This document shows positions 1 to 48,302 of a DNA stretch of 48,302 nt, in pieces (positions within the stretch are counted from its first letter, which is position 1; each line of letters opens with the position of its first letter). The stretch lies in the NCBI GenBank assembly GCA_027622595.1, contig JAQBZZ010000007.1:1-48302 (forward strand). The letters are read 5' to 3'. Made by a program: the position numbers and the translations under genes. This DNA comes from Chloroflexota bacterium (GTDB lineage Bacteria; Chloroflexota; Dehalococcoidia; Lucifugimonadales; UBA2985). Under the pieces are notes generated by a model that worked only from the letters and a program-made list of their open reading frames with translations, ran no database searches and was not told the DNA's origin.

Positions 1-130
1 TAGGGCTAATCTACCCCTCTGAAGGAGCCTCTACCACCCCAAAATCTCTCGGGTTTATTAGGCCTCAAAAAGTGTCCAAAATCGCTGACGTCTTACAGTT
101 GGAGGCCTGACTGTTCTGTACGTAGCGTCG

Positions 131-2258
131 GTGGCTATTGTCTGGGGCGGGTGGAGAAGGATAAATCGGCAGCAGGTTGAACTGAACAAGACCAACGCCG
201 GTTTGAGCGAAAGCGAGGAGAGATTCCGGCATACGCTGGACAATATGATGGAGGGCTGCCAGATTATCGGTTTTGACTGGCGTTATCTGTATGTCAACGA
301 TGCCACGGCACTACAAGGTCGAACAACGAAGGAGTATCTGCTGGGAAAGACCATGATGGAGGCATATCCGGGCATTGAAGAAACTGAGATGTTTGCGATG
401 CTTCGGGGATGCATGGAAGCCCGCACATCCAGCCATATGGAGAACGAATTCGCTTACCCGGATGGAAAAAGAGGCTGGTTTGATCTCAGCATCCAGGCAG
501 TACCCAAAGGACTCTTCATACTCTCAGTGGACATCACGAAGCGTAAGCACGCGGAGAATGCGCTGAGGGAGAGCGAAGAACTCCATAGGGTTGTGGTGGC
601 GAACGTGACCGAAGGAATTGTAATCAACAGAGACGCAAAACGCATCTTTGTGAATAAGGCCTTCCTGGATATCCACGGCCTTTCGGATGCTTCTCAGGTT
701 ATTGGGAATGACATTGGGGAATTCATCGCGCCCGAGGATAGAGAGCAAATGGTGGCGCGTGTTCTGGCCCGGCAGCGGGGAGAGCCAGTGCCTATGTCCA
801 ACGAAAATAGGATCCTCAGAATGGATGGGGAAGTACGTACCGTGCACACTGTGGCTGTGCCAATTTCTTACAAGGGACAACCATCTACTCTGGCTCTGAT
901 CCAGGATATCACCGAGCGGAAGCAGGCAGAGGAGGAACGCTCCCAGTGCGCAAAGGAGTTGGAGGCACTCTTCAACATAAGCCGTTCCCTAGTCCAACCA
1001 GGCACCTTTGAGGAGAAAGTTACCTTGGTCTTGAACCTGCTGGCTGAGGTGGCCCAGGTGGAAGAAGTAACCTTCAGTATGCCTGATGACCAAGAGCAAG
1101 GCATGCGCCTCGTGGCAGCGATCCAAGCGGAGTCTCAACCGCAGGATCGCGTGATTCGGCACGTAATCCCATATGGTCAAGGCTTCTGGGAGGATGTGCT
1201 TGGCCGAGGCGAGCCCATGATAATAAATGACTACCCTGCCCATCGTCTGGCCGCCCCTGAGACGATAGCGCAAGGCGTGAGGTCCCTGGCGATACTGCCC
1301 ATCAAAGCTGGCGACAAATCATTGGGAACGGTCGGTGTCAGTTCGAGTAAGAATGACCACTTTACTCCTGAGCGAGTCGGGTTACTGGCGGCCATCGTGG
1401 ACAGGATGGGCGTGCTCATCGAGAACGCCCTCCTCCAGGCCGAAAATATCAGCGAAATCACCCAACGAAAGCAGGCGGAGGAGGAAAGCGCCCTGCATGC
1501 AAAAGAACTGGAGGCGGCTCTCCAGAACCTCCAGGCCACTCAACAGCAGCTAACACAATCCGAGAAACTGGTGGGAATTGGCCAGTTGGTTTCCGGAGTT
1601 GCTCACGAACTGAACAATCCTTTGACCGGGGTCTGGGGCACCAGCCAGTTGATTATGAGGAGGGAGATAGACGAGACCCTGCGAGAAGACCTGGAGATCA
1701 TCCAGGATGAGGCGTTACGCGCGGTGAAGATTGTCCAGAACCTTCTGTCCTTTGCCAGAGAGCACAAATTTGAGAAGAGTTCACGGTCGATAAACGAGAC
1801 TCTTGAACTGACCCTGGAAATGCGGGCCTATGTGATGAAGGTAAGCGGCATAGAGATGGAAGCGAAGCTTCAACCCGATCTGCCCGATGCCTGGTTTGAC
1901 GTTCACCAGATGCAGCAGGTGTTCCTGAACATAGTGGTCAACGCTGAACAGGCTATGTCTGAAGCCCACGGTGGGGGAAAGCTATTGGTCAAGACGGAGA
2001 AGGTCGACGAGAAAATACGGATAAGCTTTACCGACGACGGGCCTGGCATATCGAAAGAGAATCAAGCCAGGATATTTGACCCTTTCTTCACGACCAAGGA
2101 AGTGGGGAAAGGCACCGGGCTGGGACTCAGTATATGTTATGGTATTGTGCAAGATCATTGGGGGGGTGTTGCGGGTAGAGAGCGAGACTGGCAAGGGCTC
2201 AACCTTTATAATCGAAATACCAATTACGACTGGTGAAGGGCAGGAAGCGCCCGTATGA
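131..2258 (+). pseudogene. PAS/GAF-containing sensor histidine kinase, apparently frameshifted near the C-terminus
   Basis: ORF 131-2236 contains PAS repeats, a GAF-like region, H-box VSGVAHELNNPLTG, N-box NIVVNAEQAM, and DDGPGIS / GTGLGLSICYGIV. The expected C-terminal GGVLRVESETGKGSTFIIEIP lies in another frame (ORF 2076-2258) after a G-run at about 2160-2166. Confidence 0.8.
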
Positions 2259-2325
2259 GTCCATGTTGTTGCCATGTTATTGAAGGATAATGATAACCCT
2301 GTGCTGTTAGGGAGAAGGTGAGAGA

Positions 2326-2700
2326 ATGAGCCAAACGCATATTTTAGTAGTGGATGACGAACCGAACATTCGCAGGGTTTTGAAGGCGGGGCTCAGTGGT
2401 GAAGGATTTGAGGTCACGGAGGCGACTGATGGCGAAGAGGCGGTCATGGCGGTGGAGGAATCTTCTCCAGACCTGGTGATCATGTACATTAGGATGCCAA
2501 AGATGGACGGTTTTGAAGCATGCAGTCGAATCAGGGAGCGGTCCACCGTACCCATTATCATGCTCAGTGCCCTGGCAGACCCAGCGGATAAGGCCAAGTG
2601 CCTGAACCTTGGAGCGGACGATTATATGGTGAAGCCCTTTGGGATCAGCGAACTGCTGTCGCGGATCAAGGCTGTATTGCAGCGTTCCAACCCAAGTTAG
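2326..2700 (+). CDS. Receiver-only response regulator with Tyr at the phosphoacceptor position
   Basis: ILVVDDEPNIRRVL...PDLVIMYIRMPKMDG...DDYMVKPF receiver fold; no output domain before the stop. Confidence 0.9.
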   Translation: MSQTHILVVDDEPNIRRVLKAGLSGEGFEVTEATDGEEAVMAVEESSPDLVIMYIRMPKMDGFEACSRIRERSTVPIIMLSALADPADKAKCLNLGADDYMVKPFGISELLSRIKAVLQRSNPS

Positions 2701-2731
2701 CGAGATTGGGGTCAGTAAGCTTGGAGTCGGA

Positions 2732-3559
2732 TTAGATCATGTCCAGCGGGGGCAGGGTGTCGATTATGCCCTTGTCCTTGGCCTTGCCGAAAAGGGTCTC
2801 CAGCGCCTTCTGCCCCTCATCGCCCAGGTCCATAGTGTCCTCGTTCACGTACATCCGTATAAAACGGCGGCAGGTCTCCTTGTCGGTGCCACGGCTGAAC
2901 TGCATGGCGTACTCCAGTGCCTCGTCCTCGTGCTCAAAGGCGAAGAGTATGCTTTCTCTTAGACCATCCACCATCTGGGTTGCGAAGGTCTCCCCCAGAT
3001 CGCGGCGCACCATATCCAGTCCAAGGGGAATTGGCAGACCGGTGTCCTCTCCCCAAGCCTCTCCAAGGTCAAGCACCTTTGCCAGTCCAAGGCTGCCATA
3101 GGTTATCTGCCCTTCGTGGATGAGAAGCCCTGCGTCCACCTGTTTTTCCTGAACGGCTGCGACAATGGCGTCGAAGGCCATCGGCACCGCTTCAAAGCCC
3201 TCCGCGTACAGTCGTAGAAGCAGGTACGCCGTGGTGTGCTCGCCGGGAATGGCGATGCGTGCCCCGCTCAGTTGTAGGCCTGCACGCTCGGTCAGGGCTA
3301 CAACCATCGGCCCGTAGTTACGGCCTATGGATGAGCCAACCCGCATGATGCGGTACTTGTCTGCAACCGTGTGGTAGGCTCCTGTGGATATGGCAGTGCC
3401 CTCCAACTCACCCAGAAGCGCACGTTGATTGAGGGTCTGAATATCCTCCAGCACGTGCTCTACCTGGTAGTCGCCTACCTGCACCTTCCCGTGGGCAATG
3501 GCATAGTACATAAAGGCGTCGTCGGCATCTGGGGTGTGGCCAATGCGGATTACGGACAT
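2732..3559 (-). CDS. MqnD-like (1,4-dihydroxy-6-naphthoate synthase family) periplasmic-binding-fold protein
   Basis: MSVIRIGHTPDADDAFMYYAIAHGKV...GLLIHEGQITYGSLGLAKVLDLGEAW...GLPIPLGLDMVRRDL resembles the MqnA/MqnD menaquinone (futalosine) family. Confidence 0.7.
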   Translation of the reverse strand: MSVIRIGHTPDADDAFMYYAIAHGKVQVGDYQVEHVLEDIQTLNQRALLGELEGTAISTGAYHTVADKYRIMRVGSSIGRNYGPMVVALTERAGLQLSGARIAIPGEHTTAYLLLRLYAEGFEAVPMAFDAIVAAVQEKQVDAGLLIHEGQITYGSLGLAKVLDLGEAWGEDTGLPIPLGLDMVRRDLGETFATQMVDGLRESILFAFEHEDEALEYAMQFSRGTDKETCRRFIRMYVNEDTMDLGDEGQKALETLFGKAKDKGIIDTLPPLDMI

Positions 3560-3701
3560 GCATCCTCCAAATTATTTGTCAAATTATTTGATTCTTAATT
3601 TAGCAGTTCCTATCTTAGGCGAAACGTAATCGTGGCACAAGCCCGCAATCAACGTTGACTGAGGTGAGGACAGGTCTGCATGTCCCTTCGGCTGGGATAT
3701 A

Positions 3702-3738
3702 GCAGGGCGAAGGGACCCCCTCCTCCCCTTCGCCCTGC
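3702..3738 (-). terminator. Strong 13-bp hairpin downstream of the minus-strand lipoprotein gene
   Basis: GCAGGGCGAAGGG (3702-3714) / CCCTTCGCCCTGC (3726-3738), perfect stem; no clear U-tract. Confidence 0.45.
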
Positions 3739-3762
3739 ACCCTATGCGGCCGTCATGCTGGA

Positions 3763-5697
3763 CTAGTAGTCTTCGCCTGACGAGCCGGACGCGGCAGTCA
3801 CCGTCACGGTGCCGTTCGTCGATGGGTGAATGACGCAGGTGTAGGCAAAGGTGCCTGCCTCGGTGAAGGTATGGCTGAAGGTCTCATTTGTGCTCAGCGT
3901 TGGGCTATCCCACCCAAGGCCGTCGAACTGCCCGTTGGTCCCGGAGGTGGTTGTGTGTGGCGCGCCGTCTGCGTTGGTCCAGGTCACGGTGGTGCCTACG
4001 GTGATTGTGAGGTCCGGAAGGACGAAACTTGCGATGGTTGCCTCGACGGTCGGTGGGGCTGAAACCGGAACGGTGGCCGTTGGAGACGGCGTTACATCCA
4101 TCTGAGACGTAGGTTCCCAGACTATTATCAGCACCGGACGGGTAGCCTCTGAAATACGCTCCTTACTGTCGAACCGCTTTGCCGTTTGGAAGTCTACCTC
4201 GTTGCCCTTGAGCAACCAGCCAAAGTTGCTCGATGGGTCATCGAGCCATGCCTGGACGTCGGCGACCATCTCAGGCGTAGATCCCCACGTGTAGTTGCCG
4301 GTGCCGCTGACAGGAATGCCGGCGCTTGCGCTGGCCGAGAAATCTCCGCCGGGAGTTTCCCAGCTATCGGTGTCATACATGCGGTGTATCCATGTGGCGT
4401 CGCCCGTTGTGGAATCGGCGCCTCTCCCCTCGTTTGCGGCGGCGTTTGAAGTGCCCTCGCTCCAGTCAGCCAGCAGCCTATGCAGATCGATGGTCTGCTC
4501 TCCCGTGACAGTCCTTGACATATTCATAACCAGGCTCACGCCGGTAATCTTCGATCCCTCCGGTACGCTGCCTGCGATATCGAATGCGATGACCGCACGG
4601 CGGCTCTGCTCTGTGATGTTATTTCCCACAAACAGGTGCTCACCCGCACCGTTGCTGACAGAGCCGGAATCATCTTTGTACAGCGTGTTGTCCTTGCTTG
4701 GACTCAAGCAGACGCTCTGAGAACCGGACGGCTCCGAACAGAGCGTGGGCTTGGGTGCTACAGCCGTTGGGGCAGATGTAGCGGTTGGTGAGGAGGTCAT
4801 GTCCTCGCTGGGTTCCATAATGGCCGCTCCCGTCGAAGAAACGGCGAACCATACGCCACCTACGTCCTGGCCGTTGGTGTCACCGGGTCTCTCGTCGTCT
4901 GCGAAGTAGTAGAGAGGCCATCCGTTGTATGTCACCTGTTTGGCGCTGTCTCCACGGGAGATGGTGTCCAGCAGATTGACGTCGACGCCTTCTCCTGCTG
5001 AGGGGTCGTCAACGGTCAGGAGCGGAGGCCACTTGTCGGCGCAACCACCGGAGCAGGTTGTTTTCTGAGACTCGTCCTTGGTGAAGAGGTATAGAGAGCG
5101 GCCGCTGGCATCTGTGAGTATGGTGCCGAGCTCTGGGTCGTCAGAAGCGTTGATAGCGGCACTGGTCTGGATGGGGCCGCCATTCGGAGATACGACGAAC
5201 CATACGCCACCTACGTCCTGGCCGTTGGTGTCACCGGGTCTCTCGTCGTCTGCGAAGTAGTAGAGAGGCCATCCGTTGTAGGTTGCCTGGATTGAGCCGT
5301 CCTCGCGGGAGGTGGTGCCAAGCAGGTCTGGATTGACGCCCTCTCCCGCTGATGGAACATCGGCGGTCAGCAATAGGGGCCACCTGTCGACACAACCGCC
5401 GGAACAGTTGGACTTATCACGCTCGTCCTTGGTGAAGAGATAGAGTGTGTTGCCGCTGGCATCTATCAATAGAGGCCCCAGTGTGGAGCGTGAAGTGGTC
5501 TCCAAAGTAATGCCGGTTGTACTCGGAACGGTGGCCGTAGGGGCGGGTGATGTAGCCGTCGGAGCGCTGGTTGAAGTGGGTGGCGATGTCGGGGTTGCAG
5601 TGTCGCCTGTACATGCTGCCAACAGGAGTGTGGCAACCAGGGTTAGTATCAGGGCAGGTTTAAGCAATCGCTTTCGTGCAGTCATTGTCCTCCTCAA
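3763..5697 (-). CDS. Secreted lipoprotein: two COG4315-type repeats, DNRLRE-like domain, C-terminal cupredoxin-like domain
   Basis: Lipobox LLAAC; two copies of DASGxxLYLFTKDE...CSGGC...WP; DNRLRE-like AFDIAGSVPEGSKITGVSL; C-terminal VTWTNADGAPHTT...YTCVIHP. Confidence 0.8.
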   Translation of the reverse strand: MRRTMTARKRLLKPALILTLVATLLLAACTGDTATPTSPPTSTSAPTATSPAPTATVPSTTGITLETTSRSTLGPLLIDASGNTLYLFTKDERDKSNCSGGCVDRWPLLLTADVPSAGEGVNPDLLGTTSREDGSIQATYNGWPLYYFADDERPGDTNGQDVGGVWFVVSPNGGPIQTSAAINASDDPELGTILTDASGRSLYLFTKDESQKTTCSGGCADKWPPLLTVDDPSAGEGVDVNLLDTISRGDSAKQVTYNGWPLYYFADDERPGDTNGQDVGGVWFAVSSTGAAIMEPSEDMTSSPTATSAPTAVAPKPTLCSEPSGSQSVCLSPSKDNTLYKDDSGSVSNGAGEHLFVGNNITEQSRRAVIAFDIAGSVPEGSKITGVSLVMNMSRTVTGEQTIDLHRLLADWSEGTSNAAANEGRGADSTTGDATWIHRMYDTDSWETPGGDFSASASAGIPVSGTGNYTWGSTPEMVADVQAWLDDPSSNFGWLLKGNEVDFQTAKRFDSKERISEATRPVLIIVWEPTSQMDVTPSPTATVPVSAPPTVEATIASFVLPDLTITVGTTVTWTNADGAPHTTTSGTNGQFDGLGWDSPTLSTNETFSHTFTEAGTFAYTCVIHPSTNGTVTVTAASGSSGEDY

Positions 5698-5920
5698 AAC
5701 AAATGGGACTGAAGATTAACGGCATATTGGCCGGCCCACCGCGACATGCGATGGCATTGACTATATATACGTCGGTTCTTCTTGAATGGATTCTTCTTTT
5801 GTTTTTTTGCGTTACAAGCGCGTATATTCACACGCGATGGACAATGCTAACAGGTGGATGGCGTTGGGAAGGAGCAGCGTGATCTCGGGAACAGAAAGTC
5901 AGGCGATGGGCCAGTGGCCG

Positions 5921-6697
5921 CTAGGGCCGGAATGCCTGCCTGATATCCCTGGTTAGGCCCCTGATTTCCCTGGAGATTGTGTTGGATGTGAGGTCGGTAT
6001 GAATGGGCGTTATGGATATGCGACGGCGGCGGACAGCCCAGATGTCCAGCCCTTTTTCAAGCACCCAGCCCGGCCTTTCACGAGTGATCCAGTAGTACTT
6101 GCGCCGTCCGTCATCCCCCTCCTTGACCACGTCCATGTAAGTGCGCTGTCCAAGGTGGGTTAGAGACACTCCCTTTATCTTTTCCAGGGGTACGTTTGGG
6201 AGGTTTATATTGAGAAGCAGGGGCGGAACAAGCTTGCCATCGGCCACGCCCTGGGCGAGAAGCCGCGCCACCCGGGCCGCCGGGGCAAAGTGCAGATTTT
6301 TCAAGGCTGCTACGGAGATCGCTATGGTGGGTATGCCACGGAAGAACCCTTGAAGGGCCGCGCCCATGGTGCCGGAGATAAAAACGTCGTTTCCCATGTT
6401 GGAACCCTGGTTGATACCAGAAACAACTAGGTCTACCGGCCCCTCGACGAGGGACTCCAGGGCGAGTATGGCGCTGTCCGCGGGCGTCCCTTCCACGGCG
6501 TAGGTCTTGATTCCGTCCACCAGGGGCACAACTTCCGTGGCCCGTATGGGCCGACTGAGGGTTATGGCGGTGCCAACGCCGCTCTGTTCACGGTCCGGTG
6601 CAACCACCACCACCTCCGCCACATCCTGCAACGCCTCTACGACGGCCCACAGGCCGGGGGCGTAAACACCGTCGTCATTGATGGCCAAAATCTTCAC
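5921..6697 (-). CDS. surE: 5'/3'-nucleotidase SurE
   Basis: MKILAINDDGVYAPGL...VVAPDREQSGVG...VSGINQGSNMGNDVFISGTMGAALQG. Confidence 0.95.
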   Translation of the reverse strand: MKILAINDDGVYAPGLWAVVEALQDVAEVVVVAPDREQSGVGTAITLSRPIRATEVVPLVDGIKTYAVEGTPADSAILALESLVEGPVDLVVSGINQGSNMGNDVFISGTMGAALQGFFRGIPTIAISVAALKNLHFAPAARVARLLAQGVADGKLVPPLLLNINLPNVPLEKIKGVSLTHLGQRTYMDVVKEGDDGRRKYYWITRERPGWVLEKGLDIWAVRRRRISITPIHTDLTSNTISREIRGLTRDIRQAFRP

Positions 6698-6771
6698 TTC
6701 AAGTACCCTCGCCGCGTGGTCAGCCCACTGTCCGCGCTGTTCTTGGGCTTCGTGGTTGGTCGGTTCACAGG

Positions 6772-7617
6772 CTACAGGCCCCCGTTTCCCAGAACAACGT
6801 TATCTATCAGGCGCGTCTTTCCTATTCGTACTGCCAGGGACACCAGGGTGGGCTCCTGGATGGTGTCCATCTCGTCCAGGGTTTCAGGGCTGGCAATGCT
6901 GACGTACTCCAGGTGGGCCATAGGCTCGGTACTGATAATGTTTTGAATGGCCTCTCTGATGGCCGACGCCTGTCGCACCCCGTCGGTGTGCATATCCTGC
7001 GCTCTACGTAGCGAGCGGTACAGGACCGGGGCTGCCTGACGTTCCTGAAGACTCAGGTAGGCGTTGCGGCTGCTCATGGCAAGGCCATCGGGTTCCCGTA
7101 CGGTGGGGAGGACCGCCATCTCCACACTCAGGTTGAGATCGGAAATCATTTTACGAATTACCTGGACCTGCTGGGCGTCCTTCTGGCCGAAGTAGGCCCT
7201 GTCCGGCCTGACGATGTTGAACAGTTTTGACACAACCGTGGCGACTCCCCTGAAGTGGTCGGGCCTTGCCTCTCCCTCCAGGCGGCTGGCGACCCGCCCT
7301 ACGTTCACCCATGTATCGAAACCAGCGGGGTATATATCGTCCGGTTGTGGTAGGAACACGAGGTCGACTCCCTGCTCTTCCAGCAGGGCAAGGTCCTGCT
7401 CCTGGTTTCTAGGATAGGTGCTGAGGTCCTCCCGCGGGCCGAACTGGGCGGGATTGACGAATATGCTCACCTCAACGGTGGCGTTGTCTTCCTTCGCCCG
7501 CCTCACCAGGGAAAGGTGGCCCTGGTGGAGCGCACCCATTGTGGGCACAAGGCCGAGGGGTCGTATCACCCCTTTCTGGGCCGATGCCATCTCAGCGACG
7601 GTGTGGATAAGCCTCAT
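6772..7617 (-). CDS. panC: Pantoate--beta-alanine ligase
   Basis: GLVPTMGALHQGHLSLVRRA...SIFVNPAQFGPREDLSTYPR...FGQKDAQQVQVIRKM. Confidence 0.95.
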   Translation of the reverse strand: MRLIHTVAEMASAQKGVIRPLGLVPTMGALHQGHLSLVRRAKEDNATVEVSIFVNPAQFGPREDLSTYPRNQEQDLALLEEQGVDLVFLPQPDDIYPAGFDTWVNVGRVASRLEGEARPDHFRGVATVVSKLFNIVRPDRAYFGQKDAQQVQVIRKMISDLNLSVEMAVLPTVREPDGLAMSSRNAYLSLQERQAAPVLYRSLRRAQDMHTDGVRQASAIREAIQNIISTEPMAHLEYVSIASPETLDEMDTIQEPTLVSLAVRIGKTRLIDNVVLGNGGL

Positions 7618-7620
7618 GGG

Positions 7621-8460
7621 CTAGCGCACTTGGGCCTGTAGCTCTGCCAACACTTCTTCTTTGATGTAGTAGCTGTGCTCCTTGCCGGGGAAGCTCTGGT
7701 CCTTCACCTCGCTGATGTATTTGGCGAGGGCGCTGGATATGGTCTCTCCCAGGTTCGCGTACCGCTTCGCGTGCTTGGGAACGAAGTCCGTGAAGAGGCC
7801 GAGCATATCGTGGAAGACCTGCACCTGGCCGTCACACGACTTGCCCGCGCCTATGCCGATGGTTGGTATCGCAACCCGCTCGGTTATCAGACGGGCAAGA
7901 GAGGCCGGTACGCACTCCAACACCAGGGCGAAGGCTCCTGCCTCTTCAAGCGCCCTTGCGTCCTCCATCAGCCGCACAGCCGCCTTTAGCGATTTGCCCT
8001 GCACCTTGTAGCCGCCAAGCTGGTTTACGGACTGGGGCGTGAGGCCGATGTGTCCCATCACGGGTATGCCGGAGGAGACCATGCGCTGCACCGTGAGGGC
8101 CATGCCGACTCCGCCCTCCAGCTTCACCGCCTGCGCCCCGCCTTCTTGGAGGAAACGTCCGGCGTTGTGCAATGCCTCAGTCGTGCTGGCCTGGTAGGAC
8201 ATGAATGGCATGTCACCCACGATCAGGGCGTTCTTGGTGCCCCTGGCCACGGCTTTGGTGTGATGGATCATCTCGTCCATGGTGACGGGAAGGGTGGAGT
8301 TGTATCCCAGGACGACCTGGCCCAGCGTGTCTCCCACCAGTATTACGGGGATGCCCGCCGCATCGACTATCATCGCCGATGTGTAGTCGTAGGCCGTTAT
8401 CATTGGGATTTTTTCTTTCCTTGCCTTCATCTCCCTGATATCGCTGATTGTTACCCCCAT
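7621..8460 (-). CDS. panB: 3-methyl-2-oxobutanoate hydroxymethyltransferase
   Basis: MGVTISDIREMKARKEKIPMITAYDYTSAMIVDAAGIPVILVGDTLGQVVLGY...GHIGLTPQSVNQLGGYKVQG; start moved from 8502 to the conserved ATG at 8460. Confidence 0.95.
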   Translation of the reverse strand: MGVTISDIREMKARKEKIPMITAYDYTSAMIVDAAGIPVILVGDTLGQVVLGYNSTLPVTMDEMIHHTKAVARGTKNALIVGDMPFMSYQASTTEALHNAGRFLQEGGAQAVKLEGGVGMALTVQRMVSSGIPVMGHIGLTPQSVNQLGGYKVQGKSLKAAVRLMEDARALEEAGAFALVLECVPASLARLITERVAIPTIGIGAGKSCDGQVQVFHDMLGLFTDFVPKHAKRYANLGETISSALAKYISEVKDQSFPGKEHSYYIKEEVLAELQAQVR

Positions 8461-8498
8461 GTCGCACCTCCTACGCGCCTTTGAGGGGTCGCGTGAAT

Positions 8499-9401
8499 TC
8501 AACCTACGAATAGTGTCCCTGCTCTTGCGAGCCGTTCTTCCAGGAGAATATTAAACTCCTGCTCCTTCACCTGGTCAATGCCTCCCTTTTCCCGTGCCAT
8601 TTTCACCGCTCCAATGGCGATGTGGCAATAGAGGGAGATAAGGGAAGGAGCGTAGCTCTCCAGGGCTTCCAGGTGCTTTCGCACAGTCCCTACGTCCCCC
8701 CGTGATATGGGGCCGGTGAGGGCCGCGGGGATACCCTGGGATTCCAGGCTGTCCACGGTGCCGTGAAGGATTGGGAGGAGCACCTCAAGACCCTGCTCCT
8801 TGGTGTAGCCCATGACTTTCCACAGCTCCGCGGCCTGGCCTATCTGGGCGGTCATCAGCCCGCAGGCCAGGAAGCCGGAAAGGTGATAGAGTGCCCTGTG
8901 CTCCGGGCGGATTTCCACGGGCCACCCTCCCAGTGCATTGGCCATCTCCTTCAAGGTGTCTATTAGGGGAGAAGACCCCTCCACGGCAAAAGCGACACCT
9001 GAAAAGATTGCGGCTCCCTGGTTGGCCGAAGCAAAGGTCTGCATGGGGTGGAAGGAGCCTACACTCGCTCCCTGATGTCGGGCGGCCTCCAGGATTGAGG
9101 CCGATTCGGCCCCAGAGCAGTGGGCGACTCCTGTTTCATTGCGCCACCTCACTTCCCCGGCAATGGCCTCGATGGCGTCGTCCGGGGCTGTGATGAAGAC
9201 CAGGTCACAGGCATCGGCTACTTCTTGAATGTTTGCATGGGGAGTGCATCCCTCTATGCGCCGTGCCAGGGCCTCCGCGGACGCCGGTGTACGGCTGGCA
9301 ACCGCGGTCACTCGATACCCCTTTTCGTGGAGTCCAGCGGCCAGCACATTGGCGGCCCGTCCCGCACCGATGAATCCCACTCTGAGAGACTTACTGTCCA
9401 C
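8499..9401 (-). CDS. Rossmann-like and DUF2520 domain oxidoreductase
   Basis: VGFIGAGRAANVLAAGLHEKGYRVTAVASRT N-terminal Rossmann fold; C-terminal ALYHLSGFLACGLMTAQIGQA...LTGPISRGDVGTVRKHLEAL. Confidence 0.85.
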   Translation of the reverse strand: MDSKSLRVGFIGAGRAANVLAAGLHEKGYRVTAVASRTPASAEALARRIEGCTPHANIQEVADACDLVFITAPDDAIEAIAGEVRWRNETGVAHCSGAESASILEAARHQGASVGSFHPMQTFASANQGAAIFSGVAFAVEGSSPLIDTLKEMANALGGWPVEIRPEHRALYHLSGFLACGLMTAQIGQAAELWKVMGYTKEQGLEVLLPILHGTVDSLESQGIPAALTGPISRGDVGTVRKHLEALESYAPSLISLYCHIAIGAVKMAREKGGIDQVKEQEFNILLEERLARAGTLFVG

Positions 9402-9609
9402 TACGCCTGCTCCTGACCAGATAATAAGTAACGCTAAGGGCTGTCCCCAAGGCTGCCCCCAAGGCGAGCATTACAGCGCCCCAGAGCATCATAACGGGGG
9501 TCTCCCACACGAAGGCGAGGACTACCAGCCAAAAGCCCAGCCAAAAGCCGAGGATAGCGGAGATCATTCCCCAGGCCAGCAGGCGGGGCGCTATGAAGCC
9601 AGCCATCAT
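9391..9609 (-). CDS. Small two-TM membrane protein (about 72 aa)
   Basis: MMAGFIAPRLLAWGMISAILGFWLGFWLVVLAFVWETPVMMLWGAVMLALGAALGTALSVTYYLVRSRRSGQ; start overlaps the end of the upstream P1 peptidase gene. Confidence 0.65.
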   Translation of the reverse strand: MMAGFIAPRLLAWGMISAILGFWLGFWLVVLAFVWETPVMMLWGAVMLALGAALGTALSVTYYLVRSRRSGQ

Positions 9610-10577
9610 TGGAATGCCTCCTGGGCCGAGGGTATTCCACCAAGGCCCGTGGCCGTTTCTATGGCTCTCACGATGGCCTGCGCCACCGCCAGAGTCGCTG
9701 TCGAGCATAGCTGCCTCATGTCCACTTCGCTATTGCTTTTACCAGTAGCCAGGGCAAAGACCACGTCCCCGTCCGCCATGGTGTGACAGGGGCGTACCGC
9801 CAGGGCAAGGCCGTCGTGGCCCACCTGGGCCAGCTTGTTGGCCTGTTCCTTGTTGAGAGAGGCATTGGTGGCGACGATGGCAAGCGTGGTGTTGGTTGGA
9901 CTGTTTTGGAAGTCCATGCCGGAGCGGGGCTCGGCGAGAATGTCCACGGTGCGGAAGAATTTCTTGCTCTCCTGATCACGTGGGCCTGCCAGCACTCGTC
10001 CTGTATCGGGGTCTACGACGTCGCCAAGGGCGTTGACCACGGCCAGCGCTCCAACGACGATGTCACCCAACTGGATGCTGGATGTCCCAAGGCCTCCCTT
10101 TGTAGCAAGCGCCTTTCCCATCACCTTTCCGACTGTGGCTCCTGTGCCCGCTCCAACGCTTCCCTCTTGCGGAGGTTCTTCCGTAGCGCTGAGGCAGGCC
10201 GCATATCCTTCATCCGGCCCCGGCCTGACGAGGTGAGTGATAAGCCCAAGGTCGAAGATGATGGCGGCGGGGACAATCGGCACTACTCCCGGCCCGATTT
10301 TGAACCCGATGCCCTTTTCTTCGAGGTATCGCATCACGCCGGAAGCGGCGTCCAGTCCAAAGGCGCTGCCCCCGCTGAGGAGTATGCCGTGCACCTGCTG
10401 CACTAGGTTTCCGGGTCGCATGAGGTCGGTTTCCCTTGTCCCCGGCGCGGAGCCGCGCACGTCCACACCTGCGACGGCGCCATCAGGACAGAGGATGACG
10501 GTACAACCCGTTGCGGCTTCCTGGTTGGTGAAGTGGCCGACCTGAATGCCTGCCACGTCTGTGATGGCGTTATGCAA
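9606..10577 (-). CDS. P1 family (MEROPS S58, DmpA/BapA-like) aminopeptidase
   Basis: AITDVAGIQVGHFTNQEAATGCTVILCPDGAVAGVDVRGSAPGTRETDLM...LLSGGSAFGLDAASGV...NTTLAIVATNASL. Confidence 0.93.
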   Translation of the reverse strand: MHNAITDVAGIQVGHFTNQEAATGCTVILCPDGAVAGVDVRGSAPGTRETDLMRPGNLVQQVHGILLSGGSAFGLDAASGVMRYLEEKGIGFKIGPGVVPIVPAAIIFDLGLITHLVRPGPDEGYAACLSATEEPPQEGSVGAGTGATVGKVMGKALATKGGLGTSSIQLGDIVVGALAVVNALGDVVDPDTGRVLAGPRDQESKKFFRTVDILAEPRSGMDFQNSPTNTTLAIVATNASLNKEQANKLAQVGHDGLALAVRPCHTMADGDVVFALATGKSNSEVDMRQLCSTATLAVAQAIVRAIETATGLGGIPSAQEAFQ

Positions 10578-10590
10578 GGCTGTGCCTCAC

Positions 10591-10626
10591 AATAAAAAAG
10601 GCCTTTCCCCGCCCTGGAGAAGGCCT
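10591..10626 (-). terminator. Intrinsic terminator in the leader
   Basis: RNA AGGCCUU ctccagggcgggga AAGGCCU followed by UUUUUAUU. Confidence 0.75.
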
Positions 10627-10730
10627 CTCAGATTCCCTTGGAGTGTTGTCCTGCCGTCGTGGTCTCACGATCCCCGCGGCTCCCCGCTCAAAGCGTTATT
10701 TAGGCTCACCGCTGCCCGCGAGTCGGTGGC
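10591..10730 (-). ncRNA. Structured 5' leader / riboswitch-like attenuator upstream of the P1 peptidase-pan operon
   Basis: Follows a consensus promoter, contains hairpins (for example UCGUG-AGAC-CACGA and CACCG(A)C...GCGGUG) and ends in an intrinsic terminator 14 nt before the first start codon. Confidence 0.55.
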
Positions 10731-10736
10731 ACGAAA

Positions 10737-10765
10737 ATTGTACTTAGACCCACAGGCTTTGTCAA
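10737..10765 (-). promoter_or_regulatory. Sigma70-type promoter for the P1 peptidase-pan operon
   Basis: TTGACA (10760-10765) - 17 nt - TACAAT (10737-10742). Confidence 0.75.
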
Positions 10766-10784
10766 TTCGTTGGGGCTCGCGTTC

Positions 10785-10814
10785 TTGACAGTGGGGGGGG
10801 TGCAACGGTAGAAT
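10785..10814 (+). promoter_or_regulatory. Sigma70-type promoter for fbp
   Basis: TTGACA (10785-10790) - 18 nt - TAGAAT (10809-10814). Confidence 0.65.
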
Positions 10815-10872
10815 TAGTAATAAGGTCATTTGGGACCACTCCTGGTTTTAGGCTCACACGGGAGATCCATCG

Positions 10873-11871
10873 TTGCCAGCGAAGGGGTGCAAGAGCGTGG
10901 CTGTGTCAGGAAAGCGGCAGACCCTCAATGAGTTCGTTACCTCGGCCTTTAGAGGCAATTCCCAGTATGATGGCCTTGATGCTGTCATCTCCGCCATCGC
11001 CGAGGGATCTCGGCAAATCCACCTACAGGTTCAAGCTGCGACCCTGGCTGACGTCATTGGAGTCACCGGTGAGACCAACGTCCAGGGTGAGATAGTACAG
11101 CGGCTTGATACGGCCAGTTCAGACATCTTCGTGGATGTCCTCCGTAACAGCGGGCGCGTTGCCGTAATTGGCTGCGAGGAGATTGAGAAGCCGGTCATAG
11201 CCGGGGACGATGAGAAGCACTCCTACATGGTGCTCATGGACCCGTTGGACGGCTCTTCCAACATAGACGTGGCGGTTAGCATCGGCTCCATCTTTGGAAT
11301 CTGGCGCAGAAATGCCGGCGATCAGGTCACCGAAGACTCCTTACTGCGGCCGGGGAACGAGCAGGTCGCTGCCGCCTACGTCGTTTACGGTTCCAGTACC
11401 ATAATGGTGATTGCCACCAGCAACAACGTGCAGGGTTTCACCCTTGACCCTGAGACAGGCTCCTTCGCCATCACCCATCCCGACCTTCGGATTCCGGAGG
11501 TATGCCCCTACTACAGCACCAACGAGGGTAACTTCAAGACCCTTGACGAGTCCACACAGCGGGCTGTGACCGCTCTGCGGGACACCTGCTCCCTGCGCTA
11601 CGTCGGTTCACTGGTGGCCGACTTTCACCGCAATCTCCTCAAAGGCGGCATCTTCCTGTACCCCGCTGACCTCAACCGTCCCGGTGGAAGGCTGCGCCTG
11701 ATGTACGAGGCAAATCCCCTTGGCTATGTTGCCGAGCAGGCCGGGGGCGCTGCGTCGACGGGGAGACAGCGCATCATGGACATAATGCCGGAGGAGCTGC
11801 ACCAGCGTACTCCGTTGATCCTTGGCAACAAGGACGTCGTTGAGAAGACCGTAGCGATAATCAGCGGATAG
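10873..11871 (+). CDS. fbp: Fructose-1,6-bisphosphatase class 1
   Basis: NVQGEIVQRLD...GCEEIEKP...VLMDPLDGSSNIDVAVSIGSIFGIWRR...LYPADLNRPGGRLRLMYEANPLGYVAEQAGG; TTG start. Confidence 0.93.
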   Translation: MPAKGCKSVAVSGKRQTLNEFVTSAFRGNSQYDGLDAVISAIAEGSRQIHLQVQAATLADVIGVTGETNVQGEIVQRLDTASSDIFVDVLRNSGRVAVIGCEEIEKPVIAGDDEKHSYMVLMDPLDGSSNIDVAVSIGSIFGIWRRNAGDQVTEDSLLRPGNEQVAAAYVVYGSSTIMVIATSNNVQGFTLDPETGSFAITHPDLRIPEVCPYYSTNEGNFKTLDESTQRAVTALRDTCSLRYVGSLVADFHRNLLKGGIFLYPADLNRPGGRLRLMYEANPLGYVAEQAGGAASTGRQRIMDIMPEELHQRTPLILGNKDVVEKTVAIISG

Positions 11872-11934
11872 CCCAATCCAAGCTAACGGGCTGGCAATGT
11901 TTGAGAGAGATTCTTTGGTAAAAGGGAGGTAACC

Positions 11935-12972
11935 TTGGACATACAGAAACTGACCACTACTGCACAGGCCCTGGTTGCGCCGGGCAAGGGCATCCTGGCC
12001 GCGGACGAAAGCGGCGGGACCATCAAGCGACGGTTTGACTCCATCAACGTGGAGTCCACGGAGGATAACCGCCGCGACTATAGAGAAATGCTTTTTCGCA
12101 CCAAGGGCGCATCCGAGTTCATCAGCGGCATCATCCTGTTCGACGAGACGATACGACAGAATGGTGCCGACGGCACTCCTCTGGTGAAGGTCCTTGTAGA
12201 CCAGGGCATCATTCCCGGTATCAAGGTGGACAAGGGGACACAGCCCATCCCAGGCTCGCCCACCGAGCTGATGACCGAGGGGCTGGATGGTCTCCTGGCA
12301 CGGTTGCAGGAATACGCTGAGTTGGGCGCTCGTTTTGCCAAGTGGAGAGCGGTTATAACCATCGGCGACGGCATTCCAACCGACCGCTGCATAGAAATCA
12401 ATGCTCACGCTCTGGCCCGTTACGCGGCGTTGAGCCAGGAAGCCGGACTGGTTCCAATCGTGGAGCCAGAAGTGCTTTTGGACGGCGACCACACCATAGA
12501 CCGCTGTTTCGAGGCCAGCGAGGCGACATTGAAGGAGACATTTGCGCAGCTTGTGAGGCAGGGAGTGGCCCTTGATGGCATCCTCCTGAAGCCGAGCATG
12601 GTGACCTCTGGTAACAAGGCCGCCAACCGAGCAAGCCCTGGGGAGGTTGCAGAGAAGACCGTCGAGTGCTTCAGGCGATCGATACCGGCGGCCCTTCCCG
12701 GCGTGGTCTTCCTGTCCGGGGGCCAGGGCGACGAAGAGGCAACCGTCAATCTGAATGCCATCAACCAGCGGGCCGCCGTTGTCGGCGTGCCATGGCAGTA
12801 CAGCTTCTCCTTTGGCCGGGGTCTCCAGGGAGCGCCGCTGAAGGCATGGAGCGGTCAGGCCGCCAACGTGGAGCGGGCGAAGCAGGCCTTCTATCACCGG
12901 GCCAAGCTCACCAGCGCGGCGCGGCAGGGCAAATACGTCCCGTCGATGGAAAAGGAGCTTTCTGCCGTCTAG
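11935..12972 (+). CDS. Class I fructose-bisphosphate aldolase
   Basis: ALVAPGKGILAADESGGTIKRRF...GIILFDETIRQ...GIIPGIKVDKGTQ...GILLKPSMVTSG...FLSGGQGDEEAT; TTG start after ggaggtaacc. Confidence 0.93.
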   Translation: MDIQKLTTTAQALVAPGKGILAADESGGTIKRRFDSINVESTEDNRRDYREMLFRTKGASEFISGIILFDETIRQNGADGTPLVKVLVDQGIIPGIKVDKGTQPIPGSPTELMTEGLDGLLARLQEYAELGARFAKWRAVITIGDGIPTDRCIEINAHALARYAALSQEAGLVPIVEPEVLLDGDHTIDRCFEASEATLKETFAQLVRQGVALDGILLKPSMVTSGNKAANRASPGEVAEKTVECFRRSIPAALPGVVFLSGGQGDEEATVNLNAINQRAAVVGVPWQYSFSFGRGLQGAPLKAWSGQAANVERAKQAFYHRAKLTSAARQGKYVPSMEKELSAV

Positions 12973-13603
12973 AGAGAACCCAATCCCCACTGGGGCGAGC
13001 AGACCCAAGCTTCTTCTGGCTACCAACAACCCCGGGAAAGCTCGGGAGTTGGTGGTGTTGCTGGAAGGTGTGCCATTCATCCTCACCACTCCACAGGAAG
13101 AGGGCATATCCTTGGATGTGGAGGAGACGGGGCACACCTTTGAGGAGAACGCCGCCCTTAAGGCCAGGGCCTTTGCCGCAGCCAGCGGCCTACTCGCCAT
13201 TGCTGACGATTCCGGCCTTGAGGTGGATGCCCTTGGTGGCGAACCGGGGGTCCTGTCTGCCCGCTATGCCGGCCCCGAAGCCTCGGATGTGGACCGGGTG
13301 CGTTATTTACTATCCAAGCTGGAAGGTATAGAATGGGACAGGCGTGGAGCGCGCTTTCGCTCCGTCATAGCGGTGGCTGAACCCGAAGGAACGATCGAAC
13401 TCTTCGAAGAGACATGCGAAGGGGTGATAGCCCTCAATCCAGAGGGCGAAGGCGGGTTTGGCTACGATCCCATATTCCACCTACCCTCCCTTGGAAAACT
13501 CATGGCGGAGTTGAGCATGGAGGAGAAGAACAGCATCAGCCACCGCGGCGGTGCGGCCCGGAAAGCGGCGGCGTATTTGAAAAGAGCGGCCGTGAGCGGG
13601 TAG
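12962..13603 (+). CDS. rdgB: XTP/dITP diphosphatase (RdgB/HAM1), non-canonical start
   Basis: KLLLATNNPGKARELVVLLEGV...ETGHTFEENAALKARAFAAASGLLAIADDSGLEVDALGGEPGVLSARYAG. The conserved N-terminus begins upstream of the first listed start (13049); no ATG/GTG/TTG start seen there, so the start is uncertain. Confidence 0.85.
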   Translation: MPSRENPIPTGASRPKLLLATNNPGKARELVVLLEGVPFILTTPQEEGISLDVEETGHTFEENAALKARAFAAASGLLAIADDSGLEVDALGGEPGVLSARYAGPEASDVDRVRYLLSKLEGIEWDRRGARFRSVIAVAEPEGTIELFEETCEGVIALNPEGEGGFGYDPIFHLPSLGKLMAELSMEEKNSISHRGGAARKAAAYLKRAAVSG

Positions 13604-13707
13604 CACGAAACGTCGCGCGAAAAACATCAGCGAGGACATGCGGTTGAGCAGTAACAAGGATATATATAGTTGAATGGCAATGACATATCGTGGCGGCCTT
13701 ACCAAAA

Positions 13708-13812
13708 ATGTCATTCTGATGAGCAAAGCGACGAAGAATCTGGGGTGGGGGCTTCGGCGTCCCTCAGAATAGCCCCACTGCCCCAGACCCTTCGCTCCGC
13801 TCAGGGTGACAT
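13708..13812. repeat. MITE-like palindromic intergenic repeat, about 105 bp
   Basis: Terminal inverted repeats ATGTCATTCTGA ... TCAGGGTGACAT with internal gacgaagaatct / agacccttcgct. Confidence 0.7.
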
Positions 13813-13888
13813 GCTAAGTCTCGACTTTTTAGGCAAGGCGTATTTGGAGCATAATGCAGTTTCAGATTCAGAACGAGACAAGTTGAAT

Positions 13889-14908
13889 ATGCAGCCCAAG
13901 ATGATTAAAGACGTCTTCGGTAGAATGTTGAAAGACCTCCGTATCTCCGTGACGGACAGGTGCAACTTCCGTTGCCCGTACTGCATGCCCGCCGAGATAT
14001 ATGGAGAGAGATACCAGTTCCTGCCGCGGCAGGAGATACTGACCTTTGAGGAGATAGCGCGTCTTGTCCGTATCTTCGTGCGTCTTGGTACTGAAAAAAT
14101 ACGTCTGACGGGCGGAGAGCCTCTGGTGCGCAGCGGTGTGGAACAGTTGATAGGTATGCTGTCCACAATCGAGGGTATAGAAGACCTGACGCTAACCACC
14201 AACGGCTATCTGTTGCAGCAGAAGGCACAAGCCCTCAAGGACGCAGGCCTCCAGCGGATCACCGTGAGCCTGGATAGCCTGGACGACGAGGTCTTCGGCC
14301 AGATGAACGGCCGCGGCTATGGTGTCAAAAAGGTGTTGGATGCCATCGAGGAAGCCCGACGGGTGTGGCTGCACCCCATAAAGCTGAATACAGTGGTCCA
14401 GAAGGGCGTGAACGACCAGACGGTCCTTGACCTTCTGAGGCACTTCAAGGGCACGGATGTCATCGTGAGGTTCATCGAGTTCATGGATGTTGGAAACATC
14501 AACGGTTGGAAACTGGACCAGGTGGTCCCGTCGGCAGAACTGGTACGGTACATCAACGCTGAGATGCCACTGGAGCCTGTTGACAAGAACTACCGCGGCG
14601 AGGTTGCCGATCGCTACAGATACCTGGACGGGAGCGGGGAGATTGGGTTCATATCATCGGTCACTGAGGCATTCTGCAGCGACTGCACCCGTGCCCGCCT
14701 GTCCACGGACGGGAAGCTGTTCACCTGCCTCTTTGCCGGGGACGGACGTGACCTGCGTGGGCCAATGAGGGCAGGGGCAAGCGACGAAGAGCTTGAGGCT
14801 TTGATAACGGACGTATGGACTCAGCGCATGGATAGGTACTCGGAGATACGGGCCTCCCTGACCGAGCCTCCCAAGAGAAAAGTTGAGATGTACCAGATCG
14901 GCGGGTAA
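13889..14908 (+). CDS. moaA: GTP 3',8-cyclase MoaA
   Basis: LRISVTDRCNFRCPYCMP...RLTGGEPLVR...FCSDCTRARLSTDGKLFTCLF; N-terminus from 13670 reads through a repeat, so ATG 13889 is preferred. Confidence 0.93.
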   Translation: MQPKMIKDVFGRMLKDLRISVTDRCNFRCPYCMPAEIYGERYQFLPRQEILTFEEIARLVRIFVRLGTEKIRLTGGEPLVRSGVEQLIGMLSTIEGIEDLTLTTNGYLLQQKAQALKDAGLQRITVSLDSLDDEVFGQMNGRGYGVKKVLDAIEEARRVWLHPIKLNTVVQKGVNDQTVLDLLRHFKGTDVIVRFIEFMDVGNINGWKLDQVVPSAELVRYINAEMPLEPVDKNYRGEVADRYRYLDGSGEIGFISSVTEAFCSDCTRARLSTDGKLFTCLFAGDGRDLRGPMRAGASDEELEALITDVWTQRMDRYSEIRASLTEPPKRKVEMYQIGG

Positions 14909-14926
14909 GTTGAGCAGTTTGCTCCC

Positions 14927-14957
14927 ATGTCATTCTGAGCGAAGCAAAGAATCTGGC
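14927..14957. repeat. Half copy of the ATGTCATTCTGAGCGAAGC repeat
   Basis: atgtcattctgagcgaagcaaagaatctggc, same family as 13708-13812. Confidence 0.6.
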
Positions 14958-15042
14958 ATGGTTGATGTCTTCAAGAGGCTGCAACACTGCTCCAGGCCAC
15001 TAGCTGAGATTGAGTGGTTAAGCTAGAAGATGTAATATAAGC

Positions 15043-15063
15043 GGGACGGCAACTAGCCGTCCC
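15043..15063 (+). terminator. Hairpin downstream of moaA
   Basis: GGGACGGC AACTA GCCGTCCC followed by acttta; 8-bp perfect stem. Confidence 0.5.
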
Positions 15064-15084
15064 ACTTTACATACAGGCAGTGCA

Positions 15085-15288
15085 ATGAAATGCTTTGTTT
15101 GTGGAACTACTACTAATGCAGAGGGAGGACCTCTGAATGACTTGGCTGGACACATAGCAGCTAAGGCGAGCAGCCTTCCTGATGCCCATGCCGCTTGGAT
15201 TTTCAGAAATTACAGTCAATTGACTGACCTGACTAAATTCCACGAGTTTGGCCCGAGGCAACAACGGCTAGTTGAGATTATCAAATAG
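15085..15288 (+). CDS. Small hypothetical protein with CxxC motif
   Basis: 67 aa: MKCFVCGTTTNAEGGPLNDLAGHIAAKASSLPDAHAAWIFRNYSQLTDLTKFHEFGPRQQRLVEIIK. Confidence 0.45.
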   Translation: MKCFVCGTTTNAEGGPLNDLAGHIAAKASSLPDAHAAWIFRNYSQLTDLTKFHEFGPRQQRLVEIIK

Positions 15289-15425
15289 GGCGTGGAAAGT
15301 AGAGCAGGGGAGGTCTAGTGCGGTCTCTGTGCCTATTGAATGTTTGCTTATGCATAGTAGTAGTTGAGACCCACTAAAACGGGCCCGGCTTTTATGTTCA
15401 TAGGTGTAAAGAGAGTGCTATTCAA

Positions 15426-16379
15426 ATGCCTGAAGAAATACAAATCTACACCGACGGTTCTTGTCTGGGCAATCCAGGCCCCGGCGGCTGGGGAACCATA
15501 GTCAGGCGCAACGGCGAAGATACAGAGCTATCCGGCCACGAGGACGGCACCACGAACAACCGGATGGAGGTCATGGCCGCCATCAAGGGGCTGGAAACCG
15601 TCCCTGAGGGCTCAAGCGTCACGCTGTACAGCGACAGCCAGTACCTTGTGAATACCATGACCAGGGGTTGGAAACGAAGAGTAAACGAAGACCTTTGGAA
15701 CCGTCTTGATACCCTGGTTGGACAGCGCAATGTGAACTGGCAGTGGGTGCGCGGGCATGTGGGGCATCCTGAGAACGAACGCGCCGATAAGCTGGCCACT
15801 GATATGGCAGGCACATCCGAGGCTCTGCCGCCCTCAGCACCAGCTGAATTTGGGGATACGAGGAGTATCGCAATGTCGAGTAGACAGAGAGGTAAAGAAC
15901 AAGATAGCCTCACACACGTCGATGAGCAGGGTAAGGTGAAGATGGTGGACGTTGGCTGGAAGGCCGAGACCGAGCGGGAGGCTGTGGCGAAGGGCTCCGT
16001 GGTGATGCAGAGGCAGACCCTGGAGCTTATCAAGAAGGGCGAGATGGAGAAGGGGGACGTGCTCTCGGTGGCCCGTATAGCGGGCATCATGGGGGCCAAG
16101 CGCACATCGGACCTCATTCCCCTCTGTCACCCTCTGCCGCTTGACCAGGTGAAGGTGGAACTGGAACTGGACGACATGAGCAACCAGGTGCATATTACCG
16201 CCACGGCCAGGACTACGGCCAGGACCGGGGTGGAGATGGAGGCACTCACCGCCGTAAGCGTTGCCGCTCTCACCATCTACGATATGTGCAAGGCCGTAGA
16301 CCGTGGCATGCACATAGAGAGCATACGGCTCGTTAGGAAACAGGGCGGAAAGAGCGGGAACATCGTCCTGGAGGAGTGA
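15426..16379 (+). CDS. Fused RNase HI - cyclic pyranopterin monophosphate synthase (MoaC)
   Basis: N-terminal RNase [48 protein letters not shown]-terminal Moa[67 protein letters not shown]. Confidence 0.92.
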
Positions 16380-16423
16380 TCCTATATGGCTGTGGGCATG
16401 GCTAGAGCCTGGGAGAGCAGTCC

Positions 16424-17179
16424 GTGGAAATAGCGCCGGGGATTCACCACATCCAGAAGGCCAAGGGGTCGCACGTCTATCTTTTGGTGGATGATGACCT
16501 CACCCTGATAGACGCAGGCTATCCCGGGAACGGCAACATGATTGTGGAGTACATTGAGGGGATAGGCCGACGGGTAGAGGAACTGAAGCGCATCCTGATT
16601 ACCCACTCTCATCCTGATCACACCGGCAGCGTGGTGGAACTCACGGCATTGACCCCTGTCCAGGTCATGGCTCATCCGGCGGATACCACCCCTGATGGGC
16701 ATGGACAAAACCTCGTATCCTACCTCAACCTTTTCGGTGCGGTGCCCCTTCCAATTCCCTTTCTGCGCAGGGTTGTCGCCGACGGGTTCCTGGAAGAGGG
16801 GCAGGTTTTTCCAATCCTGGGCGGGTTGAGAGTCATGCACACCCCCGGTCATACTCCAGGCAGCGTCTGCTTCTACCTGGAGTCGCGGAAGACCATTTTC
16901 CTGGGCGATATGGTTGTTAACATTGGGGAGTACGTCGGTGCCTCCATGCCGTTTCCCAAGACCGACATGAAGCTGTACGAAAAGTCTCTGCGTAGAATAG
17001 CTGATCTGGACTTCGACATAGCCTGCCTGGCCCACGGCCAGGTCTTTCGGGGCGACGCAGCCCAACGTATCCGAACGATTCTGGACGGGTATTTGAAGGC
17101 GCCCATCTGGCTTCGCATGGTGCGTGCTATGCCTCGTGTATTTCGCCCGCGCAGGGAGAGTCGGTTCAAGGAGCTATAG
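16424..17179 (+). CDS. MBL-fold metallohydrolase
   Basis: THSHPDHTGSV, HTPGHTPGSVCFY, IFLGDMVV, CLAHGQ; GTG start. Confidence 0.88.
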   Translation: MEIAPGIHHIQKAKGSHVYLLVDDDLTLIDAGYPGNGNMIVEYIEGIGRRVEELKRILITHSHPDHTGSVVELTALTPVQVMAHPADTTPDGHGQNLVSYLNLFGAVPLPIPFLRRVVADGFLEEGQVFPILGGLRVMHTPGHTPGSVCFYLESRKTIFLGDMVVNIGEYVGASMPFPKTDMKLYEKSLRRIADLDFDIACLAHGQVFRGDAAQRIRTILDGYLKAPIWLRMVRAMPRVFRPRRESRFKEL

Positions 17180-17201
17180 GCAGGGCGTGCCCTGCACCCA
17201 T
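17177..17201 (+). repeat. Stop-codon-linked palindrome, copy 1
   Basis: TAGGCAGGGCGTGCCCTGCACCCAT; TAG is the stop of the MBL gene. Confidence 0.7.
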
Positions 17202-17332
17202 AGAAGCACGAGACTATTTGTGCACTGATTTACCTTTCGCGGAAGGTGGGCGATAGAGCGTGGGTGGGCCGGGAGGCTTGAATGTCATATAGAGAGGGAT
17301 ATTTTGGGCAAGAGAATCTCCTGATCCTGGCG

Positions 17333-17361
17333 TTGACCAGACAAAAAGTATGTGATAGTAT
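17333..17361 (+). promoter_or_regulatory. Promoter for the atp operon
   Basis: TTGACC (17333-17338) - 17 nt - TAGTAT (17356-17361). Confidence 0.6.
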
Positions 17362-17370
17362 GCACAAAAT

Positions 17371-17601
17371 TTGGTGGCCTCTTTGAACAAGGGTAAGCTG
17401 ATTACATCTATGCAACTGGTGGGGGTGGGGTGGTACGTGGCTGCCAGTATTATCTTTGGTCTCTTGGGGGGGCTGTGGATTGATGGGAAACTGGGTACTT
17501 TGCCCGTCTTCACTCTGTTAGGGGTAATTCTGGGTACAGTTGCGGCCTTTTACGGTGTGTATAAAATGATGGTACCTCTTCTTAAACAGGACAAAGGGTA
17601 A
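17371..17601 (+). CDS. AtpI/AtpZ-like ATP synthase accessory membrane protein
   Basis: Two-TM protein directly upstream of atpB: GWYVAASIIFGLLGGLWIDGKLGTLPVFTLLGVILGTVAAFYGVYKMM. Confidence 0.75.
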   Translation: MVASLNKGKLITSMQLVGVGWYVAASIIFGLLGGLWIDGKLGTLPVFTLLGVILGTVAAFYGVYKMMVPLLKQDKG

Positions 17602-17609
17602 TAACCTTA

Positions 17610-18521
17610 ATGACTCCAATGCTAAAACGAATACTCATTGTTTTCGGCATCGGCGTGGTTGTCCTGTTAGTTGTTGGGTTCATCAATGGAGCCATAGGGG
17701 CGGCCTTTTTGGGTCGGGATGCAGGCTTCCTTCCTGCTCCCCATGTGGAGTTGGCGCCGCCAGAAGTGTTCAAGTTGGGAGGCCTGTCCGTCACGAACGC
17801 AATGCTCTCCTCATGGGTGACCACCGTTGTCCTGATACTTTTCTTTGTCGTTGGGACTCGTCGGAAGGCGATGGTGCCGAAGGGTTTGCAGAACGTGGCG
17901 GAATGGGCCATCGAGTCACTGTACAACTTCGTTGAATCGGGAGTAGGCCAGCGTTACGGTCGCTCCTTCTTTCCTATAATCGCTACCATATTCCTGTTCG
18001 TCTCGTTCAACGCATGGTTGGCGCTCATTCCTATATACCAGAGCCTGTGGGTCAGCCCTGACGGGGTTAATAAGGTCCACCTGTTGCGATCCGCCGGCAC
18101 GGACTTGAACATGCCCCTGGCCATAGCGCTGGTGTCGGCGGTGTTTGTGGAGTACTGGGGTCTGCGTGTCCACAAGATAGGGTATCTGCGGGAGTTCGTG
18201 CGCTTTGGGACGCTCTACCGCGGCCTTCGCCGTTTTTCGCTCCCTGAGATATTCAGTGGCTTAATAGATATATTCGTTGGGTTCCTGGAGCTCATCAGCC
18301 ACTTCGTTCGCATTGTCAGCTTCACATTCCGCCTCTTCGGCAACATGACAGCGGGGGAGATTGTGCTGCTCATTTCGGCTTTCCTGATCTCATTCGTATT
18401 TACGTTGCCCTTTTACGGGCTGGAATTACTGGTCGGGTTCATACAAGCGCTCATCTTCGCGGGGCTTACCCTGGCCTTTGTGATGGTGGCGGTTGCTTCT
18501 CACGGCGATGAGGCGCACTAG
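17610..18521 (+). CDS. atpB: F0F1 ATP synthase subunit a
   Basis: FVRIVSFTFRLFGNMTAGEIVLLI and GFIQALIFAGLTLAFV. Confidence 0.93.
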   Translation: MTPMLKRILIVFGIGVVVLLVVGFINGAIGAAFLGRDAGFLPAPHVELAPPEVFKLGGLSVTNAMLSSWVTTVVLILFFVVGTRRKAMVPKGLQNVAEWAIESLYNFVESGVGQRYGRSFFPIIATIFLFVSFNAWLALIPIYQSLWVSPDGVNKVHLLRSAGTDLNMPLAIALVSAVFVEYWGLRVHKIGYLREFVRFGTLYRGLRRFSLPEIFSGLIDIFVGFLELISHFVRIVSFTFRLFGNMTAGEIVLLISAFLISFVFTLPFYGLELLVGFIQALIFAGLTLAFVMVAVASHGDEAH

Positions 18522-18548
18522 TAACTGAATCAGGGAGGTGAAACTGGT

Positions 18549-18644
18549 ATGGATATCATCGTTCTGGCGGTGTTCTTGGCGATGCTGGGGATGATGGGGG
18601 CCATCCTGGGAGTGCTGATGGCTATGTACGCCCGTCAGGAGTGA
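18549..18644 (+). CDS. 31-aa single-TM microprotein between atpB and atpE
   Basis: Not in the supplied track (below length cutoff). gggaggtg SD, then ATG...TGA encoding MDIIVLAVFLAMLGMMGAILGVLMAMYARQE. Confidence 0.65.
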   Translation: MDIIVLAVFLAMLGMMGAILGVLMAMYARQE

Positions 18645-18668
18645 TGGGCGCGGGTAAACTTTACTTAG

Positions 18669-18965
<297 letters not shown>

Positions 18966-19010
18966 CCGTAGCGACGGAACCCGCTAACGTGCCCACAAGG
19001 AGGGGTTCTC

Positions 19011-19553
19011 ATGTTGCTCTCTATTCTGGCAGCCGAAGAAGAGGCTGGTGGAATCGCCGCCCTAGGGTTTGACCTCCCTAGCCTGATAGTGTATCTGGTC
19101 AACTTCACCATTCTTTTGGTGGTGCTGTACCTGTTTGCCTATAAACCCGTGCTGCGTATCATGGACCAGCGCTCTGATCGCATTAGAGAAGGACTGGAGA
19201 CAGCGGAACGGGTGAGGCAAGAGGCCGCAGTCCAGCAGGTAGAAATGGAGAAGCGGTTCGAGGAAGGCCGTCAGGAAGGTCAGGCCCTGTTGGCCCAGGC
19301 CCGTGAGATGGCTGACCGGTACCGGGAGGAGGAGAGAGGAAAAGCCCGTCAGGAGGCGGAGGCCTTCGTTGCCCGCGCCAGGGATGACATACAGCGAGAG
19401 CGGGATGAAGCGATAGACCAGGTCCGTCGTCATTTCGCCGAGTTGGCTATCCTGGCCGCGGAACGGGTGATAGAGCGCTCCCTGGACGAAAGCGCTCACA
19501 GGGACATTATTGAGAAGGTACTTGAGGAGAGTCCTAGTATCAATGGGAACTAG
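19011..19553 (+). CDS. atpF: ATP synthase subunit b
   Basis: N-terminal TM, YKPVLRIMDQRSDRIREGLETAERVRQEA, coiled coil. Confidence 0.92.
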   Translation: MLLSILAAEEEAGGIAALGFDLPSLIVYLVNFTILLVVLYLFAYKPVLRIMDQRSDRIREGLETAERVRQEAAVQQVEMEKRFEEGRQEGQALLAQAREMADRYREEERGKARQEAEAFVARARDDIQRERDEAIDQVRRHFAELAILAAERVIERSLDESAHRDIIEKVLEESPSINGN

Positions 19554-19562
19554 GGAGTAATT

Positions 19563-20102
19563 ATGCCCAGAAGGCCCTCAGCAAAGCGGTACGCTTTGGC
19601 ACTCTACCAGCTAGCCCAGGAGAAGGGTGAAGTTGAGAGATGGCAGACGGACCTGCAGGCTCTGGACGAAGCGTTGCAGGAAAGGGAGTTTGTCGCCTTC
19701 TTGGGCATGCCGAAAATCAGGCTCTCTCAGAAGATGAGCGTGGTTCGAGAGGGTCTACCGGAACTAGACCCCTTGGTGCATAATCTCCTGGGTATTCTGA
19801 TCTCCAGGGGAATGGTAGACGCATTGCCCTCTGTTAGAGAGGAGTATGACAAACTATTGGATCAACAGCAAGGTCGCGAGCAGGCGTATGTGATAAGCGC
19901 GGTGCCTCTGGAAACAGGACACCGGGATCGCTTGGCCCGTTACCTTGGCGAACTGGTTGGCAAGGAGATAGAGCTCACCGCCACCGTGGACGCAAGTCTT
20001 GTGGCTGGGCTGGTGGTACGGGTGGGGGACAGGCTCATCGACGGCAGCGCCAGTGCCAGGCTCCGGGACTTGAAGAAATCTTTGGGTAGATCAGCTTACT
20101 AG
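19563..20102 (+). CDS. atpH: ATP synthase subunit delta
   Basis: AKRYALALYQLAQEKGEV...VVRVGDRLIDGSASARLRDLKKSL. Confidence 0.92.
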   Translation: MPRRPSAKRYALALYQLAQEKGEVERWQTDLQALDEALQEREFVAFLGMPKIRLSQKMSVVREGLPELDPLVHNLLGILISRGMVDALPSVREEYDKLLDQQQGREQAYVISAVPLETGHRDRLARYLGELVGKEIELTATVDASLVAGLVVRVGDRLIDGSASARLRDLKKSLGRSAY

Positions 20103-20136
20103 AGTGGTTCCCTAATCTCTCGCTAGAGGTAGAAAT

Positions 20137-21648
20137 ATGGCAGTTCGCGGACAGGATATTACATCGGTAATCAAACGCCAGATCCAGGAGTTCGGCGGCG
20201 AAGTCACAATGGTGGATGTTGGTACCGTGGTGGAGGTGGGAGACGGTATCGCCCGTATTCAGGGTCTGAGCGGAGCTCGCTACACCGAGCTTGTGGAGTT
20301 TCCTGGTGACATTATGGGCATCGCCCTGAACCTGGAAGAGGACAGTGTTGGCGTGGTCATTTTGGGGGACGACTCTCAGATTAAAGAGGGGGACGAGGTA
20401 CGCTCCACAGGCCGCATTGTGGAAGTGCCTGTGGGAGAGGGCCTTCTGGGCCGTGTGGTGGATGCTCTGGGCCGTCCCATAGATGGCAGGGGCGCGATAA
20501 AATCGGAGAAAAACAGGCCTGTGGAGAGAGTGGCTCCCAACGTGGTCATGAGAAAGTCTGTGAACCTCCCTGTGCAGACGGGTATCAAGGCCATTGACGC
20601 CATGATTCCCATAGGCAGAGGGCAGCGGGAACTCATCATCGGAGACCGCTCAACCGGCAAGTCGGCCATAGCCCTTGACACCATAGTAAACCAGAAGGGT
20701 GGCGATCTCATATGCATCTATGTGGCCATTGGCCAGAAGGCGAGTAAAGTCGCCCAGACGGTGGCTACACTGGAAGCGCATGGAGCCATGGAGCATACCA
20801 TTGTGGTGGCGGCCAACTCTGCCGACCCTGCTGCTCTGCAGTACGTTGCTCCCTTCGCGGGCTGTGCAATGGGCGAGGAGTTCATGGAGCAGGGCAAGGA
20901 TGCTCTGATTATCTACGACGACCTGTCCAAGCACGCCTGGGCCTATCGGCAGATATCTCTGCTGCTCCGACGACCTCCCGGACGGGAGGCATACCCCGGA
21001 GACGTGTTCTATCTGCACAGCCGTCTACTTGAGCGGGCGGCCAAGTTGGATGACGAGTTCGGCGGGGGTTCGCTCACCGCTCTGCCCATCATCGAGACCC
21101 AGGCCGGAGACGTGTCCGGCTACATACCAACCAACGTAATCTCCATCACCGATGGCCAGATATACCTGGAGACCGACCTGTTCAACGCCGGTATACGGCC
21201 GGCGGTTAACGTGGGTCTTTCGGTCTCCCGGGTAGGAGGCTCGGCCCAGACCAGGGCCATGAGGCAGGTGGCAGGCCGTCTTCGCCTTGACCTGGCCCAG
21301 TACCGTGAATTGGTGACCTTCGCCCAGTTCGGCACCTCCGACCTGGACGCTGCCACCAGGTCCCAGTTGGAGCGGGGACAGCGTATAACAGAGGTACTGA
21401 AGCAACTGCAGTACCAGCCAATGTCTCTGGAGAAGCAGGTTACCATAATGTACGCCGTCATCAATGGATACCTGGATGATGTGGCTGTCGACAAGGTAAA
21501 TGCCTTCGAGGAGTCTTTCCACCGTTACATGCAGGGTGCTAAGGCAGACCTGCTGAAGTCCATCGTGGAAAAGAGGGAGCTGGACGCGGAGATTACCGAA
21601 GCCCTTGTCAGCGCCATCACGGAATTCAAGAGGACGGTGCCTTACTAG
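20137..21648 (+). CDS. atpA: ATP synthase subunit alpha
   Basis: [38 protein letters not shown]...[30 protein letters not shown]. Confidence 0.97.
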
Positions 21649-21738
21649 CGCGATACCTAATGTCCTTCTGCGTGAAGCGAGGCATTTAGGCCCACCGCCA
21701 CGTTCAGAGGGCAATGGTAATCTGTCTAGGGTAGTAAT

Positions 21739-22602
21739 ATGGCTAACATACGAATCATAAAACGCCGCATTCGCAGTGTGCAGAACACTGCCAAGGTCAC
21801 GAGCGCCATGGAGATGATCGCTGCCTCCAAAATGCGGCGTTCCCAGCAGCGGCTCCTGGCGGGTCGTCCATACTCGGATACCATGCTTGAGCTCATGGGT
21901 CATCTGGCAGCCCAGATTGGGGATAATGGAGACGACGTTCACCCTCTGCTGCGTCGCCGTGAGGTCAAACGCATAGAGGTAATCCACATCACTCCCGACC
22001 GCGGACTCTGTGGCGGCCTCAACTCAAACCTGAACCGGTTTACCGGGCAGTTCCTGTTGGATCATGATGTGCTGGCAAGCGTGATTCCGGTTGGCAGGAA
22101 GGGTCGAGACTTCATGGTACGCTCCAGCCGGGACGTGCGGGCCGTTTTTGTAGACCAGGGGGACCGTCCGACTCTGTTGGATACCCTGCCCATTGCCCAT
22201 CTGGCTATTGAGGACTACGAAAGCGGGTATGCTGACGAGGTCTACGTTTCATACGGCCGTTTTGTGTCCACAGTGGTGCAACGGCCCACCATGCAGAAGC
22301 TCCTTCCAGTTGAGCCGGTACAGATGGAATCCAACATGATGAGCGGCTATATCTACGAGCCAAACTCGATGCAGGTGCTCGGTTCCATTCTGCCGCGCTT
22401 CGTGGAGATGCAGATATATCATGCCATCCTGGAATCCATAGGCAGCGAGCAGTCGGCCCGCATGGTCGCCATGCGTAACGCCACGGATAGCGCCAACGAT
22501 ATGATACAGAGCCTCACCCTGCTGATGAATAAGATGCGCCAGGAGTCCATTACCACGGAGCTTCTGGATATCGTGGGAGGGGCGGCGGCCCTTGAAGGGT
22601 AA
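21739..22602 (+). CDS. atpG: ATP synthase subunit gamma
   Basis: IKRRIRSVQNTAKVTSAMEMIAASKMRRSQ...TPDRGLCGGLNSN. Confidence 0.95.
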   Translation: MANIRIIKRRIRSVQNTAKVTSAMEMIAASKMRRSQQRLLAGRPYSDTMLELMGHLAAQIGDNGDDVHPLLRRREVKRIEVIHITPDRGLCGGLNSNLNRFTGQFLLDHDVLASVIPVGRKGRDFMVRSSRDVRAVFVDQGDRPTLLDTLPIAHLAIEDYESGYADEVYVSYGRFVSTVVQRPTMQKLLPVEPVQMESNMMSGYIYEPNSMQVLGSILPRFVEMQIYHAILESIGSEQSARMVAMRNATDSANDMIQSLTLLMNKMRQESITTELLDIVGGAAALEG

Positions 22603-24048
<1,446 letters not shown>

Positions 24049-24060
24049 GGGGGAGATAAA

Positions 24061-24381
24061 ATGGAGTTCATGGCACGGTCGCCCAGAAATAAGCCGGACG
24101 TGGTCGAGGTGCGCTATGACTGCGCATGTGGGTGCAAACCCCGTGCACGCTATCAACGTGGCACCGACGAGGCCAACCACGAGCATTGCTGCTGCGGACT
24201 TGTCCACTTTGTGGGAGTTCAGGCGGAAGAGCGGTTGAAAACCTACCTGGATGAACGGTCATCCCAGGGCCTAGATGCCGAGGTGGGCGCGTACTCCATA
24301 CACAGCCAGCATGTGGAGGCTCCGTGGGGTGAGCCGGTGTCGGTGGTCTACGCCGTGCCTGAGATACCAAAACCCCATTAG
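24061..24381 (+). CDS. Cys/His-rich hypothetical protein inside the atp operon
   Basis: 106 aa, YDCACGCKPRARYQRGTDEANHEHCCCGLVHFVG; begins 12 nt after the atpD stop. Confidence 0.7.
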   Translation: MEFMARSPRNKPDVVEVRYDCACGCKPRARYQRGTDEANHEHCCCGLVHFVGVQAEERLKTYLDERSSQGLDAEVGAYSIHSQHVEAPWGEPVSVVYAVPEIPKPH

Positions 24382-24526
24382 CAGGGTGATGAAGCAATGG
24401 GGAGTACAGAGGGGCGAAGCCCTTCTGCCGGGAGTCTGAGGGTGTCCCTCAGACATAATTCCTTCCCCCTTCCTGGCTAGGAAGGGGGTCAGGGGGATGG
24501 TCGAAGGAGTTTTTCAGCACCCTGTT
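24381..24526. repeat. Compound hairpin intergenic repeat element
   Basis: GTCTGAGGG-TGT-CCCTCAGAC (24434-24454), CCCCCTTCCT-GGCT-AGGAAGGGGG (24465-24488), flanking CAGGGTG...CACCCTG. Confidence 0.65.
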
Positions 24527-24576
24527 AGGGCAGAGTTTCCGAGCATCGTGAATAGGCAAGAGATGGAGGCGGTAGC

Positions 24577-24942
24577 ATGAGTGGTAAGCATTATCTGTGT
24601 AGACTTGTTAAGCGACTGGATGGGAAGGAAGTTGTCACTTGGCCTAAATTAGGTTCAATGTATCCTCATGGACAGAAGACCTTAAAGAATAGCAATACCT
24701 TGGAGGGCGCGATTGCGGAGGCGAAAAAGTTTAACATTGACTTGCCACCTGAGGTAATAGGACTGGTTGTTGCTGAATACCCAGCTAAGGTGGACAATAG
24801 GCTTTACACTACGTCCAGTCATAAACTGACTTTCCGTCATTCAATGAGGCCTGTAGGTAAAACTGAGTGGAAAGTGTTTATCAACAGAAACAGTGAGACG
24901 TTCGAATTAGACTCCAAGCACATGATTCTCGGCAAAGTATAA
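24577..24942 (+). CDS. Hypothetical protein (121 aa)
   Basis: ORF MSGKHYLCRLVKRLDGKEVVTWPKLGSMYPHG...; preceded by gatggaggcggtagc; visibly less GC-rich than neighbours. Confidence 0.55.
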   Translation: MSGKHYLCRLVKRLDGKEVVTWPKLGSMYPHGQKTLKNSNTLEGAIAEAKKFNIDLPPEVIGLVVAEYPAKVDNRLYTTSSHKLTFRHSMRPVGKTEWKVFINRNSETFELDSKHMILGKV

Positions 24943-24987
24943 GCATGAATGAGGTAGTCAGGAAACCATAGTGGGGAGCAGCTAGTT

Positions 24988-25428
24988 ATGGCACCGATGA
25001 AACTTGAGATAATCACAGCAGAGCGGGTGGTCTACTCCGACGAGGTGGATGTGGTGGTGGCTCCGGGGGTTGAAGGAGAGTTGGGCATTCTACCCCATCA
25101 CGCGCCCCTGATGACCGTGCTGCTGCCCGGTGAGATTACGATTCGTAAAGGTGGTGAGCAGACGTATTTGGCTGTGAGCGGAGGCTTCCTGGAGATGATG
25201 GCAAACACGGTCACCATACTGGCAGACGCCGCCGAACGCTCTGATGAGATAGACGAAGTTCGGGTCCAAGAAGCAATGAAGAGGGCTCAGGAACGAGTGG
25301 CGATGCGCTCTTCAGATATGGACTTGGAGAGAGCCGTGAACTCTATACGCCGCTCTCAGGCCAGGCTGAAGGTGGTGCAGCGTCGCCGCTCCAGACCTTC
25401 GCCGCCTCCGGGTCAGACACAACCGTAG
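24988..25428 (+). CDS. atpC: ATP synthase subunit epsilon
   Basis: MKLEIITAERVVYSDEVDVVVAPGVEGELGILPHHAPLMTVLLPGEI. Confidence 0.95.
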   Translation: MAPMKLEIITAERVVYSDEVDVVVAPGVEGELGILPHHAPLMTVLLPGEITIRKGGEQTYLAVSGGFLEMMANTVTILADAAERSDEIDEVRVQEAMKRAQERVAMRSSDMDLERAVNSIRRSQARLKVVQRRRSRPSPPPGQTQP

Positions 25429-25544
25429 TGTATCTAGGGCAAGTCGTCCTTAGTTCGTATGGTTCGACAAGCCCGACTTCATCGAGTTCACCACGAGTTG
25501 GGGAATAGACTTCACTTGCCAGACCAACGCACCGTGAGCCAAAT

Positions 25545-25568
25545 GTGGGTGCAGGGCACGCCCTGCTA
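25545..25568 (-). repeat. Stop-codon-linked palindrome, copy 2 (minus)
   Basis: Minus strand TAGCAGGGCGTGCCCTGCACCCAC; TAG is the rex stop codon. Confidence 0.7.
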
Positions 25569-26210
25569 GTCTGACTTCAGGTAATAGGTCATCGACTGAA
25601 GGGCCAGGATGGGGTCTACGTTGCGCACTCGCACACCCTCTGGGACCTGTGGGCCCGTGGGGGCATAGTTGAGGATAGCCTTAACTCCACACCTCACCAG
25701 CTGGTCTATAACCTCCTGGGCTTTTGTGGCGGGAACGGCAACGATGCCGATTCGGATGTCCTGTTCCTTTATAGTGCGTTCCAGTTCTACGATGGGCTGC
25801 ACCACCAGCGAGCCGATCGTCTCCCCAATCTCGCTGGGGGCTGTATCAAATGCGGCCACAACATTGAATCCCTCAGGCGTGAATCCAGGGTAGTTAATTA
25901 TGGCCCTGCCCAAACGTCCCACACCTACCAGACAGCTGTTCCACTTTCTTTCCAGTCCAAGGACTTGGCGTAGCTCCCCAAGGAGGTAGCCAACGGGATA
26001 GCCGCGGCCCTGCTTACCGAATCGTCCAAAGTAGCTCAGGTCCTTGCGGATCTGAGCGGGTGTCATCTGAAGCTGTATGCCCAACTGCTGGGAACTGACC
26101 ACCACCACCTTCTGTCTAAACAGTTCACCAAGCGCGCGCACGTACTGAGGAAGGCGGAGTACCACAACCTCAGGAACATCGTCTGTTATGTCAGTGGGTT
26201 TGCTTGGCAA
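25566..26210 (-). CDS. rex: Redox-sensing transcriptional repressor Rex
   Basis: VSSQQLGIQLQMTPAQIRKDLSYFGRFGKQGRGYPVGYLLGELRQVL...LVGVGRLGRAIINYPGF. Confidence 0.95.
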   Translation of the reverse strand: MPSKPTDITDDVPEVVVLRLPQYVRALGELFRQKVVVVSSQQLGIQLQMTPAQIRKDLSYFGRFGKQGRGYPVGYLLGELRQVLGLERKWNSCLVGVGRLGRAIINYPGFTPEGFNVVAAFDTAPSEIGETIGSLVVQPIVELERTIKEQDIRIGIVAVPATKAQEVIDQLVRCGVKAILNYAPTGPQVPEGVRVRNVDPILALQSMTYYLKSD

Positions 26211-26352
26211 GACGGGACCTCTCCTCCGTCTCTTCAGCCGCTCCCGTGTGGAGAGTTTGAATACATGGAACCGTCCTCTGCTCCGCCCTTATCTCGACAT
26301 TTCTGGGGGCCCTCACTAAGCTGAAGGCAGCCTGACAATGTGATTTTAACAC

Positions 26353-26371
26353 TTGTGAAAATATTCATCAA
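26353..26371. promoter_or_regulatory. Possible Rex operator upstream of rex
   Basis: TTGTGAAAATATTCATCAA, imperfect match to the Rex site TTGTGAANNNNTTCACAA, about 145 bp upstream of the rex start. Confidence 0.4.
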
Positions 26372-26651
26372 GCGAGGTGATGAGCCGGAGACTAAATTGG
26401 GATCGCGGGATATGAACCCTACTATCTCCTCAGACCAAGCTCAATATCGATGTCTGTGCGGAGTTTCGAAACCCAGACCGGGCTTCCAGCCATAGCGTCG
26501 TATCCTCAAGCGGCGGTTGAAGGGAACCCGGTCCCTCCATTGAATGCCGCATCCAGGGTGGACAGCGCACGGTATAACCCCCGTATTAGGCCAACTACCT
26601 GTAGCATGCTGACTCCGGGTTAGGCATTGAATCCTTTATGGTTAATATCGT

Positions 26652-28181
26652 TCAACTCTCGGCTTGCGCCGCAGCCCTTTTGGACTGCAGGTATGCGAGT
26701 GCCCCGAGGATGATCAGCAGGATGCCAAGGCCTATGGCCAGCCGCGGTAGGCTGGTACCGTAGAAGCGAAGGTCCTTCGCATCGCCTTTGGCCGCCTCTA
26801 TCTGAGTATCCACGGTTTCCTGGGTATATTCGATGTCGCTGACAAAGAGAGTGCTCTTTCTTCCTGGGGCGCTGACCAGACTCACCGTCGTGGAGTGGTC
26901 TTCAACGTCAACGACTCTGCCGCTGAGGGGTTCCACCCTGATGGTGATGTTAGAGTCCACCATGTAGGGGCCTATGTCGCCCTCTTCGGCCGGCATCAGA
27001 AGGTCCGCCACGTCTATCTTGAGAACGTATACTTCAAGGCCGTGGAACTGCTCGGTGGACACATAGCTTGCGTCCAGAGGCTGCCGTGCGGCGCTCACCC
27101 ATGTGGGATACACAACGTCCTTGTCAACGCCGAAGGGGAAGGCCAGACCGTCTGTGCGTCCACCCTCGGTTCCCTCAAGATAGACCTTATCGCCCCTGTC
27201 CACTACCAAATTCGCGTTGCTCTTTGGGAATGCCGGCAGTTCTTGATCTGTGCCTGCCAGGGTGGTAGTTACCTGCTCGTTGATGGAAATCTTGTCGCCG
27301 TCTGTGCCTGTGGCTGTCCTCACACGGTGAATCAGGACTGGTATCTGGATGACGGGGAAAGCCGTTGGGTCGCCAAGAAGCCGCATAGTCCTTGGATCGA
27401 CCACCAGTTGAAGCGATGCGGGGTCTGCCAGCAGTTGCTGCACGGTTGTGTCTGCCAGAAGCAGAGGCACAACGGGGTTTGCGAGCACTCCCTGGGCGGA
27501 GGGATTGAGAAGCAGTTGGAGTGCCGTCGGGTTGGCCAGGAGCAGTTGAATAACCGGGTCGGCCAGGATGGCCTGGACAACGGGGTCGGTGGACTGCGCT
27601 GCCGCTACGGGGTCGGCCATCTCAGGGGGATAGTCCTGAGTCGTGCTGAGTAGGCTTATGATTCCACTGAAGCTGGCGTCCGCGCCGATTGGAAGATGTG
27701 TGGCAACACACGCGCGCCCGAAGCGCTGCTGAAGCGCATCCAGCGTCCTCGTAAAGTCGGCGTTCTCCCTGTCCATTTTGTTGACAAAGACAACACGAGG
27801 CGTCGATTGCTTGTCCAGGAGGTCCCAAACCTGCTCCGTGCCCACCTCTATACCGGAAGGAGCGGCCACCAGCACCACACCACCATCAGCCACCCTGAGT
27901 CCCGCAACGACTTCGCCAAGGAAGTCGGCATAGCCGGGTGTATCTATGACGTTGATTTTGTAGTTGTTCCAGAGGCAGGGGAGCAGGGATATCTGGGTGC
28001 TGCTGCCTCTCTTCACCTCTTCCGGCTCGTAATCGGAGGTGGTAGTGCCATCTTCTACGCGCCCCATTCTGGAGATGGCACCGGTGGCGAAGAGGAGAGA
28101 TTCTGCGAGCGAGGTCTTTCCGGCACCACCATGGGAGAGGAGTACAATGTTTCTCAACTGCTCTACCGTAGGATTCTGCAT
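26652..28181 (-). CDS. Chimeric protein: truncated EF-G-type GTPase domain + eight 9-aa repeats + DUF3068-like domain with C-terminal TM
   Basis: SHGGAGKTSLAESLLF, DTPGYADFLGEV, VNKMDREN, then 8x nonapeptide ending ADP/ANP, then a DUF3068-like C-terminus ending LAIGLGILLIILGALAYLQSKR; ATG 28181 preceded by aaaggagg. Confidence 0.85.
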   Translation of the reverse strand: MQNPTVEQLRNIVLLSHGGAGKTSLAESLLFATGAISRMGRVEDGTTTSDYEPEEVKRGSSTQISLLPCLWNNYKINVIDTPGYADFLGEVVAGLRVADGGVVLVAAPSGIEVGTEQVWDLLDKQSTPRVVFVNKMDRENADFTRTLDALQQRFGRACVATHLPIGADASFSGIISLLSTTQDYPPEMADPVAAAQSTDPVVQAILADPVIQLLLANPTALQLLLNPSAQGVLANPVVPLLLADTTVQQLLADPASLQLVVDPRTMRLLGDPTAFPVIQIPVLIHRVRTATGTDGDKISINEQVTTTLAGTDQELPAFPKSNANLVVDRGDKVYLEGTEGGRTDGLAFPFGVDKDVVYPTWVSAARQPLDASYVSTEQFHGLEVYVLKIDVADLLMPAEEGDIGPYMVDSNITIRVEPLSGRVVDVEDHSTTVSLVSAPGRKSTLFVSDIEYTQETVDTQIEAAKGDAKDLRFYGTSLPRLAIGLGILLIILGALAYLQSKRAAAQAES

Positions 28182-28366
28182 GAGCGATCCTCCTTTGCGG
28201 TTGATACCCCGGTTCGGTATATTACCTCTATGGAGACGGTGAGCAGGCTTTTCCGTGGTTTGCAGTCGGCTCACCCCCTGAGCCCCTAGGCTACATTTTA
28301 GACAAAAGACCGCCTACTATGCAATGCCTACCTTTAATTCCCTTTAATTCCAAGGTTGAGGAAGAG

Positions 28367-28396
28367 TTGTCAGCGGCTCTGGGTTGAGCGTATCAT
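28367..28396 (+). promoter_or_regulatory. Candidate promoter for the PD40 lipoprotein
   Basis: TTGTCA - 18 nt - TATCAT. Confidence 0.4.
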
Positions 28397-28438
28397 TCCT
28401 TTGTGATTTTTTGTAACCTGGGGAGGTTGGCGAACTTC

Positions 28439-31400
28439 ATGAGACCCTGGAGGGCCTTTTTACCGGCAACCTGGGTTCTGGTGTTAGCTCTCGTCGCCTG
28501 CCAGACTACGCCTACCCCCACGGTTAGTCCCAGTCCCACGCCAACTCCGACGTCAACTGCCACACCTACGTCAGTACCTACCGCCACCGCCGTTCCCACT
28601 CCTACCCTGACTCCCATTCCCTCGCCAGCGCCGTTGGTAACCCCAACGTCACAGCCAACGCCGACTCCGAGCACACCTGATCCCTTTGATGCAGAGACGG
28701 TTCTAGCATTGAGAAAGACGGTGGTACGGGTCTTTAGCTCGGACAACCAGGGCTCAGGGGTACTGGTGGATGAGAATGGACTGGTGGTTACCAACTGGAC
28801 AGTAATCGGTGATGATCCGTCGGTGCTGGTAGAACTGGCCGACGGGGCCAAGAAGACCGGCATTGTAGTCTGGGTTGACCGTGTGAGCGATTTGGCAGTC
28901 GTAAGCATCTCTGGCCAAGGATATCCCAGCCTCCCAATTGGGGACTCTGGATCGTTGGGGGTCAGTGACGACGTGATCGCGCTAGGTTTCCCCTTTCAAG
29001 GGAGCGTTACTGAAAACGTGGGGAAGATTGAAACTCCTTTGTTCCAGCCATTCATCACGGGTTTGTCCAGTGAGATAGGCTATGTCACCACCGATATGAA
29101 TGTTCTACCTGGAGGTGCGGCAGGTGTTGGAGGCCCTCTGGTGGATGTGGACGGCCGTCTGGTTGGCATCGGCGTAGATGGCTCAGTGTCCGTTTCCGTC
29201 AACCGCCTGGTCGATGTGATATCCACGCTGAGGCAAGGAGAATTTCCCGTCGCGGTCGCAGCCATAGAAGAAGAGATTCTATACTCGGCACTGGGAACAC
29301 TTTTCTCTCAAACGGTCTTGTTTGCTACGGATGAAGAGGGCAATGGTGAGAGACTTCTTCCAAGACAAACGACCTCCAACTCCTGGGTGGAGCGGTCGCC
29401 AGATGGCACCAAACTGGTCTATGCATCTCCCAGAGGTTTGGGGTCTATCTGGGACATTTATGTTGCCAACGCGGATGGCTCAGCGGAAAGTCGCCTCACC
29501 TCTAGCAGCGGGTCAGACCTGTATCCCTCCTGGGGCCCATCGGGTGAGAAGCTGGTCTTCGTGAGCAATAGAGACGGCAACGATGAGATATATAGCATAA
29601 ACGCCGATGGCACTAGCGAGACGCGGCTGACCGATAACGATACCTCGGAATTTGCTCCCCATTTTTCCCCTGATGGGGGCAAAATTGTCTTTATCTCTGA
29701 CCGTGACGGCAACAATGAGATTTACGTCATGGACGCCAATGGGAACAGTGTGGTGCGCTTGACCACTAGTGAGAGCACGGAAGAGTACCCACGATGGTCT
29801 CCCGACGGCCAGCGGATCGTATTCGACTCCGATGTATCTGGTAACCTGGATATTTACGTCATGGACGCCGATGGGAGCAACGTGGTGCGTCTCACCGAGA
29901 ACGTGGAAGGGGAACTATTTGCCGATTGGTCGCCGGATGGGACCAGGATGGTATATGGCACTGCTTTGGGCAACGGCTCCCTGGAGCTTTTCGTGATGAA
30001 TGCGGACGGAAGCGGACAGCGCCAGATAACGGAGAGCGGAGGGGTGAAGCTGTACCCGCGCTGGTCAGGGTCTCCGTCCCTGGATATGCCATCGGTACCC
30101 TCTAACACCTCCATTGCTTTTACCTCTGATCGTGACGGCGATACGGACATATACCGCATGGAAACATCAGGTAACCACGTATATCGACTGACGGATAACC
30201 AAGCGCGGGATGAGACTCCATCCTGGTCTCCCGATGGGAAGCTGATAGCCTTTCAGTCCTTCAGGGACGGCAACGGAGAGATATACGTGATGGAGGCCAG
30301 CGGCCTGGCGCAGCGGAATTTGACTGCCCATACGGCCGAGGATGGACGTCCTGCCTGGTCCCCGGGCGGCACCCTCATCGCCTTTGAGAGCAATCGTGGC
30401 GGCAATGACGAGGTCTACGTGATGAACGCGGATGGCACAGGGACGGTGAATTTGAGCAACAGTTCTGGGAGGGATTTCAATCCCGCCTGGTCGCCAGATG
30501 GCGGTTCCATCGTCTTCACCACCAGTCGCTATGGGTCACTGGAACTGGCGGTGATGGACGCCGATGGTTCCAACGTGAGGCGGTTGACCAGTAACGGAGC
30601 CGTCAGCTTCAGACCCGCCTGGTCTCCCGATGGTCAGACCATCGCCTTCGAGTCCAGTGTCGATGGAGAGTTCGGTATCTATCTCATAGGAGCCGACGGC
30701 ACCGGCCAGGTGAAGCTGGTGGACCTGCCGGGAATACAGCGGGCTCCTGCCTGGGCGCAGGACGGAAGCGCCATTCTCTTTCGTTCAGGCCATCAGGGAA
30801 ACCAGGAACTGTATATGATAAGGCCCGATGGCACAGGCCTGTACCGCCTGACCCGAAACCCGGCCGTGGAAACCGATGGTGCCTGGTCGCCTCTACTGCC
30901 GGTGCGCCTCGGCGTTGTTCGCAACCCGGCCGCGGCCTTTTCATCGGGTGCGACCGGCAACTACGAGATTTTCCTGACCAACGGCGACGGCAGCGTTCAT
31001 GGGCAGTTGACGGATAATCCGGCCTCCGATAGGGACCCATCCTGGTCGCCGGACGGAAGCACCCTGGCCTTTGCTTCCAATCGGGACGAAAACTGGGAGA
31101 TATACACCATTGCCGCCAACGGGACTGCCCTGACACGCCTCACCCAAAATGACACCCTGGAGAGGTCTCCGCGCTGGTCTCCCGATGGACAGATGATCGC
31201 ATTCTGGTCATTTAGGGGTGTTACAGGGGATATTTTCTTGATGGATGCCGATGGCACGGGTGAGGTGAACCTCACCAATAACCCTGGATTGGACTTCAAC
31301 CCCACCTGGTCTCCGGACGGCACCAGTATTGCCTTCCAATCGGAGAGGGACGACAACGGCGAAATATACGTTGTGGATGTGGCCACGGGGGAGCAGACCC

Positions 31401-32560
31401 GCCTCACCGACAACCAGTCCTTCGATGGCTCTCCCTCCTGGTCTCCCGACGGTCAGAAAATACTGTTCCACTCCGATAGGGACGAGAAGGGCAGGGACGG
31501 GAACTTCGAGATATACGTCATGAACGCCGATGGCTCAGGGGTCGAGCGGCTCACGCAGCAGACGGCGAAGGACATGGAGCCATCGTGGTCGGCGGACGGG
31601 GCCACCATCTTCTATGTATCGTGGGTGGATGGCGACGCCGATGTGTTCCGCATGAACCCCGACGGCAGCGGGCAGAGCCCAATGACACGCAGCGTGGCGG
31701 CAGACCTCTCGCCCCAGGCCGCGCCACTGCATACGGCGTTGGAGGGGCAGCCCATAGCCTATCACGCGAGCGATAGCACTGGAGTGGTGCACGTCTGGCG
31801 CATGAACGCGGACGGCACCGGGAAGATTGAGCTTACCACTTCGGCAGCCGACGACGCTTCGCCACAGTGGTCTCCCGACGGCACCAGGATAGTCTTCGAT
31901 ACCCTGCGGGACGGAGACCTGGAAGCCTACGTCATGGATGCCGACGGCACCAATCAGACCAACCTGACCAACAGCCCGGAGACTCAGGACGGGTTCCCTT
32001 CTTGGACTCACGAAGGTGCGCAGATTGTGTTCCAGTCCGACAGGGACAGCGATGACGAGATATTCATCATGAACGCCAACGGAACCACTCAGGTCCAGCT
32101 CACCACTAACACCTCATCGGATACCATTCCACGAGTCTCCCCGGACGGCACCAAGATAATGTTCATTTCAGAGCGGGACGACAATAAGGAAATTTACCTG
32201 ATGAACATGGACGGCTCCAACCAGGTGAACCTGAGCAATACTCTCCGGGATGAGATTTCGGCCAACTGGTCTCCGGACGGCCAGAAAATAGTCTTCTCAT
32301 CGGAGCGGGACGGTCATGCCCAGATATACGAGATGGACGCGGATGGCTCCAACGTGCGGCGTATGACGTTCAACTCGGCGGAGGACTGGTACCCCGCCTA
32401 CTCTTCCGATGCAACCGGCGCTGCAACCGAGATAGTGTTCATGTCAGACAGGGGCGGTACTTTTCAGATATACGCCATGAACGCGGATGGCTCGGACCAG
32501 GTGAGACTCACCGAAGGCAATCTCCACGAAGGCCAGCCAGCGTGGCGGCCGGGCAGCTAG
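28439..32560 (+). CDS. Lipoprotein with degenerate HtrA-like domain and about 24 PD40/TolB-type beta-propeller repeats
   Basis: ATG 28439 with gggagg SD; lipobox LVAC; Thr/Pro linker; [19 protein letters not shown]...SDLAVV...[19 protein letters not shown]; then many [21 protein letters not shown] units. Confidence 0.9.
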
Positions 32561-32582
32561 GCAGGGCGTGCCCTGCACCCAT
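32558..32582 (+). repeat. Stop-codon-linked palindrome, copy 3
   Basis: TAGGCAGGGCGTGCCCTGCACCCAT; TAG is the stop codon of the PD40 lipoprotein. Confidence 0.7.
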
Positions 32583-32592
32583 GAGCACATGC

Positions 32593-32617
32593 GCTGCTCT
32601 ACCTTGTGTAGAGCAGC
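32593..32617. terminator. 10-bp perfect hairpin between convergent genes
   Basis: GCTGCTCTAC CTTGT GTAGAGCAGC; no U-tract. Confidence 0.4.
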
Positions 32618-32675
32618 GGTCTCAACGAAGCGAAGCATCCAATCCAGGGCTATGCGAGTCGCGGGCCACCAGAGG

Positions 32676-33611
32676 TCAGGCTGACATTGGGTGGGAGACG
32701 TGGTGGGTCTCATCGCATCCCTGGGACGACGTCTCCAGTTGAATTGTAACGTGGCTGATATTGAACTCCACCGCGGCCACTTCCCGCAGGTGCTCCAGGA
32801 CATGCTGGCGCTGCTCGAGGGAAGAGGTGCTGGTGGTGACATGAGCGCTGAGGACATCATAACCGCTGGTCAGGGACCAGACGTGCAGGTCGTGGACGCC
32901 GGTCACTCCCTCAAGGTGCTCTAGACGTCCGCACAGACGGTCCAGGTTCAATTGTGATGGAGTGCCCTGCATCAGCACGTGAACCACATCCCACAACAGC
33001 CTCGTGGAGCTGAACAGGACAAGGAGTCCGATAACCGCACCGAAGATGGGGTCGGCCAGTGTCCATCCAAGGGTAATTACCAGGATTCCGCCAACCACCA
33101 CACCTATGGAACCCAGCAGGTCTCCAAGGACGTGGAGATAGGCTCCCCTGACGTTCAGGTTGTGTCCCGCAGAGCGTCGCAGTACCCAAGCGGCTGCGAC
33201 GTTGACGAGGAGGCCTGCAATGCCGACGCTCATCATTATGGGGCCTTGTACCTCTGGTGGATTCTGGAAACGCTGATAGGCCTCGTAGAAAATCCATCCG
33301 GATACTGCCCACAGGAATAGAACGTTGGCCAGGGCTGCCAGCACCTCTGTGCGGTGGAATCCAAATGTCCTTCTGGATGAGGGGGGTCTTCCGGCAACCA
33401 AAATTGCCAGCAGTGCCAGTGCCAGGGCGGCGGCGTCTGTGACCATGTGTGCAGCATCCGCCAGAAGCGCCAGACTGTTTGCTAATATTCCACCTATGAC
33501 CTCTACGAGCATGAACCCTGATATAAGGAACAGGGCAGTCCGCAGGCTTATGGTGCTGTCAGCTCGGCCAGGGCTCAGGGGTCGTTGTCCACCAACTGGC
33601 TGTTTTGTCAT
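32676..33611 (-). CDS. Cation diffusion facilitator family transporter
   Basis: LANSLALLADAAHMVTDAAALALALLA...HVLGDLLGSIGVVVGG...GVTGVHDLHVWSLTSGYDVLSAHV. Confidence 0.93.
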   Translation of the reverse strand: MTKQPVGGQRPLSPGRADSTISLRTALFLISGFMLVEVIGGILANSLALLADAAHMVTDAAALALALLAILVAGRPPSSRRTFGFHRTEVLAALANVLFLWAVSGWIFYEAYQRFQNPPEVQGPIMMSVGIAGLLVNVAAAWVLRRSAGHNLNVRGAYLHVLGDLLGSIGVVVGGILVITLGWTLADPIFGAVIGLLVLFSSTRLLWDVVHVLMQGTPSQLNLDRLCGRLEHLEGVTGVHDLHVWSLTSGYDVLSAHVTTSTSSLEQRQHVLEHLREVAAVEFNISHVTIQLETSSQGCDETHHVSHPMSA

Positions 33612-33619
33612 GACCCTGA

Positions 33620-35290
33620 CTACATCTTTTCGGGGGCTTCCATGCCCATGAGGCGGAGGCACCGTCCAAGGACGATGGACGAGGCCTTGACCAGCTTCAG
33701 ACGGGCCCTGGTGATGGCCTCGTCTCCGGGGGTGCTGGAGACCACCCGGCACTGCTGATAGAACCAGTGGAAGGCCGTGGCCAGTTCCTGTGCGTAGTGG
33801 GGCAGATGGTGCGGTTCCAGAGTAATCGCCATTGACTCAATCAACTCAGGGAGCGCGACCATTCTGCGTATGAGGGCCAGTTCTGCCGGATCGGTGAGAA
33901 GGGATACGTCGCCGCCGCGGTAATCTATCCGGTTCTCCCCGGCCAGGTTCAGGATGCTGGCTATCCTGGCGTGGGCGTACTGGATGTAGTAGACAGGGTT
34001 CTCCGAGGACTCCTTCTTGGCTAGCTCAAGGTCAAAGTCCATCTGGCTGTCGGGAGAGCGGGCCAGGAAGAAGTAACGGCAGGGGTCGGTTCCAACCTCA
34101 TCCAGGAGTTCTTCGAGAGTAATAAAATCCCCGGTGCGCTTGGAGGCCCGCAGCACCTGGTCACCGCTCTTCAGCGTGACAATCTGTGTTATGAGTATGG
34201 TGAGGCGCTGCGGATCGACTCCCAACGCACCCACCGCGGCCTTCATCCGGGAGACGTGGCCCTGGTGGTCGGCGCCCCAAATGTCTACCACCCTGGAGAA
34301 ACCGCGCTCGACAAACTTGTTGTAGTGGTAGGCGACGTCTGCTGCAAAGTATGTGGGAACACCGCTGCCTCTGATAAGGACGTTATCCTTGTCCTCTCCA
34401 AGTGCGGTGGACGCAAACCATGTGGCTTCATCCCGTACCACAAGGTGGTTGCCCTGTCGCAACGCATCCATAGTCTTTTCGTACTGTCCCTCTTCGTAGA
34501 GTGTGTGCTCCTTGAACCACACGTCGAAGCGAATCCGCAATCGTTCCAGGTTGTCCTGGATGCCCTTGAGCATCCTTCCAAGGCCTATCTGCCCCAACTC
34601 CTCCACAGCCTGCGTGGAGGGCATGTTCAGGAAACGCTCACCTTCTTCGGCGGCTATTGCCCTGGCCATGTCCATCATATAGTCGCCCATATACCCGCCC
34701 TCCGGCATCTCCACCTGACGGTCAAAGGCCTGCTGGTAACGGACGTATAGAGAATTGTAAAAGTTCTCCATCTGGTTCCCTGCGTCGTTGAAGTAGTACT
34801 CCCTGGTCACCAGATAGTCGGCGGCGGACAGTATGTTCGCCAGGGCATCTCCCAACACCGCACCGCGGGCGTGGCCCACGTGGATCGGGCCGGTCGGGTT
34901 GACGCTGACAAACTCCACCTGGACGGATTCTCCCTTTCCGAGGGGCACGTTTCCATAGGACTCATCGTCTTCCAGGATGCTCTCGACGCTGGAGGCCAGC
35001 CAGCTGGGTTTGAGCGAGAAGTTGATGAAACCGGGCGCCTCCACCCACACCTTGTCTATGGCATCGTCCGGACGTACCAGGGGGGCCAGCCGTTGGGCGA
35101 TCTCAAGGGGGTTAATTCCCAGCGACCGGGCGAGTTTCAATGGCAGGTTGGTGGCAAAGTCTCCGTGCTCAGCGCTCTGGGGGTGCTCCACCACGATGTC
35201 GGTAGGAGTGCCGCCGGGTAGGATGTCCCGATTCAGGGCTTCCTCCATGGCCTGCTCCAGCAATTCCTTTATCAAATGTCTGACTATCAT
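33620..35290 (-). CDS. argS: Arginyl-tRNA synthetase
   Basis: VEFVSVNPTGPIHVGHARGAVLGDALANIL...DIWGADHQGHVSRMKAAV...LKLVKASSIVLGRCLRLMGMEAPEKM. Confidence 0.96.
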   Translation of the reverse strand: MIVRHLIKELLEQAMEEALNRDILPGGTPTDIVVEHPQSAEHGDFATNLPLKLARSLGINPLEIAQRLAPLVRPDDAIDKVWVEAPGFINFSLKPSWLASSVESILEDDESYGNVPLGKGESVQVEFVSVNPTGPIHVGHARGAVLGDALANILSAADYLVTREYYFNDAGNQMENFYNSLYVRYQQAFDRQVEMPEGGYMGDYMMDMARAIAAEEGERFLNMPSTQAVEELGQIGLGRMLKGIQDNLERLRIRFDVWFKEHTLYEEGQYEKTMDALRQGNHLVVRDEATWFASTALGEDKDNVLIRGSGVPTYFAADVAYHYNKFVERGFSRVVDIWGADHQGHVSRMKAAVGALGVDPQRLTILITQIVTLKSGDQVLRASKRTGDFITLEELLDEVGTDPCRYFFLARSPDSQMDFDLELAKKESSENPVYYIQYAHARIASILNLAGENRIDYRGGDVSLLTDPAELALIRRMVALPELIESMAITLEPHHLPHYAQELATAFHWFYQQCRVVSSTPGDEAITRARLKLVKASSIVLGRCLRLMGMEAPEKM

Positions 35291-35363
35291 GTCAGACTAT
35301 GTTAGCGTCCTCGCGCCTGTTTGACTAGAGGTTGTTCCTGGTGTGTACTTCCTCCAGGGTTTC

Positions 35364-35393
35364 TTGACACTGTTGTGAGGCCCATGATAGATT
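35364..35393 (+). promoter_or_regulatory. Promoter upstream of etfB
   Basis: TTGACA (35364-35369) - 18 nt - TAGATT (35388-35393). Confidence 0.6.
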
Positions 35394-35438
35394 CATCGCG
35401 AATCCCAAGCAAACGGCCGTACTGGCTGACGTGTGTGT

Positions 35439-36239
35439 ATGAAATTCCTTGTCTTCGTGAAACAGATCCCCGACCCAGAAATACCACCGGCGCGATTCAG
35501 GATTGACCCTCAGACCAACACGGTAGTTCCGCCTGTGGGTTCCTCACCGGTCGTGAGCCTGTTGGATGAGTTGGCTGTGGAGGCGGCCCTCCGACTGAAG
35601 GACGAGCATGGTGGCGAGGTAACGGTGGTCACTCTGTGTAACAACCCTGCGATGAATGTGATCAAGAAACCTCTGGCTATGGGGGCAGACGAGTTGGTCC
35701 TGCTTCAAGGCCAGGCATTTGAGGGGGGAGACGCCTTCAGCACAGCGCAGGCCCTGGCGGCCGCGGCTGCGAAAATAGGGGACTACGATCTCATCGTGTG
35801 TGGGACGCAGGCGGGAGATTGGGACAACGGACAGGTGGGGCCGTGCATCGCCGAAGCCCTTGATATTCCGTGTATTACGTCAGTTGGGCACATGGAGATA
35901 GTTGATGGCAAGATAAGGGGAGAGCGCACCATTGGAGATACCACCGAGACCGTGGAGGCACCATTGCCAGCTCTGGTGACTGCAGGCAACAACGTGGGCA
36001 AGGCCCGGTATCCAAAGCTGCGGGACATCATGGCCGCGGGACGGAAGCAGCCGCAGGTGTGGAATGCTCAGGATTTGGGAATAGACCATTCCAGGGTGGG
36101 TGCCGCGGGAGCCTTGACGAAGGTCCGCCGTCTGTATGTGGAGGAGAGCGTCGGTGAGTGTGAGATGATTGAAGGTGAGACACCTGCCGAGGCTGGCGAG
36201 AAGCTGGCCCTCAAGCTCAGAGAGATGCGGATAATCTGA
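35439..36239 (+). CDS. etfB: Electron transfer flavoprotein subunit beta
   Basis: MKFLVFVKQIPDPE...YDLIVCGTQAGDWDNGQVGPCIAEALDIPCITSV. Confidence 0.93.
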   Translation: MKFLVFVKQIPDPEIPPARFRIDPQTNTVVPPVGSSPVVSLLDELAVEAALRLKDEHGGEVTVVTLCNNPAMNVIKKPLAMGADELVLLQGQAFEGGDAFSTAQALAAAAAKIGDYDLIVCGTQAGDWDNGQVGPCIAEALDIPCITSVGHMEIVDGKIRGERTIGDTTETVEAPLPALVTAGNNVGKARYPKLRDIMAAGRKQPQVWNAQDLGIDHSRVGAAGALTKVRRLYVEESVGECEMIEGETPAEAGEKLALKLREMRII

Positions 36240-36302
36240 GGTGATTATCCCTTGAATGTATTTATGTGTTATCCCATGGTCTCTACGCCAACGCCATGAG
36301 AA

Positions 36303-36412
36303 ATGTCATTCCGAATGAAGCGGAGCGGAGTGAGGAATCTAGAGCATATGACTTCTACAAGATGGTGCGCCCAAGATTCCGAGTCCTTCCCAGGAAGGGC
36401 TCGGAATGACAT
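36303..36412. repeat. MITE-like repeat between etfB and etfA
   Basis: 12-bp perfect terminal inverted repeat ATGTCATTCCGA / TCGGAATGACAT, plus nested 14-bp hairpin TTCCGAGTCCTTCC-CA-GGAAGGGCTCGGAA (one G.U). Confidence 0.75.
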
Positions 36413-36485
36413 AACGCGCGCTGGGGATGATGTGAAGTAATCTAATGTGTGTAGTCCCTAATCCTGGAATTTACAGGTAAGAGCT

Positions 36486-37496
36486 ATGGAAAATACAAAA
36501 AACACAAAAAGGATTCTGGTGGTAGGGGAGTTGGCGGACGGGAATGTGGTTGGCATCATCGGCGAGTTGCTTGGAGTGGGTCGCAGGCTGGCCGACGCCC
36601 TTGGCGGCGAGCTTTCGACCGTGTTTTTGGGCAGCAGCATTATAGAGACCGCCAAACAAGCCTTTGCGCAGGGTGCGGATAGTGTCTACGCTGTCGATGA
36701 CACGGTTCTTGAGGACTACCAACCCGAACTCTATGCCAGCGTAATTGAGAAGGTGTGTAAAGACCTGGCCCCAAGCGTGTTGCTTCTCGGAGCTACTCCC
36801 ATTGGGCGCGACCTGGCTCCAAGGCTGTCGTGGAGGTTGAAGAGCGGTCTGGCGTCGGACTGCGTGGAGCTTAGCATCGACCCTGAGACCAGCGCTTTGA
36901 TTGCGACGCGGCCTGTGTACGGTGGCAAGGCTCTGGCCGAGGTGGACTGCGGGACAACACTGCCCGCTATGGCCACCGTGAGGCCGAAGTCCCAGGCGGC
37001 CCTGCCTCCCGATCCAGCGCGGACGGGCGATGTCGTGTTGCTGAATGTGTATGCTGACCCCGCTGTTGCCAAGACCAGGGTGGTCAGCAAAACTACAGCG
37101 GAGGTCAAGGGGATACGGCTGGAAGACGCCCGAATTGTGGTGGGCGGAGGAAGGGGCATGGGAAGCGCCGAGAACTGGAAAGTCCTGGAGGCCCTGGCGG
37201 AGGACCTTGGGGGGGCGGTGGGGGCCACTAGGGGTGCATGCGATGAGGGGTATTGTGATACAGTGTTTCAGCTAGGCATCTCTTCCAAGAGAGTGGCGCC
37301 GGAGTTGTATCTCGCTGTCGGCATCTCCGGTGCGAGTCAACACATGACGGGCGTGTCCTTCTCAAAGCACATCGCCTGCATAAACAGGGACGCCAGTGCC
37401 CCTATTTTCAGTGAGGCTGAATTTGGAGTCGTAGGAAATTGGGAGGATGTTCTTCCTGCTTTTCACAGGAAGGTCAAAGAACTCCTGTCCGGGTAG
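36486..37496 (+). CDS. etfA: Electron transfer flavoprotein subunit alpha
   Basis: VVGGGRGMGSAENWKVLEALAEDLGGAVGATRGACDEGY...ELYLAVGISGASQHMTGVSFSKHIACINRD. Confidence 0.93.
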   Translation: MENTKNTKRILVVGELADGNVVGIIGELLGVGRRLADALGGELSTVFLGSSIIETAKQAFAQGADSVYAVDDTVLEDYQPELYASVIEKVCKDLAPSVLLLGATPIGRDLAPRLSWRLKSGLASDCVELSIDPETSALIATRPVYGGKALAEVDCGTTLPAMATVRPKSQAALPPDPARTGDVVLLNVYADPAVAKTRVVSKTTAEVKGIRLEDARIVVGGGRGMGSAENWKVLEALAEDLGGAVGATRGACDEGYCDTVFQLGISSKRVAPELYLAVGISGASQHMTGVSFSKHIACINRDASAPIFSEAEFGVVGNWEDVLPAFHRKVKELLSG

Positions 37497-37607
37497 CTTC
37501 TTTTGAAATAAGGCTTCGAGGCGGATGTAATCGGGGAGTCAGTCGATGGATGGTGGTCGACAGTTAAGCAATGGTGAGCAAGCATAGCTCGTGAGGTGAC
37601 ATCGAAT

Positions 37608-38045
37608 ATGGACGGCGATTTTCGCATAGACCTGGAAGAAGTGCTCAGGAACATAGACAGTGCGGAGGTCATATCTATCTATTTCCCCCTACTGCGTAAG
37701 ACCATCCTTATTGATACCCGCTTCACTGAGGAAGACCCGCCTATGGTGAAGATTGTGCCAATGGCATCGTCTGTCGATGAGCGAAACCGCGCTCTGAGGA
37801 GATTGCGACCACATTTTCCCAAACCAAAGTCAATTACGGTTGTCCCGTGGCCCAAGTACGTGGAGAGCCTGGTGCAACTTGGAGTCTGGCGGAAAGTGCT
37901 GGAGCGGTTCGTCTACTCCGGACACAAAGAGGCGGTACAGGAGTGCAATCTGGTGCTGGAAGATATGTATGGCCTGGAACTGGACGAGCTTTCCGCGGTA
38001 ATCAAAGGGGACAACTACCATACCATGTGGGCCAGGTCCCGGTAA
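37608..38045 (+). CDS. Conserved-looking hypothetical protein (about 145 aa)
   Basis: ORF with SD tgaggtg before ATG 37608; MDGDFRIDLEEVLRNIDSAEVISIYFPLLRKTILIDTRF. Confidence 0.6.
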   Translation: MDGDFRIDLEEVLRNIDSAEVISIYFPLLRKTILIDTRFTEEDPPMVKIVPMASSVDERNRALRRLRPHFPKPKSITVVPWPKYVESLVQLGVWRKVLERFVYSGHKEAVQECNLVLEDMYGLELDELSAVIKGDNYHTMWARSR

Positions 38046-38063
38046 GTCGTCTATGACATCGCC

Positions 38064-38093
38064 TTGACACTACCTGGCTGGTGTCTATATAAT
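38064..38093 (+). promoter_or_regulatory. Consensus sigma70 promoter for rpsU-yqeY
   Basis: TTGACA (38064-38069) - 18 nt - TATAAT (38088-38093). Confidence 0.8.
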
Positions 38094-38198
38094 CAGCATC
38101 CCAAGAGGGTGTCAACATAGCTGGCATCCCGTAGCTGGTATCCGGGAAAGCAGGCCCTGTTTCTGGGTCTCTTACTTTGCAGAGAAAGGGGTGAGCGT

Positions 38199-38420
38199 TT
38201 GTCCCAGGTGGTCGTGAGAGAGGGCGAGACCTTTGACAGCCTCTTGAGGCGTTTCAACAAGAGGGTGCAGATGGATGGTATCCTTTCGGAAGCGCGGCGG
38301 CGGGCACACTTCGAGAAGCCCAGCGTGCAGCGTAAGAGGAAGGCTGCGGCCAAGCGGCGCAAGAGCACTCGTACTACCAGCACCATAGGTACAGGCCCCG
38401 GCACCAACGCGCGGCGGTAG
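38199..38420 (+). CDS. rpsU: 30S ribosomal protein S21
   Basis: [57 protein letters not shown] start. Confidence 0.93.
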
Positions 38421-38437
38421 GGGGATACGGTTCTTTT

Positions 38438-38890
38438 ATGGGGTTGAAAGAGCGTCTCGATGAGGACCTGAAGAAGGCCATAAGAGAGCAGGATGTGTTG
38501 CACCGGGCTGTGTTGCGTACAATCCGCTCGGAAGTGCACAACGAAGAGATAGCCACTCAAAAATCCCTTGACGATGACGATGCGATAATCGGCGTCATAT
38601 CCAGGCTGGCAAGGCAACGCCGTGAGAGCATCTACGAGTTCCGCAAGGGGCATCGGGAGGACCTGGTCGAACGAGAGGAAGCGGACCTTGCTGTCCTTCT
38701 GGAGTATCTTCCTCCACAGCTAACCCTGGAGGAGCTCACAGCCTTGGCCCAGGGAATTATTCAAGAGGTGGGAGCGCAGGGGCCTGGGGACAAGGGTAAA
38801 GTGATGGGGAAGCTGATGCCACAGGTAAAGGGAAAGACAGAGGGAGCGTCGGTCAACGAGGTTGTGACCAAGCTTTTGGAATCGCTTTAG
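38438..38890 (+). CDS. GatB/YqeY domain protein
   Basis: LKERLDEDLKKAIREQDVLHRAVLRTIRSEVHNEEIATQ...LPPQLTLEEL...GKVMGKLMPQVKGKTEGASVNEVV. Confidence 0.93.
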   Translation: MGLKERLDEDLKKAIREQDVLHRAVLRTIRSEVHNEEIATQKSLDDDDAIIGVISRLARQRRESIYEFRKGHREDLVEREEADLAVLLEYLPPQLTLEELTALAQGIIQEVGAQGPGDKGKVMGKLMPQVKGKTEGASVNEVVTKLLESL

Positions 38891-38928
38891 AGATTGACCA
38901 TTTTTCATCGGCGGACATGTTGATAGTA

Positions 38929-38963
38929 AGCACCTTATGTAATTTAAGGTGCTCTTCTTTTTC
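38929..38963 (+). terminator. Intrinsic terminator after yqeY
   Basis: AGCACCTTA TGTAATT TAAGGTGCT followed by cttctttttc. Confidence 0.8.
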
Positions 38964-38978
38964 CCAAAGAGGCAGAGA

Positions 38979-39671
38979 ATGAGATTCGGCATCGTTGTTT
39001 TCCCCGGCACATGGAGCGATGGTGACTGTTATCACGTGGTCAAATCTGTGTTGGGGCAGGATGCGCGGTATGTGTGGCACAAAGACAGGGACGTGTCCGG
39101 CCTGGACTGCCTGATTCTTCCCGGCGGCTTTTCCTACGGCGACTATCTCAGGACAGGCGCCATCGCCCGCTTCTCCCCGGTGATGGATGAGGTGGAGCGT
39201 TTTGCCGATAGGGGCGGTCTTGTCATCGGCATCTGCAACGGCTTCCAGATACTCTGCGAGGCTGGTTTGCTGCCCGGCGTGCTGACGCGAAACGATCACG
39301 TACAGTTTCGATGCCAGTGGGTCGACCTGCGGGTGGAAAATCCCAGTACCCAGTTTACGTCTGAGTGCCGGCAGGGGCAGGTGCTGAGCATACCCATCTC
39401 CCACGGAGAGGGCAACTACTACGCCGACCCTGACACCCTGGCATCTCTCAATGCAAATGGTCAGGTAGTGTTCAGGTACTGTAATCCCCAGGGAGAAACA
39501 ACCACGGATGCCAACCCCAACGGCTCGTTGGAGAATATCGCGGGCATTATCAACGAGCGGGGCAACGTGCTGGGTATGATGCCCCATCCGGAGCGGTGCT
39601 GCGAGGAGGCCCTGGGCGGTACAGACGGACGCTTCATCTTCGAGTCTATTTTGCAAATGGTTGCGGTGTGA
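38979..39671 (+). CDS. purQ: Phosphoribosylformylglycinamidine synthase subunit PurQ
   Basis: [19 protein letters not shown]...[23 protein letters not shown]...[17 protein letters not shown]...[18 protein letters not shown]. Confidence 0.95.
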
Positions 39672-39720
39672 TTCCTGTAGTGAACACACTAATGGTAGCA
39701 CTGTAAGGAGGTTTGCTTAG

Positions 39721-40515
39721 ATGAGACGGTTTCACCTGTTCGAGCTAGAGGACAAGAGCTGGCTCCCCAAGCAGATTCGCGATGCGGGGACGGATCTGGT
39801 CCACTTCATGTGGCAGATAGGAAATGCCCATAAGCCCATAGTCCCTAGGCTCAGGGAGGTTCTGGTCAAAACCGGAGCCCAGGAGATTATAGACCTTGGC
39901 TCTGGGGGTGGTGGTCCTGTCGTTGCCATATACGAAGAGCTTGTCAGGTCAGGGTGTGCCGTCCGCGTCACCCTCACCGATAAATTCCCCAACATCCCCG
40001 CGTTCAAGTATGCCAGGGAGCGCTCTAACGGCGGAGTGGATTTCCTGGAGGAACCCGTTGACGCCACGGCAGTGCCGCCTCATCTGTCTGGGCTTATGAC
40101 CATGTTCGCCTCGCTTCACCACTTCCGGCCGGAGATGGTGCGGGGCATTCTACGGGATGCGGTGGAGCAAGGACGTTCCATAGCGGTGTTCGACCTCAGC
40201 GCTAGAAGGCCTCCTCCCTTGTCGATGATGCTGTTGGCGAACCCTATTGGCGTCCTGTTGGTGACGCCCTTGCTGTGGCCCTTTCGCTGGAGCCGCCTTT
40301 TCTGGACCTACGTCATCCCGGTTGTCCCTCTTTACGTCGCCTGGGACGCCTTCGTTTCAGGGCTTAGGCTGTACTCTATTCAGGAGCTCCAGGAGTTGGT
40401 AGAGGGGCTTCAAGCTGACAATTACACCTGGGAGATCGAACGGGAGCGCTTTGGGGGTTCCATTACCTGTCTCATAGGCTGTCCGCTGGAAGCTCTCACA
40501 GAAAGATCTGTATGA
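39721..40515 (+). CDS. Class I SAM-dependent methyltransferase-like protein with hydrophobic C-terminal part
   Basis: EIIDLGSGGGGPVVAIYEEL...VTLTDKFPNIPAF...SLHHFRPEMVRGILRDAVEQGRSIAVFDLS. Confidence 0.7.
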   Translation: MRRFHLFELEDKSWLPKQIRDAGTDLVHFMWQIGNAHKPIVPRLREVLVKTGAQEIIDLGSGGGGPVVAIYEELVRSGCAVRVTLTDKFPNIPAFKYARERSNGGVDFLEEPVDATAVPPHLSGLMTMFASLHHFRPEMVRGILRDAVEQGRSIAVFDLSARRPPPLSMMLLANPIGVLLVTPLLWPFRWSRLFWTYVIPVVPLYVAWDAFVSGLRLYSIQELQELVEGLQADNYTWEIERERFGGSITCLIGCPLEALTERSV

Positions 40516-40518
40516 AAC

Positions 40519-42726
40519 ATGCCAGTATCCAAAGAAACCCTTGATGAAATAGCCCTCTCACGGGCGGAGTACGAAGCCATAGTCGAGCGCCTTGGCCGTG
40601 AACCCAACTCGCTTGAATTGGGGATGTTCGGCTCAATGTGGAGCGAGCACTGCGGCTACAAGCACTCCAAGCTGCTCCTAAAGAGGCTTCCGTCCAAGAG
40701 TCCTCGTATGCTGGTGACGCCGGGAGCCGAGAATGCCGGGGTCGTTGACATCGGGGACGGGCTGGCCATCGTCATGAAGATTGAATCCCACAACCACCCT
40801 TCGGCGGTGGAGCCTTTTCAGGGCGCGGCCACGGGAGTCGGCGGGATAGTACGCGACATATTCGCCATGGGGGCAAGGCCCATAGCCCTTCTCAACTCCC
40901 TCCGCTTCGGTCCACTGGACGAGGCGCAAAACCGCAACCTCTTTGGTGGTGTGGTGCGTGGAATCTCCTGGTACGGCAACTGCATCGGTGTCCCGGACGT
41001 CGGTGGAGAGGTGTCGTTTTCGAGTTCCTATTCGAACAACCCGCTGATTAACGCAATGTGCGTCGGTCTGGTCGAGAAGGACCGCATGGTACGGGCAAGC
41101 GCGTCCGGTAAAGGCAACCTTCTGATTCTCGTTGGCGCCGATACGGGACGTGATGGTATCCACGGCGCGTCGGGGTTGGCCTCACGCACCTTTGAAGAAG
41201 AGAGGGAAATGCGTCCCACGGTGCAGGTTGGCAACCCCTTTATGGAGAAGGTGCTGATAGAGGCGTGCCTGGAGGCGCTGGACACTGGACACATACTCGC
41301 CATGCAGGACCTTGGGGCCGCGGGGCTTACAAGCACCATCGTGGAGTCCGTCGCCCGGAGCGGGTCAGGAGCGATAATAAACATTGGACGAGCACCCCGC
41401 CGTGAGGAGGGGATGACACCCTATGAGGTTATGCTCTCCGAATCGCAGGAGAGGATGCTTGTGGTGGTGAGTGGCGAGAACGAGGAAGCCGTACGACAGG
41501 TGTTCGACAAGTGGGACCTTGAGAGTACAGTTATCGGCGAAGTCACCGAGGATGGCCTTGTGAGCATCTATGATGGCGACAGCCTGGTGGCATCTCTTCC
41601 CGTGGACGTCCTCACCGACCCGCCTCTATACAGCCTTCAGGGAGTGATGCCGGCCTACATGGAGGAGACGCGCAGCTTCGACCTGCAAGCCCTGCCCCTT
41701 CCAACCGAAAAGCCGGAATCCATACTGCTTCGTCTGCTCTCCTTTCCGGACATTGCCGACAAGGAGTGGATATTCCGGCAGTACGACCATCAGGTGCAGA
41801 CCAATACGTTGCAGGCCCCTGGTGGAGACGCCGCTGTGCTCAGGATCAAGGGCACCGGCAAGGGCATAGCTCTGACCACCGATGGCAATGGCCGCTACTG
41901 CTATCTGGACCCGTTTGTCGGCGCGGCCATTGCGGTGGCCGAGGCCTGTCGAAACCTGGCCTGTGTCGGTGCCGAACCCCTTGCGCTCACCGACTGCCTG
42001 AATTTTGGGAATCCTGAGCGCCCTGATGTGTACTACCAGCTGGAGCAGTGCGTCGACGGAATTGCCAGTGCCTGTGAGGCACTGGGCGTGCCCGTGATAA
42101 GCGGCAACGTGAGCCTGTACAACGAGACCAGGGGAGTGGCAATATGGCCCACCCCTGTACTGGGGGCGCTCGGTCTTCTGGAAGATGCCGAGAAACGGTG
42201 TACCACTGCCTTCAAGGACGAGGGTGACGTGGTTGTTCTTCTGGGAGCCGCAGAAGTATCGGATGATGCACAGTCCCTTGCAGGGAGTGTGTTTCTTGAA
42301 GTGGTGCATGAGAAAGTGGCGGGTGTCCCATCCATCGACCTTGAGTTGGAGGTCAAGGTTCAATGCCTCTGCCGCAGAGCCATCGAGGATGGGCTGCTCC
42401 GCTCGGCCCATGATTGTGCCGACGGCGGACTGGCGGTGTCTCTGGCGGAGTCGTGCGTTGCAGGTGGCATCGGCTTCGTGGGTTCTCTCCCATTGGGAGG
42501 ACGATGGGACGCGGCGCTGTTCGGCGAGGCCCAGTCCCGTATAGTGGTGTCAGTGGCCCCAGATGGCCTGCCAGTGTTGGAGAAGCTGGCATTGGAGCAG
42601 GGTGTGCCCTTGGTGCAGCTTGGTTCGGTTGGTGGCGCGATTTTTTCCATACCTCAATTGATGAGCCTACCCGTGGATGAGTTGGGGGCCGCGTGGAAGG
42701 GCGGGCTGAAGAAGGCGCTGGATTAA
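40519..42726 (+). CDS. purL: Phosphoribosylformylglycinamidine synthase subunit PurL
   Basis: [21 protein letters not shown]...[45 protein letters not shown]...[14 protein letters not shown]. Confidence 0.96.
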
Positions 42727-42941
42727 TCCCGTCTGTTTTTCAGGATGTCTGTCCTGTGGCTCTGGATATTTCGTGTGGGCGCTGCTCAGAGCAGCCTAGC
42801 ACAAAAGTACTATCCCGGAAGCATCTGCTTAACCTGTCTCTTAACCCCGCTGTGCTAAACTACTACGGTACAATTCATTGGGCCAAGAGAAAGCTGCCGC
42901 GGTTGTGTTACAAGCGTGGTGCCAAGGGAGTGCCGAGATAG

Positions 42942-44855
42942 ATGATCTGGCTAAGACGGTTTCTCATTCTACCCATGGGGCTGGTGTTTGTTGTACTCTT
43001 CGTTCTCACACTGGTCATCTTCCGGCTCAGCGAGACATTCCTGGAGCCTGAGTTCTATAAGGACGAGCTGGCAAAGGCTGGCATCTATAATTTTGCCCTC
43101 GTTGACTTACCCACATCAGGCATAGAGGAGCTTCGTAGCAAGGCCCCAGACTTCTTCTCTGAGACCCTGACGGAAAACCCCCTTGATACCACCGGGCTAA
43201 CCGCTGATGATATCGTTTCTTCTTTTGGAAAAATCTTGCCACCAGCCTGGGTCCAAGAGCAGGTGGAGCAGGTCATCGACCAGGCTGGCGGTTACATTAC
43301 CGGTGAGAGCGACAGTTTTGAGATAAATGTAACGGCCGCGGAGCGCGTGACCGCGACCACCGAGGAGGTGAAGACGTTGGTCCGCAAGGCCCTGCTCCAC
43401 GACCTCCTCTTCGACGAGTTTGTGACCCCGGAGATAGACAAAGCTCTGTCGGAAGAAGGAACGCTGCCCTTCAACGTATCTCTTACCGGCGAGGACTTGG
43501 TTGCCGCTGTGCAGAGGGTTGCGCCCGAAGACTGGGTCAAAGATCAGGTGGATCATGCCCTGGACGAGGTGACGGCCTACATGGTGGGCGACCAGGATAC
43601 CTTTGAGATAAAAGTCCTGCTTGCCGAACGCGCCGATATAGCCCTGGATGAGATTAAGATACTCCTCATGAAGGCCAACTTCTTTGAGCTTCTGTTCGAC
43701 GAGGTGGTGGACCCCATGCTGGAGGGGAGCCTGTCCCAGTTTACCGAGCTGCCATTCGGGGTGGGTATAACCCAGCAGGAGATTTCATCGGCGCTGCGGG
43801 AGCTGGTGCCTCCATCCTGGTTGCAGGAGCAGGTGCTTGGCGTCATTGATGAGGCCGGGCCCTACCTCGTCGGCAGGACGGACAGTTTCCAGGCAGTGAT
43901 TCCCTTGGCGGACCGCAGAGAGGTTGCACTGACCATCATTGCTGACCTGGCCGAGTCCAAACTGAATGCGTTGATCGAGGGACTGCCCGAATGCGGTATC
44001 GGCCAACTGCCATTCCAGGGTCTTCTTCCCTCTCTGGACGAGTTGCCACAGTGTATTCCTGCGGGGTTTGATGCTCAGACATTGATGGACATACTGGACA
44101 TAGATTTCACAGGCGGGGTCGGCGAGATGATTGGAAGTCAGATTCCGGACGAGGTGGTATACACCGAGACCGACCTGCGCCAGGCCATCGGGGGAGACCC
44201 TGCCTCAAGTAATCTGGATGTCCTGGACAACATGAGAGAGATCATAGGCCAGGGCTGGAGCTACACCGAGGTTGATCTCCGCGAAGACCTTGGTCAGGAC
44301 TCAACCAACGTATTGGACGATGTACGTGCTGCCCTGAGCGACGGCTGGACGTATTCGGATGTGGACTTCCGAGAGAACCTGGCTGATGCCGAAGGTGGAG
44401 CGTTCTTGGAGAACTTTGACACGTTTAGGGAGCAGCTCGCCAGGGCTCGGAACCTGCGGTTCCTGGTCTATATTCTATGGGCGGTTCTACTGGCACTCAT
44501 CGGTGTTCTTGGTGGGAGACACTGGGGGAGTAAAATTGCCTGGGCGGCGGCAACCCTGGCTATCTCTTCAATCATAGTGTTCATTGCCTCCGGCCCGGTG
44601 TACAACTTCATTGGGCAGAGCAAGATAGATGATTTGCGAGTTGACCTGGTGCAGGACATGGAGAGCCCCACACAACTGCTGGCAGTGGAGAAGGGCCTTG
44701 ACGTAGTCCAGATGGTGGCAGACGACTTTCTGGGCGGGATTGAGCGTTCCAGCCTGACGCTGCTGGTCATTGCCCTGGTGGCCTTTGTGGCGGCGCTCGC
44801 CTGGCCAAAGTACGTCAGGCGGACCAGTCCGGCTGAGGAGGCAGAGACTAACTAG
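42942..44855 (+). CDS. Repeat-containing membrane protein of unknown function (637 aa)
   Basis: N-terminal TM, three roughly 95-aa repeats (PPAWVQEQVEQVIDQAGGYITGESDSFEI...), three short [YT].[TV]DLRE repeats, C-terminal TMs. Confidence 0.85.
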   Translation: MIWLRRFLILPMGLVFVVLFVLTLVIFRLSETFLEPEFYKDELAKAGIYNFALVDLPTSGIEELRSKAPDFFSETLTENPLDTTGLTADDIVSSFGKILPPAWVQEQVEQVIDQAGGYITGESDSFEINVTAAERVTATTEEVKTLVRKALLHDLLFDEFVTPEIDKALSEEGTLPFNVSLTGEDLVAAVQRVAPEDWVKDQVDHALDEVTAYMVGDQDTFEIKVLLAERADIALDEIKILLMKANFFELLFDEVVDPMLEGSLSQFTELPFGVGITQQEISSALRELVPPSWLQEQVLGVIDEAGPYLVGRTDSFQAVIPLADRREVALTIIADLAESKLNALIEGLPECGIGQLPFQGLLPSLDELPQCIPAGFDAQTLMDILDIDFTGGVGEMIGSQIPDEVVYTETDLRQAIGGDPASSNLDVLDNMREIIGQGWSYTEVDLREDLGQDSTNVLDDVRAALSDGWTYSDVDFRENLADAEGGAFLENFDTFREQLARARNLRFLVYILWAVLLALIGVLGGRHWGSKIAWAAATLAISSIIVFIASGPVYNFIGQSKIDDLRVDLVQDMESPTQLLAVEKGLDVVQMVADDFLGGIERSSLTLLVIALVAFVAALAWPKYVRRTSPAEEAETN

Positions 44856-44894
44856 AGTCCTTGCCCTGTGGGATACTGGCAGACGTCTGTCATC

Positions 44895-45722
44895 CTACGA
44901 CCTTCCGCCTTCCCAGTTACCGGGACGTCGTGTCCTGGCTCGCCAACGCCTGAGGGTGCTCCAGTTCTTGAGGGCAATCCGCCATGTGGGCAGGTCGTAT
45001 GGTCGGTCTGTGAGGCCGCGCACCTTGTCCATCACGTTCTCCGTCAGGGGAGGGCCGTGACCGAAGCACGCCATGTCTGCCTCCAAATCACGTAATGCGT
45101 GAAGCGAGACATCCAACTGGCGGCGCTTGGAGCGGTCCCACATCAGTGGGCGGCTCAAGCGGTCGATGTTGTTGAGAGCGGAGTCTCCCAGAAAGAGCAC
45201 CTGTGGGCCTGTCAGCAGCGGACTGATGCTTCCTGGTGTGTGGCCCGGGGAGTGGATGATCCGCAGCCCCTCCAGGCACGGGATAACGTCGCCGTCCTCC
45301 ACTATCTCATGCACGGGGGTGTCCGGGAATTGCCTCACCACTCTGGGACGAGGCCTTCCTCCCCCTCCGGCTATTCGTTGTGCCCAACGGTACCAGTAAG
45401 GCGGGGGTTCGCTCTCTTCGCCCTTTCGGAGCAGCAGCGTGCCATCCAGCCCCGGCTCCGTCTCGGCCTTGTGGGCGACGATCCGTGCGCCCGTCAACTC
45501 GTGGAGTTCGGCGGCGCTGCCGGAATGGTCGAAGTGGAAGTGGGTTACGACGATCCAGCGCAGGTCGCTGGGGCTTCGTCCAATCTTCTTAATGTAGGAT
45601 ACAATGGCCTCTCCATTTCCAGGGAGACCGGTGTCAACCACCGCCATCTGCTCGTCGGCCAGCAGCACTACGTTGCTACCGGAGGTGTCTTCCACGCGGT
45701 GAACTTTGGGAGCTATTTCCAT
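44895..45722 (-). CDS. MBL-fold metallohydrolase (paralogue-like to 16424-17179)
   Basis: MEIAPKVHRVEDTSGSNVVLLADEQMAVVDTGLPGNGEAIVSYIKKIGR...THFHFDHSGSA...HSPGHTPGSIS...LFLGDSAL. Confidence 0.9.
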   Translation of the reverse strand: MEIAPKVHRVEDTSGSNVVLLADEQMAVVDTGLPGNGEAIVSYIKKIGRSPSDLRWIVVTHFHFDHSGSAAELHELTGARIVAHKAETEPGLDGTLLLRKGEESEPPPYWYRWAQRIAGGGGRPRPRVVRQFPDTPVHEIVEDGDVIPCLEGLRIIHSPGHTPGSISPLLTGPQVLFLGDSALNNIDRLSRPLMWDRSKRRQLDVSLHALRDLEADMACFGHGPPLTENVMDKVRGLTDRPYDLPTWRIALKNWSTLRRWRARTRRPGNWEGGRS

Positions 45723-45920
45723 GATGAAGTGTTCTTTCCTTTACGTCTTCAGGATGAAGCAATGGCTGTTTAGAAATGATATGAGATTGTATGCCGGGCT
45801 GTCAGACGATGTCTAGCGCTTCTTTCTCTGGCAAATCAGAATATCTAATGGCGTAACCCAGGCTTCAACTGATCCTGAGCTTTGTCGAAGGACATGAACG
45901 GGAGTTCATGTGTTGTTCTG

Positions 45921-47276
45921 CTACGCGGGTGAAGGGGCGAGCAATCGGGTCAGTACGGTGATGTCGGGGACGTCTTCCAGGGTGCTCACCATCTCGATGA
46001 TGCTTGCTATTGCCGACTGCTCAACGGAGACGGCGGCGTACCGTCGGAACTTTTCGCACAGGTCATCGAAGTTGTACGGGTTGGTGGGGGAGCCTTTGTA
46101 GTCGGAGGCATCCAGGTAGTGTGACTCGCCGTCTATGTCCAGGACAAGGGATTGCCCCTTGGATTCAGAAGAGTCTTGCAGAGGGTGAAGCTCTATCTCA
46201 CGGGCCGTCTTACGAATGTCCTCCTGGCTCTCCACGCCGTCGCTGAAGGCTCTTGGGTCGGACAGGTCTCGCCATAAGGCCACGGCCACGGAGTAGGGGA
46301 TGCTGTATTGAGCGGCTAGGAGGGTGCCAGGTTCCTGCTGGCCGTGGCGGTCGACGTCGTGGGGGTTCAAGAAAATCTGGATTTTTTGTATATGGCGTGG
46401 GTCGATGGGATGCTTGGCCTTGAATTGCACCAGAGCGTCCACAAAGGGATGCGCCCGGATGTGGCATGGGTAGGACTTTATTTGGAGGACCGACGCCATG
46501 ACGTAGTTCTTGCCCAGTCCTTCCAGGAGCCGTTCTGGATGGGGGTCCGGGGAAAATACCTTCAGAAAACCCCGCTTCCCCTCCAGTATGGTGTGAGGGC
46601 CTGTAAAACCCTTCTGTGCCAGCAGGGCGCTCTCCAGTCCCATCTGACTGGCCCGACCCATGTGCAGCCGTTTGATCATGGAGCCGTCCAGCGAAAACTC
46701 GAGTAGGCCGCCCGCGTTGGACCCGGCTATGCCAAGGGCGCTGGCGGTCTGCTCCGGGTCGAGTCCCAAGGCTCTGGCTACGGCGGTGGCTGCTCCGAAA
46801 GGGCCGTTGGTGGCTGGCCCGTGAAACCCTGCCACATCCTCAACGGCGCGGGTTGCTGCCTGACCAATCCTGCATACTGCTTCGTAGCCTGCCACCAGGG
46901 CCGTCAGGAAGTGGCGTCCCGACAGGTGTTCTCTTTCTGCTACCGCCAGCAGCGCCGGGAAGACGGACGCCCCCGGATGGCAGGAGGCTGGTGAGTAGAC
47001 GTGGTCAGTCTCGAAGCCACCGATCATGGTGCCGTTGACCAGGGTTGCGTACGGGGCAGAGGTGCGCCACGGCAGGCCAAGAACTACACAAGGGCCTGAG
47101 GCACCGGACTCCTGGGCCAGCTCAGCCACCATGCGACTCCAGAGGAGGCCGGGGGCAGCCAGTCCGCAGCCCAGGCAGTCCAGGATATAGCCCTTGGCTG
47201 CTTGTATAGCTTGGGGCGGAATGTGGTCGTAATCCAACTCAGAGGTGAACCGGGCTAAGTCGCGGGTCTCGTTCAT
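45921..47276 (-). CDS. MmgE/PrpD family protein
   Basis: AAKGYILDCLGCGLAAPG...NGTMIGGFETDHVYSPASCHPGASVFPALLAVAER...IKRLHMGRASQMGLESALLAQKGFTGP. Confidence 0.92.
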   Translation of the reverse strand: MNETRDLARFTSELDYDHIPPQAIQAAKGYILDCLGCGLAAPGLLWSRMVAELAQESGASGPCVVLGLPWRTSAPYATLVNGTMIGGFETDHVYSPASCHPGASVFPALLAVAEREHLSGRHFLTALVAGYEAVCRIGQAATRAVEDVAGFHGPATNGPFGAATAVARALGLDPEQTASALGIAGSNAGGLLEFSLDGSMIKRLHMGRASQMGLESALLAQKGFTGPHTILEGKRGFLKVFSPDPHPERLLEGLGKNYVMASVLQIKSYPCHIRAHPFVDALVQFKAKHPIDPRHIQKIQIFLNPHDVDRHGQQEPGTLLAAQYSIPYSVAVALWRDLSDPRAFSDGVESQEDIRKTAREIELHPLQDSSESKGQSLVLDIDGESHYLDASDYKGSPTNPYNFDDLCEKFRRYAAVSVEQSAIASIIEMVSTLEDVPDITVLTRLLAPSPA

Positions 47277-47361
47277 GTGGTTATTGCTTTCTTGCTAAGT
47301 ATTGTTGATAGCCTACGTTTGCTGGATAGTACTGTCAAACATATTTGTATCTGAATAGTGG

Positions 47362-47434
47362 TACGCCCGGAGGGATTCGAACCCACGACCCTCGGTTCCG
47401 AAGACCGATGCTCTATCCACTGAGCTACGGGCGC
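47362..47434 (-). tRNA. tRNA-Arg (anticodon TCG)
   Basis: Minus: GCGCCCGTAGCTCAGTGGATAGAGCATCGGTCTTCGGAACCGAGGGTCGTGGGTTCGAATCCCTCCGGGCGTA; cloverleaf pairs, loop CTTCGGA, CCA not encoded. Confidence 0.93.
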
Positions 47435-47789
47435 ATTGGTTATTATTGTATCTGAAATGACCCCATAAACACTAGGTAATACCGGCGCGTCGACAAAAAC
47501 GCTAACGGATAGCTGACCAACCATCTCAACAGGGTCATTCTTAGCCGCACCGTAGCTGAAGGAAACCGGACGTCGGTTTCTGGAAGTCTTGGGGGGCAAT
47601 TGGACCAGTCCTTGCAGTAATGCACCAACCATTAGCCATCGAATTCTTGTAGCCGGGCACCATCTTCACGGAGCAACGGACCCTGCCAAACTTGCTGAAA
47701 TTCTTTACCTTAGAGTCACGGATTCTTACCAGATCGTTAACTATCCTCAGGTAAATTGACAGTAGCTAACATGTGTAAGGGAGCGAGAA

Positions 47790-48113
47790 ATGCCTACTGT
47801 CGTAGTAGTCGATAATCAAGTGTCCAGGGGTGCCGCAATCAGGAAGGTATTGGATGCCAACGGTTATGAAACGTCACTCTTGAATAACCTCAATGATGCC
47901 CCCGAGAAAGCCTGGAAAAGCTTCCCTGATGCAATTTACCTGGCTGAGGGAGCGACGGGTAGTGCGATGGAAACCGGACATGTGGGAACGCTAATATGTA
48001 CAACTTCAAATGCCATTGATCCCCCTCGTCTAGACGCTCTTCTCCTGATTGCATTGCAACACATGTCTGTGTCGGACTCAGAGTACCACAAGGGGCCATC
48101 GTCACTGAACTGA
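47790..48113 (+). CDS. Small receiver-like (degenerate) protein
   Basis: MPTVVVVDNQVSRGAAIRKVLDANGYETSLLNN resembles a receiver N-terminus; SD-like ggagcg upstream. Confidence 0.4.
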   Translation: MPTVVVVDNQVSRGAAIRKVLDANGYETSLLNNLNDAPEKAWKSFPDAIYLAEGATGSAMETGHVGTLICTTSNAIDPPRLDALLLIALQHMSVSDSEYHKGPSSLN

Positions 48114-48302
48114 TTCCACATTAGTCGATTCCTTCTATCCAGGCTTCATAGCCCATTTCAGGGAGGGGCATCATCGGGGTGTCGTCATATCTCTGCGTTA
48201 AGCAGATTCGTGAGAAGTACGGAATCGGTACCAACTAGTGTGGTGTTACAATAACGGCTTTACAAAGAGCGACCTTTTCCAAGATAGCGTCCACCATCTT
48301 GG

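Follow-up and report, generated by a model that had tools for sequence, protein, structure and literature searches.

The fusion gene

The window, which is the whole stretch of 48,302 nucleotides analysed here, corresponds to an entire contig (C17) of a draft genome of 86 contigs and 1.67 Mb. The source is a single draft MAG, with a contamination of 4.9% according to the tool's estimate. On the minus strand, at 28181-26652, there is a single frame of 509 aa that begins with ATG and contains zero internal stops. Frame and profile matches together describe it as a FusA2 head followed by a PorA/DUF3068 tail. The ribosome-binding sequence at the start is still good: AAAGGAGGATCGCTCATG.

The head covers aa 1-189 (27615-28181, minus strand). 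It contains the motifs G1 to G4 and the opening portion of the G' insert, and it is 79% identical to the FusA2 of the sister genus G004. Pfam GTP_EFTU matches aa 8-175 at E 1.9e-40 (profile positions 2-151 of 188), and the nearest NCBIfam model is NF009381, an elongation factor G subfamily (E 2.2e-68, positions 1-184 of 692). The initial annotation had recognised an N-terminal EF-G (FusA2-like) G domain from SHGGAGKTS, DTPGYADF and NKMDREN; all three are present in the head, the first two as G1 and G3, and the assignment stands.

The tail starts with a spacer of ten 9-residue repeats at 27345-27614 (DPVVQAILA, DPVIQLLLA, NPVVPLLLA and so on). It continues with a PorA/DUF3068 beta-rich region at aa 280-495 (26697-27344), which shares about 40% identity with the G039 PorA. 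Hydropathy predicts a single TM helix at aa 481-499 (26685-26741), after which SKRAAAQAES follows; all of these lie on the minus strand. The PorA family PF11271, formerly DUF3068, matches aa 343-494 (E 2.1e-22, profile positions 135-296 of 297) with 80.3 bits, well above the curated cut-off of 29.5 bits, while the NCBIfam model for PgfA (NF053601) reaches 67.6 bits and thus falls below its cut-off of 160. A repeat spacer, a DUF3068-like beta-rich region and a single TM at the end had also been read from the sequence initially, and this description holds.

In composition the two halves are alike. GC3 is 0.667 in one and 0.676 in the other, the same as in neighbouring genes, and composition gives no sign that the PorA half is foreign, as GC and GC3 do not differ between the halves.

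Both parents lack their defining parts

In an intact FusA2 the G' insert with its acidic ESDDD stretch is followed by G5 (PGSA), then by the last strand and helix of the domain, and then by domains II-V. The head of the fusion ends inside the G' insert, and everything that belongs to FusA2 after the joint is gone. The ESDDD(L) of the relatives falls after the joint, so the acidic patch is absent. G5 (GSA), which is present in G004, G002 and G005, is absent together with the last strand and helix, and profile searches find no part of domains II-V in the fusion. The GTP_EFTU match, which in the G004 FusA2 reaches position 188 of 188, reaches only 151 of 188 here. The absence of domains II-V had been noted before, correctly, but the loss goes further: the G domain itself is cut inside G' and G5 is missing.

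The resemblance to EF-G2/FusA2 (the EFG II subfamily, with NF009381 as best match) thus covers aa 1-189 with G1, G3 and G4 and the same chromosomal slot. Further, G2 has Ser/Thr in place of RGITI, as described for EFG II. The difference is that the fusion is without the acidic patch, G5 and domains II-V, and that an unrelated membrane module is attached. In EFG II both G5 and the acidic G' region are conserved, and the G' region contacts the L7/L12 stalk (PMC3150367).

What is left of the head is well preserved. Compared with 48 homologues it keeps all near-invariant positions (33/33). With G002 as outgroup it shows 12 unique changes against 14 in the G004 FusA2, while the corresponding numbers for Rex are 6 and 8. 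Both the rate and the kept positions fit a recent event and continued constraint alike. Because domains II-V are gone, no ribosomal function is expected and the head, judged by its sequence, is unable to serve as an elongation factor. Without G5 and the last strand and helix it would probably bind nucleotide weakly and lack a stable GTPase fold.

The PorA parent is truncated at the opposite end. Its nearest relatives, in G039 (about 40% identical) and G360 (37%), consist of an N-terminal TM, 9-residue repeats, a beta domain and a C-terminal TM, whereas the fusion retains only the end of the repeat array, followed by the beta domain and the C-terminal TM. The repeats are of the type [DN]P-x4-LLA; since the two nearest PorA relatives have such repeats in the stretch that separates their N-terminal TM from the beta domain, we assign the spacer to the PorA parent. 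No N-terminal TM or signal-anchor is predicted in the fusion, which has one TM where the intact relatives have two. The early view that the GTPase replaces the N-terminal TM of DUF3068 is therefore borne out. In general, the fusion shares with PorA/DUF3068 proteins (PF11271), including PgfA, the C-terminal beta-rich half and C-terminal TM, and with the order-level relatives G039 and G360 the repeat spacer. It differs in that the EF-G head takes the place of the N-terminal TM and of the segment that follows this TM.

For mycobacterial PgfA the beta-barrel-like domain has been placed in the periplasm, from the bright fluorescence of a C-terminal GFP fusion, and a periplasmic location and lipid binding or channel activity are known for PgfA/PorA (PMC9678360). 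Without the N-terminal anchor, the PorA domain of the fusion would have no evident way out of the cytosol. An inverted topology, as originally suggested, would apply on condition that the product is made and inserted. However, the KR directly after the TM fits the topology of the parent, with the C-terminus predicted to be cytoplasmic, opposite to a tail anchor.

The PorA family has been called exclusively actinobacterial (PMC9678360). In contrast, we find it in Chloroflexota, where it is sparse: 32 of 393 genomes of the class carry it, and most order-level relatives are without any PorA. Arrays of 9-residue [DN]P-x4-LLA units also occur in order-level PorA-like proteins (L040:3893-5242; L157:9769-11229), with at least 15 units in G360.

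The joint

The joint is present in the assembled DNA. Nucleotide similarity to the fusA2 of G004 runs from the gene start to 27614 and ends sharply there. Past 27614, similarity to FusA2 at the protein level is ambiguous over a few further codons. The segment PPEMADPVAAAQST can be read in two ways, either as the end of FusA2 (PPELAAEISAARE in G004) or as the first of the ten repeats (DPVAAAQST, DPVVQAILA, DPVIQLLLA and so on), and we therefore place the joint at an interval, 27584-27620 on the minus strand. The initial annotation had set the switch at about 27647, after SGIISLL; the switch is real, but it lies about ten codons further on. FusA2 alignments that cover aa 1-243 of the fusion cross the joint into chance similarity and are no evidence for more FusA2.

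The codons at the joint, ATG GCC GAC CCC, resemble both CTG GCC GCC in the G004 fusA2 and the repeat codons CTG GCC GAC CCG. It is plausible that both parents shared a short (x)TGGCCG(A) stretch at this point, with the G004 and repeat codons standing in for those of the true parents.

Other copies and other genomes

Neither parent has a second copy in the genome. A second FusA2 is not found in the 86-contig assembly, nor are separate FusA2 domains II-V; the best matches for the latter are the canonical EF-G, located on another contig and 43% identical, and a more distant translational GTPase (31%). The same assembly contains no other PorA gene and no orphan PorA N-terminus. Genome-wide searches thus rule out a second fusA2 or porA, and the intact fusA2 and DUF3068 genes for which a search had been proposed are both absent.

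The bin contains a small contig of 3943 bases (C58, L168) that carries another set of AtpD, AtpC and Rex, with identities of 80%, 53% and 62% to those of the window, along with part of a transporter-like protein. It is probably a contamination of the bin by a relative. As a source of the missing halves it was rejected, for it carries only AtpD, AtpC, Rex and the transporter-like part.

Outside this genome the joint was found neither in 60 relatives nor in 393 genomes of the class (about 450 genomes of the same class), and none of the best 80 loci from a scan of genome contigs spans it. Among the 32 PorA-bearing genomes, which include the one studied here, no other has the fusion. The FusA2 relatives are full length, with frames mostly of about 670-760 aa, and a fusion to PorA occurs in none of them. 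That no related genome carries the fusion had been named at the outset as a refuting outcome; this is the outcome obtained, with the genus represented by this genome alone. The architecture is conserved in no second genome among those searched. As the genus has one genome in the collection, presence of the fusion in close relatives is compatible with its absence elsewhere.

The locus and the loss of FusA2 in the family

In G004 the gene order is ATP synthase genes, AtpC, Rex, FusA2, a PD40 beta-propeller protein and ArgS. The window has the same order, with the fusion occupying the slot of FusA2; even the small conserved ORF that G004 has between fusA2 and rex is kept between the fusion and rex. 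This conserved order argues that we are not looking at a random join of distant regions but at a fusA2 whose 3' part was replaced in its own slot. The PD40 protein of the window (28403-32560, plus strand) has 1385 aa. Its likely lipoprotein-type N-terminus and a Thr/Pro-rich linker lead into a trypsin-like peptidase domain, after which come many PD40 beta-propeller repeats. In G003 and G004 the protein is conserved as a neighbour of fusA2 or rex. The spacer between fusA2 and rex was also considered as a site of tRNA-associated integration, which was rejected: it contains no tRNA and no Rfam family at gathering score.

Of 59 other genomes searched, at least 37 have a strong full-range match to FusA2; in the family it is confined to G002 and G004. 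Intact FusA2 is absent from two of the five genera of the family (G001 and G003). In G003 fusA2 is gone and rex adjoins the PD40 gene, and in G001, where both fusA2 and the PD40 gene are gone, rex adjoins ArgS. By protein identities G004 is nearest to the genome of the window, then G002, then G001 and G003; this comparison leaves out two rows in which a wrong ORF had been taken (28% identity), AtpD for G004 and AtpA for G002. From this order of nearness, intact FusA2 seems to have been lost on at least two separate occasions within the family.

A candidate selenoprotein next to the fusion

Between the fusion and rex, at 26607-26422 on the minus strand, lies an ORF of 61 codons with an in-frame TGA at 26508-26506. 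Its counterpart in G004 is located at about 11066-11252 of L038. The protein is alike on either side of the TGA: PSTAA-TGA-GYDAMAGSPVWVSKLR in the window and PSTAS-TGA-GYDAVVGSPVWASRLR in G004. Homologues in G008 (E 7e-6) and G517 (E 1.9e-4) have the TGA at the same place, and so does one in G146, whose E-value of 0.0092 over 197 genomes is weak and not significant alone.

The TGA is followed by a seven-pair stem that closes a 5-base loop, and in four of the five genomes the loop starts about 27 bases after the TGA. Standard pairs fill 34 of the 35 pair cells, one change is two-sided, and the stem is lost when the partners are slid. Because five of the seven pairs never vary across the genomes, the shuffle control is uninformative. 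In MFE folding of 51 bases the G004 sequence gives the seven-pair stem, while that of the window prefers another structure. In the published model of the bacterial SECIS, G is found in the first two loop positions, the loop lies 16-37 bases from the UGA and the stem has 4-16 pairs (PMC13188914). The predicted stem-loop fits this model. A tRNA-Sec match of 69-76 bits is present in all five genomes (the genome of the window, G000, and G004, G008, G517 and G146).

With the TGA read as Cys, the ORF matches no Pfam or NCBIfam family. Read with UGA as Sec, it is a candidate for a new small selenoprotein of 61 residues, and it stays a candidate because no Cys-containing homologue was found. Part of the amino acid conservation after the TGA could be explained by the RNA stem itself. 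This ORF is probably more interesting than the fusion gene and may deserve a study of its own.

Origin of the fusion

Two readings had been offered at the outset, a new membrane-tethered GTPase and a recombination or assembly junction. Both parents are truncated, the fusA2 locus is otherwise conserved, no relative shows the joint, and sister genera lack FusA2; for these reasons we favour a recombination junction. On balance, a real deletion or rearrangement probably took place during the loss of FusA2; it was probably recent, and its product is most likely non-functional. The deletion mechanism, its recency and the loss of function are what we infer. In the starting state a porA-like gene would have been located downstream of fusA2, or inserted at it, in the same orientation. 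The 5' part of porA would then have been lost along with the 3' two thirds of fusA2, giving an in-frame head-to-tail fusion. The resulting protein would most likely be unstable or inert, and the gene on its way out. As in other chimeric genes formed by in-frame deletion between neighbours, the fusion has the head of one gene and the tail of the other, a sharp joint and two truncated parents. It differs from them in that the undeleted ancestor is unseen: porA beside fusA2 occurs in no relative, and the starting state of the deletion is thus unobserved. Against a deletion product also stand the lack of relaxed evolution in the head, the open frame of 509 codons and the good ribosome-binding sequence. 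All of these are compatible with a recent event, but also with a maintained gene or an assembly error.

An assembly error is less likely. The true sequence might be an intact fusA2 followed by an intact porA, and the assembly might have lost or mis-joined about 2 kb of it, perhaps in the repeats of the porA spacer. The draft state of the MAG, its estimated contamination, the DNA of a relative in the bin (the contig with the second AtpD-AtpC-Rex set) and the position of the joint at the start of a repeat array would all agree with this. However, the stretch shared at the joint is about 6-10 bases, under the usual assembly k-mers, and the contaminant genes are far too divergent for long shared k-mers. 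Nor are orphan FusA2 domains II-V or an orphan PorA N-terminus left elsewhere in the assembly. Further, the two flanks come from one and the same conserved locus. Unless porA is truly located there, an artefact would thus require two unrelated mis-joins.

A maintained membrane-tethered GTP-binding protein, in which the EF-G2-type head regulates the PorA-type module or is anchored by it, seems improbable and has the weakest support among the three main readings. It would be in line with the open frame, intact G1-G4, a head that is not accelerated and keeps its near-invariant positions, and a complete PorA beta domain with its TM. However, the fold predicted for GTP binding or hydrolysis is incomplete, as the head has lost G5, the final strand and helix and the acidic G' patch (motif roles as in PMC3150367). 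Further, the envelope domain has no N-terminal anchor, no second genome has the fusion, and the KR after the TM points to a cytoplasmic C-terminus, unlike in a tail-anchored cytosolic protein. It is slightly less probable still that the fusion, born from a deletion, is expressed and maintained, with an EF-G2-derived head tethered via PorA and kept for a regulatory role that it gained. There is also a very small chance that the PorA half alone matters: the head would then provide promoter, start and an N-terminal leader, and the tail would act in the envelope by another export route. The whole beta domain and C-terminal TM are indeed kept, but no signal or N-terminal TM is predicted, a folded G-domain fragment in front would impede export, and PorA is absent from most relatives in the order.

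With the deletion chimera as the favoured origin, the fusion is a snapshot of an apparently dispensable EF-G paralogue being lost. It is also a warning that products of in-frame deletion can pass for new domain architectures. The fusion would be of much greater weight only if it is kept and expressed.
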